From: Fischerella sp. CENA71
Lineage (GTDB): Bacteria; Cyanobacteriota; Cyanobacteriia; Cyanobacteriales; Nostocaceae
DNA length: 64,000 nt
Assembly: GCA_024239075.1 (NCBI GenBank)
Contig: JANBVI010000027.1
Location: 434,001 to 498,000, forward strand
Direction: 5' to 3'
The notes beneath the pieces were generated by a model. That model was not told where the DNA came from and did not search any database. It saw only the letters and a program-made list of their open reading frames with translations. Every line of letters starts with the position of its first letter. Positions within the stretch are counted from its first letter, which is position 1. Shown piece by piece: positions 1-64,000 of this stretch. The position numbers and the translations under genes are program-made.

Positions 1-686
1 ACATTGAGATCATCAACGCCTTTGGCTAACTTGGCATCAATTTTACTGTCAATATTGCTGTCAATTCGGCTGAGGAAGAAGCTAGCTACAGATGCGATTT
101 TGCTGATATCTTTACCTTCTGCTGCTCGTTTCTCTAAGCCGCGAATATAAGCCCAAGCTGTGTTGATATAGCTTTCTACGGAGAACAGCAGTGTGATATT
201 GACATTGATTCCTTCGGATATTACCTGCTCAACTGCTGGCAAACCGGATTCTGTGCCAGGAATTTTGATCATGACGTTTTCCCGGCCAATTTCTTGAAAG
301 TAACGACAAGCCTCAGCAATTGTGGCTTCGGTATCATGAGCTATTGTTGGTGGTACTTCTATACTGACATAACCATCCAACCCATTTGAGGCTTCGTAAA
401 CTGGTCGTAAAATATCACAAGCATCACGGATATCTTGAAATACCAGTGATTCATAAATTTTGTAAGTTGGTAATCCTGCTTTAATTCCAGCTTCGATATC
501 TTGGTCATAAATGGCATTATTTGCGATCGCTTTTTCAAAAATAGTGGGATTGGAAGTAATACCACAAATACCTTTATTTTCCACCAAATCTTTCAATTCA
601 CCAGACTTAATAATGTCACGGGTCAAATTATCCATCCAGATACTTTGACCATAATTTTTTATCTCTAATAAATGATTTGTCGTCAT
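1..686 (-). CDS. tal: Transaldolase, N-terminal part (runs off the window)
   Basis: Transfers a dihydroxyacetone unit between sugar phosphates in the pentose phosphate pathway (cytosol). About 228 codons are visible; the C-terminal part lies beyond base 1. The ATG at 686 is preceded by a purine-rich GGAGGGAAAAAAT, which decides the start. Recognisable segments are SIWMDNLTRD (residues 15-24), GITSNP (42-47), and IKIPGT with the expected Schiff-base lysine at about residue 141, followed by NVNITLLFS. It lies 110 bp downstream of fbp on the same strand, the fbp-tal order known from the cyanobacterial fbp-tal-zwf-opcA operon; zwf and opcA would lie outside the window. Confidence 0.95.
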   Translation of the reverse strand, partial: MTTNHLLEIKNYGQSIWMDNLTRDIIKSGELKDLVENKGICGITSNPTIFEKAIANNAIYDQDIEAGIKAGLPTYKIYESLVFQDIRDACDILRPVYEASNGLDGYVSIEVPPTIAHDTEATIAEACRYFQEIGRENVMIKIPGTESGLPAVEQVISEGINVNITLLFSVESYINTAWAYIRGLEKRAAEGKDISKIASVASFFLSRIDSNIDSKIDAKLAKGVDDLN

Positions 687-796
687 ATTTTTTCCCTCCT
701 GCTTATTCTCTTTGCTAGAGAAATTTTCCAACCTAGTTAGTTGTTGGTTGTTGCTTATTTCCCATTAACCACCAACGACTAACCCTTACAACTAAA

Positions 797-1849
797 CTAA
801 TGACCGTTTTGAATAAAAGACTCTACCTTCGCCACATCCTCTCTACTACCAATAATCAGAGGTGTACGTTGATGTAATTTCTTTGGTACCACGTCCAAAA
901 TGTTTTCATGTCCGGTTGTTGCTCGACCACCTGCTTGCTCGATCAAAAAAGCAAGGGGAGCTGTTTCATAAAGTAAGCGTAGTTTACCTTCTGGTTTTTG
1001 AGCAGTTCCAGGATAGAGAAACACACCGCCTTGAATTAACACCCTGTGGACATCGCTCACCATTGCCCCGCTGTAACGAGCAGTATAACCTTCTGTACGA
1101 TGAACGTAACGGATATATTCCCGAATAGATTCATCCCATTGCCAAAAATTCCCCTCGTTCACGCTGTACACCGGACCATGGGTAGGAATCTGAATATTCT
1201 CTTCAGTAAGGATAAACTCTCCTAAACTAGGATCAAGGGTAAAGGAATGAACGCCCCTTCCTATAGTATAGACCAGCATCGTACTGGGACCATACAGGAT
1301 GTATCCAGCAGCAATTTGTTTGCGTCCGGCTGCTAGCAAATCTTTTGCTGTACCATCAATATCTTCCCCTTCCTGTTGACGAATTGAGAAGATGGAACCC
1401 AAGCTCAAATTAATATCAGTGTTAGATGAGCCATCAATTGGGTCATACAGCAAAGTGTAGCGGCCAATGGGACAGTTTTCGGGAATATAGTATGGATTTT
1501 CCATTTCTTCAGAAGCCAAGCGACATACTAACCCGCTTTGCTTAAATACCGCGATAAATACGTCATTGGCGTACACATCCATTTTTTTCACAGATTCGCC
1601 CTGGACGTTAGTCTCACCTGTAAATCCGAGAACACCTTCCATTAAACCAGCGCGACTGAGATGACGGGCAATGAGTTTGCCAGCCAAGCCAATACGATTC
1701 ATCAGCGCACTTAAATCCTGTGCTTGTGGCGAAAAAGTCTGGAGTTGTTGCAGGACGTGACGGGATAAAGTAGTACAATCACGATCTAAGCTGCGGTTTG
1801 TTGTAGCGTCTTTGATGGACTGCTCTAAAGATTCTGCTGCTTTAGTCAT
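797..1849 (-). CDS. fbp: Fructose-1,6-bisphosphatase class 1
   Basis: Hydrolyses fructose-1,6-bisphosphate to fructose-6-phosphate (Calvin cycle, gluconeogenesis; cytosol). 350 aa from ATG 1849, which has GGAGGAC 7-8 nt upstream; an in-frame start 21 nt further up (1870) has no such site. Metal and substrate motifs are present: SEEME near residues 113-117 and [10 protein letters not shown] at 136-145. Length is normal for class 1 enzymes. It is followed by tal on the same strand, so the two are probably co-transcribed. The ortholog in heterocystous strains sits in the oxidative pentose phosphate operon used for NADPH supply in the dark and in heterocysts (established knowledge; not shown here). 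Confidence 0.96.
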
Positions 1850-2298
1850 TATCTTTGTCCTCCATAGCAATTAGCTATTTACTGGGTTGCTCCCGTGCCT
1901 TGCAACTTGTGGTTGCTGCCTCTATCTTAGAAAGTTAATTTGACAATTCAGATGTGACTTTAGACAAACTAAAGAAATTAACCTTTTATCAGCCTCAATC
2001 AGGTCGTTTACTCATATGAGATGGTTTTTTCAGGCAAATCTACCTAGTCTTACAAGTAATCTAAATTTATTCACTCATGCACCAGTCATTAGTAATAATC
2101 ACCAATGATTAAAATCTCAATAAAACAGCAATAACCAACTAGTAGCTAACTTATCTGGAAGTCACAACTAGCTGGCTATTTAGCTGCTATTTAATTTTTG
2201 GTCGATTCACTAAGTTTTGGTTACTTGCCGTAACTTATACCTTGCCTAAAAAGTAAGCAATTTGCTATTATTATCTTCCGTCAGTTTTAAAAGATATA
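1850..2298. other. Intergenic region upstream of fbp
   Basis: 449 bp between the RNA-binding protein gene and fbp. It should hold the promoter of the fbp-tal unit. I see no gene, strong hairpin or recognised operator in it. Confidence 0.5.
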
Positions 2299-2574
2299 TT
2301 ACCTTTTCGCCCAACTACCTCGTCGGTTATCCTCCCTTGGCCTTGCCTTGTTGACTTTGAGTTGACGGCCCATCCATTCAGCGCCATCTAATTCTGTAAT
2401 CGCTGTATCCTCTTGGGCGTCATCATCCATTTCAACAAAAGCAAACCCGCGCAGTCTACCCGTATCGCGGTCGGTCGGTAACACAACTCTTTTAACCTGG
2501 CCGTATTCGGCAAAAACAGCTTTTAAATCGTCTTCGGTAGCGCTGTAGGAGAGATTTCCAACGTAAATAGTCAT
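2299..2574 (-). CDS. RRM-type RNA-binding protein (cyanobacterial Rbp family)
   Basis: Small single-RRM protein, 91 aa, that would bind RNA in the cytoplasm. RNP2 is IYVGNL (residues 3-8) and RNP1 is RGFAFVEM (42-49), followed by a short basic tail ending GSWAKR. The start is the ATG opening MTIYVGNL at 2574; the reading frame extends 30 codons further upstream, but that extension does not resemble the family. Rbp proteins are often cold-induced and have long 5' leaders (family knowledge); here about 100 nt of non-coding leader is available, but regulation cannot be shown. The tail is short and poor in glycine, so this is not one of the long Gly-rich forms. Confidence 0.92.
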   Translation of the reverse strand: MTIYVGNLSYSATEDDLKAVFAEYGQVKRVVLPTDRDTGRLRGFAFVEMDDDAQEDTAITELDGAEWMGRQLKVNKARPREDNRRGSWAKR

Positions 2575-3201
2575 TTGGATCACGTAAGTCTCAACTCGAG
2601 GCGATAAATTCAGCTTAATAGTAAAGTTAACAAGAAGCGAAAATAATTTCGTCCTGTCTAACATTCAGGCTGAATCTTTCGCGTACGCTCATATGATAAC
2701 CGATGTTGACATTTTTTAAAGTATGAGATTTTACAAACACCTTTAACTTCAAATCAGTCTCTCTTATATGTGGAGTTTGGCTGATGGTAAGGTGAATTTT
2801 TGAAAAATTTATTCATACTATTTCCACCAAATATACCTATTTGTGCAGATGCGGGATTTGTCAATTTAGGGGTGCGTTGATTAAAACAACAAACAACAAC
2901 CTTTTGCGAACATATGTTCTCTCTACCAGGATTGCTACGCGATCGCACTTAATCCTAAAAGTATATTCAAATATTACTTCTCAGTAGTCATTTATCTTTG
3001 ATCATTAATTATTCTTTATTGTTATAATCCACCGCAGCCTAAATTCGATTGATTTCATCAACCCAACATCCCACCCTTAAATAAATTACTGGCTCATAGA
3101 AAAACCCACTTAAAGTGGGTTTAAGAGGTAGTTTTCTTTTTACTTTATAAATAGCCTCTGATAACTAATGATCAATGACCAATAACCAATAACCGTTTTC
3201 T
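2575..3201. other. Intergenic region with palindrome
   Basis: 627 bp between rbp and the 72-aa gene. It holds the rbp leader/promoter, one GCGATCGC site, and the palindrome listed separately at 3102-3122. A minus-strand frame at 2754-2948 has no recognisable protein character. Confidence 0.4.
3102..3122. terminator. Perfect palindrome, possible terminator of the 72-aa gene
   Basis: AAACCCACT-TAA-AGTGGGTTT, 9-bp arms with a 3-nt centre, lying 80 bp past the stop codon of the minus-strand 72-aa gene. The same 20-nt core recurs at 7791-7810, so it may be a dispersed repeat serving as a terminator. Confidence 0.5.
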
Positions 3202-3420
3202 TTACTCAATAGCTATTGATTGAGGACCACTAGACCTACCATTCGTTTGTTCAACAGTAGAAGCTGTATGAATATTGGAGCCAGTTTGTTGATCAAGCCA
3301 GCTTTTAACAGGGTCGTCAGCAAGATTTAGTCGCAGTACCCCAGAGAAGAAGCCACCTACGAAGGATACTGGGTGCTGGGCAAATTGTTGAAAAATAGGC
3401 GTTAATTCATCTAAAAACAT
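3202..3420 (-). CDS. Small conserved cyanobacterial protein
   Basis: 72 aa, function unknown. It has a start with GGAGAC 7-8 nt upstream of ATG 3420. The first 45 residues (QFAQHPVSFVGGFFSGVLRLNL, shown here in part: QHPVSFVGGFFSG) contain a hydrophobic stretch at about 15-31, followed by a DDPVKSWLDQQ segment that I recognise as typical of a short cyanobacterial family. The C-terminal 25 residues are Ser/Thr/Asn-rich and probably disordered. It lies alone between rbp and nrdJ; a membrane-associated location is possible. Confidence 0.75.
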   Translation of the reverse strand: MFLDELTPIFQQFAQHPVSFVGGFFSGVLRLNLADDPVKSWLDQQTGSNIHTASTVEQTNGRSSGPQSIAIE

Positions 3421-3581
3421 AATTATAGTCTCCTAAATTACCTGAATTAGTCTTAAAAATTTTGGGTTTTCTTGATCGTAGCGTGTGCGAGGAAGTTCGT
3501 TATAAAGAAATACTCAATTAAAGTAGGAAGAAGAAAATAAATCTAAATTATTCCTTCTTCCTAGTTTCTACACTAACTAAA

Positions 3582-6148
3582 TTAATTGGGATTTTCTTCA
3601 GGCATCATACATTTATCTGAATCACAACCTGCCGGTCCAACTTCCATTAATTCACCGAAATCATAACTACTCAATGCTGTGTGAAAATCATGCGTTTTAC
3701 GACGTACTATGATTTCTTGCATAAGTTTATCGTACTGCTCCTTTGTAATTGGTTCAAAGGGCAAGCGTGGAAAAGTTTGATGATCGTCAAAGCGTGCTAA
3801 AAGAGCTGCACTTATATAACCTTCATCATCACGAATAGTTTCGTATATACGACTTCCCAAAGCTTCTATTTCTTGCTCTCGCAGTTCAATTGTAGCAGAT
3901 GTATTATGTGTCACATAATATTTCTGCACCTGCATATAGAAATCCATTTGAGATAAAGCGCTAAATTGACTAATGTCAACTTGATCAGCGCCTGGTAAAT
4001 CAGCCCAAGGAACAGCCACCGGAATTTCTACTAACCACTCACTAACTCTAGAATCAAAGGGGTCATTTAATAAATTCCCTTGTTCATCTTTGTCAGATTG
4101 AGAAGGTATGACATTGTAACCATAGTCAATACATGCTAAGGCTACTGGGTCATTTTTACGGAAAGTAATTCTACGAATGAATCTTTGGGCTTTGGGGGGG
4201 TGCCATCCTGGAGAAGCACTAGTCAACAAAGATTTTGTACCACTAGGTTGAACAGTGGTGCAACGATTTGGATGTTTAAGATTGTGCTTTGAGCAATAAT
4301 CCCAAACTACCCGATGCACAATCTCTTTCCACATACTCAAGTATTTTTCTTCTTCACGTTTAAACGCCAATCCTTGAGCAGTGTTTGGTCTTCCTTCAGT
4401 CCACCAATGTAACCAATCAATCCCAAAAGCATGAACAAAGAAATCAAATAAACCGGTGAAAGAAACACCAACAATCGGGTCAAGTTCACGACTATATTGA
4501 TAGCGTGGTTCTTGGAATTTGTGATGCAAAAGAGCGGCTACAGATAATGCACCTGCGGTGAAGGCCTCTTCCTGTTCTTTATAGTTAAATGGATCAATTT
4601 GATTAAGATGGATTTCTGATAAATTACAGTGGAAGTTAGCACCAATAATCTCCAGTTTTGTTATCCTAAAGGCTTTTTATCCTCTAGTTCTACAGGTTCT
4701 ATAATTCCCTGTAGCTCGGCATACATTTTCTACCATTTGGTAGCCAGGGACTCTTGGAGACATTATTGCTCTCTTAGCGCTCAGTCTCTATGCTCTACGG
4801 TGTCTGGTGATGTTCCAGATTACCACGGGATTGGCAGGTTCATTTGCTAATGATTCCTGTTCTCAGCCTTCCCCGTTTTTCCCCAGTTTTTTACGTGAGG
4901 CAAGTATTATTAAATACCACACGGATTTAGACCATATCTACCCAAACGATGTTCTAATTCTTGAGCATCAATATCTGGGTGATGTTCTTGTATCCATTCT
5001 TTGGCTTTTCCTTGCTCGTAAGCTTGCAAAAACTTAGTTTTCAATTCTGGTGTATTTAGCAAATCACAGTTAGCTCTAGCTACGGCTTCACCAGCCCATT
5101 GAATTGCACCTTCGCCACTGTAGTATTGTTTGCGAACAGCATCAACACATTCTTCTAATGTTGGCTTACGGTGAAAAACTCTGGTGTGGTTTGCCATTCG
5201 CAGTGAATCCCGTTCTGGATCAATACGCCAGTTGCCGTTTTCATCCTGTTGCCAAAGGTTTGCTTTCGCATCAGCAAACAAATGATCACTGCTATAACCT
5301 TGACGAATTCCCGCACTTCTTCTAATGTTACCTGCAACAATTGTGACAGCAGCTTCATCGATTAACAAACAGCATTCTACTGAATTTAATTGACGTCCGA
5401 TTGCTTTATTGAGGATGGAGGCACAGCGCTGATACAGTCCAGGCAGTTTTACAGGATTGGCAACTCCTCCAAAACCATTAAGAACTTCTCCGGCTTGACG
5501 CACATCACTGATATCAACTATTACTTGAACTTCTTGAGTAAATCTTTCATCTGTAGAGAGTTCCAGTAAACTCTGATATGATTGCACCCAGCCTTGACGA
5601 CTGTCTCCTACATGGATGATGACGCGGTTAGCATCTCTATCTATTTTGACTTCTGTCAATTCACGCCGTTCTAGACGGGGGGTAAAACCAATTTCTCCCT
5701 GTACAGTTACGTTTAAGCAATTACGAATTAGGGGCAATTGGTTGATATATTTTGGTTCTAAGATTGCTCCAGTACCACAGCCCATCATTGCCAAATCCAT
5801 CATCAAACCAAAAGCACTCCAGTCTTGGAGGTTAGTGGAAGTACAGTTGTAAGCCCCAGAAAAATTCTCTGGCTTGGCGATCCACTCTGTACCACCAACC
5901 CACAGCCAGCGCCCACTGGGTAAAGCTTTCAAGTTACGCTGCATCCGTTCGAGAATGTCAGCCTCTTGTGGTTGCAGTTTCCCTAAACTGATTAAACCTC
6001 CCAAGGTGCGATCGCACACCTGTTCCCATGTCTCCCTAGTTTGTGCCTCTCTACGACGGCTGTAAGTTCTAAAGAACACTGGGTTAGCAGCTGGGGCTGT
6101 TTCTGGAAAGTTTGCACTCTGGCGTTTTCGTTCAAGCTCTCGAACCAT
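3582..6148 (-). CDS. nrdJ: Class II (B12-dependent) ribonucleotide reductase, split by an intron
   Basis: Reduces ribonucleotides to deoxyribonucleotides using adenosylcobalamin. Two exons: 4916-6148 (411 codons) and 3582-4652 (356 codons plus stop), giving 767 aa after removal of 4653-4915. Exon 1 ends in NPCG; exon 2 opens with EIIGANFHCNLSEIHLN, so splicing restores NPCGE, which holds the catalytic Asn, thiyl-radical Cys (residue 410) and Glu (412). Without splicing, translation adds one Ile and stops. The C-terminal redox pair is C754-x4-C759 near the end, as in monomeric class II enzymes. No partner subunit gene is adjacent. No cobalamin riboswitch was recognised upstream. Confidence 0.93.
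4653..4915 (-). ncRNA. Group I intron in nrdJ (263 nt)
   Basis: Exon 1 ends in U (GTGGT) and the intron ends in G (AAAACTG), the group I rule. The last 8 exon bases CGTGTGGT pair with an internal guide GCCTCACG at 4894-4901 (7 of 8 pairs, with U.G at the splice site), forming P1. A candidate R element (AGAGACTGAG, 4781-4789 region) and S element (AAGAGTCCC, about 4746-4754) give a P7-like GACT/AGTC pairing. Two perfect hairpins follow: TACCA-AA-TGGTA, and CTACAGG/CCTGTAG near the 3' end. There is no internal protein gene, so it would depend on self-splicing or host factors. Confidence 0.9.
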
Positions 6149-6880
6149 AAATCAAGCCTTGTTGGTCTCTCATCAGATTATGACTATACGTTAACTAGTC
6201 TCCATTCGTGACAAGTTAAGGCAAAATTGGTTTTGTCAATAGTAATTACGCTGAAACGCCCTATGCTATTGAGTATCGAATTCAGCCTTGTACTGTTTTT
6301 TGAGGTAAGTATAAACGATGCTTTTAATATATACCTTTAATAAAATCCCTTATAAAAAATATTTTAATTAATAAAAAACTAAATAATACTTTGATGAAAA
6401 CTCCAATCTTGAACAAAAAATCAAAAATCATCTTACTGAGTAGCTAATTTCAATATATTCAAGATGAATGATATTTAATGTAGCAGTATTTTTGACTGGG
6501 TTCAGTAAAAATTCGGTTTGTAGCAAGATGTGATCAAAAAATAATATTTTTGAGAAATTGAAATAATTCTATGTAATTCCTTATCTATTTCTAATGGAAT
6601 ATATAAAGGAAAAGATATATGATCTCTCTTCTGCCAAGAGTCAGAAAATAAACTATGTGCAGACTCTGACAATAGATGTTTGTCAGATGCTATTCGTTAG
6701 ACATATACTATGACCAGAAATGTTTGATTATCTTACGTTCACTAGTATTTATGCACTTACATGAATACCAGTGCGATCGCAAAGAGTTGATGAAACAAAT
6801 ACATTTTTACAACTTGTTTAGTGAGATAATTAGATTGTGAGGAAAAGAACGGAAGCACGTTGAAATTTAAAGGGGGAAAT
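6149..6880. other. Long AT-rich intergenic region between nrdJ and the pentapeptide gene
   Basis: 732 bp between divergent genes; promoters for both must lie here. AAAGGGGGAAAT at 6869-6880 is the ribosome binding site of the plus-strand gene. I see no other gene, repeat family or riboswitch. Confidence 0.4.
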
Positions 6881-7336
6881 ATGAAAACTAAAATCTTGGC
6901 AGCTTTAACCTTAGCAGCTCCCCTGTTCTTTACTGGTGCAGTTAGCGCCAACAATCCGCAGCAAGTACAAAAGCTGTTAACAACTGGGGAATGTATACAG
7001 TGCAATCTATCAGGAGCAAACCTCAGTGGCGCTCACCTAATTGGTGCTGACTTAAGAGGCGCAAATCTTCAAGGAGCTAACTTGGAAGGAGCGAATCTTG
7101 AAGGTGCTGATCTTACGGGTGCAAACTTGGCAGGTGCTAACCTAGAATCAGTATTTGCAACCAATGTTAATTTCAAAAATGCCAATCTCAACGACGTCAA
7201 TTTCACTAGTGCCACAATTTTAGACTCTAATGTCCATGGCGCATCAATGAATAACCTCAACATCACTAATGCTGAAATATACAATACAGGAATCGGGATT
7301 GGTGGTGATAGCGCGGATATTCCTGATTGGGACTAA
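6881..7336 (+). CDS. Exported pentapeptide-repeat protein
   Basis: 151 aa. The ATG at 6881 is chosen because AGGGGG sits 5-10 nt upstream; a TTG 21 nt earlier is in frame but unsupported. Residues 1-23 form a signal peptide (KTKI, hydrophobic core, AVSA cleavage region), so the protein is probably periplasmic or lumenal. Residues about 43-130 are A(N/D)LxG pentapeptide repeats expected to form a right-handed quadrilateral beta-helix; later repeats are degenerate. A CIQC pair (about 40-43) precedes the repeats. The function of this family is generally unknown. Confidence 0.88.
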   Translation: MKTKILAALTLAAPLFFTGAVSANNPQQVQKLLTTGECIQCNLSGANLSGAHLIGADLRGANLQGANLEGANLEGADLTGANLAGANLESVFATNVNFKNANLNDVNFTSATILDSNVHGASMNNLNITNAEIYNTGIGIGGDSADIPDWD

Positions 7337-7596
7337 AGGAATACCAAAAGATAAATTATTCAATATTTTGTAGGTGCATTACCTAGTCAACACATCATTT
7401 TTGATATTATTGTCGGTGCGTTAGGTGTTCTGCAAAAACGCACCCTACCATTTCAAGACTTTTTAACTAGAGCAGCAAAAGTCCCGCGCTCTACCGCAAC
7501 GATGAGCGTCGTTCTGGAGGCTATAGCCGATGAATTGCGAAGCCCGTGCTGTACCAATATTTCTCGGTTAAGGATTTTTCGTCATAATTTGGGCTA

Positions 7597-7668
7597 TGTA
7601 GAGACGCGCCATGGCGCGTCTCTGGTGGGTTTAAATGTCAATCGATTTGTCTTATCCGAGCAGTATTG
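7597..7668. repeat. 72-bp dispersed repeat, copy 1, with 24-bp palindrome
   Basis: Identical over 72 bp to 28274-28345. Its left end is the perfect palindrome AGAGACGCGCCA/TGGCGCGTCTCT (7600-7623); the right part begins GGTGGGTTTAAATGTCAATC. A diverged copy of the right part lies at 22696-22746. Confidence 0.95.
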
Positions 7669-7790
7669 CGTGCTGTACCGTAGGTCAGGGTCGGGTAGTT
7701 CACTTGAACTCCCTAAACAGCCTCAATCTAGGCAAGTGTGGAGCAATGATAGTCTAAGCAGATTTTTTTGCATAAGTTCTCAAGCATTTG

Positions 7791-7810
7791 AACCCACTTA
7801 AAGTGGGTTT
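7791..7810. repeat. 20-bp palindrome shared with 3102-3122
   Basis: AACCCACTTAAAGTGGGTTT, the same core as the palindrome behind the 72-aa gene. No gene ends immediately before it on either strand. Confidence 0.7.
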
Positions 7811-8170
7811 CGTTATTAGTCAGCACTCCAGTCACGGGGGATATTATGCCGAAAATAAATGCTTGGTTGAACTCAAATTAAATTTTGGAAGTAATAGCTA
7901 GAACCCCATGTGATAAATCACACAACGAAGCCATGAAAATATGACTCCTCCTACACCCCTACACTCTCACACCCATTTTTGAGACAGTCAATTAATAGCA
8001 CAAATGACTTTTAAAGTCTAGACTATGTGAATACATAAAAATTTTTATTACGTATTAATATCAATCCTATTATCAACATTAAGAATAACAGCTTAAGATT
8101 GCCTAAATATCAGGTAAAATCGGCATTTAGACTTGTATAAATAAGGGATGAACTTATTGGTGCATGATTT

Positions 8171-8334
8171 GTACTTGAATGAGTACGATCATAAGCAGCT
8201 TACCTGTCTGAATGTTGGCCCACCAGATGGGCAAAACTGGTAAGACCAAAACTTGAACTTTGGTTCAAGGCACATGTCTATATGTGTAAAGTGATGTGTT
8301 AGTGCATCGCCGACTCAACAGCCTTTTGGTTGTA
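8171..8334 (+). ncRNA. Possible structured RNA or long leader before the CAAD gene
   Basis: Successive hairpins on the plus strand: GTACT/AGTAC (8171-8186); CTTACC/GGTAAG (8199-8244) enclosing GCCCA/TGGGC; CTTGAAC-TTTG-GTTCAAG (8252-8269), a perfect 7-bp stem; CACAT/ATGTG (8271-8286); CAAC/GTTG near 8316-8332. It ends about 50 nt before the CAAD start. I do not recognise a known RNA family. Confidence 0.35.
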
Positions 8335-8381
8335 ATTGTCCCGATCAAAGTAACTCAACTGTCACAATCATGGGAGCGGAA

Positions 8382-8810
8382 ATGCAAGAACCGGAAGTAG
8401 TAGAAACAAAGTCTCCAGAGGCTATAGTGCCAGAAATGAACAACCAAACAGGAACCATTACTAAAATCCAGCCTACCGCGCAAACTCAGGACCAATGGTT
8501 AAAGTATGGAGAAGTCGCTTCTAGCTTTTTAGCGACACTACCTGAATACTTAGGAACCTTCTTTAATAAGTACAAACAGCCCCTGGTTACTATTGGTTTA
8601 ATTGTGGGAGCAATTGTCGCTGTTAAAGTTGTCTTGGCAATTCTGGATGCTTTAAATGATATTCCTTTAGTAGCACCGACTTTTGAATTAATTGGTATTG
8701 GTTACTCTGCATGGTTTATCTACCGTTATTTACTCAAAGCCTCTACCAGGCAAGAGTTAACCAGTGAAATTGCAACTCTCAAATCACAAGTGGTCGGTAA
8801 AGACGCCTAA
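8382..8810 (+). CDS. CAAD-domain (CURT1-type) thylakoid membrane protein
   Basis: 142 aa from ATG 8382, which has GGGAGCGG 3-10 nt upstream; an in-frame ATG at 8370 is possible but lacks a site. An acidic, disordered N-terminus (about 1-40) is followed by a short amphipathic segment (LPEYLGTFFNKYKQP), a first membrane helix (VTIGLIVGAIVAVKVVLAIL), a short loop (NDIPLVAP) and a second helix (FELIGIGYSAWFIYRYLL), then a charged tail. This is the CAAD domain layout found in CURT1 thylakoid-curvature proteins and fused to some cyanobacterial aminoacyl-tRNA synthetases. A role in shaping or organising thylakoids is inferred from the family. Confidence 0.85.
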   Translation: MQEPEVVETKSPEAIVPEMNNQTGTITKIQPTAQTQDQWLKYGEVASSFLATLPEYLGTFFNKYKQPLVTIGLIVGAIVAVKVVLAILDALNDIPLVAPTFELIGIGYSAWFIYRYLLKASTRQELTSEIATLKSQVVGKDA

Positions 8811-8884
8811 AACTGAGTAATTCAGTACCCAAGAGCGATGCACTCTTGGTACGCCACTAATTGCTGCTGGATCTCGCCTCCTCC

Positions 8885-8924
8885 CAAGTGGTCAAGTAGA
8901 TTCTTAGCAACACTTGGCCACTTG
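8885..8924. terminator. Bidirectional terminator-like hairpin
   Basis: CAAGTGGTCAAGT and ACTTGGCCACTTG pair with one G.T-type mismatch (12 of 13) around a 14-nt loop. It lies between the converging CAAD and SLH genes. A smaller hairpin (GTACC-CAAGAG/CTCTTGGTAC) precedes it at 8825-8851. Confidence 0.6.
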
Positions 8925-8935
8925 TGTGCTCACAT

Positions 8936-9928
8936 TTACTTAGGCGCTTTGACAATATACTCAGATTCAATTGCGTTTAGTCTTCCCGTTCGCACCAAAG
9001 CTTGATAAACCATAGCCGCTACCTCAGCACGGGTAGCTTCTTTATTTGGATTCAGCGTTTTGGGATTGGGGTAGTTGATCACCAGATCATTGACTGTAGC
9101 CGCTGCTATTTTGTTGTTAGCATACTTAGGAATTACTTTTGCATCCCTGTAAAGGTTTAAAATTTGAGTTGGGGAATCAGGAATATTTAAATTCATACCA
9201 CTAGTAAGGGCAACCAATACCTGTACTCGTGGAATTCTTTGTTGTGGTCTAAAAACTTTGTTCGGATAGCCTTTCAAGAACCCTGTACTAATAGCTTGAT
9301 CAATAGCTGAGTTCGCCCAAAACCGAGTTGGTACATCCTTAAAAGCGATCGCACTCTTGGTTTTGCCAACTTCTTTTCCAAATGCTTGTTCCACGATCGC
9401 AGCAAATTCAGCGCGGGTTACAGGCTGATTTGGTCTGAAAGTGTAATCTTGATAGCCCTTAATGATATTTCGAGAGGAAAGCGCATCAATAAAACGACGC
9501 GCCCAGAAATCGCCAGGTACATCAGTAAATGCTATTGGCGGGGGAATTGTTGATTTTTGCTCAGGAATTACTAGTGGTATTGTTTTGTTGACGATAAAAG
9601 GTGGTGGAGGTGATTGTTGTTCAGGTAAGGTTTTAAAATTTACACCAGGAGATGGTGTTAAGACTGGTAACTTATCCTCAGTAGATATAAATGGTTGTTG
9701 GCGAGATTCGACATTAGAAGCAGTTTGCTTGGGTGGAGTAATCGGAGAATTAACCGAACTAGGGTCTTGTAACAACAAGCTGTTGAAGTTCCACCCAGAT
9801 TCCTTACGGTAAAATGTCCAGAACAAAATTGCTCCGATAGTAGCAAAGGCAACAAGAATACCAATAAATTCATCAAAGCCGAGGGCATTTGTTTGAGATG
9901 ACTTAGGATCGGGAGGCGTATCTGTCAT
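8936..9928 (-). CDS. SLH-domain protein with N-terminal membrane anchor
   Basis: 330 aa. Residues about 19-40 form one membrane helix (FIGILVAFATIGAILFWTFY), followed by a Pro/Gln-rich linker (about 55-130) and three S-layer homology modules: FTDVPGDFWARRFIDAL..., AFKDVPTRFWANSAIDQA... and a weaker third one ending TRAEVAAMVYQAL. SLH modules usually bind peptidoglycan-linked polymers, so it probably spans the inner membrane with the SLH part in the periplasm. There is no porin barrel, so it is not one of the large SLH-OprB porins. Similar short SLH proteins are common in cyanobacteria; the precise role is unknown. Confidence 0.88.
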   Translation of the reverse strand: MTDTPPDPKSSQTNALGFDEFIGILVAFATIGAILFWTFYRKESGWNFNSLLLQDPSSVNSPITPPKQTASNVESRQQPFISTEDKLPVLTPSPGVNFKTLPEQQSPPPPFIVNKTIPLVIPEQKSTIPPPIAFTDVPGDFWARRFIDALSSRNIIKGYQDYTFRPNQPVTRAEFAAIVEQAFGKEVGKTKSAIAFKDVPTRFWANSAIDQAISTGFLKGYPNKVFRPQQRIPRVQVLVALTSGMNLNIPDSPTQILNLYRDAKVIPKYANNKIAAATVNDLVINYPNPKTLNPNKEATRAEVAAMVYQALVRTGRLNAIESEYIVKAPK

Positions 9929-10064
9929 CGGTGATTATCCTTGATTGTTGGCTGTTGGTTGTTGATTGTTGGTTATTGGTTGGTCTTTTTTCTATTACCA
10001 CTTACCTACTAACCCAATAACCACTAGCTACTATCTACTATCCAGAAACCACTAACAAAGTTTC

Positions 10065-11372
10065 TCATAAAACTCGTAACAAGCTGGGAATGCTATCTAT
10101 TGCTTCTAAAGTCTGAATTTCTGCCAAAGCTTGTCTAAAATCTCCTTCTTGCACATCGTGGGTAACAACAACAATTTCTGCTAGTTCTCCCTGGAAGCCT
10201 GTTTGGACAACTGATTCTAAGCTGACATCGTATTTACCAAAGCAAGTGCCTAATTTACCAATTACTCCTGGTTGGTCTTTTGTGAGAAAACGGGTATAGA
10301 ATCTGCTAATAAGTTCTTCTGGTGGTGTAATTTCGCAGTAGTCTTGATGTCCACAAGTCAATAGAGGATTGGGTGTGGTTGTACTGGCTTGTAGTGTTGC
10401 TACTAAACTTAAAATGTCAGATGAGACAGCACTAGCAGTCGCACCTGCACCTGCACCTGGGCCAAAAAACATTACCTGTCCAATCGGTTCTCCTTCGACA
10501 AGGATGGCATTATAAACACCGTTGATACTAGCTAGGGGATGTGCTTTAGGAACTAGGGTGGGGTGAACTCTGACGGAGATGGGGTGATCGAGGGATGGAG
10601 TAATAGGGGAAACATTAACTCTTTTGGCAATAGCCAGTAGTTTAATGACAAACCCTAATTTATCCGCATAGGCGATATCTGTTTTGCTAACTTGGCGAAT
10701 ACCTTCACAATAGACATTTTGCAGTTTGATGCGTCCACCAAAGGCTAGTGAGGCGAGAATAGCAATTTTGTCTGCGGCATCCAAGCCATCAATATCAGCT
10801 GTAGGATCGGCTTCTGCATAACCCAATTTTTGAGCATCAGCTAGGACATCATCGAAACTGCTGCCTTCAGTTTGCATCCGCGTCAGGATATAGTTAGTCG
10901 TACCGTTGACAATGCCTGTAACAGTATGAATCTGGTTAACGCTTAAAGATTGCTTCAGGGGTTGAATCACCGGGATACCACCACCGACAGCAGCCTCTAG
11001 CATCACATAAACACCAGCGTGATTGGCAGCTGTAAAGATTTCATCTCCAAAACGGGAAATTACTGCTTTGTTGGCAGTCACAACATGTTTGCCATTTTTA
11101 ATGGCTTTAAGAATTAGCGATCGCGCGGGTTCGAGTCCACCAATGACTTCGACAACTATATTTACCTGCGGATCATTGACAATTGCTTCCAAATCTGTTG
11201 TTAATACAGCATCTGGGACTTTGACCGCGCGGGGTTTGTCAAGCGATCGCACTCCCACCCGATATATTTCTACATCTCGCAACAACGGGTGACGTCCGAC
11301 ACTATCTTGCAAAAGTTGCACCGTACCTGTGCCTACTGTACCCAATCCTAGTATTCCCAGCTTTACGCCCAC
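10065..11372 (-). CDS. hom: Homoserine dehydrogenase
   Basis: Reduces aspartate semialdehyde to homoserine (threonine/methionine pathway; cytosol). 435 aa from GTG 11372. Domains: NAD(P)-binding GILGLGTVGTGTV at the N-terminus, catalytic segment with VNGTTNYI and AEADPTADIDG, and a C-terminal ACT domain (FLTKDQPGVIGKLG...) for feedback control, probably by threonine. The frame continues to an ATG at 11435, but that ATG lies inside a 15-bp-arm hairpin repeat and the extra residues do not look like the family, so the GTG just before the Rossmann motif is preferred. No clear ribosome binding site is visible. Confidence 0.93.
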   Translation of the reverse strand: MGVKLGILGLGTVGTGTVQLLQDSVGRHPLLRDVEIYRVGVRSLDKPRAVKVPDAVLTTDLEAIVNDPQVNIVVEVIGGLEPARSLILKAIKNGKHVVTANKAVISRFGDEIFTAANHAGVYVMLEAAVGGGIPVIQPLKQSLSVNQIHTVTGIVNGTTNYILTRMQTEGSSFDDVLADAQKLGYAEADPTADIDGLDAADKIAILASLAFGGRIKLQNVYCEGIRQVSKTDIAYADKLGFVIKLLAIAKRVNVSPITPSLDHPISVRVHPTLVPKAHPLASINGVYNAILVEGEPIGQVMFFGPGAGAGATASAVSSDILSLVATLQASTTTPNPLLTCGHQDYCEITPPEELISRFYTRFLTKDQPGVIGKLGTCFGKYDVSLESVVQTGFQGELAEIVVVTHDVQEGDFRQALAEIQTLEAIDSIPSLLRVL

Positions 11373-11408
11373 GAATCTTATACCAAATTTCACCAACAAT
11401 AATTCAAT

Positions 11409-11447
11409 AATAATTGTAGGGTGAGCATTGCCCACCCTACAATTATT
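11409..11447. repeat. Hairpin repeat upstream of hom
   Basis: AATAATTGTAGGGTG and CACCCTACAATTATT are perfect 15-bp arms around a 9-nt loop. The GTAGGGTG...CACCCTAC core resembles dispersed repeats common in Nostocales. It overlaps the extended frame of hom. Confidence 0.8.
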
Positions 11448-11460
11448 ATTTAGTCAATTG

Positions 11461-11672
11461 TCCTACTCTACCTTGAAGCCCTTCGGGTAGTTCCCTCCGG
11501 GACGCTACCTGCGGAAGCCGCTCCGCGTCTACGCGAACGCAGTCGCACTCTACGAGAAGCCGCTAACGCGTCTACATGGGGAAACCCCCAAGACCGCGCT
11601 GTCTCACCGCTTGCGCGTCTATGTCATTTGTCTTTTGTCACTAATGACCAATGACCAATGACCAATGACCAA
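11461..11672. repeat. GC-rich mosaic repeat plus AATGACC array
   Basis: A GC-rich block unlike the AT-rich spacers around it; 11541-11601 recurs inverted at 29746-29807 with only a few differences. It ends in tandem CCAATGA units at about 11640-11672, next to the petH stop. Confidence 0.85.
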
Positions 11673-11674
11673 AA

Positions 11675-14086
<2,412 letters not shown>

Positions 14087-15091
14087 ATGAGTAATAAACC
14101 AGAACGAGTGGTACTAATTGGAGTAGCCGGAGACTCTGGATGTGGTAAATCTACGTTTTTGCGTCGTCTGACGGATTTATTCGGTGAGGAGTTGATGACA
14201 GTCATCTGTTTGGATGACTATCATTGTTTGGATCGTAAGCAGCGTAAAGAAACAGGTATAACCGCACTTGACCCCAGAGCCAACAATTTTGACCTGATGT
14301 ACGAGCAAATTAAAGCGCTCAAAGATGGTCAATCAATCATGAAGCCAATTTATAACCACGAAACCGGCGCGATTGATCCACCCGAACTGATAGAGCCGAA
14401 TCATATTGTAGTGGTTGAGGGGCTACATCCTTTATATGATGAACGTGTGCGATCGCTAATTGACTTCAGTGTCTATTTTGATATTAGTGATGAAGTCAAA
14501 ATTGCTTGGAAGATTCAGCGAGACATGGCTGAACGTGGTCATCGTTATGAAGATGTTTTGGCTCAAATCAATTCTCGCAAACCTGATTTTGAGAAGTACA
14601 TTGAACCACAAAGAGAATTTGCTGATGTAGTTCTTCAGGTATTACCTACCAACCTCATTAAAGAGGATAAAGAGCGTAAAGTTCTGCGAGTACGGATGCT
14701 ACAACGTGAGGGTAAAGAAGGCTTTGAACCAGTTTATCTGTTCGATGAAGGTTCCACAATTCAGTGGACTCCCTGTGGACGCAAACTGACTTGTTCCTAT
14801 CCTGGCATGCAACTGTACTATGGTTCAGATGTTTACTACGGTCGCTACGTCTCTGTCCTAGAGGTAGATGGTCAGTTTGACAATCTGGAAGAAGTGATTT
14901 ACATCGAAACTCACCTTAGCAAAACATCCACCAAGTATCAAGGTGAGATGACTCACTTGTTACTCCAACACCGCGAGTATCCTGGTTCCAACAATGGTAC
15001 AGGTTTGTTCCAAGTGCTAACAGGATTAAAAATGCGTGCTGCCTATGAGCGTTTAACAACAAAGGAAGCCAAAATGGCAGTTCAAGTTTAA
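14087..15091 (+). CDS. prk: Phosphoribulokinase
   Basis: Phosphorylates ribulose-5-phosphate to ribulose-1,5-bisphosphate, the committed Calvin-cycle step. 334 aa; GAGGAG precedes the ATG. P-loop GVAGDSGCGKST spans residues 12-23. Cys19 in the P-loop and Cys41 (VICLDDYHC) match the thioredoxin-regulated pair of cyanobacterial and plant enzymes, and a C-terminal CGRKLTC pair is also present, so light/dark control through CP12-GAPDH-PRK complex formation is expected from family knowledge. Monocistronic: a strong terminator follows. Confidence 0.97.
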   Translation: MSNKPERVVLIGVAGDSGCGKSTFLRRLTDLFGEELMTVICLDDYHCLDRKQRKETGITALDPRANNFDLMYEQIKALKDGQSIMKPIYNHETGAIDPPELIEPNHIVVVEGLHPLYDERVRSLIDFSVYFDISDEVKIAWKIQRDMAERGHRYEDVLAQINSRKPDFEKYIEPQREFADVVLQVLPTNLIKEDKERKVLRVRMLQREGKEGFEPVYLFDEGSTIQWTPCGRKLTCSYPGMQLYYGSDVYYGRYVSVLEVDGQFDNLEEVIYIETHLSKTSTKYQGEMTHLLLQHREYPGSNNGTGLFQVLTGLKMRAAYERLTTKEAKMAVQV

Positions 15092-15117
15092 AAAAACAGT
15101 ATTTATATCAAATATCT

Positions 15118-15145
15118 AAGGGACACTAGAGTGTCCCTTTTTTTA
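15118..15145 (+). terminator. Rho-independent terminator of prk
   Basis: AAGGGACAC-TAGA-GTGTCCCTT followed by a T run, 26 bp after the prk stop. Confidence 0.92.
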
Positions 15146-15239
15146 TAAGTAAAAATATTGTTATGATTGCAGATTGAGGTAGCTAGATTAAATGCCAAAA
15201 TTTAGTCGGCTAACCCGCATTGTTTAGGAGGAATTACAT

Positions 15240-16502
15240 TTGTCTAAACGCTATCTATTTACCTCCGAGTCAGTGACCGAAGGTCATCCAGATAAAATCT
15301 GCGATCAGATTTCTGATGCAATTCTAGATACCTTGCTCACACAAGACCCGACTAGTCGTGTTGCTGCGGAAGTCGTTGTTAACACTGGTTTGGTATTGAT
15401 TACTGGTGAAATCACCAGTAATGCAAGTGTTAATTACGTCAATGTCGCACGCAAAAAAATAGCGGAAATTGGCTATACCGATGCTGTGAATGGCTTCTGC
15501 TCTAACAGCTGCTCGGTACTGGTAGCTTTGGATGAGCAATCGCCCGATATTGCCCAGGGCGTGAATACAGCCCATGAAGCTCGCCAAGATAGCGATGAAC
15601 AATTCGATAAAGTTGGTGCTGGCGACCAAGGTATTATGTTCGGTTTCGCTTGTAATGAAACACCAGAACTGATGCCTTTGCCAATTAGCCTTTCTCATCG
15701 TATTGCCCGTCGGCTAGCAGCAGTCCGCAAAACAGGCCAATTATCCTACCTGCGTCCCGATGGTAAAACTCAGGTAACTGTGGCTTACCAAGATGGACGT
15801 CCTGTAGGTATCGATACTATCCTGATTTCCACACAGCACACACCTACCATTGGTGATATCACCAATGAGGTAGAAGTGCAAGCCAAAATCAAAAAAGACC
15901 TGTGGTCAGCAGTGGTTGAACCTGTGTTTGGCGACTTAGAAGTCAAGCCAGATGAAAATACCCGCTTTTTAGTTAACCCCACTGGTAAATTTGTCATTGG
16001 TGGACCACAAGGAGACTCTGGTCTAACTGGACGTAAAATCATTGTCGATACCTACGGTGGTTACTCCCGACATGGTGGTGGAGCCTTTTCCGGTAAAGAC
16101 CCCACAAAAGTAGATCGTAGTGCTGCCTATGCTTGTCGCTATGCGGCAAAAAATATTGTAGCCGCCGGTTTAGCAGAAAAGTGCGAAGTCCAGCTTAGTT
16201 ATGCCATTGGTGTAGCACGACCAGTGAGTATTATGGTGGATACTTTTGGCACTGGTAAAGTTGATGATGAAACCTTGCTGCAACTGATTACAGATCATTT
16301 TGAACTGCGTCCAGCTGGGATTATCCATTCCTTTAACTTACGCAACCTGCCAAGTGAACGAGGCGGACGTTTTTATCAGGACGTCGCGGCTTACGGTCAC
16401 TTCGGTCGGACAGATTTAGATTTACCTTGGGAGCGTACTGATAAGGCGGAATTGTTGAAACACGCACTCAACAAACAACCTTCAACTGCTGCGATCGCTT
16501 AA
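15240..16502 (+). CDS. metK: S-adenosylmethionine synthetase
   Basis: Makes S-adenosylmethionine from methionine and ATP (cytosol). 420 aa. The start is a TTG at 15240 with TAGGAGGA 8-9 nt upstream and no better in-frame ATG, because [18 protein letters not shown] must be included. Signature segments: [26 protein letters not shown] and [19 protein letters not shown]. Length is normal. The weak initiation codon with an optimal Shine-Dalgarno is the only oddity. It supplies methyl donor for the methyltransferases and radical SAM enzyme elsewhere in the window. Confidence 0.97.
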
Positions 16503-16516
16503 TTTAGGTTAAACCC

Positions 16517-16560
16517 AGAGTTAGGAGCCAAAAGTAAAAACTATGGCTCCTAACTCTTTG
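16517..16560 (+). terminator. Terminator of metK
   Basis: AGAGTTAGGAGCCA and TGGCTCCTAACTCT form a perfect 14-bp stem around 13 nt, followed by TTGTTTTC. Confidence 0.88.
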
Positions 16561-16907
16561 TTTTCATTTAATAAAAAGAAATTGGGGATATGGAGGACAC
16601 CCTGACACGGACGATAAGGAAAGGGGGATGCACTCTCCTTTTTCACCGCGTCTTGTTCTCCATTCCCCGATTTCTATATTTGTATAAAATTCATAAATGT
16701 AAAAACTTCTTAAATACCATGAAACTAAGACTAACTATAATAGTGAGCGAATATTCGTTCTTGTTATAAAGGAAGATAAGATTAGGTCAGAGTCACTGAA
16801 TGTGATTTCATAAACTGATTTGGTAATTTTGGCGGATGGATAAGAAGATTTGAGGGATATAAACTCATAAGCCAACCGCTGTTGACAATAGTTCACAAAC
16901 AACAAAA
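16558..16907. other. Intergenic region upstream of a sensor kinase
   Basis: 350 bp. An imperfect inverted repeat (AGAAATTGGGGATATGGAG at 16577-16595, CTCCATTCCCCGATTTCT at 16658-16675) encloses about 60 bp; probably a degenerate small repeat element. No gene seen. Confidence 0.4.
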
Positions 16908-18581
16908 GTGTCAGCCAACGACCCCTCAACCGACGAACTGCCAACTATCGAATTTCCCTCGCGAGGGAAACTCAAAGCTAGTTCTTGGCGCATCCATCAA
17001 AAAATAGGCTATGGTTACTTTCTGGCAATTGGGATTGGGTTTTTTGGTTCACTTGCTGGATTGTTTGTTGCGAACTTTTACCGAGGACAACAAATCAAGG
17101 AATTGGATCACGCCCACTACCAGACGCAAATGCTGGTCAATTACAAAGATGCGATCGCAGATGCACAAATCCAGAGTACGAATTTGCCTGCTGTGGTGGA
17201 AGATCCCAAAAGACTAGCCTACAGAAGAGATAAATTTCTGGAAAATATTGAAAAAACCAAAAAAATAGAAAATCAAATCATGGCTTTTCTGGAAAGCAAG
17301 CCTAGAAACTTAGCAACCAGTGAAGCTTCTTTACAGACTTTATTACAAAATTACGCGACTAATTTAGACTCCTACGTTCAAGATATTGAGTCTATCTTAG
17401 AACCAATTAATAACCAGCAAATATCACAGCAGCAAGCATCCACAGTCCAAAATCAATTATTAGCTGTGATGCGGGGTGAAACAGCTGTGCGCCTAGATCA
17501 ACTATACAAATATTTGAATGATCTCCTGCAAAGTGCTGAACAAGTAGAGGAGAGAATGAAAAATGACGTCAGCCAGTCTAAAGGAATTGAAAGATCAATA
17601 GTCATAGCTAGTATGCTCTTGTCAGTTGGAGTGGCTGCTGTTGTGGCTTGGCGTACTTCGCGAGCGATCGCCGAACCAGTCATCACCGTCACGCAAGTAG
17701 CGGAACAAGTCGCACGGAAATCAAATTTTGACTTGCGCGCGCCAATTACCACTGAAGACGAAATAGGCTTACTAGCAAAATCACTGAATAGACTAATAGG
17801 GCAAGTATCAAAACATACCAAAGAACTTGAACAAGCTAAAGAATTGGCAGAAGCAGCCAACAAAGCCAAAAGTCAATTTTTGGCAAATATTAGTCACGAA
17901 CTACGTACACCCTTAAATGCCATTATCGGATTGAGTCAACTGCTCCAGGATGATGCTGCTGATACCAGCTTAGGAGGAGAATTTATCAGTGACTTGGAAT
18001 CGATAAACTCTGCTGGTAGGCATCTTTTGTTACTGATTAACGACATTCTAGACTTATCAAAAATTGAAGCAGGGAAAATGACTTTTTATCCAGAGACATT
18101 TGACCTAATGACTTTAATAAATAGTGTTGTTTTTACAGTAAAACCACTAGTAGAAAAAAATGGTAATGTCCTAGAGGTAGATTATGAGCAAGAATTAGGC
18201 ATCATGCACACTGATCAGACTAAGCTCAGGCAAGTACTTTACAACTTGCTCAGTAATGCTGCTAAATTTACTACCAACGGGAAAGTAGTATTAAATGTCA
18301 AAAGAGAAAAAGTTTATAAATCCCACAAAGAACCCATCGAAATCATAATTTTTACTGTAACTGACACAGGCATTGGCATGTCTTTACAGCAACAACAGCA
18401 GTTATTCCAACCCTTTACACAAGGGGACGCCTCAACTACGAAAAAGTATGGTGGGACTGGACTGGGGTTAGCGATTAGCCGTCACTTTTGTTTGATGATG
18501 GGCGGTGAAATTTTTGTCAAGAGTGAGCAGGGAATAGGATCGATTTTCACCGTACGCTTACCAATGATTGCTAATGCTTAG
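16908..18581 (+). CDS. Membrane sensor histidine kinase (HAMP-HisKA-HATPase)
   Basis: 557 aa from GTG 16908. A cytoplasmic N-terminus (about 1-33), membrane helix 1 ([21 protein letters not shown]), an extracytoplasmic helical region of about 170 residues, helix 2 (about 230-252), HAMP linker, then HisKA with the phospho-His in SHELRTPLN, and HATPase_c with N-box [15 protein letters not shown] and [11 protein letters not shown]. No receiver domain and no adjacent regulator, so its partner is encoded elsewhere. The signal is unknown; the periplasmic part resembles helical-bundle sensors of the chemoreceptor type. It is flanked by metK and amt, but separate terminators/promoters argue against co-transcription. 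Confidence 0.92.
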
Positions 18582-18934
18582 GAATCGGGGATGGGGAATT
18601 GGGGATCTATTCGTTATCGACCAAAAATTGATCATTTATTTCACGTCTCACCACTAAGTGAGAGCGTGGGATGAATTTTTGTTTCAGCTAAAAAATTATT
18701 CTTAAACTCCCAGTATTACTTACTAATCAAGGTATTATAAAGCTACCCTGTGTGAATTTTGCATATTTGTCTTTATAGCAAAATCTCTTATTATCTTCGT
18801 TAACCTCTTTTTCTATTGTCTTTTCTGCATAAAACAATATATGCAAAATCTGCATAATTTGATAAAAATTCAAGATTTGCCAACTACTAAAAGAAGTATA
18901 TTTTGAAGAATGTCTCAAAACGGACTAAATTTGA

Positions 18935-18948
18935 GTAACTTTTAATAC
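18935..18948 (+). promoter_or_regulatory. NtcA binding site, distal copy
   Basis: GTA-ACTTTTAA-TAC, a perfect GTAN8TAC box, upstream of amt. Confidence 0.75.
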
Positions 18949-18956
18949 AGAAAAAC

Positions 18957-18970
18957 GTATTAAAAATTAC
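18957..18970 (+). promoter_or_regulatory. NtcA binding site, proximal copy
   Basis: GTA-TTAAAAAT-TAC, a second perfect GTAN8TAC box, centred 22 bp after the first. NtcA-activated promoters usually place the box near -41.5, which would put transcription start near 19005. Confidence 0.8.
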
Positions 18971-19022
18971 TCAAATAAATGTACGTAATGAAAAGATTTT
19001 GGCGGAAAGGGACAATAAACAA

Positions 19023-20429
19023 GTGCTGAAGAAAATTTTGAGAATTGGGGCGATCGCTCTAATGCTTCTGGCAGGACCGCTTATAGGCAATGCTGTTGCT
19101 GCACCCGTTGATGTGAACGCAGCAATTACTAATGCTCAAACTGCTGCTGACACAGCATTTATGCTGATTTGTGCAGCTTTAGTGTTGCTAATGACTCCTG
19201 GACTTGCCTTTTTTTATGGTGGATTCGTACGTTCTCGCAACGTTCTCAATACGTTGATGATGAGCTTCGTACTGATGGCGATTGTGGGAGTAACTTGGGT
19301 TCTGTGGGGCTATAGCCTTGCTTTTGCGCCTGGAAATCCGTTTATTGGTGGCTTACAGTGGTTGGGTTTAAATGGCGTTGGTACAGAAGTAACTGATTAT
19401 CTCAAGGGGTCTAATCCTGCCGATTTCGTTTCTTATGCACCAACAATTCCTCACCTGGCATTCATGATTTACCAAGCCATGTTTGCTATTATCACCCCAG
19501 CTTTAATTTCTGGTGCGATCGCCGAACGGATGAGTTTTACTGCTTATAGTTTATTTGTACTACTATGGTCTACTTTTGTTTATTCTCCTCTAGCCCATAT
19601 GGTCTGGGGGAAAGGTGGACTCATTGGTTTGGCAGGAGGCTTGGGCGCTCTTGACTTCGCAGGTGGTACAGTCGTTCATATTAGTTCTGGGGTTTCTGCT
19701 CTAGTTGCAGCGATCGTTCTTGGACCCCGCAAGACCTACCCTGATCGTCTTAGCCCTCCTCACAACGTTCCTTTCATTTTGTTAGGTGCTGGCTTGTTGT
19801 GGTTTGGCTGGTTTGGCTTCAATGCTGGTAGCGCCCTGGCTTCAGGTAGTTTAGCAACAATCGCTTTTGTTAACACGAATACAGCAGCAGCCGCCGCCGC
19901 ATTAACTTGGTTAATTTTAGAAAAAGTTTTGCGTGGTAAACCAACCGCAGTCGGTGCAGCCACAGGTGCTGTTGCTGGCTTAGTAGGTATTACTCCCGCC
20001 GCAGGCTTTGTCACACCATTAGCAGCCATTTTAATTGGTAGTATCACCGCTTTTGTTTGCTTCTACGCCGTTAGCTTCAAACATAAAGTACAAATTGATG
20101 ATGCCCTTGATACTTACCCTGTACATGGCGTGGGTGGAACGGTAGGTGCTATTTTGACAGCAGTCTTTGCGACCACCGCAGTTAACTCCGCAGGAAAAAA
20201 CGGTTTACTCTACGGTAATCCACAGGAATTATTAGTCGAGCTAGCAGCAATTGCTATTGCTTACATTTTTGCTGGGGTAGGAACCTTCATCATTCTCAAG
20301 CTGATTGATGCTACCGTTGGTCTACGTGTGAAGGAAGTAGCAGAAATGCAAGGTGTAGATATCAACGAACACGGAGAAGAAGGTTACAACGAAGAATTTG
20401 GCGATCGCATTTCCGTGAGTAATAAGTAG
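19023..20429 (+). CDS. amt: Ammonium transporter (Amt/MEP family)
   Basis: Ammonium uptake through the cytoplasmic membrane. 468 aa from GTG 19023; an in-frame TTG at 18999 would lie upstream of the transcription start predicted from the NtcA boxes. Residues about 1-27 look like a signal peptide ending AVAA, as in many Amt proteins. Family motifs: FFYGGFVRSRN, DFAGGTVVHISSG (with pore His region), LLWFGWFGFNAGSA, and DTYPVHGVGGTVG. Eleven membrane helices are expected. Two NtcA sites upstream point to induction under nitrogen limitation. No glnK gene is adjacent. Confidence 0.95.
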   Translation: MLKKILRIGAIALMLLAGPLIGNAVAAPVDVNAAITNAQTAADTAFMLICAALVLLMTPGLAFFYGGFVRSRNVLNTLMMSFVLMAIVGVTWVLWGYSLAFAPGNPFIGGLQWLGLNGVGTEVTDYLKGSNPADFVSYAPTIPHLAFMIYQAMFAIITPALISGAIAERMSFTAYSLFVLLWSTFVYSPLAHMVWGKGGLIGLAGGLGALDFAGGTVVHISSGVSALVAAIVLGPRKTYPDRLSPPHNVPFILLGAGLLWFGWFGFNAGSALASGSLATIAFVNTNTAAAAAALTWLILEKVLRGKPTAVGAATGAVAGLVGITPAAGFVTPLAAILIGSITAFVCFYAVSFKHKVQIDDALDTYPVHGVGGTVGAILTAVFATTAVNSAGKNGLLYGNPQELLVELAAIAIAYIFAGVGTFIILKLIDATVGLRVKEVAEMQGVDINEHGEEGYNEEFGDRISVSNK

Positions 20430-20488
20430 CCATCATGGGGTGGGTACATATAATATCTGGTTAAAGATTTGGTATATTCCCCAGAATC

Positions 20489-21313
20489 GTGTCCACTTCT
20501 GCAAAAACTTCTCCTACCTGGGCAATTTTATCGCTGATCACCAACGGTATACTCTTGCTAGCGGTCATCCTGCTAATTTGGCGACAGCAGGGTGTTACCG
20601 CTTTTTTCGCGAATATATTGCCAAATCACGTCAATGCAAATGCTTCATCCCAACCGACACCAGAATTGGGTAATCGTCATAAACTCAATTATCAACAATG
20701 GGTAGATATTCTCAAGCAAGAAGCCAAAGTCGTTGCTGAAAAACGTCCAACTCATCTGACTATACTAGTTGGGGATTCTTTAAGTTTATGGTTTCCTCCG
20801 GAGTTGTTACCTGAAAATAGAAATTGGCTAAACCAGGGTATTTCCGGAGAAAACAGCACTGGATTATTAAAAAGATTAGAACTATTTGACCGCACCCAAC
20901 CAGAAACAATTTTTGTAATGATTGGTATTAATGACTTAATCCAGGGCTATGACGATGAGATAATTTTAAACAATCATCGGCAAATCATGCGCTACCTGCG
21001 TAAGGTGCATCCCCAAACACAAATAGTGATTCAGTCAATTTTGCCACACGCAGGAGAAGAAGCAACTTGGGAAGGGCGAAAAAAATTGCTAAATATTCCA
21101 AATAATCGCATTCTGAAGTTGAATCAGCAATTAAAAACTATGGCGACAAAAGAAGGCGTCAAATATTTAAATTTGCATCCCCTATTTGTCAACAACCAGG
21201 GTAATCTCCGTCCCAAATTCAGTACCGACGGCTTACATCTTAATTTCCAAGGTTATTTAGTCTGGAGTTCTGCTTTACAGTTGTATAGTCAGATGGAACT
21301 AGAAGATCAATAG
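20489..21313 (+). CDS. Membrane-anchored GDSL/SGNH hydrolase
   Basis: 274 aa from GTG 20489. A single N-terminal membrane helix (about 12-30, ILSLITNGILLLAVILLIW) anchors an extracytoplasmic hydrolase domain. SGNH blocks are visible: GDSLS (nucleophile Ser, residues about 93-97), GISGENS (Gly block), GINDL (Asn block) and DGLHLN (Asp-x-x-His). Such enzymes cleave ester bonds of lipids, acetylated polysaccharides or peptidoglycan; the substrate cannot be told. It lies 59 bp after amt and 48 bp before ispH, all same strand. Confidence 0.88.
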   Translation: MSTSAKTSPTWAILSLITNGILLLAVILLIWRQQGVTAFFANILPNHVNANASSQPTPELGNRHKLNYQQWVDILKQEAKVVAEKRPTHLTILVGDSLSLWFPPELLPENRNWLNQGISGENSTGLLKRLELFDRTQPETIFVMIGINDLIQGYDDEIILNNHRQIMRYLRKVHPQTQIVIQSILPHAGEEATWEGRKKLLNIPNNRILKLNQQLKTMATKEGVKYLNLHPLFVNNQGNLRPKFSTDGLHLNFQGYLVWSSALQLYSQMELEDQ

Positions 21314-21361
21314 TGCCTCGTTACGAGAAAATATGAAAATGTGATTTTTGTTGAAAAAACA

Positions 21362-22570
21362 ATGGATACTAAAGCTTTCAAACGTTCACTTCAACATTCT
21401 GAAAATTATCATCGTAAAGGGTTTGGTCATCAAGAAGAAGTCGCCACCCAGTTACAGTCAGAATATCAAAGCCCACTGATTCAGCAAATACGGGGTAATG
21501 ATTATACCATTAACCGAGAAGACGTCACAATCAGATTAGCCCAAGCATTTGGCTTTTGTTGGGGTGTAGAACGTGCTGTAGCAATGGCTTATGAAACTCG
21601 TAAACACTTCCCTACTGAACGCATTTGGATTACGAATGAAATTATTCATAATCCTTCTGTGAACCAAAGAATGCAGGAAATGGAAGTAGAATTCATTCCG
21701 ATTATAGCAGGTCAAAAAGACTTTTCGGTTGTGGAAACTGGTGATGTTGTAATCTTACCTGCTTTTGGTGCCAGCGTTCAAGAAATGCAGATACTTAATG
21801 ATAAAGGCTGCAAAATTGTTGATACCACTTGTCCTTGGGTATCAAAGGTTTGGAATACTGTTGAAAAACATAAAAAGCGTGAATATACCTCAATTATTCA
21901 TGGCAAATATAAGCATGAAGAAACAGTAGCAACTAGTTCTTTTGCTGGCAAATATCTCATTATTTTGAATTTAAAAGAAGCAGAATACGTAGCTAATTAC
22001 ATTTTGCATGGTGGAAATCGCGAAGAATTTCTCGCTAAATTCAGTAAAGCTTGTTCAGCAGGATTTGACCCCGACAAAGATTTAGAAATGATTGGCATTG
22101 CTAACCAAACTACAATGCTCAAAAGTGAAACTGAACAATTGGGTAAGCTGTTTGAGCATACTATGATGCAAAAGTATGGGCCAGCTAATTTAAATGACCA
22201 TTTCCAAAGCTTTAATACCATCTGTGATGCTACTCAAGAAAGACAAGATGCTATGTTGGAATTGGTAGAAAAAAAACTAGATTTAATGATTGTAATTGGT
22301 GGATTTAATTCATCAAATACTACTCAATTGCAACAAATTTCTTTTGAGCGGGGAATTGCTTCTTACCACATTGATAGTGTTGAGAGAATTTTATCTGGCG
22401 ATCGCATTCAACATCGATTATTAAATGGTAATTTGGAAATCACAGAAAACTGGTTGCCTAAAGGAAAAATTGTGATTGGTGTAACTTCTGGTGCTTCTAC
22501 ACCTGATAAAGTAGTTGAAGATGTCATCGAAAAGATATTTGAATTAAAAGCAACAGTAGCGATCGCCTGA
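21362..22570 (+). CDS. ispH: 4-hydroxy-3-methylbut-2-enyl diphosphate reductase
   Basis: Last step of the MEP isoprenoid pathway, giving IPP and DMAPP for carotenoids, phytol, quinones and hopanoids. 402 aa from ATG 21362; a GTG 21 nt earlier is in frame but the cyanobacterial family starts [10 protein letters not shown]. Three cysteines expected to hold the Fe-S cluster are present: [22 protein letters not shown] and [10 protein letters not shown]. The long N-terminal extension (about 60 residues) is usual for cyanobacterial/plant IspH. A strong hairpin follows the stop. Confidence 0.96.
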
Positions 22571-22617
22571 TTTTGTTTTTAGATCAAGTAGTATTCCTAA
22601 ATCATTCCTTAGAGAGT

Positions 22618-22651
22618 AGACCCCCGACTTCGCAAGAGTTGTCGGGGGTCT
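22618..22651 (+). terminator. Terminator-like hairpin after ispH
   Basis: AGACCCCCGAC and GTCGGGGGTCT, a perfect 11-bp stem with 12-nt loop; no long T run follows. Confidence 0.8.
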
Positions 22652-22695
22652 TGGCTTTGCAATTTTCACAAATCATAAAACACTTAAAACAGCAC

Positions 22696-22746
22696 GTCTG
22701 TGGTTGGTTTAAATGTCAATCAATTTGTATTATTTAAGCAGTATTG
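22696..22746. repeat. Diverged partial copy of the 72-bp repeat
   Basis: Matches the right-hand 51 bp of the repeats at 7597 and 28274 at 44 of 51 positions; the palindrome at the left end is missing. Confidence 0.85.
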
Positions 22747-22844
22747 GGGTTGTTATATATACGGTTTAGAACCAAATATCATACCAGAAGTAGATATTTA
22801 TGAAAAGACTTTACAAACTGTAATAATCACTTTAATATATGTAA

Positions 22845-23963
<1,119 letters not shown>

Positions 23964-24012
23964 TCATCGCATAGCCTGGATGTAATCAGTCTCTACAATA
24001 CAATAGATAGAT

Positions 24013-24046
24013 AAAAAAGCACCCTCCACTTCGGAGGGCGCTTTTG
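24013..24046 (+). terminator. Rho-independent terminator of psbA
   Basis: AAAAGCACCCTCC-ACTTC-GGAGGGCGCTTTT: GC stem with one mismatch and flanking A/T runs, 50 bp after the stop. Confidence 0.9.
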
Positions 24047-24124
24047 TATTTGGTATACTGTTTCGTTGCGATCGCACACTATTTTTTATACTTTAGTCGA
24101 TGGTACTTTTGGAACTGAAATTGC

Positions 24125-25285
24125 TTGAGTATTTTTTACCCGGCTATTATTATTAATTTCCTGCTATTAATTCTCTGCTTAGTAGCTGTTTGGTTTTACT
24201 GCTATGCAATCTATGCGGCGATCGCCTTTTCTCAGCATCCCTATCCAGTTGCTACAGAATTTCATCCACCAATCACGATTTTGAAGCCGATTTGTGGACT
24301 TGAGGCTGATGCTTACGAAAATTGGGCTTCTTTTTGCCGACAGCAGTATCCTGTTTATCAGATTATTTTTTGCGTTCGTGACAATCAAGACCCTGCAATA
24401 CCCTTAGTCAACCAAATTATCAATGACTTGCCTCAAGTAGATATTGAGTTGATAATTAGCGATCGCACTATTGGTACAAACCTGAAAATCAGCAACTTAG
24501 CAAACGCCATACAATTTGCCAAATATGAATTGCTGCTGATTGCTGATAGTGATATTAAAGTCACAAATGACTACTTGCAACGAGTCATTCAACCATATCA
24601 AGACAAAGAAGTTGGTGTCGTCACTTGCTTATATCGTTCTTCAGCACAGGGATGGGTAACAAGATTAGAAGCTATTGGTACTGCGACTGATTTTCATGCA
24701 GGTGTTTTAGTCAGTAACAAACTTGAAGGTATAAAATTTGCCTTTGGTTCTACTATTGTCATTCGCAAACAAGTATTGGAAAAAATAGGAGGATTAGAGG
24801 CGATCGCTGATTATCTCGCAGATGATTTTCAACTTGGCTACCTTCCAACTCAAGCAGGCTACAAAGTTGTCCTTTCTGATTACGTCGTCGAGCATGTACT
24901 AACAACCACAACTTTAGCTGACTCAATCAATCGTCAAATCCGTTGGGCGCGCTGTACACGGGTTTCTCGTCCTTGGGGCTATTTAGGATTGATTTTTACC
25001 TATGGCACGATCACCAGCTTGCTATTACTAATTACTACAGGAGCATCAATCGTAGGTTGGACTGTACTATTCATAACTTGGATAATGCGATTAATAATGG
25101 GTTGGGTTGTGGGCGCTAAAATTCTTAACGATTCTGCTACCAAAAAATATTTGTGGCTGATTCCTGTCTGGGATTTGATCGACTTTGTAATCTGGTGCTA
25201 TTGCTTTGTCGGTAACACAATTGAATGGCGGGGACAGCAATTGAAAATCACAAAACAAGGTAAGTTAGTTGCAATGAAAACATAG
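24125..25285 (+). CDS. hpnI: Hopanoid-associated glycosyltransferase (HpnI-like, GT2/GT21)
   Basis: 386 aa from TTG 24125; the start is uncertain. N-terminal membrane helix (about 7-35), glycosyltransferase-A domain with ILKPICGLE, ADSDIKV (metal-binding DxD type, about residue 138-144), ADDFQLG and the RQIRWAR (Q/RxxRW-like) motif, then two or three C-terminal helices: the layout of ceramide glucosyltransferases and HpnI. In Burkholderia, HpnI adds N-acetylglucosamine to bacteriohopanetetrol, and HpnK and HpnJ act next (established knowledge). Here hpnJ follows at 173 bp, which supports the hopanoid assignment. No hpnK-like deacetylase is in the window. Confidence 0.8.
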   Translation: MSIFYPAIIINFLLLILCLVAVWFYCYAIYAAIAFSQHPYPVATEFHPPITILKPICGLEADAYENWASFCRQQYPVYQIIFCVRDNQDPAIPLVNQIINDLPQVDIELIISDRTIGTNLKISNLANAIQFAKYELLLIADSDIKVTNDYLQRVIQPYQDKEVGVVTCLYRSSAQGWVTRLEAIGTATDFHAGVLVSNKLEGIKFAFGSTIVIRKQVLEKIGGLEAIADYLADDFQLGYLPTQAGYKVVLSDYVVEHVLTTTTLADSINRQIRWARCTRVSRPWGYLGLIFTYGTITSLLLLITTGASIVGWTVLFITWIMRLIMGWVVGAKILNDSATKKYLWLIPVWDLIDFVIWCYCFVGNTIEWRGQQLKITKQGKLVAMKT

Positions 25286-25458
25286 GAATCAGTGATCGGG
25301 GATTGGGAATCAGGGATTGGGGAATAGATTTTCATGCTCTCGTTGTGTAATTTATTATATGACCGATACTTCTTTACATTAAGTGGAGTCAATCCAAAAT
25401 CGAATGACCGTCTAATTAATTACAAACTGCGAATTATTTACTGGAGATATATATACCT

Positions 25459-26895
25459 GTGAAGAAAACTTTATTTCTCAGTCCTCCTTCCTTCGATGGG
25501 TTTGATGGTGGTGCAGGTTCTCGATACCAAGCCAAACGAGAGATTACCTCGTTCTGGTATCCCACATGGTTAGCACAACCTGCTGCTCTTGTACCTAACA
25601 GCAAGCTTGTGGATGCGCCTCCCCATGCACAAACAGTGGAAGATGTGCTGAAAATTGCTAGAGAATACGAATTAGTAATCATGCACACCAGTACACCTTC
25701 GCTACCCAATGATGTGAAGTGCGCCCAAGCCATCAAAGCTCAAAACCCAGATGCACAGATTGGCTTAATTGGAGCGCATGTAGCAGTATTACCAGAGCAG
25801 ACGCTACAGGAAAATCCCATAATTGACTTTGTGTGTCGTCACGAATTCGACTATACCTGTAAAGAACTAGCAGAAGACAAGCCTTGGGACAGCATCAAAG
25901 GTCTAAGCTATCGCGATCGCCAGGGTAAGATACATCATAATGAAGACCGTTCGTTGATTCACGATTGGGATTCTATGCCCAGTGTCTTGCCAATTTACGC
26001 CCGCGATTTAGATATTACAAAATACTTTATTGGCTATTTGCTGCATCCATACATTTCTTTTTATACTGGGCGTGGTTGTCCGGCAAAATGTACCTTTTGT
26101 CTTTGGCCGCAAACAATTGGTGGACACCTGTATCGTCACAAAACCCCAGAAGCAGTGGGACGCGAGATGGCAGAAGCTAAAGCCATCTTTGGCGACAAAG
26201 TGCGGGAATATATGTTTGATGATGATACATTTACAATTGATAAGCAGCGAGCGATCGCCATTAGCGAACACATGAAACGATTGAAGTTGACTTGGAGTTG
26301 TAACGCTCGTGCTAACTTAGATTACGATACTCTCAAGCAACTACGCGACAACGGCTTACGCCTACTATTGGTAGGATTTGAATCGGGTAATCAGCAAATA
26401 TTAGACGGTATTAAGAAAGGAATTAAGCTGGAAGTTGCCCGTAAATTTATGGAGAACTGTCACAAGCTTGGTATCACCGTACACGGCACATTTATTATTG
26501 GTTTACCTAACGAAACTCAGGAAACCATTGAAGAAACGATTCGCTTCGCCTGCGATTTGAGTCCTCATACAATTCAGGTTTCAATTGCTGCTCCTTATCC
26601 TGGGACAGAACTTTATCAGCAAGCACAGGACAATGGTTGGTTTAGTGATCATTCTTTAGTTGCTAATTCTGGCATTCAAATGTCTACACTACAATATCCG
26701 AATCTTTCGAGTGCTGATATCGAAGATGCAGTTGAACGAATGTATCGTAAATTTTACTTCCGTCCTAAAGCCATCATCCCAATTGTCGGTGAAATGCTGA
26801 CTGACCCACAAATGTTAGTACGTCGTCTGCGTGAAGGACGTGAATTTTTTGCCTACCTCAAAGAGCGTCATACTCAAGCAGCTGCTAAGGCATAA
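25459..26895 (+). CDS. hpnJ: Hopanoid biosynthesis radical SAM protein HpnJ
   Basis: 478 aa from GTG 25459. N-terminal B12-binding-like Rossmann domain (about 1-165), then radical SAM core with GRGCPAKCTFCLWP (Cx3Cx2C, Fe-S/SAM binding, about residues 202-215), FDDDTF, and a C-terminal extension. In Burkholderia, HpnJ rearranges the hopanoid-linked glucosamine to the cyclitol ether. Product would be a membrane lipid (BHT cyclitol ether). Adjacent hpnI-like gene strengthens the call. It is followed by an unusual tandem-repeat region and a diiron protein gene. Confidence 0.88.
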   Translation: MKKTLFLSPPSFDGFDGGAGSRYQAKREITSFWYPTWLAQPAALVPNSKLVDAPPHAQTVEDVLKIAREYELVIMHTSTPSLPNDVKCAQAIKAQNPDAQIGLIGAHVAVLPEQTLQENPIIDFVCRHEFDYTCKELAEDKPWDSIKGLSYRDRQGKIHHNEDRSLIHDWDSMPSVLPIYARDLDITKYFIGYLLHPYISFYTGRGCPAKCTFCLWPQTIGGHLYRHKTPEAVGREMAEAKAIFGDKVREYMFDDDTFTIDKQRAIAISEHMKRLKLTWSCNARANLDYDTLKQLRDNGLRLLLVGFESGNQQILDGIKKGIKLEVARKFMENCHKLGITVHGTFIIGLPNETQETIEETIRFACDLSPHTIQVSIAAPYPGTELYQQAQDNGWFSDHSLVANSGIQMSTLQYPNLSSADIEDAVERMYRKFYFRPKAIIPIVGEMLTDPQMLVRRLREGREFFAYLKERHTQAAAKA

Positions 26896-26903
26896 ATTGT
26901 CTT

Positions 26904-26966
26904 AAAAATGGGTGTGGGGGTGTAAGAAGAGTCATATTTTCATGGCTTCGTTGTGTGATTTATCAT
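26904..26966. repeat. Dispersed repeat, inverted copy of 7911-7984
   Basis: Shares AAAAATGGGTGTG, GAGTCATATTTTCATGGCTT and CGTTGTGTGATTTATCA with the reverse complement of 7911-7984. A shorter, diverged trace lies at about 25328-25360. Confidence 0.85.
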
Positions 26967-26975
26967 GAGCTTTTA

Positions 26976-27227
26976 GTTTGAAACCAGAAAGTTCTCGTTT
27001 GAAACCAGAAAGTTCTCGTTTGAAACCGGAAAGTTCTCGTTTGAAACCGGAAAGTTCTCGTTTGAAACCAGAAAGTTCTCGTTTGAAACCAGAAAGTTTT
27101 AGTTTGAAACCAGAAAGTTCTCGTTTGAAACCCGAAAGCTCTCGTTTGAAACCCGAAAGTTCTCGTTTGAAACCAGGAAATTCTAGTTTGAAACCCGAAA
27201 GCTCTCGTTTGAAACCTGAAAGTTCCA
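26976..27227. repeat. Minisatellite: 12 tandem 21-bp units
   Basis: Unit GTTTGAAACC-AGAAAGTTCTC repeated 12 times with few substitutions, all exactly 21 bp, then one degenerate unit. Both strands are open through it: plus reads LKPESSR heptapeptides, minus reads ELSGFKR. It has no spacers, so it is not CRISPR. Whether it is translated is unknown. Confidence 0.95.
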
Positions 27228-27251
27228 CTTTAAAACCCACTCCAAGCACTC

Positions 27252-27340
27252 TCCCCGATCCCCAATCCCCAATCCCCAATCCCCAATCCCCAATCCCCGA
27301 TCCTCAATCCCCGATCCCCGATCCCCGATCCCCGATCCCA
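27252..27340. repeat. Heptanucleotide array (CCCCAAT/CCCCGAT)
   Basis: About 13 tandem 7-bp units, of the STRR type described in heterocystous cyanobacteria. It ends 4 bp before the start codon of the next gene. Confidence 0.95.
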
Positions 27341-27344
27341 AAAT

Positions 27345-28199
27345 ATGAAAATAGGAAGCCAAGACCACAAAGAACTTTTTTGTCGCAGTTTCATCGAAAG
27401 TCATGTGAAGTATGAGCCTGAGAAACTTCCTTGGCCTACTCTTAATACTGAAGCCCTCGAAAGCGTGCGCGGTATTCCTTTTTGGAGAGAAGCACTCGAA
27501 ACAGAACAAGAAGCAGGAGTGATGGTGAACGCCTTCGCACAGACAATCAGCGATCCTTTATTACGAGAAGCGATCGCTCTGCAAGCTATGGAGGAAGAAC
27601 GTCATGGTAGACTAATTAAATTTCTGATCGACTATTACGATATTCAAATTTCCCCACTTCCTGAGCCTGTACTTCCTAGTAATATCAAAACCGCTTTTCT
27701 TGACTTTGGTTTTGGTGAGTGTCTTGATTCTTTCTTAGCTTTTGGTTTATTTGGACTTGCTCGTCGTCACGCAACTTATATCAGCGAAGCATTGTTTGAA
27801 ATTTTTGATGTGGTTTTGAATGAAGAAGCTCGTCACATCATGTTTTTTGTGAATTGGGTGACTTACGAGCAAATTCAGGACGGTAGAAGCAACTGGTTGC
27901 GGGGAACAAATGCTGTTTGGCATTATAAGAGAGCGCTACAAGATAAGATTCAAATTTTTACTGGGTCAAATGATGAAAAACAAGAGGGTTTTACTGCCAC
28001 TGGTGCTAGTAGCTTTATAGATAATTTAACGCCAGAACTTTTGCTAGCCACCTGTTTAGAAGAAAACGCCCAACGGATGAGCGTGTTTGACAAACGACTC
28101 ATCCAGCCTCAATTAGTGCCAAACCTGGCAAAAATTGCGCTACGCACTCTCAAACTTATACCTCGGCGTCAATCAAACACGATTTCACAAAATTCTTAG
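27345..28199 (+). CDS. Ferritin-like diiron protein
   Basis: 284 aa. Residues about 60-190 contain ETEQEAG, EEERHGRLI, ECLDSF and NEEARHIMF, i.e. E-(n)-EExxH-(n)-E-(n)-EExxH, the ligand set of a four-helix-bundle carboxylate-bridged diiron centre. It is therefore probably an oxidase, oxygenase or similar oxidoreductase; substrate unknown. The ATG follows directly on a heptamer array and has no Shine-Dalgarno. It lies 449 bp after hpnJ on the same strand, so a link to hopanoid side-chain chemistry is possible but only inferred from position. Confidence 0.75.
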   Translation: MKIGSQDHKELFCRSFIESHVKYEPEKLPWPTLNTEALESVRGIPFWREALETEQEAGVMVNAFAQTISDPLLREAIALQAMEEERHGRLIKFLIDYYDIQISPLPEPVLPSNIKTAFLDFGFGECLDSFLAFGLFGLARRHATYISEALFEIFDVVLNEEARHIMFFVNWVTYEQIQDGRSNWLRGTNAVWHYKRALQDKIQIFTGSNDEKQEGFTATGASSFIDNLTPELLLATCLEENAQRMSVFDKRLIQPQLVPNLAKIALRTLKLIPRRQSNTISQNS

Positions 28200-28273
28200 G
28201 GGTTGAAGAGGACGCGGGGACAAAGAGACGCACTGATACCATTTCACTAAAACCTTGGTACAAATACAGGCTG

Positions 28274-28345
28274 TGTAGAGACGCGCCATGGCGCGTCTCT
28301 GGTGGGTTTAAATGTCAATCGATTTGTCTTATCCGAGCAGTATTG
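28274..28345. repeat. 72-bp dispersed repeat, copy 2
   Basis: Identical to 7597-7668, same orientation, including the 24-bp palindrome. The remaining spacer between the diiron gene and sbcD (28200-28484) holds only GACGCGGGGAC-type repeat traces. Confidence 0.95.
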
Positions 28346-28484
28346 TCACGTCTCCCATCGTCCCCGTCTTTGCGTCTTCTTGGTAATAGATCATTAGTTA
28401 AATTAATCGTAATTGATGCTCTGTATTATGTGATGTCACCTGATTAATTTGTTTGCTGTTTTCCTCTACAGGAATGGCTTCTAC

Positions 28485-29714
28485 CTAGTTTTCTTCGTCT
28501 ACAGCTAGCAATTTATGAGCTGCTTCCAGCATTGATGTTGCTATGTCTTTTAAATCTTCGCGATTGTTGAGGTAGGTTCTGAGTGCTTCTATAGGATCAA
28601 TGCTATTGCTAGCGCTTAATTCGGGAACGCGAGGTCTAGCTAACTGACTCACTAATTCTGGTTGAATGGTGTAGGTATGAGCTGGAGTTAATAGTTGGTG
28701 GAGTGCGGCGTTATCTATTAAATCTAACTGTTCAGAACGAAGTTTGTAAATTAGTCTGATCACTGCATCGTCAATATTATACTTGGCGATCGCTTTCATA
28801 ATCGCCGCTTGTGGATCTTCTGCCTTTGAGACATCCACCTCAATTGTGTGGAAAACCCGCGCAGGTAAAGGGCAAAATTCCCATTTAGCGCTACCCCGTT
28901 CTAACTCAACCATTACATAGCCTTTTTCTTCCTTCTCTTCACTAAAATCCACTCGTTCAATGCTTCCTGGATAAATCACTGGTGGATTATTGGATTTATT
29001 CAAACTCTGGTGACGATGGATATGTCCCAAAGCGACATAATCAAAACAGGGTCGCACCAACATCGATAAAGGAATTGTAAAACCTTTACCAACTGCCAAA
29101 AAACGTTCAGCCCCCAAACTAGCATTATCAGCCATCAAGTGACCCAAAAGAATTGTTGGTACATTGGGATCAAGACGACGAATTTCTGCTTCTAAAACAA
29201 CTTGCAAACGTTCAACGAGTAGTTGATGTACTTCGCTTAAAGATAAACCTTCAGTTTCTTGGCGAGTCATCAACGTAGAACGAGTCAACCAAGGTAGGGT
29301 AATAACTTGTACAAGACCATTACGAGTTTGAATATGGTGAGTTCGCAATGTATCACCAACTACAATTCCTGGCACACCTAAAGTGCGGTAAATACATAGA
29401 CTTGCTCCCCCCTGACCTTGAGAATGCTGATCATGGTTTCCCACTAATAACACTGTGGGAATGTGAGCATCTACAAGACGACGAAACTGACCAGCAAAAG
29501 CTTCCTGAACATAAGGTGGTGGTGTCGCATCAGGGAAAGCATCACCACCAAATATGACCAAATCCACAGGTTCCGTTAGAGCTTGGTCAATACAATGAGA
29601 TAGAGTCTTGACAAAATCTTCCAACCGCGTATTTAAACCTGTCTCAGGATTAATACGTCCGTGAGAGAAACCGCTTCCCATGTGGATATCTGAAAGATGG
29701 AGGATTTTAATCAT
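28485..29714 (-). CDS. sbcD: SbcD-type DNA repair exonuclease (metallophosphoesterase)
   Basis: 409 aa. N-terminal calcineurin-like phosphoesterase motifs: LSDIHMG, GGDAFPD, VGNHDQ, and ALGHIHRHQ, followed by a capping region (about 270-400). In SbcCD it is the Mn-dependent nuclease that cuts hairpins and blocked DNA ends. The SbcC ATPase is not next to it, unlike the common operon. Given the many palindromic repeats in this genome, a hairpin nuclease is biologically relevant, but that is inference. Downstream a GC-rich repeat and an AATGACA array separate it from cysH. Confidence 0.9.
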   Translation of the reverse strand: MIKILHLSDIHMGSGFSHGRINPETGLNTRLEDFVKTLSHCIDQALTEPVDLVIFGGDAFPDATPPPYVQEAFAGQFRRLVDAHIPTVLLVGNHDQHSQGQGGASLCIYRTLGVPGIVVGDTLRTHHIQTRNGLVQVITLPWLTRSTLMTRQETEGLSLSEVHQLLVERLQVVLEAEIRRLDPNVPTILLGHLMADNASLGAERFLAVGKGFTIPLSMLVRPCFDYVALGHIHRHQSLNKSNNPPVIYPGSIERVDFSEEKEEKGYVMVELERGSAKWEFCPLPARVFHTIEVDVSKAEDPQAAIMKAIAKYNIDDAVIRLIYKLRSEQLDLIDNAALHQLLTPAHTYTIQPELVSQLARPRVPELSASNSIDPIEALRTYLNNREDLKDIATSMLEAAHKLLAVDEEN

Positions 29715-29716
29715 AT

Positions 29717-29880
29717 TTGTCCTTGGTCATTAGTCATTTGTGAGCCAGCGCGGTCTTGGGGGTCTTCCCCATGTAGACGCGTAAGCGGCTTCTCGCAGAG
29801 TGCGACTGGCGAACCCGTAAGGGCCCTTTGTTTAATACTCTAATTACAAATGACTAAGAACTAATGACAAATGACAAGTA
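29717..29880. repeat. GC-rich mosaic repeat flanked by AATGAC arrays
   Basis: 29746-29807 is the inverted counterpart of 11541-11601. TGGTCATTAGTCATTTG before it and AATGACAAATGACA after it are heptamer-array traces. Confidence 0.85.
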
Positions 29881-29881
29881 A

Positions 29882-30607
29882 TTAAATATGAATCCCACAC
29901 TCAGTCTTACCAAAACCACGCCAGCGTCCAGCGCGTTCGTCTTCACCATCTGCGACTGGGGTTGTGATTGGTTCATCGCCAATACTGGGATAACCTTTGT
30001 CATGGAGAGGATTATAAATCACTCCATGTTCAGCGACGTAACCCCAAGTTTTTTCGCGTGTCCAATTTGCTAGAGGATTGATTTTCATCCGGCCATTGCC
30101 GTCAATTTCAAATACGGGCATGTTAGCACGGGTAATGGCCTGGTCACGACGGCGTCCGGTAATCCAAGCAACAGTATTCAGTTCTCCTAGACCCCTTTGC
30201 AAAGGTTCTATTTTGGTGAGGTGGTGGAATTGAGCAATATCTTTATCCCAGAGTTCATCACCATATTTGGCTGCAAAAGCTTCACGGGTATCTACATCAG
30301 GGATTTTGTAAACTTTCAGATCCAGGTCGTAAACTTGTTTGGCTTTTTCGACCAATTCCAAAGATTCACGGAAATGAAACAGGGTATCAAGAAATATCAC
30401 AGGTACTGGATGCTTGAGTTCACGGTACAGAATATCCGTGATCAGCATGTCATCAACATTAAAAGCACTCGTTTGTACCAGTCCTGTGGGAACATTCTCT
30501 ACAGACCATGCCAAGATTTCGCTTGGATGAGCGTTCTCATACTTCTGATTCAATTGTTCCAAGTCTAAATCGGCGATTTGGTTCCTAGATACTGTGGAAA
30601 TGGTCAT
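29882..30607 (-). CDS. cysH: Phosphoadenylyl-sulfate (PAPS) reductase
   Basis: Reduces PAPS to sulfite with thioredoxin (sulfate assimilation, cytosol). 241 aa. The C-terminal KTECGIHI carries the catalytic Cys. It is the only cysteine in the protein, so the paired CC motifs of APS reductases (Fe-S cluster) are missing; this marks a PAPS- rather than APS-specific enzyme. Other family segments: SAFNVDDMLITD, VIFLDTLFHF, and TGRRRDQAITR. Divergent from the 34-codon gene. Confidence 0.94.
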   Translation of the reverse strand: MTISTVSRNQIADLDLEQLNQKYENAHPSEILAWSVENVPTGLVQTSAFNVDDMLITDILYRELKHPVPVIFLDTLFHFRESLELVEKAKQVYDLDLKVYKIPDVDTREAFAAKYGDELWDKDIAQFHHLTKIEPLQRGLGELNTVAWITGRRRDQAITRANMPVFEIDGNGRMKINPLANWTREKTWGYVAEHGVIYNPLHDKGYPSIGDEPITTPVADGEDERAGRWRGFGKTECGIHI

Positions 30608-30854
30608 GGTTATTTTTTAGTCAAACAGTTCCGTAGCTTTCTTAATAATGATTTTACACGAAAAAAGACACGTACATTGGTCGGATATCAGGTAATTCTC
30701 TATCTGGGTTTTGGGGTAGGAGGATGACAAATAATGACTAGTGACTCAGAGTTAGTACTTACCTTTTAATTTACTAAGATAAGTAACGCTATCTTAAGTT
30801 TTACCATGTTTTGATGGATAAATATACTGGTTTTGATATCGTTAATAGAATCCT

Positions 30855-30899
30855 TAGAAATCAGGGATCATAATAAAAGAAATCAGGGATCATAATAAA
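30855..30899 (+). repeat. 22-bp tandem duplication in the leader of a small ORF
   Basis: AGAAATCAGGGATCATAATA followed by AA is present twice in direct succession; the second copy runs straight into the ATG at 30900. Confidence 0.85.
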
Positions 30900-31004
30900 A
30901 TGAACGATTCAAAAACTCCAAATCAACTAAATCAGTCTTTGGTTATGGGAGCATTAGTAATGTTGACCAGTGCCAGTGTGATTACTTTGATGAGTTTGTT
31001 TTAA
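30900..31004 (+). CDS. 34-residue predicted single-pass membrane protein
   Basis: Reads MNDSKTPNQL, NQSLVMGALV, MLTSASVITL, MSLF and stop. A polar N-terminus of about 13 residues is followed by a hydrophobic helix of about 20. I do not recognise the family. Support for a real gene: a tidy hydrophobicity pattern, CAGGGAT 13 nt before the ATG, and a strong hairpin 38 bp after the stop. It could be a small subunit of a photosynthetic or respiratory membrane complex, but nothing shows this. Confidence 0.6.
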   Translation: MNDSKTPNQLNQSLVMGALVMLTSASVITLMSLF

Positions 31005-31041
31005 GACTAAAGATTAAAAAATTAGCAAAATAACTTTACAA

Positions 31042-31067
31042 AACCCCGCTTTTAACTGAGCGGGGTT
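31042..31067 (+). terminator. Terminator of the 34-codon ORF
   Basis: AACCCCGCT and AGCGGGGTT form a 9-bp GC-rich stem with 8-nt loop. It may also serve the opposing methyltransferase gene. The rest of 31005-31305 shows nothing else. Confidence 0.8.
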
Positions 31068-31305
31068 ATTGCATGATTGATATATTGTGTCTAAAGCTGG
31101 AGTAAAAGCTCAACATCAGAGAAGTCCAACACTAATTTTTACCTTTCTCAGATGCCTTATTTGGTCGAAGCGTGGATTGTTTATTCGCAATCAGAGAAGA
31201 AAATTGCTTGAGATTCGGTAGTTGTGAGTTACCAGAACTAGGTCTTTGATAACGCAAACTCAGCGCACATAGTTTACACATAATTCCTGGAATACCTCAC
31301 TACAG

Positions 31306-32391
31306 CTACAAACTAATTTTTTTGACGATGTAGTAGTTATTGTGTAAATCATGATCAAGGCGTTTCACTTCAATATTTGTAAAGCCTGCTTCCTGTAACA
31401 TTTCTAGGGCTTTTTCTTCGCCCCAAACAGCACCGAGTCCAGCGCCGTTCATGGCTAGGGAAACTGTCATACAGTGCATACAAGAGACAGTATAAAGAAA
31501 GGGAGCAGCAGGATGCTCAAGATTACCTTCAACATAGCTAGAAGCACGAACATCCTGCATGAGGTATATACCATCAGGACGCAATGCTTGAGCGATCGCA
31601 TGTAGCACAACGTCAGGTTTTGCCTGATCATGGATAGAATCAAAGGTTGTGATTAGATCGTATCGGTCAATTTCATCTATGGTTGCAGCGTCTTTAATCT
31701 GAAATTGAACGTTGCTTAAATCAAGTTTTTGGGCTTCAGCTCTGGCTGTGGCGATCGCTTCACTGGAAAAATCATAGCCTGTAAATCGGCTTTGGGGAAA
31801 TGTTTGTGCCAGCATATTCATAGCATGACCACTTCCACAACCAATATCTAGTACATCAATTCCTACTTGTAATGCTTCTATTAAACCTGGTACAAGAGGA
31901 AGAATATGATCAAGTAAAGCCCCTACCACTGTTTTATCACTTTCTTCTGCCATTACTTGATGGAAGCGCTTATAAGCTGAATAGGGAACTCCCCCGCCTT
32001 TGTCAAAACATTCAAGGATCTGGTCTTCAACTGTTGCTAAGATGGGAATAAATTGAACCGTTGCTGCGAGATTGGTATCAGCAGAGCGTGTTAAGAATAA
32101 GCTATGTTCTGGGGGCAAGTAGTAAGTGCGATCGCACGGATCATATTCAACAATACCACCCGTCACCATTGATCCTAACCATTCGCGTACATACCTTTCA
32201 TTCAATCCAGCTCTGTCTGCTATCTGCTGACTAGTCGATGGTGGTAACTGTGCTAAAGTGTCGAACAATCCAGTACGATGACCAATGGAAACCATTAACG
32301 CGATCGCGCCACTATTGAGAATACCCAGCATTCCTTGAGCAAAGGCTTCTGCTTTACCCTGATCTACTTGCTGTAAAATTTTTGAAGTCAT
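31306..32391 (-). CDS. Class I SAM-dependent methyltransferase with winged-helix N-terminus
   Basis: 361 aa. Residues about 1-95 form a winged-helix-like domain ([21 protein letters not shown]), then a Rossmann methyltransferase domain with [12 protein letters not shown] (motif I, about 181-192) and [10 protein letters not shown]. The layout matches Rv2258c-like proteins of unknown substrate. The C-terminus has a Cys/Met-rich segment ([15 protein letters not shown]). Monocistronic. A small-molecule O- or C-methyltransferase is likely; substrate unknown. Confidence 0.85.
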
Positions 32392-33144
32392 AGTTTTCTC
32401 TTCTCTTCATTTAGTCCTTTGTGTATTCATCCTGTGTGAATGAGATATTTACGCAGCCGCTAAATGAATTTATATTTCATTTCTCATTTATTTAAGCTGA
32501 CGCTCTAACGCACAGATATAGTGATGCGGAGAGATTTTCATCACAAGTTTGTGAGCGATCGCAACTATCTACTCATACCAATTTTGAATTTTGGGTTTTG
32601 GATTCACAATCTTTACCATCAGACAGTTCCAGAAATCTCAAACAATACTACCGATACCAATTTGCTATCACAGATAGATGAGTTACTTGGTGAACACACT
32701 TTCTGAGAAAGATTTGTTCAGATTTTTATATAACTTAGTTTATTTTTAATAATTGCTTAATCTTATTAATTAATATAATTACTACCATAATAAATGTTAG
32801 TCATAAACTTTTGTAACTTCAGTAACATTTTATATGAGAGTAAATACTCTAAAATTCAGTGTTAGTAAAAAACTATGCCTAATGTAATCTAGCCAAAGAA
32901 GGAGTAAAACTCAGACTTTTCCTATAAAGTTACATCTCTAGATAATGTTGGATAGTTGGTAACTAAATTACATTGAATATAGGTAATCAATATATCCGTG
33001 ATTAAAAATCAATAACTCCAAAATCATACTCTTAAGATTTTTTTTGTTATTTTGTATTTAGCTGAACAGTTATTAACGACTGATTAAGCGTCAATATAAA
33101 TAGATAAAGCAATAAATCATCCAGGAAATGGAGGGGTAATTACT
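32392..33144. other. Long intergenic region before the Mo-nitro_C gene
   Basis: 753 bp, AT-rich. GGAGGGG at 33129-33135 is the ribosome binding site of the next gene. A plus-strand frame at 32521-32706 does not look like a protein. No GTAN8TAC box noticed. Confidence 0.4.
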
Positions 33145-33504
33145 ATGCTTGGAACTAACAATCAAAATGTTATTTTCTCGGCTTTTGTTAATCACAGTCT
33201 TGAAAATAATCAATCGGGAATAAAACATCAACTTGGCAAAACTCAATCTGATTTCCTACAACCCTTACGTGAATGGCTCGATTCATTTGATATTCAAAAT
33301 CAGAAATTGGCAAAATTTATTGCTAAATTGATCCCCGCCCAGTGTCCGTTTGAAAGAGATATTATTTTATTTGGTCGTAAGATCGCTCATATTCCGCCTA
33401 TGTGTAAGTTAAACCCACTATATGACCAATTTGTAGGCTTGCGTTTTCGTGCTTTGTGTTATTTGGTAGATCAATGTGGAGAAGATATTCAATCCTATTG
33501 TTGA
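33145..33504 (+). CDS. Stand-alone Mo-dependent nitrogenase C-terminal-domain protein
   Basis: 119 aa. ATG with GGAGGGG 9 nt upstream. Residues about 35-115 (LQPLREWLDSFDI, CPFERDI, FGRKIAHIPPMCKLNPLYDQ, GLRFRALCYLVDQCGEDI) match the family named Mo-dependent nitrogenase C-terminal (Mo-nitro_C), which cyanobacteria encode as small free proteins. Three conserved Cys (about 68, 90, 103) could bind a metal. The name comes from a fusion; no role in nitrogenase is shown. It is isolated from nif genes in this window. Confidence 0.85.
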   Translation: MLGTNNQNVIFSAFVNHSLENNQSGIKHQLGKTQSDFLQPLREWLDSFDIQNQKLAKFIAKLIPAQCPFERDIILFGRKIAHIPPMCKLNPLYDQFVGLRFRALCYLVDQCGEDIQSYC

Positions 33505-33603
33505 AAGCACTCAAGCATACAAAGTACTCAACTAATGGTTAGTGGTTAGGGGTTAGTAGCAAGTACAGCACGGCGCAAATAAATCTAGCATTTAAAATAA
33601 CGC

Positions 33604-33649
33604 AAAAGCTCGGAATATAATTCTTTTGAATGCGTGACTTTTAATTTCC
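33604..33649. repeat. 46-bp dispersed repeat, copy 1
   Basis: Matches the reverse complement of 38272-38317 at 42 of 46 positions. The following AACCAAC array (about 33690-33708) abuts the next gene. Confidence 0.85.
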
Positions 33650-33710
33650 AAGGCAGCGGTACTAGTGGTTAGTGGTTAGAATAACAAACAACCAACAACC
33701 AACAACCAAA

Positions 33711-34454
33711 ATGTTATTGCATCTGAGTACTTGGCAAGAAGTCGAAGCATACTTACAAAAATCTCAGGGTATTATTCTCCCGATTGGTTCTACAGAACAA
33801 CATGGGCCGACAGGATTAATTGGTACAGATGCGATTTGTGCAGAAGCGATCGCTCGTGGTGTCGGCGATGCAACCCAAGCCATAGTTGCACCTACAATCA
33901 ATGTAGGCATGGCACTGCATCATACAGCTTTTCCCGGTACAATCAGTTTGCGTCCCAGCACAATGATTCTAGTTGTGCGAGATTACATCACCTGTTTAGC
34001 GAAAGCAGGTTTTACCAAGTTCTACTTTATCAATGGACACGGCGGCAATATCGCTACCCTCAAAGCAGCCTTCTCAGAAACTTATGCACATTTAGAAGAT
34101 TTGCACATTCCCAATGCTCAAAATGTGCAATGTCAAGTCGCTAACTGGTTTATGTGCAGTTCGGTATTTAAGCTAGCCAAAGAATTATATGGAGATCAAG
34201 AAGGTTCCCATGCAACGCCAAGTGAAGTTGCTGTAACTCAATTTGTTTATCCAGAAGCGATTAAGCAAGCACCTCTTTCTCCAGAAGTTGGGAAAGGACA
34301 CAGAATTTATGGTGCAAAATATTTTCGTCAGCATTACCCAGATGGTAGGATGGGATCAAACCCAGCCTTAGCAACACCAGAACACGGGCAGCAGTTTTAT
34401 GAGTTAGCAGTAAAAGAACTGAGTCATGATTATTTGGAGTTTTTGAACACATAA
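33711..34454 (+). CDS. Creatininase-family amidohydrolase
   Basis: 247 aa from ATG 33711; a longer frame from 33672 only translates the AACCAAC array. Metal-site motifs: LPIGSTEQHGPTG, IGTDA, and FINGHGGN; E at GDQEGSHATPSE is also typical. The family includes creatininase, formamide hydrolases (ArfB/FAPy deformylase) and mycofactocin MftE; the substrate here is unknown. It is followed after 5 nt by the CFA-type methyltransferase, so the two are probably translated from one transcript. No Shine-Dalgarno is visible in the array. Confidence 0.85.
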   Translation: MLLHLSTWQEVEAYLQKSQGIILPIGSTEQHGPTGLIGTDAICAEAIARGVGDATQAIVAPTINVGMALHHTAFPGTISLRPSTMILVVRDYITCLAKAGFTKFYFINGHGGNIATLKAAFSETYAHLEDLHIPNAQNVQCQVANWFMCSSVFKLAKELYGDQEGSHATPSEVAVTQFVYPEAIKQAPLSPEVGKGHRIYGAKYFRQHYPDGRMGSNPALATPEHGQQFYELAVKELSHDYLEFLNT

Positions 34455-34459
34455 TAATA

Positions 34460-35485
34460 ATGATAGAGCCGGAGAGATTAACTCAGTTCACCTCAGATAT
34501 CGTTGCTCGTGGTTTATTGTATGCGATCGCGAACTATAGAATTCATTCGCCAGTTCCTTTAGAAACCACAGAAAACTGGAATTTTTGGACTCAACCAAGA
34601 TCATCTTTGATTGAGTGGTTGGCAAGAACTTATCCACCAGAATCAACAAGAAAAGCATATCTGGATTTTATGCTTCAATCTGACCATTCAAGCGGGATTG
34701 AAGCTCACTACGATATATCAAATGACTTCTACGCTTTATTCCTTGATACTAAATACAGATTTTACAGCTGCGCTGACTTTCTAAGCGATCGCCAAACTCT
34801 GGAAGAAGCACAAGCAAACAAAGCTGCGTATCTCATGAGACTGTTAAACTTGCATGGAAACGAGAGGATCTTGGATCTCGGATGCGGCTGGGGCGCCATG
34901 CTGAGATATCTTCAGGATACAGGACACTTTGGTGAGTTAACTGGCTTCACTTTATCCAGAGAGCAATTAGCCTATGCTCAAACACAATTAGGTCTAAATG
35001 TCTCTTTAACTAACTTTATTAGTACTCCTTTTCACCAGGCATCTTATGATCGTATTCTCTCAATAGGGTCTCTAGAGCATGTTAGACCTCAAGAAATAGA
35101 GAAAGTTTACAAAAAAATATACGACGCTTTAGTTCCGGGAGGACTCGCAGTACATCAGTTCTTTTCCCTTGGACGTGAACCATATCCCGCTTCGATGGTA
35201 ATGGTACAGCTGTTTTTCCCAGGTTCTCTTTTAGTCATGCACTCTGTTCACATTGAAGCTGCTAAGAAAGTCGGCTTTAAAATTACCCATGACTCAGTTC
35301 ATGATTACAAACCAACTTTACGAGCATGGTATGAAAGGTTGACCGAAAACCAACACAGAGCATTAGAGTTAGTTGATCTGGAAACTTATAATCGCTACAT
35401 GACTTTTTTTCCCATTTCTTGGTTATTCTTTCAACAACAAGAAGCAGCACTACATAGAGTAGTCATGGAAAAATCGATTAGTTAA
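34460..35485 (+). CDS. Cyclopropane-fatty-acid-synthase-type methyltransferase
   Basis: 341 aa. Core has SGIEAHYDISNDFYALFLD (substrate/lipid segment), YSCADFL, LDLGCGWGAM (SAM motif I, about 138-147), GFTLSREQ and SIGSLEHV, the pattern of CFA/mycolic-acid synthases. Residues 1-75 replace the usual CFA N-terminal domain. It would methylate a lipid or other hydrophobic substrate at the membrane. Starts 5 nt after the creatininase-like stop. A hairpin (GTGTCTTAGTG/CACTAAGACAC, 35517-35560) follows. Confidence 0.85.
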   Translation: MIEPERLTQFTSDIVARGLLYAIANYRIHSPVPLETTENWNFWTQPRSSLIEWLARTYPPESTRKAYLDFMLQSDHSSGIEAHYDISNDFYALFLDTKYRFYSCADFLSDRQTLEEAQANKAAYLMRLLNLHGNERILDLGCGWGAMLRYLQDTGHFGELTGFTLSREQLAYAQTQLGLNVSLTNFISTPFHQASYDRILSIGSLEHVRPQEIEKVYKKIYDALVPGGLAVHQFFSLGREPYPASMVMVQLFFPGSLLVMHSVHIEAAKKVGFKITHDSVHDYKPTLRAWYERLTENQHRALELVDLETYNRYMTFFPISWLFFQQQEAALHRVVMEKSIS

Positions 35486-35516
35486 ATTATATCGATAACC
35501 ATCGTGTTGTATCTTG

Positions 35517-35560
35517 GTGTCTTAGTGCTTAATAAATTAACTTTTGAAACACTAAGACAC
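35517..35560 (+). terminator. Hairpin after the CFA-type methyltransferase
   Basis: Perfect 11-bp arms GTGTCTTAGTG and CACTAAGACAC with a 22-nt AT-rich loop; may be a dispersed repeat acting as a terminator. Confidence 0.5.
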
Positions 35561-35594
35561 GAAGGTGAAATAACCATTGAGATGTTCCTGATTC

Positions 35595-38189
35595 ATGAGT
35601 CATCCAAAATATCAGCGCAAACAGTTTAAATACTTACTAATACTCGGTATTATTTGGCTATTGGGTGCAGTGTGCGATCGCATCTGGTTTAGTTTAGACA
35701 ATTCTGTTCCAGCTTGGGATCAGGCAAATTATTTGACTGACACTTTGATTTATTTACAAGCATTGCAACATCCTCAATGGTGGGATAGTCAGTGGTGGCA
35801 AAATTTTTGGATGCTATCCTCTAAAATCCCACCTTTGACCTATATTGTTGCGGCTGTTGCTCAAAATATTTTTGGCGCTGGGCCAGATCAAGCTACATTA
35901 ATTATGCTCTTGTTCAGTGCTATTTTGTTAGGCTCAGTCTATGGATTAGGTGCAATATTATTTAGCGAAGTTGTAGGTTTGTGGGCTGCTGCACTTTGTC
36001 AAGTCATACCTGCTCTTTATGTATTACGCTTAGATTTTCTCCTCGATTATCCCCTGGCGGCTGTCGTCACTCTCAGTTTTTTTTGTCTTACAGCTTGGAA
36101 ATTCAGTAGTAGAGACGCGATTAATCGCGTCTGTAAAAAGTCAAGACTAGAGACGCGATTAATCGCGTCTGTACAAAGTCAAGAGTCAAAAATTGTTCTC
36201 CCCATCTCTCTTCTATTGGCAGCAATTTTTGGATTATCCTTGGGTTTGGCATTGATGGTGAAGCAGACGGCGTTATTTTTTCTGCTCACACCAATAGTAT
36301 GGATAGCATTTGGCGCTTTTCGTCAACGGCGTTGGCAACAATTGGCACAATTAATTGGAGCTTTATGTTTGTCAGTATTGGTGTTTAGTCCCTGGTATCG
36401 CACCAATTGGTTACTTATCATTACATCTAGCAAACGAGCAACGATAGATTCTGCTGTTGCTGAAGGCGATCCATCTCTCAACACACTGCAAGCTTGGACT
36501 TATTATTGGCAACAATTGCCAGAACAAGTTTCCTTACCGTTATTACTTATACCTATATTTGCGTTACTGATTTATTGGGGACGCTCAGTGGAAGACAGGG
36601 AGAGCAAAAAATTATATGGCGACAAATCCCCTTTACCTTCACTGAAATGGCTAGCAATATTTTTCATCAGTGCTTACTTTCTTTCATCTTTGAATCCAAA
36701 TAAAGATCCGCGATACGTATTACCTTATTTACCTACTTTCTCAGTATTTTTAGCATACGGATTAACTCGTTTTCGCAGTCTCTGGGGACGACGGATTCGT
36801 TGGGGTACTTTTGGTTTGGCTGTGCTGTTAATGTTGTTTAATTTGTTCCCAATAGGTGGTTTTGCTGGTGATTGGCTGAAATTAACTTTGAGTCCTGATG
36901 TCCAGCATTACCCTAATATGAAACAAGAATTAGCTCATCGCCAGATCATAGCCGAGATCATCAACACAGAACCATATTTGCGTTCCACCTTGGGAGTATT
37001 GCCATCCACTAAAAAAATTAACCAATATAATTTGAATTACTACGGGAGATTGGCAAATTCACAGGTTTATGGACGACAGGTAGGAATCAAAAAGAAATTT
37101 GTCAAACAGGATGCGCGATCGCTTGAGTGGTTTCTAACTAAAACTGGTAAACAAGGTTCAGTTCCCAAAGCCCAAGCTCTCATGGTTAAAACTATAGAGC
37201 AAGATGGCAACTTCCAACTTCAGAAATCTTGGGTTGCCGATGGCGGTACTATAAATCTTTATCATCAAAAAACGCCACCGATAGAAGTCAAAGCAATTTC
37301 TCAAAACCAACCGCAACCTGAAATTGCTTTGTTACAAGTCACAGTACCAGAAAAAGCACCACCAGGAATGCCAGTACCTGTAAGTTATCAGTGGAATGGT
37401 GCTTGGGAAGAACTACAAAATGGCATAGTGTTACTTACTTGGAAAAACTCGACTTCCCAAACTTCTCCAGGAGCAGAAAGATTATGGACGCATGATCATG
37501 GTCTTGGTATGGGAAATTTATACGCAGGTGCAAACAAACCCCAAGGTACATTTCAAGTCACAGAAAGGACAGCAATGCTACCACCTGCTGAGATTGCACC
37601 GGGGGATTATACTTTAGAAGCTACTTACCTCAACCGAATTTCCGGAGAAACTTACACAATTCCTATGCCAAAAGTGACTCTGAAAATCGATCAACAAGCT
37701 GCTCCTTCAACCGCACCAGAACTCGATTTAATTACACAATTGCAGAGATTAGCAGCAACTTTACCTCAAGGTACAAAAGCATTAGAGCAATTATTTGCAG
37801 AAATTGGACGTATCAATCAATACGATCCCATCCAAGATTATTTGGAACAAGCGCGATTGAGTTTGCAATACCGATTGCAGCACGTTTCGCAAAACCGTGA
37901 TTGGGCTTATACTTTGGCTTTAGCAAATGTGTTGCAAAAAAGAGTCAATGGTGCAACAGCAGCTTTAGAAAAAGTCACTCAGCTAGACTCGGAAAATCCC
38001 TATGCTTGGGCATATTTAGCATTTGTCCAACTATATAATTGGCAGCCTAGTGCAGCTGAAAAATCTCTGCAACCGAGTTTGGCTAAAAACCCTGACATCA
38101 AAGAAATTCAAGCTTTGAATGGAGTAGCTGCGCTCATGCAAGGAAAGGCAATTTCAGCATGGCAGATTTTTCAGAAGTTAACAAAATAG
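35595..38189 (+). CDS. GT39-like membrane glycosyltransferase with C-terminal TPR
   Basis: 864 aa. N-terminal helix, then PMT/ArnT-like signature WDQANYLTDTL (first loop acidic motif), about ten membrane helices to residue about 430, a periplasmic beta-rich region (about 560-700) and a helical TPR-like C-terminus (DWAYTLALANVLQKR, NPYAWAYLAFVQLYNW). Expected to transfer a sugar from a polyprenyl-phosphate donor on the periplasmic face. Oddity: about 25 residues at 173-197 (RDAINRVC..., ETRLIASV...) are encoded by two copies of a palindromic repeat (36111-36182) without breaking the frame. Confidence 0.82.
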   Translation: MSHPKYQRKQFKYLLILGIIWLLGAVCDRIWFSLDNSVPAWDQANYLTDTLIYLQALQHPQWWDSQWWQNFWMLSSKIPPLTYIVAAVAQNIFGAGPDQATLIMLLFSAILLGSVYGLGAILFSEVVGLWAAALCQVIPALYVLRLDFLLDYPLAAVVTLSFFCLTAWKFSSRDAINRVCKKSRLETRLIASVQSQESKIVLPISLLLAAIFGLSLGLALMVKQTALFFLLTPIVWIAFGAFRQRRWQQLAQLIGALCLSVLVFSPWYRTNWLLIITSSKRATIDSAVAEGDPSLNTLQAWTYYWQQLPEQVSLPLLLIPIFALLIYWGRSVEDRESKKLYGDKSPLPSLKWLAIFFISAYFLSSLNPNKDPRYVLPYLPTFSVFLAYGLTRFRSLWGRRIRWGTFGLAVLLMLFNLFPIGGFAGDWLKLTLSPDVQHYPNMKQELAHRQIIAEIINTEPYLRSTLGVLPSTKKINQYNLNYYGRLANSQVYGRQVGIKKKFVKQDARSLEWFLTKTGKQGSVPKAQALMVKTIEQDGNFQLQKSWVADGGTINLYHQKTPPIEVKAISQNQPQPEIALLQVTVPEKAPPGMPVPVSYQWNGAWEELQNGIVLLTWKNSTSQTSPGAERLWTHDHGLGMGNLYAGANKPQGTFQVTERTAMLPPAEIAPGDYTLEATYLNRISGETYTIPMPKVTLKIDQQAAPSTAPELDLITQLQRLAATLPQGTKALEQLFAEIGRINQYDPIQDYLEQARLSLQYRLQHVSQNRDWAYTLALANVLQKRVNGATAALEKVTQLDSENPYAWAYLAFVQLYNWQPSAAEKSLQPSLAKNPDIKEIQALNGVAALMQGKAISAWQIFQKLTK
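36111..36182. repeat. Two palindromic repeats inside the GT39-like gene
   Basis: AGAGACGCGATTAATCGCGTCT at 36111-36132 and 36149-36170 (20-bp perfect palindromes), each followed by GTAMAAAGTCAAGA. The 38-bp period means the two copies are read in different frames. Confidence 0.95.
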
Positions 38190-38553
38190 TGGGATTTGAT
38201 GTATTTGGAGTTGCAGAATTATTTCACTAATGAGCGATCGCCCAGCCGAAAAGCCACTAGTAGCGCAAGACGGAAGTTAAAACTCACGCATTCAAAAGAA
38301 TTGTATTCCCAGCTTTTGTGCTACTAGAGAACATCAAAGCGTTTGTTCAAAACGTTTTGATAAAAAATATAAAATGTGCGATCGCGTCTTGGAATAGACT
38401 TAAAGTCACTAACCCAGCGCTAAAGCCACCGGGGTTGCAAAAGGAGAATTTACCGCTCTCCAAATCAAGTTAAACAAGTGTCAAGCTATACTACGAACTG
38501 CAAATTGTTTTATCAAAAGTACTATACTTTATCCCCAATCCCCAATCCCCAAT
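38190..38553. other. Intergenic region with repeats
   Basis: 364 bp: 46-bp inverted repeat copy (38272-38317), two GCGATCGC sites, and a CCCCAAT array (38532-38553) touching the next start codon. No gene seen. Confidence 0.55.
38272..38317. repeat. 46-bp dispersed repeat, inverted copy
   Basis: See 33604-33649; 42 of 46 identical in inverted orientation, containing CTCACGCATTCAAAAGAATT. Confidence 0.85.
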
Positions 38554-39753
38554 ATGTCTTCTAAGCGAATCTTATTTATCAGTAACGGCCATGGAGAGGA
38601 CAACCACACCTCTCATGTGATTCAAACTCTGCGTCAATTGTCTCCTTCAATTGAGATGGCAGCAATGCCGATTGTGGGAGAAGGAAAAGCTTACCGCAAT
38701 TTGGACATCCCGATTATTGGCCCGACGCAAAAAATGCCCTCTGGGGGATTCTTTTATATGAGGCGTTTGTATTTGCTCAAAGATTTTCAATCGGGATTAA
38801 TTGGGTTAACGTGGCGACAGCTACAAGCAGTGTTACAGTATGCGCCCGACTGTGATTTGATCATGGCTACTGGGGATTTTATCTCCCAGACATTTGCTTA
38901 TTTAACAAAGCGTCCCTTTGTCTCTTTTATTTCTTGTCTTTCGGCGCTTTACGAAGGGAAATTGCATATAAATCCGCTTTTGTGGCACGATCTTAATTCT
39001 TCTCGATGCTTGACAGTTTTCACTAGAGATGCGTATACAGCTGGTGATCTGCAACGGCAAGGTATAACTAAAGCTCAATTTGGTGGTATCCCTGCTTTAG
39101 ATTGGCTCGTTCCCACTGGTAAAAACTTGGATCTGAAACCAAATGTGCCGGTGATCGCTTTGTTGCCAGGATCTCGAATGCCTGAAGCTGCACGAAATTT
39201 CCGTTTGCAGTTGCAACTGGTGTTAGAAATTGCCAAACTGGCGTCTGGACAAGCAGTACAGTTTTATGCAGCCCTAGTACCAGATTTGATGCAGGAACTA
39301 GATGACATTGCCAAAAGTCAAGGTTGGCAGCACGAGCAAGGCATACTTACTTATGCTTTTGCTGGAGGTTCTCCCGTGGAAGTTAGATGTTACTCAGATG
39401 CCTTCAGTGACATTGTATGTTACTCTACCCTCGTGATTGGTATGGCAGGATTGGCAGTGGATTTAGCAGTGGCGATCGGCAAACCTGTGATCCAAATTCC
39501 TGGAGAAGGGCCGCAGTTTACCTATCAATTTGCAGAAGCACAAACGCGACTCTTGGGTATCAATGCCCAAACTATCGGCACCAAGCCCGCAACCCCTGAG
39601 ATTCTCCAGCAAGCAGCTCGCCGATCAGTCGAGACTTTGCAAGATGCAGACTACCTTGCCAAGTGCAAAGAAAATGGCCCTCAGCGATTTGGCCCCCCTG
39701 GTGCATCTGATAGAATTGCCCGCTTTCTGCTAACCTCTCTGGGGGAAAATTAG
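38554..39753 (+). CDS. Lipid-A-disaccharide-synthase-like glycosyltransferase
   Basis: 399 aa. GT-B-fold protein with FISNGHGEDNHTS at the N-terminus, LLPGSRMPEAARNF (about 210-223) and a C-terminal IQIPGEGPQFTYQFAEAQ donor-site segment. It resembles LpxB, but belongs to the cyanobacterial LpxB-related group rather than to true LpxB, since these organisms' other lipid A genes are not nearby. Substrate unknown. The ATG directly follows CCCCAAT heptamers with no ribosome binding site. It may act in the same envelope pathway as the preceding GT39-like gene and the following exporter (inference from order). Confidence 0.8.
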   Translation: MSSKRILFISNGHGEDNHTSHVIQTLRQLSPSIEMAAMPIVGEGKAYRNLDIPIIGPTQKMPSGGFFYMRRLYLLKDFQSGLIGLTWRQLQAVLQYAPDCDLIMATGDFISQTFAYLTKRPFVSFISCLSALYEGKLHINPLLWHDLNSSRCLTVFTRDAYTAGDLQRQGITKAQFGGIPALDWLVPTGKNLDLKPNVPVIALLPGSRMPEAARNFRLQLQLVLEIAKLASGQAVQFYAALVPDLMQELDDIAKSQGWQHEQGILTYAFAGGSPVEVRCYSDAFSDIVCYSTLVIGMAGLAVDLAVAIGKPVIQIPGEGPQFTYQFAEAQTRLLGINAQTIGTKPATPEILQQAARRSVETLQDADYLAKCKENGPQRFGPPGASDRIARFLLTSLGEN

Positions 39754-39864
39754 TAGAAATTGCTGCTAAAGCTGGCGATTCTCAATAAACATAAAGATTG
39801 GTAGCGACAAAACTGTTCCCCATTCTCTGTCTCCACAAATGAATTTAATTTTGTGCAACTACTT

Positions 39865-41601
39865 ATGAAAGTCCGCTCTAGTTACTCACAATTGTTACCT
39901 TATCTGTGGCCCGAATGGCCTTTGTTAGTTCGGGGATTAGTTTGTATTTTAGGATTTGTGTTATTTACCTTAGCATTGCCCTACCTAGCAGGTCAGGTCG
40001 CTTTTTTTGTTGGTCAGGGAAAAGTTAACCAGATAGTATACTGGCTCGGACTAGCCACTTTAGTATTTTTGGTGCGGGGGCTTTGCCAATACGGGCAGAA
40101 TATCTTTATGATTGCTGCTGCTCTCAACATGGTTTTAAACTTGCGTAAGCGAGTCTACGCTCATCTGCACAAACTGGGATTGGATTTTTTTGAAACTACA
40201 CAGACAGGCGATCTTACTTATCGTTTGACTGAAGATATCGACCGAGTGGGCGAGATTGTTGACAAGCTATCTCATCAGTTTCTTTCCAATTTCTTGCAGT
40301 TAATTGCGATTCCCGCTTACATGCTCTACCTGAATTGGAGGCTGACTCTTGCGGGTTTGATTTTGGCTCCTTTGGTGGCTTGGTTAATCGGACTATTTGG
40401 TCAAAGGTTACTTGTTCTATCTCGTCAAAGTCAAAATCATGTTTCTAATCTGTCTGCACTTCTAACTGAAGTATTTAGCGGTATTCGCATTGTTCAGGCT
40501 TTTGCAGCCCAAGGGTATGAAATCAAGCGGTTTAACCAAGAAGCAGAATACAATCGTCAGGCTAGGTATCGCGCTCAACAACTCAAATCGATTCAGTTTC
40601 CGGTAGTAGGTTTTTTGGAAGCAGTTAGTATTATGCTGCTGTTTTTGTTGGGAGGATGGCAAATTTCCCAAGGAAACCTTACTTCTCAAGGGTTTATCAG
40701 CTTCTTGACTGCTGTGGCTTTACTCATCCAGCCCATCGACTTGATGATTAGCAATTACAACGAGTACAAACAGACTGAAGCTTCCGTCGAACGCATCTTT
40801 GAACTAATGGCGAGAAAGCCTAGTATCAGCGAAAAACCAGATGCAAAGGAACTGCCACGAGTTGTAGGTAAGGTAGAGTATCGTCATGTCAATTTTGCCT
40901 ACGATCCTAGTCAGCCAGTTCTCAAGGATCTGTGTTTACGTGCTTCTCCTGGGGATGTGATCGCCTTGGTTGGTTCTTCTGGAGCCGGAAAATCGACGTT
41001 AATTAATCTGTTACTTCGCTTTTACGATCCTCAGTCAGGTCAAATTTTGATTGACGGTATTGATCTGTGTGATGTGAAATTGAATAGCCTCCGCCGTCAA
41101 ATTGGCATTGTACCTCAAGAAATTACCTTATTTTCCGGAACGATCGCTCAAAATATTGGTTACGGTCAAGAGGAATTAGATTTAAAAGCGATTCAGGAAG
41201 CTGCAAAGATTGCCAATGCTCACTCTTTTATCACCCAATTTCCTCAAGGCTATCATACCTGGGTGGGCGAACGTGGTGTGAATTTATCGGGAGGACAACG
41301 CCAAAGATTAGCGATCGCCAGAGCAATAGTTCACAATCCGCGAATTCTCATTCTGGATGAGGCTACCTCCGCCCTAGATTCAGAATCAGAAGCACTAGTT
41401 CAAGAAGCACTGGAGCGAGTGATGCAAAATCGTACTGTATTTATTATTGCCCATCGCCTCAGCAGCGTTCGTCGTGCCGACTCAATTCTCGTTCTAGAAA
41501 AGGGACAAGTAGTTGAAGAAGGTACCCACGCCTCTCTATTGTCTAAAGAAGGCAGGTATGCTCGTTTTTACGCCCAACAATTTTACTCTACTCAGGAGTA
41601 A
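39865..41601 (+). CDS. ABC exporter (fused membrane and ATPase domains)
   Basis: 578 aa from ATG 39865 (a GTG 12 nt earlier is in frame). Six membrane helices in residues about 15-300 (type IV exporter fold), then an ATPase domain with Walker A GSSGAGKST, Q-loop IVPQE, signature LSGGQRQR, Walker B ILILDEATSALD and H-loop IAHR. MsbA/lipid- or glycoconjugate-flippase-like. It would dimerise in the cytoplasmic membrane. The gene order (two glycosyltransferase-like genes, then this) suggests export of a lipid or glycolipid, but no substrate can be read from sequence. Confidence 0.92.
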   Translation: MKVRSSYSQLLPYLWPEWPLLVRGLVCILGFVLFTLALPYLAGQVAFFVGQGKVNQIVYWLGLATLVFLVRGLCQYGQNIFMIAAALNMVLNLRKRVYAHLHKLGLDFFETTQTGDLTYRLTEDIDRVGEIVDKLSHQFLSNFLQLIAIPAYMLYLNWRLTLAGLILAPLVAWLIGLFGQRLLVLSRQSQNHVSNLSALLTEVFSGIRIVQAFAAQGYEIKRFNQEAEYNRQARYRAQQLKSIQFPVVGFLEAVSIMLLFLLGGWQISQGNLTSQGFISFLTAVALLIQPIDLMISNYNEYKQTEASVERIFELMARKPSISEKPDAKELPRVVGKVEYRHVNFAYDPSQPVLKDLCLRASPGDVIALVGSSGAGKSTLINLLLRFYDPQSGQILIDGIDLCDVKLNSLRRQIGIVPQEITLFSGTIAQNIGYGQEELDLKAIQEAAKIANAHSFITQFPQGYHTWVGERGVNLSGGQRQRLAIARAIVHNPRILILDEATSALDSESEALVQEALERVMQNRTVFIIAHRLSSVRRADSILVLEKGQVVEEGTHASLLSKEGRYARFYAQQFYSTQE

Positions 41602-41609
41602 AGAGGATC

Positions 41610-41688
41610 GGGGATTGGGGACAAGGGAGCAGGGAGAGAAAGGAGAATAACCAATGACAAATGACAAATGACAAATGACGAGTGACAC
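41610..41688. repeat. GATCGGGGATTGGGG and AATGACA arrays
   Basis: Heptamer array traces filling the gap between the converging ABC exporter and hybrid kinase genes; no clear terminator. Confidence 0.7.
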
Positions 41689-44070
41689 TTATCCAAAATA
41701 TTGCATCAGTATTGATTCAATTTGAACAATACCAATTGGTTTAGACACACATGCATTAGCACCAGCTTGGAGGGCGCGATCGCGTAATGATTCTGGTGTA
41801 GTTTTGGTATAACAGCAATCTAAGCTTGGACCATCATTATTTGTGGCGATCGTATTTGATGTGATAGTCACCATAATTAAATCTTGCCAATTTGGGTTTT
41901 GTCGTACTGTACTCAACAAATCCCAGGCGCTGATTTCTCCTACTAATTCTAAATCCAAAAAAATTAAATCAGGCTTTTGGTTTTGCACTCGCTCCCAAAA
42001 ATCACTGCTATTGCAGATCCAGTCTACATAATAGCCAATTGCTTGCAGATAATCTCGCAGTAATATGGCAGTTTGTTCTTCATCTTGCACCAACAAAATC
42101 TTTTTTGTGACATAAGTAGCAGGGTAATGAGGAGTAGAGACGCGATTAATCGCATCTGTACAAGAGTTATCATCCTTGCACTCAGGTTGGTATGAGTTTC
42201 CATTGGAAGAAGAATAGTGAACGGCATTTGCTACTTCGTTGGTAGCGGAGGTATGTGTTTTTACTGTGCTTGGTTTTTCAACCAACTGATCATTGTCAAC
42301 ACCGAATATCTCCCCAGAAAACTGTTTTTCTTCTTCTTGTAAAGAGGCTTGATTTGGCAAGAACAATGTAAATTGACTACCTTTTCCTAGCACAGATTCT
42401 ACTGTCACCTCACCACCATGTAAACGTGCTAACTTGCGTGTTAAGGCCAAACCCAAACCCGTGCCTTCATACTGACGATTGAGGCGACTATCAAGTTGTT
42501 TAAAGGGTTCAAATAAGAATTTAAACTGACTGGAATCAATCCCAATTCCTGTGTCTGATACTATAAATATTAGACCTTGGTGTACTTTTTTTACTTCTAG
42601 GCACACCTCACCTGCTGGCGTGAATTTAATTGCGTTAGTCAACAGATTGAGTAGCATTTGCTTGACTCGCCGCTCATCACCAATACAAAATTCTGCTTGT
42701 TGATCAATTTTGGTAATTAATTGTAAATTTTTTTCTTCGGCCTGATCGCGGACTGTAGATATTACATAGTGACACAAATCTTGTATTAAAAATTGAGATA
42801 AAAATAGTTCCTCTTTACCTGCTTCTACTTTTGACAAATCGAGAATATCGTTAATTAGTGCCAGTAGATGCTCACCACTGCTATAGATACAATCAATATA
42901 CTCTTTTTGCTTATCGTTGAGAGTCCCCACCATTTCTTGTTGTAGCAACTGAGACAAGCCCATAATTGCATTTAGAGGCGTTCGTAATTCGTGACTCATG
43001 ATTGCTAAAAATTCGCTTTTGGCGCGGCTTCCAGCTTCTGCTGCTTCTTTACTTTCGCAGAGTTCTAATTCTGTGTGTTTGCGTTCGGTAATGTCCTCGA
43101 TCATGGCGAGGAAATACTCTGGTTCACCATTTTGACTCAAAATTAGAGAAATACTTACCAAAGTCCAAACAAATTGACCATTCTTATGTAAAAAACGCCT
43201 TTCTAGTTCTAGGCGATCGCAATTTCCCGAAGTCAGTTGTTTATAGAGTTCTAAATCTCCCTCTGACTTGAAAATATAATCTGTAAAACGCTTACCAAAT
43301 AAATCTTCTCGATTGTAGCCCAGTATCTGACACAATGCCGGATTGACATCCACAATCCGCGCTTCCATATCTACTAATCCAATTCCCACCGAAGATCGTT
43401 CAAAAATTGCCCTAAATTCTGCTTCACTCTGTTGTAGCGCTTCCTGTACAGCTTTACGTTCACTGGCTTCTATCGCCAAAGTGACAAAATCAGCGATCGA
43501 ACCTGCAAAGTTTTCTTCTTCTAATGTCCACTGACGAATCCGGCCAATGTGTTCGTGACATACCACTCCCACCAAACGACCTCCTAACCAAATCGGTGCA
43601 TTTAATAAAGACGCAATACCAAATGCAGACAAATATGTCTCTGATAATTCTTGCGTTCTATTATCATTGCAAGCGTCATGCGCCGCTATGCTGCGTTGTT
43701 CTTCCAAAGCCTGAAAGTATGCAGGGAAATTTGCTTTTAAAAGCGACATTCCACTACTATGAAGTTGAGTTATTGTGTCATATAAATCGATGCATTCAAC
43801 TTTGGAATGGTCAATATTATATAGCCAGACACTGACTCGCTCTACTTCTATTGTTTGGGCAGCAGCTTCTGTGATTTCCCTTAATGCTGCCTTGAGATTT
43901 CCTTGTTGTAAACTCTTACTTTTAGCTAGTTGGACTAATGTTTTACTTTGTTTTCGCAAACACTTTTCTCTTTTTTGGAGTGCTTCTTCCACCTGTCTAT
44001 ATTCTGTAATCTCTCCGATTGGCAGTAACCGCATTTTTTGTTCCTGATTAGGAATGAGATTGTCTTGCAT
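41689..44070 (-). CDS. Hybrid sensor kinase: GAF-PAS-HisKA-HATPase-REC
   Basis: 793 aa, no membrane helix, so cytoplasmic. Coiled coil (about 20-55), GAF (about 57-205), PAS/PAC (FRAIFERSSVGIGLVD..., ending EDITERK), HisKA with SHELRTPLN, HATPase_c with NLLTNAIKF, DTGIGI and GTGLGLALTR, and a C-terminal receiver with phospho-acceptor Asp in IFLDLEL and Lys in VSKPI. The receiver carries an extra stretch of about 20 residues before the last helix (TNNDGPSLDCCYTKTT). The GAF has no chromophore-binding DXCF or Cys-His pattern that I can see. The linker before REC contains eight residues from a palindromic repeat (42136-42157). Confidence 0.92.
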   Translation of the reverse strand: MQDNLIPNQEQKMRLLPIGEITEYRQVEEALQKREKCLRKQSKTLVQLAKSKSLQQGNLKAALREITEAAAQTIEVERVSVWLYNIDHSKVECIDLYDTITQLHSSGMSLLKANFPAYFQALEEQRSIAAHDACNDNRTQELSETYLSAFGIASLLNAPIWLGGRLVGVVCHEHIGRIRQWTLEEENFAGSIADFVTLAIEASERKAVQEALQQSEAEFRAIFERSSVGIGLVDMEARIVDVNPALCQILGYNREDLFGKRFTDYIFKSEGDLELYKQLTSGNCDRLELERRFLHKNGQFVWTLVSISLILSQNGEPEYFLAMIEDITERKHTELELCESKEAAEAGSRAKSEFLAIMSHELRTPLNAIMGLSQLLQQEMVGTLNDKQKEYIDCIYSSGEHLLALINDILDLSKVEAGKEELFLSQFLIQDLCHYVISTVRDQAEEKNLQLITKIDQQAEFCIGDERRVKQMLLNLLTNAIKFTPAGEVCLEVKKVHQGLIFIVSDTGIGIDSSQFKFLFEPFKQLDSRLNRQYEGTGLGLALTRKLARLHGGEVTVESVLGKGSQFTLFLPNQASLQEEEKQFSGEIFGVDNDQLVEKPSTVKTHTSATNEVANAVHYSSSNGNSYQPECKDDNSCTDAINRVSTPHYPATYVTKKILLVQDEEQTAILLRDYLQAIGYYVDWICNSSDFWERVQNQKPDLIFLDLELVGEISAWDLLSTVRQNPNWQDLIMVTITSNTIATNNDGPSLDCCYTKTTPESLRDRALQAGANACVSKPIGIVQIESILMQYFG
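42136..42157. repeat. Palindromic repeat inside the hybrid kinase gene
   Basis: AGAGACGCGATTAATCGCATCT, one mismatch from the perfect palindromes at 36111 and 36149, also followed by GTACAA. On the gene's strand it reads DAINRVS in the disordered linker. Confidence 0.92.
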
Positions 44071-44560
44071 TTTGGCTGGAAAAGAAAAGCTTTTGTCTTT
44101 GAATACAATTAACTCAAATAATTTTTCTAATGGAAATAATAAAATTTATAATTAAATCTTGAAATGTTATTATTTTTATCTTTAATTTTTTTTATTGAAT
44201 GTTTACCTGATACCTTTAACTAATTCCGCGAGGTTCTTTACTTGTATTGTGCTAGAGGTGGATAGCTGTTTCACTCCCTACTTTATTGATTCCATTTTAC
44301 GTAAATGATTAGTCGAAAACAGATGATCTTCTGTTGTAACATATCTCAAACCCAATCCACCTAAGTATAAATACTTGTTTGAGCTATTTTACTCGCTAAT
44401 TCTGTCAGCTTACGTGATACAGCTGGCAGAGCAAGATTTATATGAGTGGTGAAAGCGGTAGGACTTCACCACACTAATTTGGATAGGTTTGTAGTAAGCA
44501 CTAAAGTGCTTGAATATTTGAGCAATTTTGAGGGTTAAAGTCTCACAAGGAACTTCGGAT
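44071..44560. other. Intergenic region with half a palindromic repeat
   Basis: 490 bp, AT-rich. 44484-44523 matches the left half of the element at 45447-45512. No gene seen. Confidence 0.5.
44484..44523. repeat. Half-copy of the GTAGTAAG palindromic repeat
   Basis: ATAGGTTTGTAGTAAG then CACTAAAGTG hairpin, TTGAATATTTGAGC. The hairpin differs from that at 45459 by compensating changes on both arms. Confidence 0.85.
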
Positions 44561-45415
44561 CTATTGCTTTTCTTCAGCACGACGCACGAAGGATAACAAA
44601 TCTTCTAAGATAGTTTCGTGGTAATGCTCTTGTGGATAATGCCCAACGTTATTTAATTTGACTAATTCTCCATTGGGTACAGATTTAGCAAAGTTTTCTG
44701 CCATATCTACACTTAACCAAGGATCAATAACCCCCCATTGAATTAATATTGGTTGTTGCCAATCTTGAAAACCAGTTTCGATTTCAGACATGGCTTTTGC
44801 TAGTTGCAAATTGCGAATTGTTGAGAGAAGGGCGCGTCCTGCGGCTGATGTTTTCAAAAATGGTTTGCGGTAAACATCTAAATCTTTGTCTGCAATCACA
44901 TAACGACTACCACCTTCTAAAGTTCTATCTACTAAAAGAGGGTCTTGGGTCATCATATCACCTGCAAAAGGGAGACCCATTTGTTGAATTTTCCAAGGTA
45001 ATTTGGCAGTGCTAGAAATTGGTGTATTGAGTATAGCTATATTGGCTATTTGTTCTGGATGACGCAAAGCATATTGCAGCCCCACAGAACCTAAAAAACC
45101 TTGGACAACTAAAGAAAAGCGTTCTAATTCTAAAGCTTGAATAAATCCTGCTAACGCTGTAATAAATGCATCAGGAGTATAAGCAAAATCTCTTTTTTCC
45201 GGTTTAGCAGAGAAGCCAAAACCAATCCAATCGGGTGCGATCGCTTTTGTTCCTTGTTGTGCTAATGCAGGTAAAATATTACGCCAGCTATAGCTTTGGG
45301 AAACTAAACCATGTAGCAATACAACAGGTAATAAATCAGTTCTACCAATTGGTTCTGCTAATCTGTAAAACCATTCTTGTGAATCTACGGTAATTTTATG
45401 TTCTGTTAAAGACAT
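44561..45415 (-). CDS. Alpha/beta-hydrolase-fold protein without the usual nucleophile
   Basis: 284 aa. Fold markers: oxyanion HG in VVLLHGLVSQS (about 31-41), DWIGFGFSAKP, acid VIDPWLS and the C-terminal catalytic-type His NNVGHYPQEH. The nucleophile elbow, normally GxSxG or xDxG, reads VVQGFLGSVG, which places Phe where Ser/Asp/Cys would be. It is haloalkane-dehalogenase/epoxide-hydrolase-like in overall sequence. Either the enzyme uses a nearby Ser or it is a non-catalytic or cofactor-independent member. Upstream is the palindromic repeat 45447-45512. Confidence 0.83.
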   Translation of the reverse strand: MSLTEHKITVDSQEWFYRLAEPIGRTDLLPVVLLHGLVSQSYSWRNILPALAQQGTKAIAPDWIGFGFSAKPEKRDFAYTPDAFITALAGFIQALELERFSLVVQGFLGSVGLQYALRHPEQIANIAILNTPISSTAKLPWKIQQMGLPFAGDMMTQDPLLVDRTLEGGSRYVIADKDLDVYRKPFLKTSAAGRALLSTIRNLQLAKAMSEIETGFQDWQQPILIQWGVIDPWLSVDMAENFAKSVPNGELVKLNNVGHYPQEHYHETILEDLLSFVRRAEEKQ

Positions 45416-45446
45416 TTTTATTAAAAATGCAATTGCGTAAACAAAA

Positions 45447-45512
45447 ATAGGTTTGTAGTAAGGACTTTAGTCCTTGAATATTTAAGCGCTAAAGCGCTTA
45501 CTACAAACCTAT
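45447..45512. repeat. 66-bp palindromic element with nested hairpins
   Basis: ATAGGTTTGTAGTAAG and CTTACTACAAACCTAT are perfect 16-bp arms. Between them sit AAGGACTTTAGTCCTT and AAGCGCTAAAGCGCTT hairpins, giving a cruciform or three-way structure. Confidence 0.95.
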
Positions 45513-45519
45513 GTTTTTT

Positions 45520-46635
45520 CTAATTAGCAATAATCATCTCACGAATCGCGTCAGCTGTTGCGGGTGCTAGTAAGATACCGTTGCGATAATGTCCGGTGGC
45601 AAGCAAGACGTTACTAAAGCCTGATAGTTTTTCGATGATTGGGGCGGGGCGTCCTTCAGGGCGAGGACGTAAACCAGACCAAGTACGGATAGTAGTGGCT
45701 TTTGCTAAATCTGGACAGAAGGCGATCGCTTGTTGTTTGACAGACTCAAGCAATTTTGTGTCGGCTGATATCTCATGACTACCGTTTGTGGGAAACTCAA
45801 CTGTTGCGCCTACCCAGTAATCTCCATCACCAACAGGAACAATATGCACATCGTTACCAGTGATCACTGGCTGAAAATCGGGATTACCCAAACTATGTCC
45901 TAATCTGAGTTGCAAAGCTTGACCTAATACCGGACGAATGTCAACCATCTGGTTTAATTGTGCTGATAATGCTGATGAGCCAAGCCCAGCAGCAACTACA
46001 AACCAATCTGCTGTAAAATTCCCTTGTGTTGTCTCGACTTGCTGGCAAATATCCCCTTGCTGAGATGGTGGAGTTATACCCAAAACATTCACACCAAATT
46101 TAAAGGTAACACCATTCTTTTGAGCAGCTGCAACTAAAGCCAATGTTAGAGCTGTGGGGTCTAGTTGGCGATCTTGAGGAGAATAAACAGCACCAATAAT
46201 ATTTTTATGTTCTACCTGTGGACAGATATTTTGTAATTTAGCAGTATCCCAAATTTCTAGCTGATAACCTTGGGTGTGCCGAATTTCGGTTAGTTTTTGC
46301 CATTGTGAGATTTCCTCATCTGCGCCAGAAGAATCTGCATTTCCCGTCAACAGCATGAGAATTCCTTGGCGGTTAAAAGAAATCTTGTGATTTGTCAGTT
46401 TCTCTAATTCTGGAATCAGGGTTTCGTAGCGCTGGATGCTAGTCTGACGCATCCGCCAAGCTTTTCCTTTGATTTTGTGACTGATGATGCCCATTAAAAC
46501 ACCCAAAGCTGCCCCTGTGGAAGCTTGGGCGGGTGGTTGTTTGTCTATGACTGTGATCTTTAACTGTGTGACTAGACTTAGTTCATAGGCGATCGCAGCT
46601 CCAACTGCACCACAACCAATAATAACTACATTCAT
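45520..46635 (-). CDS. FAD-dependent oxidoreductase of the DAO family (ThiO/glycine-oxidase-like)
   Basis: 371 aa. N-terminal dinucleotide-binding motif VVIIGCGAVGAAIAYEL, FAD-binding STGAALG, VVAAGLGSS, WSGLRPRPEGRPAPIIE and C-terminal TGHYRNGILLAPATA, the pattern of glycine/D-amino-acid oxidases. It may oxidise glycine or a related amine. ThiO of thiamine synthesis is one possibility, but no thi gene is adjacent. Same strand as the alpha/beta-fold gene 104 bp downstream, with a palindromic element between them. Confidence 0.87.
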   Translation of the reverse strand: MNVVIIGCGAVGAAIAYELSLVTQLKITVIDKQPPAQASTGAALGVLMGIISHKIKGKAWRMRQTSIQRYETLIPELEKLTNHKISFNRQGILMLLTGNADSSGADEEISQWQKLTEIRHTQGYQLEIWDTAKLQNICPQVEHKNIIGAVYSPQDRQLDPTALTLALVAAAQKNGVTFKFGVNVLGITPPSQQGDICQQVETTQGNFTADWFVVAAGLGSSALSAQLNQMVDIRPVLGQALQLRLGHSLGNPDFQPVITGNDVHIVPVGDGDYWVGATVEFPTNGSHEISADTKLLESVKQQAIAFCPDLAKATTIRTWSGLRPRPEGRPAPIIEKLSGFSNVLLATGHYRNGILLAPATADAIREMIIAN

Positions 46636-46639
46636 GCTT

Positions 46640-46767
46640 TTTTAAGAAGGGATCGGGAATCGGGAATCGGGAATCGGGGATTGGGGACTAGGAATAGAGA
46701 ATTAGGGATGAGGAACTAAGCGACATTCTTCCCAATCCCTGATTCCCGATCCCTGATCACCTATCCA
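46640..46767. repeat. GGGAATC/GGGGATT heptamer array
   Basis: Several tandem GGGAATC units and a few oppositely oriented CCCGATC units between psbQ and the DAO gene. Confidence 0.85.
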
Positions 46768-47235
46768 TTAACCAGCTTCTGCTGACGTGCTTGCTTCTGG
46801 AAGCAAATCAAGGAATTTGTCAACATCTACAAATGCAGCCTTGGTGTTATTCAAAGCTTTAAAGGAATTAGCAGATTCAGTAGCTTGATCGATTTGAACC
46901 AGATGATTAAACAAATCTCTCGCTACTTGGCGTGCTTTTGGTTGATCTTGAGGCAAAAGGTTAGGAATGATATAAGTCATGTTTAACCTTGCTTCTGCCA
47001 TTGGACCGTGGATAAAATTACCAACATTTACCCAATTGTTATCTTGGATCAGCCCTTTGAGTTCGTCAGAGCGATCGCGCACAGTTTCGATTTTAGGCAG
47101 GTATCCCTGAATTTTCTCAATCTGTGTGGGCGTATAAGTTGGAGGTGCTGTGGCTACAGTCGGGCCACCACAGCTGATCAGAAATGTTGCTAAAAGAACT
47201 AGGACTAGTGACAAGAGTGAGCGTTGACGCGCCAT
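46768..47235 (-). CDS. psbQ: Photosystem II lipoprotein PsbQ (CyanoQ)
   Basis: Lumenal extrinsic PSII subunit that stabilises the oxygen-evolving complex. 155 aa. Lipoprotein signal peptide with lipobox FLISC (Cys about 22), then a helical four-helix-bundle region (QIEKIQGYLPKIETVRDRSDELKGL, shortened: KIETVRDRSDELKGL; WVNVGNFIHGPMAEAR; KARQVARDLFNHL; VDVDKFLDLLP). Length and Pro-rich linker after the lipid anchor fit the cyanobacterial family. Monocistronic. Confidence 0.93.
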   Translation of the reverse strand: MARQRSLLSLVLVLLATFLISCGGPTVATAPPTYTPTQIEKIQGYLPKIETVRDRSDELKGLIQDNNWVNVGNFIHGPMAEARLNMTYIIPNLLPQDQPKARQVARDLFNHLVQIDQATESANSFKALNNTKAAFVDVDKFLDLLPEASTSAEAG

Positions 47236-47822
47236 AAACTAAGCTTATGTATTACCGATTAACAGTGTCACTCTAGTAGTTTCAGTTTGACAATGTCAAC
47301 TGCTTAAAAAGCAATTTTACTGCGTGTGCAGCTACTCTCATCCTTACTAATTTGATCGGACGGCCTGATGCTTTTTCATCTAATATTGTTTTTGATAGTC
47401 CTTAGTAAATTATGCCTGTGCGATCGCGCAAGTCAAACCCACGCGATCGCTCGTTGTGTTGATCCTAATTATTGGATCGGTGGCTCTAGCACTACATGAT
47501 GAGAAATTTCGACCGATTTTTGGTGATTTAGCTAAGGTGGCTATTGGTGAGTATTTAGGTCAATTAATACCAGAGTCCAAGTGAGTGGGGATTCAGTTTA
47601 GGACTTTTTGTTAATTATTTGTTAACTTTTTAGTCATTGGTCATTTGTCATTGGTCAATATTCAATAGTCATTGTTTATTCTCCGCATCCCCACGTCTCC
47701 TTGTCTCCCTGTTCTCCTTCCTTGTTTATGATCTCTATTTTCACTAAGTAAAAACAGAAGGCGATTTTCCCAAAAAAACACCTTCTGAATGCGAATAGAT
47801 GAGTGCGATCACGTTTCTTGAG
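47236..47822. other. Intergenic region with a possible broken small gene
   Basis: 587 bp. Holds the candidate frameshifted gene at 47412-47584, AATGACA-type array near 47630-47680, and a CTCCCTGTTCTCC repeat trace. Confidence 0.5.
47412..47584 (+). pseudogene. Possible small gene with one frameshift
   Basis: ATG 47412 reads MPVRSRKSNPRDRSLC then stop (47460). The next frame, from GTT/GTG at 47453-47458, reads VVLILIIGSVALAL, HDEKFRPIFGDLAKVAIG, EYLGQLIPESK to TGA 47584: a membrane-like helix and a protein-like tail. One added base near 47455-47460 would join them into a 57-aa protein. It may be a real mutation, a sequencing error, or chance. A GTG start at 47456 for the second half alone is also possible. 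Confidence 0.4.
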
Positions 47823-48872
47823 CTAATTGAACTCAATAGTATCGACGAAACTAATAATACTCTGCTTCAGATTTTCGGCTTCTTGTTTAACACCAGTCGG
47901 AGTTTCACCATCACAAAAGCTGCGCTGGCTACTGACTATATACAAAAAGTCTCCATCAATAAATGCTAACAATCCTCGATAAGCATCACATTTGACAGCA
48001 GTACCGTTGTTCCCTGTTTTAGGAACTGTTGAGCCTTCGGGCATATTTACTAATGCAAAGTAAGCGCCTTCTAATACATCTGACAGATATTCTGTGTAAT
48101 CCACGGTAGTATCTGGTAAATTAGATGCGATCGCACTAGGCACATATTTATTTAAAAGAATAGACCTTAAATATTCCTCCTGCCCTACAGATTCCATGTC
48201 ATCCATTTGTTGAGGAGGCAGGGAACTATAATCGATTCTGAATAAAGAACCAACGTCATCAGAAAAAATCACTATTCCTTCTTGACTATCAATCATCGCT
48301 CCCTGTTTGAGACTTGATGGAACAGGGACTGTAAAATTGCCAGCAGGTGACTCATATATTGGCTGGCTAGACATTGATTCTAGTAAATCTTCATCTTCTT
48401 CTAGGAAATCTTCATCATCTGCTTCTTCAAAAGCGGTAATCACTTCTTCTACTATTTCCTTCGCTTCGTCATCTTCTAGTTCCAAGGCTTGTTGTAGCTT
48501 CTTGAGTAGAGTTGCTTTTCCCCTGGGAATACGCAAATCTTCTTCATCTACTAGCATACTCACCCCGGCAGCAAAAGCATCTGGGATTAATTCATCATCC
48601 AATGATTCATAAGCAGTGTTGAAAAGTGTTCCGACTCCTTCATCTTCAGCTAGGGCTATAAGTTTATCGATCATTTCTAATAATTCATCGTCGGAATATT
48701 CGTCAAAAATCTCAAATCCCCAGAGAATATCTGTCAATAGTTCCGCATCTACATCTTCTATAGAAGAATCTGCAATTGCAGTCACAACCGCGACAGCTGC
48801 GATCGCTTCATTTGGATTGAGTGATTCTTCCAACACCTCTTCCGACTCAAAAAATTTGTCGTACTTACCCAT
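47823..48872 (-). CDS. Acidic conserved protein of unknown function
   Basis: 349 aa from ATG 48872, which has GGAGG 7-11 nt upstream; a frame 14 codons longer is unsupported. N-terminal half (about 1-170) is helical and very acidic (runs of D/E such as EEADDEDFLEEDEDLLE), with a weak resemblance to TerB-type helical domains (DAELLTDILWG, LLEMIDKLIALAEDEG). C-terminal half (about 170-349) is a separate alpha/beta domain (FTVPVPSSLK, DGDFLYIVSS). No signal peptide or membrane helix. I do not recognise a function. Confidence 0.75.
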   Translation of the reverse strand: MGKYDKFFESEEVLEESLNPNEAIAAVAVVTAIADSSIEDVDAELLTDILWGFEIFDEYSDDELLEMIDKLIALAEDEGVGTLFNTAYESLDDELIPDAFAAGVSMLVDEEDLRIPRGKATLLKKLQQALELEDDEAKEIVEEVITAFEEADDEDFLEEDEDLLESMSSQPIYESPAGNFTVPVPSSLKQGAMIDSQEGIVIFSDDVGSLFRIDYSSLPPQQMDDMESVGQEEYLRSILLNKYVPSAIASNLPDTTVDYTEYLSDVLEGAYFALVNMPEGSTVPKTGNNGTAVKCDAYRGLLAFIDGDFLYIVSSQRSFCDGETPTGVKQEAENLKQSIISFVDTIEFN

Positions 48873-49270
48873 GATTTTTCCTCCGTTGTCTAGTGTGATT
48901 GGGTAGTTTACCAATGGCTGAAGTCATTAGTTTGCAATTGTTAGGCTCAAATAACCAAGACTTACTAAGTAGTAATGATTGAATTTGTAATTTAATAACC
49001 TGTTCTTAATCTGCTTACGAACCAGCAAGCACTACATACTATATGGACATCCTATGTGTGGCAAAGCATTTTCATAGGTTATACCATTTCAGATTTAAAA
49101 TTTTGGATCGTTGCAAATTGATGTATTAAGTACCTTGATATTTCATCTTATAGTATTCATTTTCTGTATTGATGGTTAGTTAGGATTTGAGCATATATTT
49201 TTGCATCAAATTGAAAAACCATTTTACATGTGTGGTCTCCGTTATGGGATATACTGAGCTACGAAGTCTA
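48873..49270. other. Intergenic region
   Basis: 398 bp upstream of the acidic protein gene and downstream of a lipase-like gene on the same strand. I see only AT-rich promoter-like sequence. Confidence 0.35.
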
Positions 49271-50497
49271 CTACTTATTTTTTTCTGAAAGAAAGCGTTG
49301 GGCAATATCCCTATAGAAATTGGGATCTGTCCAGTAACCTAAATGCGCCTTTTCCCCCCAAGTAGTTTCATATTCCATTCGTATATTATCTAAGCTGTCG
49401 TAATAATCTAAGTGACCACTAATTGGATCTTGTAGATGATAATAATTTACCCAGCGAATTTTTTCTAGTTGGCATTCTACTGGGTTTTTAGTCAAGTATG
49501 GAGTTAACCGAATATATAAAGGCTTTACACGAAAAGAATTTAAGTGTTCTAATATTCTCTGTCTAATATACTGATGCTGCTCTGCCATTTCTCTGAAGAA
49601 AAAAGCAATCTTATCTAATGGAGAGCCAAAAGTAATTAATCCTGTAATTTTATCAACAAGCAAACTTTTGCCCCGATCTTGAGATAGACTTGCTTCTATG
49701 CATAAAAGATTTAAGGTATCGTAAGCAATACAGCTACCGAGAGAATGTCCAGCTATGATTATTTGGTCATAATTTGCTGATTTATCCTTGAGAATGGCTT
49801 TGAGCAGTGTTAATGATTCCGCTAGTATTTGTTCACGAATTTTATGGTAAGGGGATTTTACCGTTGTAGTGGTATATATAGCAACATCACCCACTAGGTT
49901 TACTAGCAAAGGAGTTATCAGTTGTCTGCTTAATTTCCAAGCTGGTTGTAAAAACTTGCCTTGAAGGAATGGACTTAATAGTAGTAGAATTACGTAAATA
50001 ATTAGTCGTAACCAAGGATATATTATTTTAAATAACCGTAAAAATATAGTTAGCCAACGTAAGCGATATTTAAAAAAACTATTCCAATTTTTTTCTTTCA
50101 AAATATCATCTAATTTAGATTCATTTTCCTTGCGACTATAAAATGCAATTGTCCCCTCTAATGTCTGATCTGCCCATTGTAATACTTCTGATACACTAAT
50201 TTTATTTTCCGTATCGGCTGCCCAATAATATTCGTGAATGTCTATAAAATCATCTGCTGTAAATTCAGTAGAACTAAGACGCACAAAACTTTCTATCCAA
50301 CGATTACCATTCGGCAGTCTTCGTTTAGCAATTAAGTGTTCTAACAGGATTGGTAAACTCTGCCCTTCAAAGTGTTTAACTAAATTTTGGGCAAAATAAT
50401 CTACTGTTTCATAAGGTATTTGTTCACCTACGCCGTGGATAATAATAAATGCCGTACGTCCTTGGGGAAATTTAATACTAATATCTTGAATATTCAT
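49271..50497 (-). CDS. Putative lipase-like alpha/beta hydrolase with membrane segment
   Basis: 408 aa. FIIIHGVGEQIPYE near the N-terminus (oxyanion region), nucleophile elbow IIIAGHSLGSCIAYD (about 248-262) and GSPLDKIAFFF give an alpha/beta hydrolase. A hydrophobic segment (IIYVILLLLSPFL, about 167-185) with neighbouring basic residues may insert in the membrane. The C-terminus contains YYHLQDPISGHLDYY with a possible catalytic His. Substrate unknown; a membrane-lipid esterase is one option. 101 bp downstream of the Clp-N gene on the same strand. Confidence 0.78.
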   Translation of the reverse strand: MNIQDISIKFPQGRTAFIIIHGVGEQIPYETVDYFAQNLVKHFEGQSLPILLEHLIAKRRLPNGNRWIESFVRLSSTEFTADDFIDIHEYYWAADTENKISVSEVLQWADQTLEGTIAFYSRKENESKLDDILKEKNWNSFFKYRLRWLTIFLRLFKIIYPWLRLIIYVILLLLSPFLQGKFLQPAWKLSRQLITPLLVNLVGDVAIYTTTTVKSPYHKIREQILAESLTLLKAILKDKSANYDQIIIAGHSLGSCIAYDTLNLLCIEASLSQDRGKSLLVDKITGLITFGSPLDKIAFFFREMAEQHQYIRQRILEHLNSFRVKPLYIRLTPYLTKNPVECQLEKIRWVNYYHLQDPISGHLDYYDSLDNIRMEYETTWGEKAHLGYWTDPNFYRDIAQRFLSEKNK

Positions 50498-50598
50498 AAT
50501 TATTTAATCCTTTCTCAGTTGTAGTTAGTTATTAATTGGTAGTTGTTTGTGAGGGCAGACAACTACCAAGCAACAACTACTAACAGATTAAAGGATTA

Positions 50599-50895
50599 TC
50601 ACAAATTAAAAAAATTAGCTATTTTTGGTAGCAACTGGTTACAATCTGTAACTAACTGACTGCTAGCAGGTAACTCAGCAATCGTTGCTTCTAAAATTTT
50701 ATTTTCAACTTCAATACGAGCTTGTTGGAGATTAACTTCCATTGATTTTAAGACTTGAACTGCAATTCCTTCTCCTTCAGAAATTAAACCTAACAGTAAC
50801 TGTTCTGTTTCGACGAAATTATGTCCTAACCGACGTGCTTCTTCCTGTGCAAGCATAACGACTTTGATAGATTTTTCTGTGAAGCGATCAAACAT
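50599..50895 (-). CDS. Orphan Clp N-terminal-domain protein
   Basis: 98 aa. Residues 1-70 ([60 protein letters not shown]) closely resemble the first repeat of the ClpC N-domain; the second repeat, ATPase domains and the rest are missing. The tail ([16 protein letters not shown]...) is unrelated. It could be a small adaptor or ClpC-interaction competitor, as with other free Clp-N proteins, or a truncated clpC copy. It ends at a natural stop, so a functional small protein is plausible. Confidence 0.82.
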
Positions 50896-51193
50896 ACTCT
50901 AGCCCTTGAGTGAAATCAAAAAAGGCATCCATATAGATTCAGGGTTAACAGATATAATTTCGGAAATATAAAATGCAGATTTATTGGCTCTAGTCATTTT
51001 CATAGCAACTCTAAAATTCAATAAAATTTTCTCTATAACTTTGGACATAGTGATCCCAAATAAAATATCAAGTAGATTACTAATATATAGGCATATTAAA
51101 GTTAGTCAATCAAGAGACGAACTATTTCAGACTCATAAACTTAATTGCTCGTCTTTGCTGAACAAAAAAAGAGTTTACCAGGAGTAAATACCT

Positions 51194-53713
51194 GTGGCAA
51201 CAGTTATAAAAGAGACTGCTCAACTAACTTCCAAAGAACGATCGCTCATTCTCTGGTTCAATGAAGTTGGTATTGGTGATATACCGCTAGTGGGTGGCAA
51301 AAATGCATCTTTGGGTGAGATGATTCAACAATTAACACCCAAAGGTGTAAATGTACCAATGGGCTTTGCTACCACAGCTTATGCTTATCGCTATTTCATT
51401 GAGTCTGCTGGATTAGAAGCACAACTGCGGGAATTGTTTACTGATTTGGATGTTGATAATGTCAACAATTTACGCGAACGAGGTAAAAAAGCGCGATCGC
51501 TACTCATACATACGCCATTTCCACCAGAATTACGTGATGCGATCGCCCGTGCATATCAAACTTTGTGTGAACAGTATTATCTGGATACAGATGTAGCAGT
51601 TCGTTCTAGCGCCACCGCCGAAGATTTACCCGATGCAAGTTTTGCGGGACAGCAAGAAACCTACCTCAATGTAACAACAACTGCGGGAGTTTTAGCAGCT
51701 TGTCATAAATGTTTTGCTTCTTTATTCACTGATCGTGCTATTTCTTATCGTCATATTAAAGGCTTTGATCACTTTAACATTGCCCTCGCCGTCGGTGTGC
51801 AGAAAATGGTGCGTTCTGACTTAGCATCTGCTGGGGTCATGTTCTCCATAGAAACTGAAACAGGTTTCAAAGATGCAGCACTGATTACAGCTGCCTATGG
51901 TTTAGGAGAAAATGTTGTTCAAGGTGCTGTTAATCCTGATGAATATTATGTTTTTAAACCAGCATTAAAATCCGGATTTCGCTCAATCATTGATAAAAAA
52001 CTGGGCAGTAAAGAATTAAAAATGGTTTATGATGACGGCTCTAAATTGACTAAAAATATCCTAGTTTCAAACTCAGACAAAAATAAATTTGCTCTTACAG
52101 ATGATGAAATTTTACTATTAGGAAATTGGGCTTGTTTGATTGAAGATCATTATTCCCAAGCTCACGGTGTCTACACCCCGATGGACATTGAGTGGGCAAA
52201 AGATGGTATTACTAATGAATTATTTATCGTCCAAGCGCGTCCAGAAACCGTCCAATCTCAGAAAAGTCAGAATGTGTTGCGGACTTATAGACTTTTGAAT
52301 GAGGACACGGTTTCTAATGACTCTAATAACACGGAGAATAAGAGACGCGGTGACGCGGAGAAAAAATTTTTTACCTCATCTGCGAAGCATCCCCTAGTGA
52401 CAGGACGTGCTGTTGGTTCTGCAATTAGTCAAGGGAAAGCACGAGTAATTTCTGAAGTCAGCAAAATTGACCAATTCCAACCAGGGGAAGTTTTGGTCAC
52501 AGATAGAACTGATCCCGACTGGGAACCAATTATGAAGCGCGCTAGTGCGATTATTACTAATTCTGGGGGACGCACCTGTCACGCTGCAATTATTGCTAGA
52601 GAACTTGGTGTACCTGCTATTGTGGGATGTGGGAATGCGACGGAAGTATTAAAAAGTGGTCAGGAAGTAACAGTTTCTTGTGCTGAAGGAGAAGAAGGAA
52701 AAGTTTACCCAGGACTACTATCTTTTGATGTGCAAGAAGTTGCTTTAGAAGATTTACCTCGTACCCGTACCCAAATTTTCATGAATGTGGGTAATCCCCA
52801 GGAAGCTTTTAGTTTATCTGCAATTCCTAACGATGGGGTTGGTTTGGCGCGGACTGAATTTATTATCGCCAATCACATTCAAACCCATCCTATGGCATTA
52901 ATTAAATATGACCAACTAGAAGATCAATTTGTTAAAGAAAAAATAGCAGAAATTACCGCTCTTTACGATGACAAACCACAATATTTTGTTGATAAATTAG
53001 CGCAAGGCATTGGCAGAATTGCAGCGGCGTTTTATCCTAAACCAGTAATTGTGAGAATGTCAGATTTTAAGAGTAATGAGTATGCAAATTTACTGGGTGG
53101 TAGACAATTTGAACCTAAAGAAGAAAACCCCATGCTGGGTTGGCGGGGGGCTGCACGTTATTATGATCAAGGCTATCGCGAAGGTTTTGCTTTAGAGTGT
53201 CAAGCTATGAAGCGAGTCCGCGAAGAAATGGGTTTAGTTAACATTATTCCCATGATTCCTTTTTGTCGGACTCCTGATGAAGGGCGATTAGTGTTGGCAG
53301 AAATGGCAAAAAATGGTCTAAATCAAGGTGAGAATGGTTTGCAAGTTTATGTGATGTGCGAATTGCCTAATAATGTCATAATGGCTGAGGAGTTCGCTGA
53401 GGTATTTGATGGATTTTCAATTGGTTCTAATGATTTAACTCAGCTAACACTAGGCATAGACAGAGATTCAGCCTTAGTAGCAGGGTTGTTTGACGAACGC
53501 AGTCAAGGAGTCAAGCTAATGGTAAAAATGGCGATCGCTGCGGCGAAAAAGCATAATCGCAAAATTGGTATTTGTGGACAAGCACCCAGTGATTACCCAG
53601 AATTTGCTCAGTTTTTAGTGGAACAAGGAATTGATTCAATTAGTCTAAATCCTGATTCTGTATTAAAGACCATGCTAGAAGTCGCGAAAGTAGAGGGAAG
53701 GGATCGGGGATAA
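51194..53713 (+). CDS. ppsA: Phosphoenolpyruvate synthase
   Basis: Converts pyruvate, ATP and water to phosphoenolpyruvate, AMP and phosphate (gluconeogenesis). 839 aa from GTG 51194 with CAGGAG upstream. ATP-grasp domain with VGGKNASLGEM and AVRSSATAEDLPDASFAGQQ, swivelling phospho-His domain NSGGRTCHAAIIARELG, and C-terminal barrel with MCELPNN and GSNDLTQLTLG. A stretch NTENKRRGDAEKK (about 377-389) lies in the hinge between the ATP-grasp and His domains and is encoded by a GACGCGGAGA-type genome repeat. Length is slightly above family average because of it. Confidence 0.95.
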   Translation: MATVIKETAQLTSKERSLILWFNEVGIGDIPLVGGKNASLGEMIQQLTPKGVNVPMGFATTAYAYRYFIESAGLEAQLRELFTDLDVDNVNNLRERGKKARSLLIHTPFPPELRDAIARAYQTLCEQYYLDTDVAVRSSATAEDLPDASFAGQQETYLNVTTTAGVLAACHKCFASLFTDRAISYRHIKGFDHFNIALAVGVQKMVRSDLASAGVMFSIETETGFKDAALITAAYGLGENVVQGAVNPDEYYVFKPALKSGFRSIIDKKLGSKELKMVYDDGSKLTKNILVSNSDKNKFALTDDEILLLGNWACLIEDHYSQAHGVYTPMDIEWAKDGITNELFIVQARPETVQSQKSQNVLRTYRLLNEDTVSNDSNNTENKRRGDAEKKFFTSSAKHPLVTGRAVGSAISQGKARVISEVSKIDQFQPGEVLVTDRTDPDWEPIMKRASAIITNSGGRTCHAAIIARELGVPAIVGCGNATEVLKSGQEVTVSCAEGEEGKVYPGLLSFDVQEVALEDLPRTRTQIFMNVGNPQEAFSLSAIPNDGVGLARTEFIIANHIQTHPMALIKYDQLEDQFVKEKIAEITALYDDKPQYFVDKLAQGIGRIAAAFYPKPVIVRMSDFKSNEYANLLGGRQFEPKEENPMLGWRGAARYYDQGYREGFALECQAMKRVREEMGLVNIIPMIPFCRTPDEGRLVLAEMAKNGLNQGENGLQVYVMCELPNNVIMAEEFAEVFDGFSIGSNDLTQLTLGIDRDSALVAGLFDERSQGVKLMVKMAIAAAKKHNRKIGICGQAPSDYPEFAQFLVEQGIDSISLNPDSVLKTMLEVAKVEGRDRG

Positions 53714-53781
53714 GGGAAGGAGGACGCGGGGAATAACCAATGACAAATGACAAATGATCAATAACAAATGACTATTGACCA
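53705..53781. repeat. AATGACA array before the PMT-like gene
   Basis: Tandem AATGACA/AATGATC units; the ATG of the next gene is itself part of a CCAATGACT unit. Confidence 0.85.
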
Positions 53782-55251
53782 ATGACTAAAAAATGGTTTT
53801 GGATAGGCATTGCAGGTATATTTTTTCTATCACTTTTCCTACGATTTTGGGGATTAGCGAGATTTAATACCTTAGTATTTGATGAGGTTTACTATGCTAA
53901 ATTTGGCAATAACTATCTCACTCATACTCCATTTTTTGATGGTCATCCGCCGCTTGGTAAACTGATAATTGCGTTGGGAATGTGGATTGGCGATCGCATT
54001 CCTTTTTGGCATGATCAGGTAAATGGTTTAACAGGGAAATTGCGCCCAGCTTGGAGTTATCGTTGGCTTAATGCTCTGTTTGGCTCATTTATTCCCTTAA
54101 TTATTACAGGAATTGCCTATCAATTAAGTTCTCGTCGTGGTTTTGCTTTACTAGCAGGTTTATTCACGGCTTGTGACGGTATATTTATCGTCGAGTCTCG
54201 CTATGCTTTGATCAATATATATATAGTTGTCTTTGGATTATTAGGACAATTATTGTTGTTATTAGCCTTAGCAAATCACAGACAACAGCGCAGACTTTAC
54301 CTCATATTGGCTGGGGTTGCTTTTGGTGCTTCGGCTGCTACAAAATGGAACGGTTTGTGGTTTTTGTTGGGTGCTTATCTAATCTGGATTTTTGCCTGGG
54401 GATGGGAATTTCTAGGAAGAATCAGTCAGACAAATATTTCTAGAGAAAGTCATAATTTATGGGAGCATGAAAAAGAAACATCCCCATTACAAAACTTGAC
54501 GCAGCTAAATTTTGTGAGCTTTTTCTTTTATTTAGGAATTATTCCAGCATTCATCTACAGCCTGATTTGGATTCCTCATTTATTAATAAATAAAAAATAT
54601 AATTTTATTGAAGTCCATAAACAAATTTTGCTGTTTCATGAGCGTTTAGGCGGTAATAGTCCCACCGTCCACCCTTATTGTGCTGGTTGGTATAAATGGC
54701 CTTTGCTGACTCGACCAATGGCGTATTTATATGAAACAACAACCAGTCTCAAAGAATCCCTTCCTGTATTTGGACCACCTTTACCTAGCGGTACTGGCAA
54801 AGTAATTTATGATGTTCATGCAATGGGGAATCCGTTTTTGTGGTGGTTTGGTGTCATTGCTCTGTTATTGTTAGTAGTAATGTTGGGATGGCAAGCGATA
54901 AGTTTTTTGATCAAGAAAAAGCGTTTTGCGATCGCACCAAGACTTTCTGTTGATAATTGGATTGCTTTATATTTGATTTTAAATTATGCTGCCAATCTGC
55001 TGCCTTGGGTAAGAGTAAATCGCTGTCTTTTTATCTATCACTACATGACAGCTGTTGTGTTTGCTTTTATGGCGATCGCTTGGTTAGTAGATCAATGTCT
55101 TCGTAGTTATTCTAAGGAACTCCGCGCTGTCGGTGTTACGATTACGTTTACAATTTTGACAGCTTTTGTTTTCTGGTTACCGCTTTATTTAGCTTTACCC
55201 CTCTCATCTCAAGCTTATAAATTGCGGATGTGGTTTCATTCTTGGATTTAG
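53782..55251 (+). CDS. PMT-type (dolichyl-phosphate-mannose) protein glycosyltransferase-like protein
   Basis: 489 aa with about ten to eleven membrane helices. Conserved loop FDEVYYAKFG (acidic DE pair), GHPPLGKLII, ESRYALINIY and the AATKWNG motif match the PMT/GT39 family, which transfers mannose from polyprenyl phosphate to protein Ser/Thr on the outer side of the cytoplasmic membrane. C-terminal region (YAANLLPWVRVNRCLFIYHY) also fits. Natural acceptor in cyanobacteria unknown. The start codon lies inside a tandem array. Confidence 0.88.
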   Translation: MTKKWFWIGIAGIFFLSLFLRFWGLARFNTLVFDEVYYAKFGNNYLTHTPFFDGHPPLGKLIIALGMWIGDRIPFWHDQVNGLTGKLRPAWSYRWLNALFGSFIPLIITGIAYQLSSRRGFALLAGLFTACDGIFIVESRYALINIYIVVFGLLGQLLLLLALANHRQQRRLYLILAGVAFGASAATKWNGLWFLLGAYLIWIFAWGWEFLGRISQTNISRESHNLWEHEKETSPLQNLTQLNFVSFFFYLGIIPAFIYSLIWIPHLLINKKYNFIEVHKQILLFHERLGGNSPTVHPYCAGWYKWPLLTRPMAYLYETTTSLKESLPVFGPPLPSGTGKVIYDVHAMGNPFLWWFGVIALLLLVVMLGWQAISFLIKKKRFAIAPRLSVDNWIALYLILNYAANLLPWVRVNRCLFIYHYMTAVVFAFMAIAWLVDQCLRSYSKELRAVGVTITFTILTAFVFWLPLYLALPLSSQAYKLRMWFHSWI

Positions 55252-55771
55252 GTTATTGAAAATCAAGCGATCGCACGTTTGATGGAATTTCCTTGCAAAA
55301 TCTCAGGTTATGCAAATAACTAAAACAGATGGTTATTACACATATATTTGCATTAATGCTTTGACAAGTAACAAATAATCAATCATGCACATAAAATTTC
55401 CTAAATCTTAATCAAGATACACATTGTATAGAGGTAAGAATAAACTACTTTTAATATTTTTTAGCCTATGACTTTTGTTTAGCTTGTTAGACTGAGAACG
55501 CAATGTTGATTGGGAAGTGTTTTAGAAAGTGACCAAGGGATTCAAAAGTATATCGTTAAAGCAAAAGCTTCTGTCTTGATCAATTTAGGAAGATTGTCAT
55601 ACTTTATGTCCGGCTCTCACCATACTGCGATTAAAAGATAAGTTACAAAAATTAATTTATTAAATCCCCTCGTAGAGTCAAGAGTCTAAAAGCTAGGGTT
55701 AGGAAATCAAATCAGTGAACTGATAACTGATAACTGTTCACTGATAACTGCAAGAAAACAGGAGAATCGTG
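55252..55771. other. Intergenic region upstream of the phytochrome operon
   Basis: 520 bp. AT-rich; ends in TGATAACTG repeats (about 55718-55750) and the ribosome binding site AGGAG at 55760. No operator recognised. Confidence 0.45.
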
Positions 55772-58075
55772 ATGGTAATGGAATTTGAATTGCAAAGTTT
55801 AAACTTGACAAGTTTAAAAGAACCATCAATTCATACAATTAGTCAAATTCAACCCCATGGAGTACTTTTAGTTCTAGAAGAACCAGAGTTAAATATTTTG
55901 CAAGTCAGCAGTAATACCTATGAGGTTTTTGGGATTACTCCTGAAAATATGCTGCAAAAAAAATTAGAAGATTTGCTTGATCCTTTCCAAATAGAAAAAA
56001 TCAAAGCTGGACTTTTACAAGAAAGTCTAGATATGATCAATCCCACAAAAATTTGGGCAAGAGTAAAAGGTGATGAGTATGTAGTATTTGATGGTATTTT
56101 TCACCGCAATGCTGATGGATTTTTGATTTTGGAATTGGAAATAGCATTTTCTCAGGAAAATATTCCGTTTTTAAGTTTCTATCATTTAGCCAGAGCATCT
56201 ATTAATAAATTAGAAGAAACGGGAAATCTCCATGACTTCTGTCAAATTCTGGTACAAGAAGTGCGAAAAGTCACAGGATTTGACCGAGTCATGTTATATA
56301 AATTTGATGATGATGGGCATGGCTCTGTAATTGCTGAACAAAAATTAGCAAGTATGGAATCTTATCTGGGCTTACATTATCCAGAGTCAGATATTCCTAG
56401 ACCAGCAAGAAAATTATTTGCTTCTAACTGGATTAGGATCATTCCCGACACTCATGCTGAACCTGTAGAAATTTTTCCTGCTATTAATCCAATTAGCCAG
56501 CGTCGCCCAGATTTAACGAATTCGATTCTCAGAAGTCCCTATTCATGCCATATTGAATATTTACATAATATGTGTGTTGGTGCTTCTTTGACTATTTCTT
56601 TGATTAAAGAAGGACAACTTTGGGGATTAATTGCTTGTCATCATCAGACGCCTAAATATGTCTCCTATGAGATGCGGAAGGCTTGCGAATTCTTGGGAAG
56701 AGTAATTTTTTCCGAACTTTCAGATCGAGAAGAAACAGAAGATTATGACTATCGGATGCGGCTGACATATATCCAATCAGCATTGGTTGAATATATGTCC
56801 CAAGAAGAAAACTTTATTGATGGGTTAGTTAAACATCAACCAAATATACTAGATTTAGCTAATGCCCAAGGCGCAGCGATCTGTTTTGGTGGTAATTACA
56901 CTTTAATTGGTGAAACTCCCAAAGAAGAAGAATTGAATTTCTTAGTCCAATGGCTTAAGAATAATGTTGAAGAAGAAGTCTTCTATACTGATTCTTTGCC
57001 CAGTCTTTATCCAGATGCCCAAAACTTTAAAAATGTTGCTAGTGGATTATTAGCCATTCCCATTTCTAAACAGAATTATGTGTTATGGTTCCGCCCAGAA
57101 GTGATTCAAACAGTGAATTGGGGTGGCGATCCAAATCGAGCATTTGAGGTGAATACTTCAGACGGAAATACGCGCTTGTGTCCGCGTAAATCTTTTGAAT
57201 TGTGGAAAGAAACTGTTCGCTTAACTTCTCTACGCTGGCAATCTGTGGAAGTGAAAGCTGCATTAGAATTGCGAAAAGCAATAGTCAATATTGTATTGCG
57301 CCAAGCAGATGAATTAGCACAGTTAGCCCATGATTTAGAACTTTCTAACGCAGAATTGAAAAAATTTGCCTATGTCGCCTCCCACGACTTGCAAGAACCG
57401 CTAAATCAGGTAGCAAACTATGTGCAACTACTAGAGATGCGCTATGAACAATTACTCGACGAAGATGCAAAAGAATTTATTACTTTTGCCGTTGAGGGAG
57501 TCAGCTTGATGCAGACGTTAATTGATGATGTGTTAGCATACTCGAAAGTAGATATGCAAGCGATCGACTTTGAACTGACGGACGTCGAAACAGCTTTAGA
57601 ACGCGCCCTAACTAATTTGCGGAAACGCATTAGCGAAACAGGTGCTGTTATTACCCATGATCAGTTACCAACTGTCATGGCTGATGGTACTCAGTTGATG
57701 CAATTGTTCCTAAACTTAATTGGAAACGCGATCAAATTCCGCAGCGATAAAGCACCAGAAATTCATATCGGTGCTTCTCGTTTGGACGAAGAATGGTTAT
57801 TTTCAGTCCGAGATAATGGTATCGGTCTTGATCCACAGTTTAGCGATCGCATTTTCGTCATCTTCCAACGCTTGCACACACGCGATGAGTACCCTGGTAC
57901 TGGTATGGGTTTAGCCATCTGTAAAAAAATTATCGAGTGCCATCGGGGACGAATCTGGGTAGAATCACAACTTGGTGAGGGTGCAACATTCTACTTTACT
58001 ATTCCGGTGGGAGGACGCGATCGTGAGCGCAGAAACGGACGAAAAGCACAGAACCATATTTTTGGTCGAAGATAA
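55772..58075 (+). CDS. Cph1-type phytochrome histidine kinase
   Basis: Red/far-red photoreceptor kinase, 767 aa from ATG 55772 (GGAG 7 nt upstream; GTG 55769 is less well placed). PAS (about 20-125), GAF (about 140-310), PHY, HisKA ([12 protein letters not shown]) and HATPase_c ([26 protein letters not shown]). Chromophore Cys259 followed by His (YSCHIEYL) lies in the GAF domain at the same number as in Cph1, and [10 protein letters not shown] supplies the DIP motif. Phycocyanobilin is the expected chromophore. The N-terminal Cys of biliverdin-binding types is absent. Overlaps the downstream response regulator by 53 nt. Confidence 0.95.
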
Positions 58076-58469
58076 TAAAGCCGACATCCGTCTGATTCAA
58101 GAAGCTTTGAAACATAGCATGATGCCGCACCGGATAATTATTGTCAGGGATGGTATGGATGCTATGGCTTATTTGCGCCAAGAGGGCGAGTATGCAAATG
58201 CACCCCGCCCTGACTTGATCCTCCTAGATTTGAACCTACCCAAAAAAGACGGTAGAGAAGTTCTGGCGGAGATAAAAACTGATCCCAAGCTAAAACGCAT
58301 TCCTGTAGTCGTGCTGACAACTTCCCACAACGAAGAAGATATTTTTCATAGCTATGACTTACATGTGAACTGCTACATCACCAAATCCCGCAACCTCAGT
58401 CAACTATTCCAAATTGTCAAAGGTATAGAAGACTTTTGGTTATCTACGGTCACTTTACCGTCGGAGTAG
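58023..58469 (+). CDS. Rcp1-like single-domain response regulator
   Basis: Receiver domain only, 148 aa, the usual partner of Cph1-type phytochromes. GTG 58023 with GGGAGGA 7 nt upstream; longer frames upstream just read the phytochrome gene in another frame. Acidic pocket E16-D17 (FLVEDNK), phospho-Asp69 (LILLDLNLP), Lys121 (CYITKS). Translational coupling with the phytochrome gene is likely from the 53-nt overlap. Output is by protein-protein contact since no DNA-binding domain is present. Confidence 0.95.
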
Positions 58470-58732
58470 GGGATCGGGGATCAGGGATCGGGGATCGGGT
58501 ATTAGGAAGAGACTTGTTAAATAATTTTCCCTTCCCATGTCCTCCATGTCCCTTCCCTTCCTCATTCCCCATTGCCCCTTATCCCCAGAGGGGACCCCGC
58601 CTTCCCCAATCCCCATTCCCCATTGCCCCTTATCCCCAGAGGGGACCCCGCCTTCCCCAATCCCCATTGCCCCTTATCCCCAGAGGGGACCCTGCCTTCC
58701 CCAATCCCCATTCCCCAATCCCTATTCCTACT
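58470..58732. repeat. Heptamer array plus three-fold 50-bp tandem repeat
   Basis: GGGGATC/GGGATCG units at 58470-58500, then three near-identical units built from CCCCATTGCCCCTTATCCCC, AGAGGGGACCCCGCC and TTCCCCAATC (about 58565-58710). The frame of the next gene happens to stay open through it. Confidence 0.92.
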
Positions 58733-59917
58733 ATGATTGCAAACTCAATCAAAATTTTATTGATTGAGGACAATTTGGCGGAAGCTAGATTGTTACAAGA
58801 GTTTCTGAAGCAAGCCCAATCTCATGAGTTTACTTTGCTGAATGTCAAGAGATTAGGTGATGCATTGTCCTTACTCAGTAATTGTAATGAGATTAACTGT
58901 GATTTTGATGTCATTCTGTTGGATTTGACTTTACCAGATAGTGAAGGCTTGACTTCTCTTGCACCTTTGATGCATCAAGCTCCCACTGTACCAATAGTAG
59001 TATTAACAAATACTAATGACGATAAACTTGCTTTAGAAGCGGTACGCCAGGGAGCGCAAGATTATCTGGTCAAGCGACAGGTGAATGTAGAAGTATTGAT
59101 TCGTGCTTTAAAATATGCGATCGAGCGGAAGCAAACTTTAGAATCATTACGTGCAGTTAATCATGCCTTAGAAATTCGGGTAGAAGAAAGAACAGCAGAG
59201 TTAGTCAAAGCTCAAGAAATCAATCAGTTTAAATCTGAATTTGTTTCTATGCTGTCTCACGATATCCGTAATCCCTTAAATACTATCTTGCTGGCAGCAG
59301 GGTTGTTACAAAACAGTGGTGAGAAACTATCTCAAGAAAAAAAGCTAAATCATTACAAATTAATTCGTTCTGCTATTAAAAATATGTCACAGCTATTGGA
59401 TGAAGTTTCCCTATTGGGTAAAGCTGATTCCGGTAGACTTGAGCGAGAATTTACTTTGCTCGATTTACAAGATTTATGTTGGCAAATAGTTGAAGAAGCG
59501 CAATTAATTGCAGCCGATAAACAAATTACGATTGTATTTACGACTACTGGAAACCCAACTGAAGCATTAAGTGATGAAAATTTATTACGGCATATTTTAG
59601 GAAATTTACTTAGTAATGCTATTAAATATTCCCATCCAGATAGTATTGTTTATTTTGAACTGAGATTTAAAAATCAAACTCTCATTTTCAAAATCAAAGA
59701 TGAAGGAATTGGTATTCCTTTAGAAGATCAAAAACACCTTTTTCAGGCTTTCTATCGTGCTAACAATGTTGGCTCTACTCCTGGTACTGGTTTGGGGTTA
59801 GCGATTGTGAAAAAGTGTTTAGAAGCTCATGGAGGTGATATTTCAGTTAATAGTGAAGTGGGAGTAGGTACAACGTTTACAGTGATGCTGCCCTTGATCA
59901 AAAATTCATTGCGCTAA
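58733..59917 (+). CDS. REC-HisKA-HATPase response regulator/kinase
   Basis: 394 aa from ATG 58733; the frame extends 99 codons upstream, but those codons are tandem repeats. Receiver (residues about 5-125; phospho-Asp64 in ILLDLTLPD; Lys 114), coiled-coil linker (EIRVEERTAELVKAQE), HisKA with SHDIRNPLN (His176) and HATPase_c ([26 protein letters not shown]). It follows the Rcp1-like gene, so it may be the next phosphorelay member: a receiver that controls its own kinase. Phosphotransfer from the phytochrome is plausible but not shown. Confidence 0.9.
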   Translation: MIANSIKILLIEDNLAEARLLQEFLKQAQSHEFTLLNVKRLGDALSLLSNCNEINCDFDVILLDLTLPDSEGLTSLAPLMHQAPTVPIVVLTNTNDDKLALEAVRQGAQDYLVKRQVNVEVLIRALKYAIERKQTLESLRAVNHALEIRVEERTAELVKAQEINQFKSEFVSMLSHDIRNPLNTILLAAGLLQNSGEKLSQEKKLNHYKLIRSAIKNMSQLLDEVSLLGKADSGRLEREFTLLDLQDLCWQIVEEAQLIAADKQITIVFTTTGNPTEALSDENLLRHILGNLLSNAIKYSHPDSIVYFELRFKNQTLIFKIKDEGIGIPLEDQKHLFQAFYRANNVGSTPGTGLGLAIVKKCLEAHGGDISVNSEVGVGTTFTVMLPLIKNSLR

Positions 59918-60270
59918 AATCTTGAATAAAATAAAAGCAAATTCTAGTTTCAAATTTTCAATAGACAAGTTTTTACGTAGCTTTATCTCAATCGAAAAAT
60001 CTGTTCAGATTTCTACTCCCATTGGGTTAGTTCTGTTTTTGAGCTACTTGGAATTTCTCAACTACCGTAGCGATCGCAGTCCTTCTGTCCCAGTTATCTC
60101 ACCAACAATATCACAGTAGTGTAGACGCACGAATAAATCAAACTATCTAAAGAAAAATAATACTTGGAAATTAGCTCGTAGTAAGTGCTACTCTCTCTGC
60201 CTTGAAGCCGCTCCGTGTCTATAGCGAAGACAGCACTTACTACAAACATTGAATTTTGACGCCGACTTAC
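59918..60270. other. Intergenic region with nested repeats
   Basis: 353 bp holding the element at 60178-60243. A plus-strand frame from a TTG at 59922 (65 codons) has weak protein character and was not called. Confidence 0.4.
60178..60243. repeat. GTAGTAAG palindromic repeat interrupted by another repeat
   Basis: GTAGTAAGTGCT and AGCACTTACTAC (12-bp arms) belong to the family at 45447; the 42 bp between them (TTGAAGCCGCTCCG...) match the GC-rich family at 11461-11540 instead of the usual hairpins. Confidence 0.75.
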
Positions 60271-60549
60271 TTATAAACGTTGGTGGGGAAAGAAGATGGC
60301 GTAGTAAAGCGATGGATCGATGCGATCTGTGAAGGGACGGTATAAACATCGATCTTGGGTGAAATCTAGTCTATCTTCTTCGGATTGATTCTCTTCCTGT
60401 GCTTCTGCTGTACAGCTATGGACAGGTTGTGTTAATGTAGTCAATTTTGACCATGCAATAGAAAAGGGATTTTGTAGATATTTTTTAACTACCGATTTGG
60501 GTTGATTCTCTACAACATCTACAAATACATCCTCCATATTCTTCGACAT
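60271..60549 (-). CDS. Small hypothetical protein
   Basis: 92 aa. AAAGGAGA stands 6 nt before ATG 60549, good initiation evidence. No signal peptide or membrane helix. Segments DVFVDVVENQPK, CTAEAQEENQSEEDRLDFTQ (acidic) and a C-terminal aromatic FTDRIDPSLYYAIFF. Two Cys (about 46, 68). Function and family not recognised. Confidence 0.6.
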   Translation of the reverse strand: MSKNMEDVFVDVVENQPKSVVKKYLQNPFSIAWSKLTTLTQPVHSCTAEAQEENQSEEDRLDFTQDRCLYRPFTDRIDPSLYYAIFFPHQRL

Positions 60550-60896
60550 ACAATTTCTCCTTTACAAAGTAGGGTTTGGTAGCACAATTTTTTCTTGCCA
60601 ATGTCAATGCTTGGGAACACTTCAACTTTTCTCAAAAATTACTCAAATTATGAGTGGATGCAGTTACATCAATTTATGCACTTTCTAACGTAATACCTAA
60701 GCAATTTTCAAAAAAACTTAAGCTTACATCATGTAATACTGGATAGCTAAATAGAATTCCAGAAACAATATGTAAACAAATATGAAAGATATAGAGTATT
60801 GCTATTTGATTTTTGAAACAAACTCAGTACAGTTTTTCAAAATCAAATAGAATTCTATAGTGTTTAACCCAGTATTAACTAAATTAAGGGGTGACA
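60550..60896. other. Intergenic region upstream of the CYTH gene
   Basis: 347 bp, AT-rich, between divergent genes. TTCTAT and AATAGAATTC repeats only; AAGGGGTG at 60886 serves the CYTH gene. Confidence 0.4.
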
Positions 60897-61367
60897 ATGG
60901 CGGAAGAAATAGAGCGTAAATTTTTAGTTAAAGGAGATAATTGGAGAAAGATAGCTAACGGTAGTGTATATCGTCAGGGATACATAGCTACACGAAAAGA
61001 AGCTACTGTACGTGTTCGTATAGTAGGCAACCAAGCTTATTTAACGATAAAAGGCCCCAGTATTAAATATTCTAGGTCTGAGTTTGAGTATCCAATTCCG
61101 ATTGAAGATGCTCAGGAAATGCTGGATAAGTTATGCGATCGCCCCATCATTGAAAAAATTAGATACAAAATTGAGTATGGTGGTTTAATTTGGGAAATAG
61201 ACGAGTTTGAAGGTGTTAACAAAGGGCTAATCTTAGCAGAAATAGAACTCAGCGAAGAAACGCAACAAATAGAATTACCGCCTTGGATTGGTGAAGAAGT
61301 TTCAGAAGACCCCAAATATTTCAACAGTAATTTAGTAAAAAACCCCTTTTCACAATGGGGTAATTAA
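60897..61367 (+). CDS. CYTH-domain triphosphatase
   Basis: 156 aa from ATG 60897 (AAGGGG 4-9 nt upstream). The EIERKFLV signature (residues 4-11) opens a CYTH tunnel fold; R-V-R (VRVRIV), K at TIKG, and EIDEFEG, LAEIEL supply the positively and negatively charged tunnel residues. Members cleave inorganic tripolyphosphate, thiamine triphosphate or long polyphosphate in the cytosol. No polyphosphate kinase gene is adjacent; the natural substrate is unknown. Confidence 0.92.
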   Translation: MAEEIERKFLVKGDNWRKIANGSVYRQGYIATRKEATVRVRIVGNQAYLTIKGPSIKYSRSEFEYPIPIEDAQEMLDKLCDRPIIEKIRYKIEYGGLIWEIDEFEGVNKGLILAEIELSEETQQIELPPWIGEEVSEDPKYFNSNLVKNPFSQWGN

Positions 61368-61439
61368 AAATCAGTTATCAGTTAACAGTAAACAGTAATT
61401 AATAGAATTTGATAACTGAGAACTGATAACTGGTAACTG
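61368..61439. repeat. TGATAACTG array
   Basis: CAGTTATCAGTTAACAG and GATAACTGAGAACTGATAAC units fill the space between converging genes. Confidence 0.8.
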
Positions 61440-62726
61440 CTAACTTCCTTCCTCAAGACGCTTTTGCCATTCTGCGTCAATTTGCTTGCTATGCTCAACT
61501 TCTTGTTCTAGCAAGTCGGTTTCGGTGGAGTACACTAAATCTTCCTTACCAATAAATTTTTCGGCTGCAAACTGTCCTGCATAGTCAATTTTTTGTTGCA
61601 ATCGAGTGTCTGCACTTGCTAATACTCTGGCTCGTGCTTGTCTGGTGCGGTTGCGTTCGGCTATTTTACGATTACGCCATTGAATCCAGAAATAACGCAC
61701 CAAAGGTATTCCCAAGAAACCAATACCATAAGCTAATAGCAGCCAATAAATTCCTTGAGCAAATGCTACTAGTCCACCTAAGACAGCTGCTGCTGTACCA
61801 TCTCTTAACAAACTTCCGAGAATTAAAGCACCAACAATATTAACTACACCCAACCCAGCACTAAGAAGAATTTGTCCTGATGAAGCTGCACTAAAACGCC
61901 AGGGTAACTCTTCGAGATAGGGTGTAATGGAGCGATCGCGTTTTTTGGTTGCACTGACTTGTAAATCTGGGAAATAGTACACGATTTGTCCTTCTGGACT
62001 GACTTCTGGCCGACCATTAAAGCGAGTCAAAACTGGCAGCATATAATCTTCATACTCTTGTTGATATGTCTCACCAATATCATCAAGGTAGGGAGCGATT
62101 TGTTCAGCTACCACTGCATTTTTATTTTTGCGAATTATCGCTGCAATCCCCTTCCAGCGACGTTTTTCTAAATTGGTGTTAGGGTTTCCATCACCAAACA
62201 GAAACGAAAATACTGCTTCTAAAAAGTTCAGATCGCTTTGTCTGCGTTCCCGTCGTCGTTCTTGGTTATAAGTATTGTAGTTAGGACTGAAATACCAAAA
62301 TAAGTCAGGAAAATAGAAAAAGCCTACACCAAAATCACCACCGCGATCGCCACTATCACGATCTGAGTTAGCAGACACAATAATCACAAGGATAGTGATA
62401 TAAATTAAGGCGATAGAAGCTATCAGCAAAACGCCAAAAGAAATCCGAATTATATAAAACAGGACACTCCAAACTTTCTTCCACCACTCCTGCAACTGTA
62501 GCCGCAAGTATTTGTTGCGTAAGATATCTCGAAAATTGCGCGGAAAAAGGTAAACAATGTCGCCTGATTCCGCTACTTGCATATGTCCATTTGCTTCAGA
62601 TGCAAGTGCTAATAGTCCAGCACTTGCAATTTCGACATTCAATCCTGCCTGGGTTGCCACATCGCCTACCGTGACACGATAACCCAATCGTTCTACAGCC
62701 TGCATGATGGCGGGATTGGGAGCCAT
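61440..62726 (-). CDS. Conserved cyanobacterial/plastid-type membrane protein
   Basis: 428 aa. Two similar helical-winged parts (about 8-70 and about 190-265, each followed by a YLFP/YYFPDLQV strand) alternate with membrane regions: one helix at about 90-118 and two or three at about 285-355. Gly/Tyr-rich loop (DFGVGFFYFPDLFWYFSPN). C-terminus is charged and probably coiled. I recall similarity to a plastid protein (Arabidopsis At5g03900 family), but the function is not established. No catalytic motif seen. Confidence 0.75.
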   Translation of the reverse strand: MAPNPAIMQAVERLGYRVTVGDVATQAGLNVEIASAGLLALASEANGHMQVAESGDIVYLFPRNFRDILRNKYLRLQLQEWWKKVWSVLFYIIRISFGVLLIASIALIYITILVIIVSANSDRDSGDRGGDFGVGFFYFPDLFWYFSPNYNTYNQERRRERRQSDLNFLEAVFSFLFGDGNPNTNLEKRRWKGIAAIIRKNKNAVVAEQIAPYLDDIGETYQQEYEDYMLPVLTRFNGRPEVSPEGQIVYYFPDLQVSATKKRDRSITPYLEELPWRFSAASSGQILLSAGLGVVNIVGALILGSLLRDGTAAAVLGGLVAFAQGIYWLLLAYGIGFLGIPLVRYFWIQWRNRKIAERNRTRQARARVLASADTRLQQKIDYAGQFAAEKFIGKEDLVYSTETDLLEQEVEHSKQIDAEWQKRLEEGS

Positions 62727-63174
62727 TGCTCTCCCCTCCTAGTTGAAAACTACTTTTTCTTCTTCAAGTATAAAGTTTTATTTTTCGGGACTTGGCGTTG
62801 GGAGAGATGGGGGACTTATCAATGAAAAATTAAAAGTTGGTTAAGAGGGATAAGGAGGACACGGGAGATAAGGGGGATAAAAATTTTCTCAACACCTATA
62901 AGGGGATGTATTGTCTCAATCTCTGTTCATCAAAATCCCTTTAGCTGTTAAACTTTCGCTTTTGACATCGTTTCCTCACAATGTACCTTTGGATAGTTAT
63001 GTCAATACCTAAAAATATTTATTAATATAGTTATACAGAAATTAATAGTAGGCAGGAACAATCAGCACATGTAAATTACATGTTTATTCCACTAGTAGCT
63101 AAGTTCGCTACTGGTGAATTTTCGTAGATATGCAGATTTTTTGCCCATTTTTTAACTAACGGAGACATTCAAGC
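62727..63174. other. Intergenic region
   Basis: 448 bp between divergent genes. GGAGA at 63162-63166 serves the 72-aa gene. AGGACACGGGAGATAAGGGG near 62858 is a repeat trace. No gene seen. Confidence 0.4.
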
Positions 63175-63393
63175 ATGAATAACCAGCAACCTTCTGAACC
63201 CAAGGAATTTGTTGGCAATCTGAAGAATGGAATTTGGCTGTTTGGCATTTCGTCTTGGTTGTTTGGGATTACAGATAGAAGTATTGCTTCTTTTGCAGAT
63301 GGCTATCTATCTGCATTGGATTTGACGCAATTATTTACAGCAGCTACATTTTTTGTAGCATGGCTATTTTTAAAGCCTACAACTAATCCATAA
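63175..63393 (+). CDS. Small membrane protein (72 aa)
   Basis: ATG with GGAGAC 8 nt upstream. Polar N-terminus (about 1-15), hydrophobic segment GIWLFGISSWLFGI (about 19-32), an amphipathic middle (SIASFADGYLSALDL), and a second helix FTAATFFVAWLFL (about 54-66). Two membrane passes likely. Unknown function; no neighbour gives a hint. Confidence 0.7.
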   Translation: MNNQQPSEPKEFVGNLKNGIWLFGISSWLFGITDRSIASFADGYLSALDLTQLFTAATFFVAWLFLKPTTNP

Positions 63394-63762
63394 AAGCAGC
63401 TAGGTTTAAGTAATAGATAAAGCAACGGGGGGTATGCCAAAATGTGTCAGTATTTTTATTTCATTGACTATTAAAATCAGGGTAATTCTGTAAATATCTA
63501 CGAATTACCCTAGTTTTATTGAAAAATTCAATGATTCTGAGTCAGAAAGTAACTTAATTTTATTCGCTATAAATTCATAAAAAGCTGTAATTGTTAATTG
63601 GTTATTAGTTATGGGTAATTGGTAATACCAACGATTTCCGATCCTGATCCCTGATCCCCAATTCCCAAGATTGTGTGTAGCTCTGAAAACCATCACAAGC
63701 TTTTACACTTCTGTGTTAATCAAAAGCCATGATGGAAAAACCTTCATGGGAGCTAAAGCGTT
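63394..63762. other. Intergenic region
   Basis: 369 bp with TGATCCC/CCCAATT heptamer traces (63636-63668) and a small hairpin GGGTAATTC/GAATTACCC at 63480-63511, possibly the terminator of the 72-aa gene. No gene. Confidence 0.5.
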
Positions 63763-64000
63763 ATGTATTTTAATTTTTTTCTCAGTTCCAGTCTTGGAAT
63801 TGTAGTTTCCGTATTGCTAATTTTTAGTATATTCCAATGGTTTCATATACCTTCTGGCAACTTTTTGGATTGGGTGATTGGGGGTGCAAGTTTTTGGTGG
63901 TTATTAGTGATTGTGACAGTACCTTGGAATGTCTATTTTAAAGCGAAAGAAGTATTAGCAGAAGCAGAACAATCCACAGAAAAAGAAATCCCTGTTGATG
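63763..64000 (+). CDS. Membrane protein, N-terminal part (runs off the window)
   Basis: 79 codons visible. Two hydrophobic helices (LGIVVSVLLIFSIFQWF, about 11-27; FWWLLVIVTVPWNVYF, about 43-58) separated by a short loop, followed by a charged helix KAKEVLAEAEQSTEKE. I do not recognise the function. The frame is open at base 64000. Confidence 0.7.
   Translation, partial: MYFNFFLSSSLGIVVSVLLIFSIFQWFHIPSGNFLDWVIGGASFWWLLVIVTVPWNVYFKAKEVLAEAEQSTEKEIPVD

Follow-up and report, generated by a model that had tools for sequence, protein, structure and literature searches.

Cyanobacterial ribonucleotide reductase (RNR) genes are known to harbour group I introns. One lies in the RIR gene of Nostoc punctiforme PCC 73102 (Meng et al. 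2007, J Bacteriol 189:2150, as cited in PMC1995217 and PMC12702839), and PMC3984707 also mentions RNR introns of cyanobacteria; these passages bear out an earlier note on the DNA analysed here, which had claimed precedents for group I introns in cyanobacterial nrd genes. Phage RNR genes are, according to PMC3653736, known refuges of introns and inteins. With the intron of Meng et al. (2007) and those of phage RNR genes in print, the kind of intron described below is therefore already known. What is added here is its patchy distribution, a 5' exon frozen over P1, inteins six bases off, virus inserts at the same codon and endonucleases encoded in the P8 loop (L8). A search of mainly open-licence literature yielded no report of a codon common to phage and cyanobacterial nrdJ, of the L8 endonuclease or of the intein-intron neighbours. 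The N. punctiforme intron, known here through the papers citing it, is likewise of group I and also interrupts the RNR gene of a cyanobacterium; by the title of its report it bears an insertion sequence (IS) element, in contrast to the 30 introns sized here, which span 235-448 nt and include none with an IS-sized insert.

Phage introns of IA2 type, found in terminase and tape-measure genes of Sextaecvirus and in other IMG/VR entries, have P9.1/P9.2 and the motif AACTA..GGATAAA.AGC in common with the intron of the window (the whole 64,000-nt stretch of Fischerella sp. CENA71 DNA that was analysed). By blastn, Staphylococcus phage vB_SpsS-DH5 is 79% identical over query positions 84-260 of the window intron, and phage introns of this type reach 198 bits with our own covariance model, built from 12 introns of the window type. 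They differ, however, in their host genes, and several carry an endonuclease gene. Twort is among the phages with group IA2-type introns. As described in PMC4227781, IA2 introns have P7.1/P7.2 between P7 and P3, plus P9.0/P9.1/P9.2. IStrons (Tourasse 2014, PMC4227781) possess such an IA2 ribozyme with P7.1/P7.2 and P9.0/P9.1/P9.2, of which P7.1, P9.1 and P9.2 are seen in the window intron, but the 263-nt copy in the window has neither an IS element 3' of P9.2 nor a transposase ORF.

The split nrdJ gene

The split nrdJ runs from 6148 to 3582 on the minus strand of the window, with its 263-nt insert at 4915-4653. The earlier note had placed an ORF-less intron at 4653-4915, between the codons for Gly411 and Glu412, and this proved exact. 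When exons 6148-4916 and 4652-3582 were joined, an uninterrupted 767-aa protein was obtained with the NPCGE motif at residues 408-412; the insert lay in phase 0 between GGT (Gly411) and GAG (Glu412), and no long ORF was found in the 263-nt copy. The claim that an unspliced message would stop one residue past the insertion was confirmed on translation, read-through from exon 1 giving a single Ile and then a stop. The joined protein matched TIGR02505 (RTPR) with 763.8 bits against a cut-off of 340.05, which assigns it to the class II RNRs. PDB 1l1l was also matched, and the adenosylcobalamin-dependent RTPR profile and NPCGE were both present; we take the C and E of NPCGE to be the catalytic residues of RNRs.

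Four other genomes of the genus were compared; in three of them nrdJ is whole, 93-94% identical and exactly empty at this site. The fourth (G003) retains an intron 98% identical to the window copy by blastn. The closest named NrdJ matches came from Pelatocladus and Fischerella, the window's own record possibly having been excluded.

A single nrdJ, the split one, was found in the host genome (99.9% complete, in 95 contigs). Searches of the host genome for class I RNR with PF02867 and PF00268 gave no match, PF02867 failing to recognise the window's NrdJ too, and neither did a search for class III RNR with PF13597. With one nrdJ and no class I or III RNR detected, the earlier suggestion that dNTP supply depends on splicing is strengthened. 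In the absence of splicing, NrdJ would end one residue past the catalytic Cys-Gly, with no other RNR found in the genome. It is exceedingly improbable that the protein is rescued by other means, namely frameshifting, read-through or a protein intein. While inteins at NP|C, six bases upstream of the intron site, occur in 13 of the 79 classified genomes, the 263 nt of the insert are no multiple of three and stops are present in all three insert frames.

Structure of the insert

The earlier note had proposed comparing 4653-4915 with Rfam model RF00028, and this comparison failed to give any match up to E 10, one half of the outcome that the note had named as refuting its claim. RF00028 did not match anywhere in the whole window at gathering, nor between 4560 and 5000 with lax filters (E<=10), and the sole Rfam match at E<=10 was an Aspergillus snoRNA (E 7.9), which is not group I and was rejected. 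At gathering, RF00028 also gave no match to the window-type introns L003, L005, L011, L024, L376, L384 and L385, phage loci included. It did find two introns above cut-off in the host genome, both in tRNA genes. ARAGORN (-i) placed intron-bearing tRNA genes at both matches, and another tRNA search there found nothing. One of the genes is tRNA-Arg(CCT), and the other, named tRNA-Ser(AGA) by ARAGORN, is probably tRNA-Leu(UAA). The host's tRNA introns are thus also group I and from the same genome, but are detected by RF00028, whereas the window intron, in a protein gene, is not.

Using the intron as a blastn query, matches were obtained in 28 of 100 genomes, its own included, and all 28 copies have their first base directly behind the GGT of NPCG and a G as their last; the comparison of insertion sites among cyanobacterial nrdJ genes, which the earlier note had suggested, thus yielded 28 introns at the same codon. 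An alignment of these copies supported helices P1-P3-P4-P5-P6-P6a-P7-P7.1-P8-P9.1-P9.2, the P3/P7 pseudoknot included (Table 1). Pairing was found in 96.9% of 1678 cells, two-sided changes in 35 of 60 pairs, and the covariation score was 0.466 against 0.156 for shuffled data. When the structure was slid by 1-3 columns, pairing fell to 32-42%, a control that leans in its favour since the structure was written from the same 28 sequences. P7 was fully paired throughout the 28 copies, and in two of its five pairs both partners vary. P1 (helix 1) was nearly invariant (87.1% paired, no two-sided change), and its support therefore rests on other evidence. The minimum-energy fold had a z of -3.08, with 0 of 200 shuffles as good, the pseudoknot being outside the reach of such a fold.

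Table 1. Coordinates of the nrdJ exons and of the intron elements in the window.
Feature	Position	Strand	Remarks
nrdJ exon 1	4916..6148	-	codons 1-411; 3' end ...AAT CCG TGT GGT
nrdJ exon 2	3582..4652	-	codons 412-767 + stop; 5' start GAG ATT ATT GGT
Group I intron	4653..4915	-	263 nt without a long ORF; 205.6 bits with own covariance model (copy in training set)
P1 5' strand in exon (CGUGUGGU)	4916..4923	-	U.G at 5' splice site
Internal guide sequence = P1 3' strand (GCCUCACG)	4894..4901	-	alignment of 28 copies
Probable P10 strand CUU	4902..4904	-	partner: 3' exon GAG at 4652-4650
P3 5' strand	4880..4886	-	pairs 4750-4744; 99.5% paired, two-sided changes in 6/7 pairs
P3 3' strand	4744..4750	-	covariation in 28 copies
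P4 5' strand	4871..4876	-	pairs 4830-4825; alignment of 28 copies
P4 3' strand	4825..4830	-	alignment of 28 copies
P5 5' strand	4866..4868	-	pairs 4835-4833; joined to P4 by AA/AA
P5 3' strand	4833..4835	-	alignment of 28 copies
P6 + P6a	4799..4824	-	P6 4824-4822/4801-4799; P6a 4818-4815/4807-4804
P7 5' strand GCAUA	4789..4793	-	100% paired: AU14/CG14, CG12/GC11/AU5; pseudoknot with P3
P7 3' strand UAUGC	4719..4723	-	covariation in 28 copies
P7.1	4757..4788	-	4788-4784/4761-4757; extra stem between P7 and P3, subgroup IA feature
P8 hairpin	4730..4743	-	4743-4739/4734-4730; loop hosts endonuclease gene in some other cyanobacteria
P9.1 hairpin	4690..4714	-	4714-4708/4696-4690; 97.3% and 88.1% paired (helices 10, 11)
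P9.2 hairpin	4666..4687	-	4687-4681/4672-4666; motif also in at least 120 IMG/VR stretches
Terminal G of intron	4653..4653	-	G in 28/28 same-type copies

All core helices were found in the window copy, in which 13 bases separate P9.2 from the 3' splice site. P1 was present as the earlier note had drawn it, CGTGTGGT pairing with GCCTCACG at 4894-4901 and a U.G at the splice site (UG in 28/28), and so was the terminal G. The note's P7-like elements correspond to a real P7 (4793-4789/4723-4719), the extra stem P7.1 between P7 and P3 having been overlooked. The first G of the P7 5' strand and the C at 4719 presumably form the guanosine-binding pair.

Two further introns, L066 and L067, occupy the same codon with a different core type. 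RF00028 recognised them with 79.4 and 89.4 bits, and our own model with 48.9 and 54.5 bits; the alignment that included them (A4) was poor, and they were left out of model building. Since RF00028 thus recognises two same-codon introns and the covariation is strong, its failure on the window copy looks like a limit of the model. The presence of P7.1, which makes the intron IA-like, may explain the Rfam miss, and phage intron variants may go unrecognised by present databases, as noted in PMC11878797. With P7.1, P9.1 and P9.2 as IA2 features, the window copy looks like a member of the phage-type subgroup IA. The covariation of the 28 copies and the RF00028 matches of the two divergent introns support the group I identity claimed earlier, and on this evidence the insert is an ORF-less group I intron in nrdJ.

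In the proposed mechanism, P1 would form between the guide sequence and the last bases of exon 1 in the transcript. A guanosine bound by P7 would attack the splice site at 4916/4915, and the exon so released would then attack behind the terminal G (4653), so that ...CCG TGT GGT is joined to GAG ATT... and NPCGE is restored. A dead insertion, MITE-like or a decayed intron, with nrdJ a pseudogene and dNTPs supplied from elsewhere, would accord with the early stop and with an element that RF00028 does not recognise. It is nonetheless highly unlikely, given exons that stay open over 767 codons at 93-94% identity to intact genes of the genus, a genome in which no other RNR was found, a core with every helix in place and the 98% identical intron retained in G003.

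Exon codons facing the guide sequence

The exon reads CCG TGT GGT in all 28 genes with an intron of the window type, whereas the same codons (CCGTGTGGT) are found in only six of 36 genes whose site is empty (Fisher 1e-10 for 28/30 intron genes against 6/36 empty ones, the rows being related). CCGTGTGGT was likewise found at the site in 7 of 79 named intronless loci and in 2 of 79 uninterrupted virus loci; one locus in each set of 80 (L135 among the named loci) had no readable codons, hence the 79. Third-base variation was scanned from codon -15 to +10. At codons -3, -2 and -1 the entropy was 0 in the 28 intron genes against 1.93, 1.00 and 1.67 bits in the 36 empty ones, and it was alike in both sets at codons -4 (1.00 vs 0.92) and +1 (0.75 vs 0.76). 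Codons -5 (0.81 vs 1.65) and -12 (0 vs 0.59), outside P1, were also less variable in the intron genes, and therefore some co-conversion or relatedness may contribute. In 10 independent pairs on starred branches of the family tree, the exon variant went with the intron in a mean of 6.7 and against it in 0, with 3.3 ties (median p 0.0156).

Exon and guide were also seen to change together. In locus L383, the exon AAUUGUGGU faces the guide GCCUCAAUU, a compensatory change in P1, and in L066 and L067 both strands differ jointly from the window type. The third base of the Cys codon, however, forms a U.U mismatch in P1 and is frozen in 28/28 aligned copies, which pairing alone does not explain. The freezing might accordingly reflect endonuclease recognition, insertion preference or co-conversion instead of P1 pairing, as might the rarity of CCGTGTGGT at empty sites and the lower variation at codons -5 and -12. 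We regard this as rather unlikely, because on the insertion side zero entropy falls at exactly the three P1 codons, with -4 and +1 unchanged, and because exon and guide change jointly in L383 and L066/L067. Beyond P1, the 3' exon codon GAG or GAA tends to fit CUU or UUU upstream of the guide, probably as P10: counted by eye, CUU went with GAG in five of seven rows and UUU with GAG in one of 21 (Fisher 0.001; rows related).

Distribution, endonuclease genes and virus relatives

Among 100 genomes, 81 contained nrdJ, of which 30 had a group I intron at the codon, 13 an NP|C intein and 36 neither, with two unclassified. Loci L064 and L082 are one gene, so that 37 rows stand for the 36 empty genes; L029 and L030 are second matches of genes already counted, and G017 (no break seen at the site) and G046 (partial gene) were left out of the trees. 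A protein tree of 152 columns had two of 76 branches starred and was replaced by a codon tree of 1383 columns and 57 nrdJ genes. On this tree, intron presence changes 15 times, and starred branches force ten of these changes. Shuffling gave a mean of 17.6 changes, with 48 of 500 shuffles as low as the tree itself, which indicates slight clustering. The same codon thus carries the intron in diverged hosts but lacks it in close kin, as in homing, although the patchiness could be due to loss alone. Of 388 genomes drawn from across the class, 42 matched our own model, and 19 of the 25 loci first retrieved from them (L433-L457) had the nrdJ exon CCGTGTGGT ahead of the guide.

Vertical inheritance within these cyanobacteria with frequent loss, and with neither recent mobility nor a link to phages, would agree with the correlation of intron and exon distances (Mantel r 0.43, a value that none of 2000 permutations attained) and with the two same-genus copies grouping as sisters in the nrdJ tree. 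For many pairs, however, the two distances conflict: the introns may be far closer than their exons (0.055 against 0.278) or, as in one starred clade, the more distant (0.332 against 0.152). Constraint from RNA structure may account for some of the pairs in which the introns are the closer. Together with the endonuclease genes of some copies, and with a contig (L376) whose intron reaches 87% identity with copies of relatives across the aligned bases while its NrdJ is just 59% identical to the window's, these conflicts make purely vertical descent unlikely.

Eleven regions (L460-L470) were examined among same-codon kin. In six (L460, L461, L462, L464, L465 and L468) the intron is 1166-1181 nt long and an ORF encoding 311 or 324 residues begins in L8; except in L464, this ORF passes P9.2 and stops in the conserved GGATAAC. 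A profile of four aligned L8 proteins matched T7 endonuclease I (1m0d, 6.2e-5), and Pfam Phage_endo_I and NUMOD3 matched two of the proteins below cut-offs; on T7 endonuclease I as a homing endonuclease of group I introns, the open-licence literature yielded only a genome-editing review. The ORF has an early stop in L466 and is broken in the 748-nt intron of L467, short pieces of the same protein remain in L470 (506 nt), L469 (479 nt) is without a long ORF, and in L463 the 3' exon was not found. The window intron contains no endonuclease gene, and its P8 loop no remnant of one. Its frame-0 tail VELEDKKPLG falls in P9.2, which is kept as RNA anyway, and is no recognisable endonuclease remnant. 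Although this lack of a remnant counts against it, the reading preferred here is that the window copy derives from a homing intron whose endonuclease has been lost, the ancestor having been aimed at this RNR codon, with relatives in phage-like contigs and, in other cyanobacteria, with a T7-endonuclease-I-like gene. Very probably it is a self-splicing, endonuclease-free descendant of such an intron that restores NPCGE. We infer splicing, autocatalysis in the cell, the loss of the endonuclease and any direction of phage-host transfer from sequence comparison.

On the phage side, 55 (L256-L310) of 80 loci with the P9.2 motif were given to the model search, 25 being left out, and our own model run against 70 sources gave 94 matches at E<=0.01. 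Named phage relatives adjoin tape-measure, DNA polymerase and terminase genes. A search of IMG/VR with the P1 motif returned seven contigs, all seven at ...NPCG of an RNR-like frame, and relaxing the exon codons returned the same seven again. In total, the codon is interrupted by an insert in eight IMG/VR contigs, and for five of these a model supports group I identity. L376 scored 195.6 bits with our own model, L381 92.4 and 80.1 bits with both models and L377 60.3 bits with RF00028, and L382 was matched weakly by both (34.1 bits, and 40.2 bits, the latter below gathering). Neither model matched the inserts of L378, L379 and L380, in which the downstream exon (E.QPL) resumes after 176, 185 and 668 bases; it was not found within 2500 bases in L382 or 1951 bases in L377. 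The contig of L376 (G100, 199.8 kb) encodes an RTPR-type nrdJ with a 249-nt intron and an HNH gene directly upstream; one of its proteins best matches a PHROG of unknown function, and G100 could be a plasmid-like element instead of a phage. A phrog_2 terminase was found in two of the eight contigs only (behind L380 and L381), and head and neck-like genes are present in G107.

Inteins at NP|C and FH|C of RNRs target the same active-site stretch as the intron, but are excised from protein, not RNA. The NP|C site lies 6 nt from the intron site, and all four intron genes checked (L078, L079, L080 and L085) show what looks like the start of an intein at FH|C, eight codons past it. Strict exclusion between NP|C intein and intron, considered because no overlap occurs in 79 genomes (hypergeometric 0.001, rows related), is contradicted by G107 (151 kb; L383, L474), which has both: at NP|C, 127 residues resemble an intein (Pfam Intein_splicing, 31.3 bits, under the cut-off of 35.8), and they are followed by Cys-Gly and an 896-nt intron with a GIY-YIG gene. 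We are evenly divided on the wider reading of the NPCG|E codon in RNR large subunits as a common homing site, at which introns with IA-like and RF00028-type cores but a near-identical guide would circulate between phages and cyanobacteria by means of different endonucleases, T7-endonuclease-I-based ones included. They would compete there with the intein six bases upstream, one phage-like contig having both, with the intron's guide rewritten to pair with the intein's codons.

One codon thus offers a series in which the endonuclease is full, broken or gone, for the study of selfish elements sharing a target. In the bacterial genes examined, RF00028 misses this phage-type class of intron, and such genes may therefore be annotated as broken. 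In the host itself, the sole detected source of deoxynucleotides would rely on a ribozyme placed at a codon pair of the catalytic motif, with close kin lacking the intron, and the cost, regulation and loss of a self-splicing intron therefore become testable.

Likeness to a Staphylococcus phage intron

The window's nrdJ intron was 79% identical to a Staphylococcus phage intron (in OM373549) over bases 84-260 of the intron query, while its identity to the full-length copies of its relatives, that of the same-genus congener excepted, was 68-69%. This difference hints that the middle part of the intron may be recombinant. Against shorter stretches of the relatives' copies, identity rose to as much as 97%.

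Related introns in RtcB and tRNA genes

A related group I intron, matched by R1, the covariance model of the window's intron type, splits the gene of the RNA ligase RtcB near GSLGGG/NHF in 11 of 100 genomes (L419-L429). Pieces of L426 matched RtcB in Pfam. A LAGLIDADG-like ORF lies 3' of the intron in four of these loci (L421, L423, L425 and L427), and a piece of L425 matched LAGLIDADG_3 in Pfam; in L424 an intein-like end lies upstream of the intron. The model also matched the tRNA introns of L430 and L431, which are preceded by an ORF that we take to resemble the I-Ssp6803I endonuclease.

Coordinates of the features discussed
Feature	Locus	Positions	Remark
Part of the nrdJ intron aligned with OM373549	window	4656-4832	
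RtcB-gene group I intron	L425	1452-1622	match to model R1
HNH endonuclease gene	L376	4245-4793	immediately 5' of split nrdJ
nrdJ with intein-like insert and intron	L474	G107:122000-131000	virus contig

Inserts and possible homing endonucleases of RNR genes

In two IMG/VR loci, L378 and L379, an RNR gene is interrupted at NPCG|E by an insert of 176 or 185 bases, respectively, which follows the same guide. Neither insert matched any intron model searched, and if they are group I introns at all, they are very small ones. In the nrdJ introns of L010, L024 and L027, which have no endonuclease, the loop of P5, P7.1 or P9.1 holds a long insert or tandem repeats.

In the nrdJ of L474, an intein-like insert and a group I intron bearing a GIY-YIG gene are separated by six bases, and the guide of the intron fits the codons of the intein. 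The HNH gene of the IMG/VR locus L376 lies outside the intron and could possibly act in homing in trans. A homing endonuclease family based on T7 endonuclease I may be encoded in L8 (the loop of P8) of cyanobacterial nrdJ introns (L460-L468 and L470); to the T7 endonuclease I-like part its proteins would add one resembling NUMOD3, as well as a segment rich in Cys.
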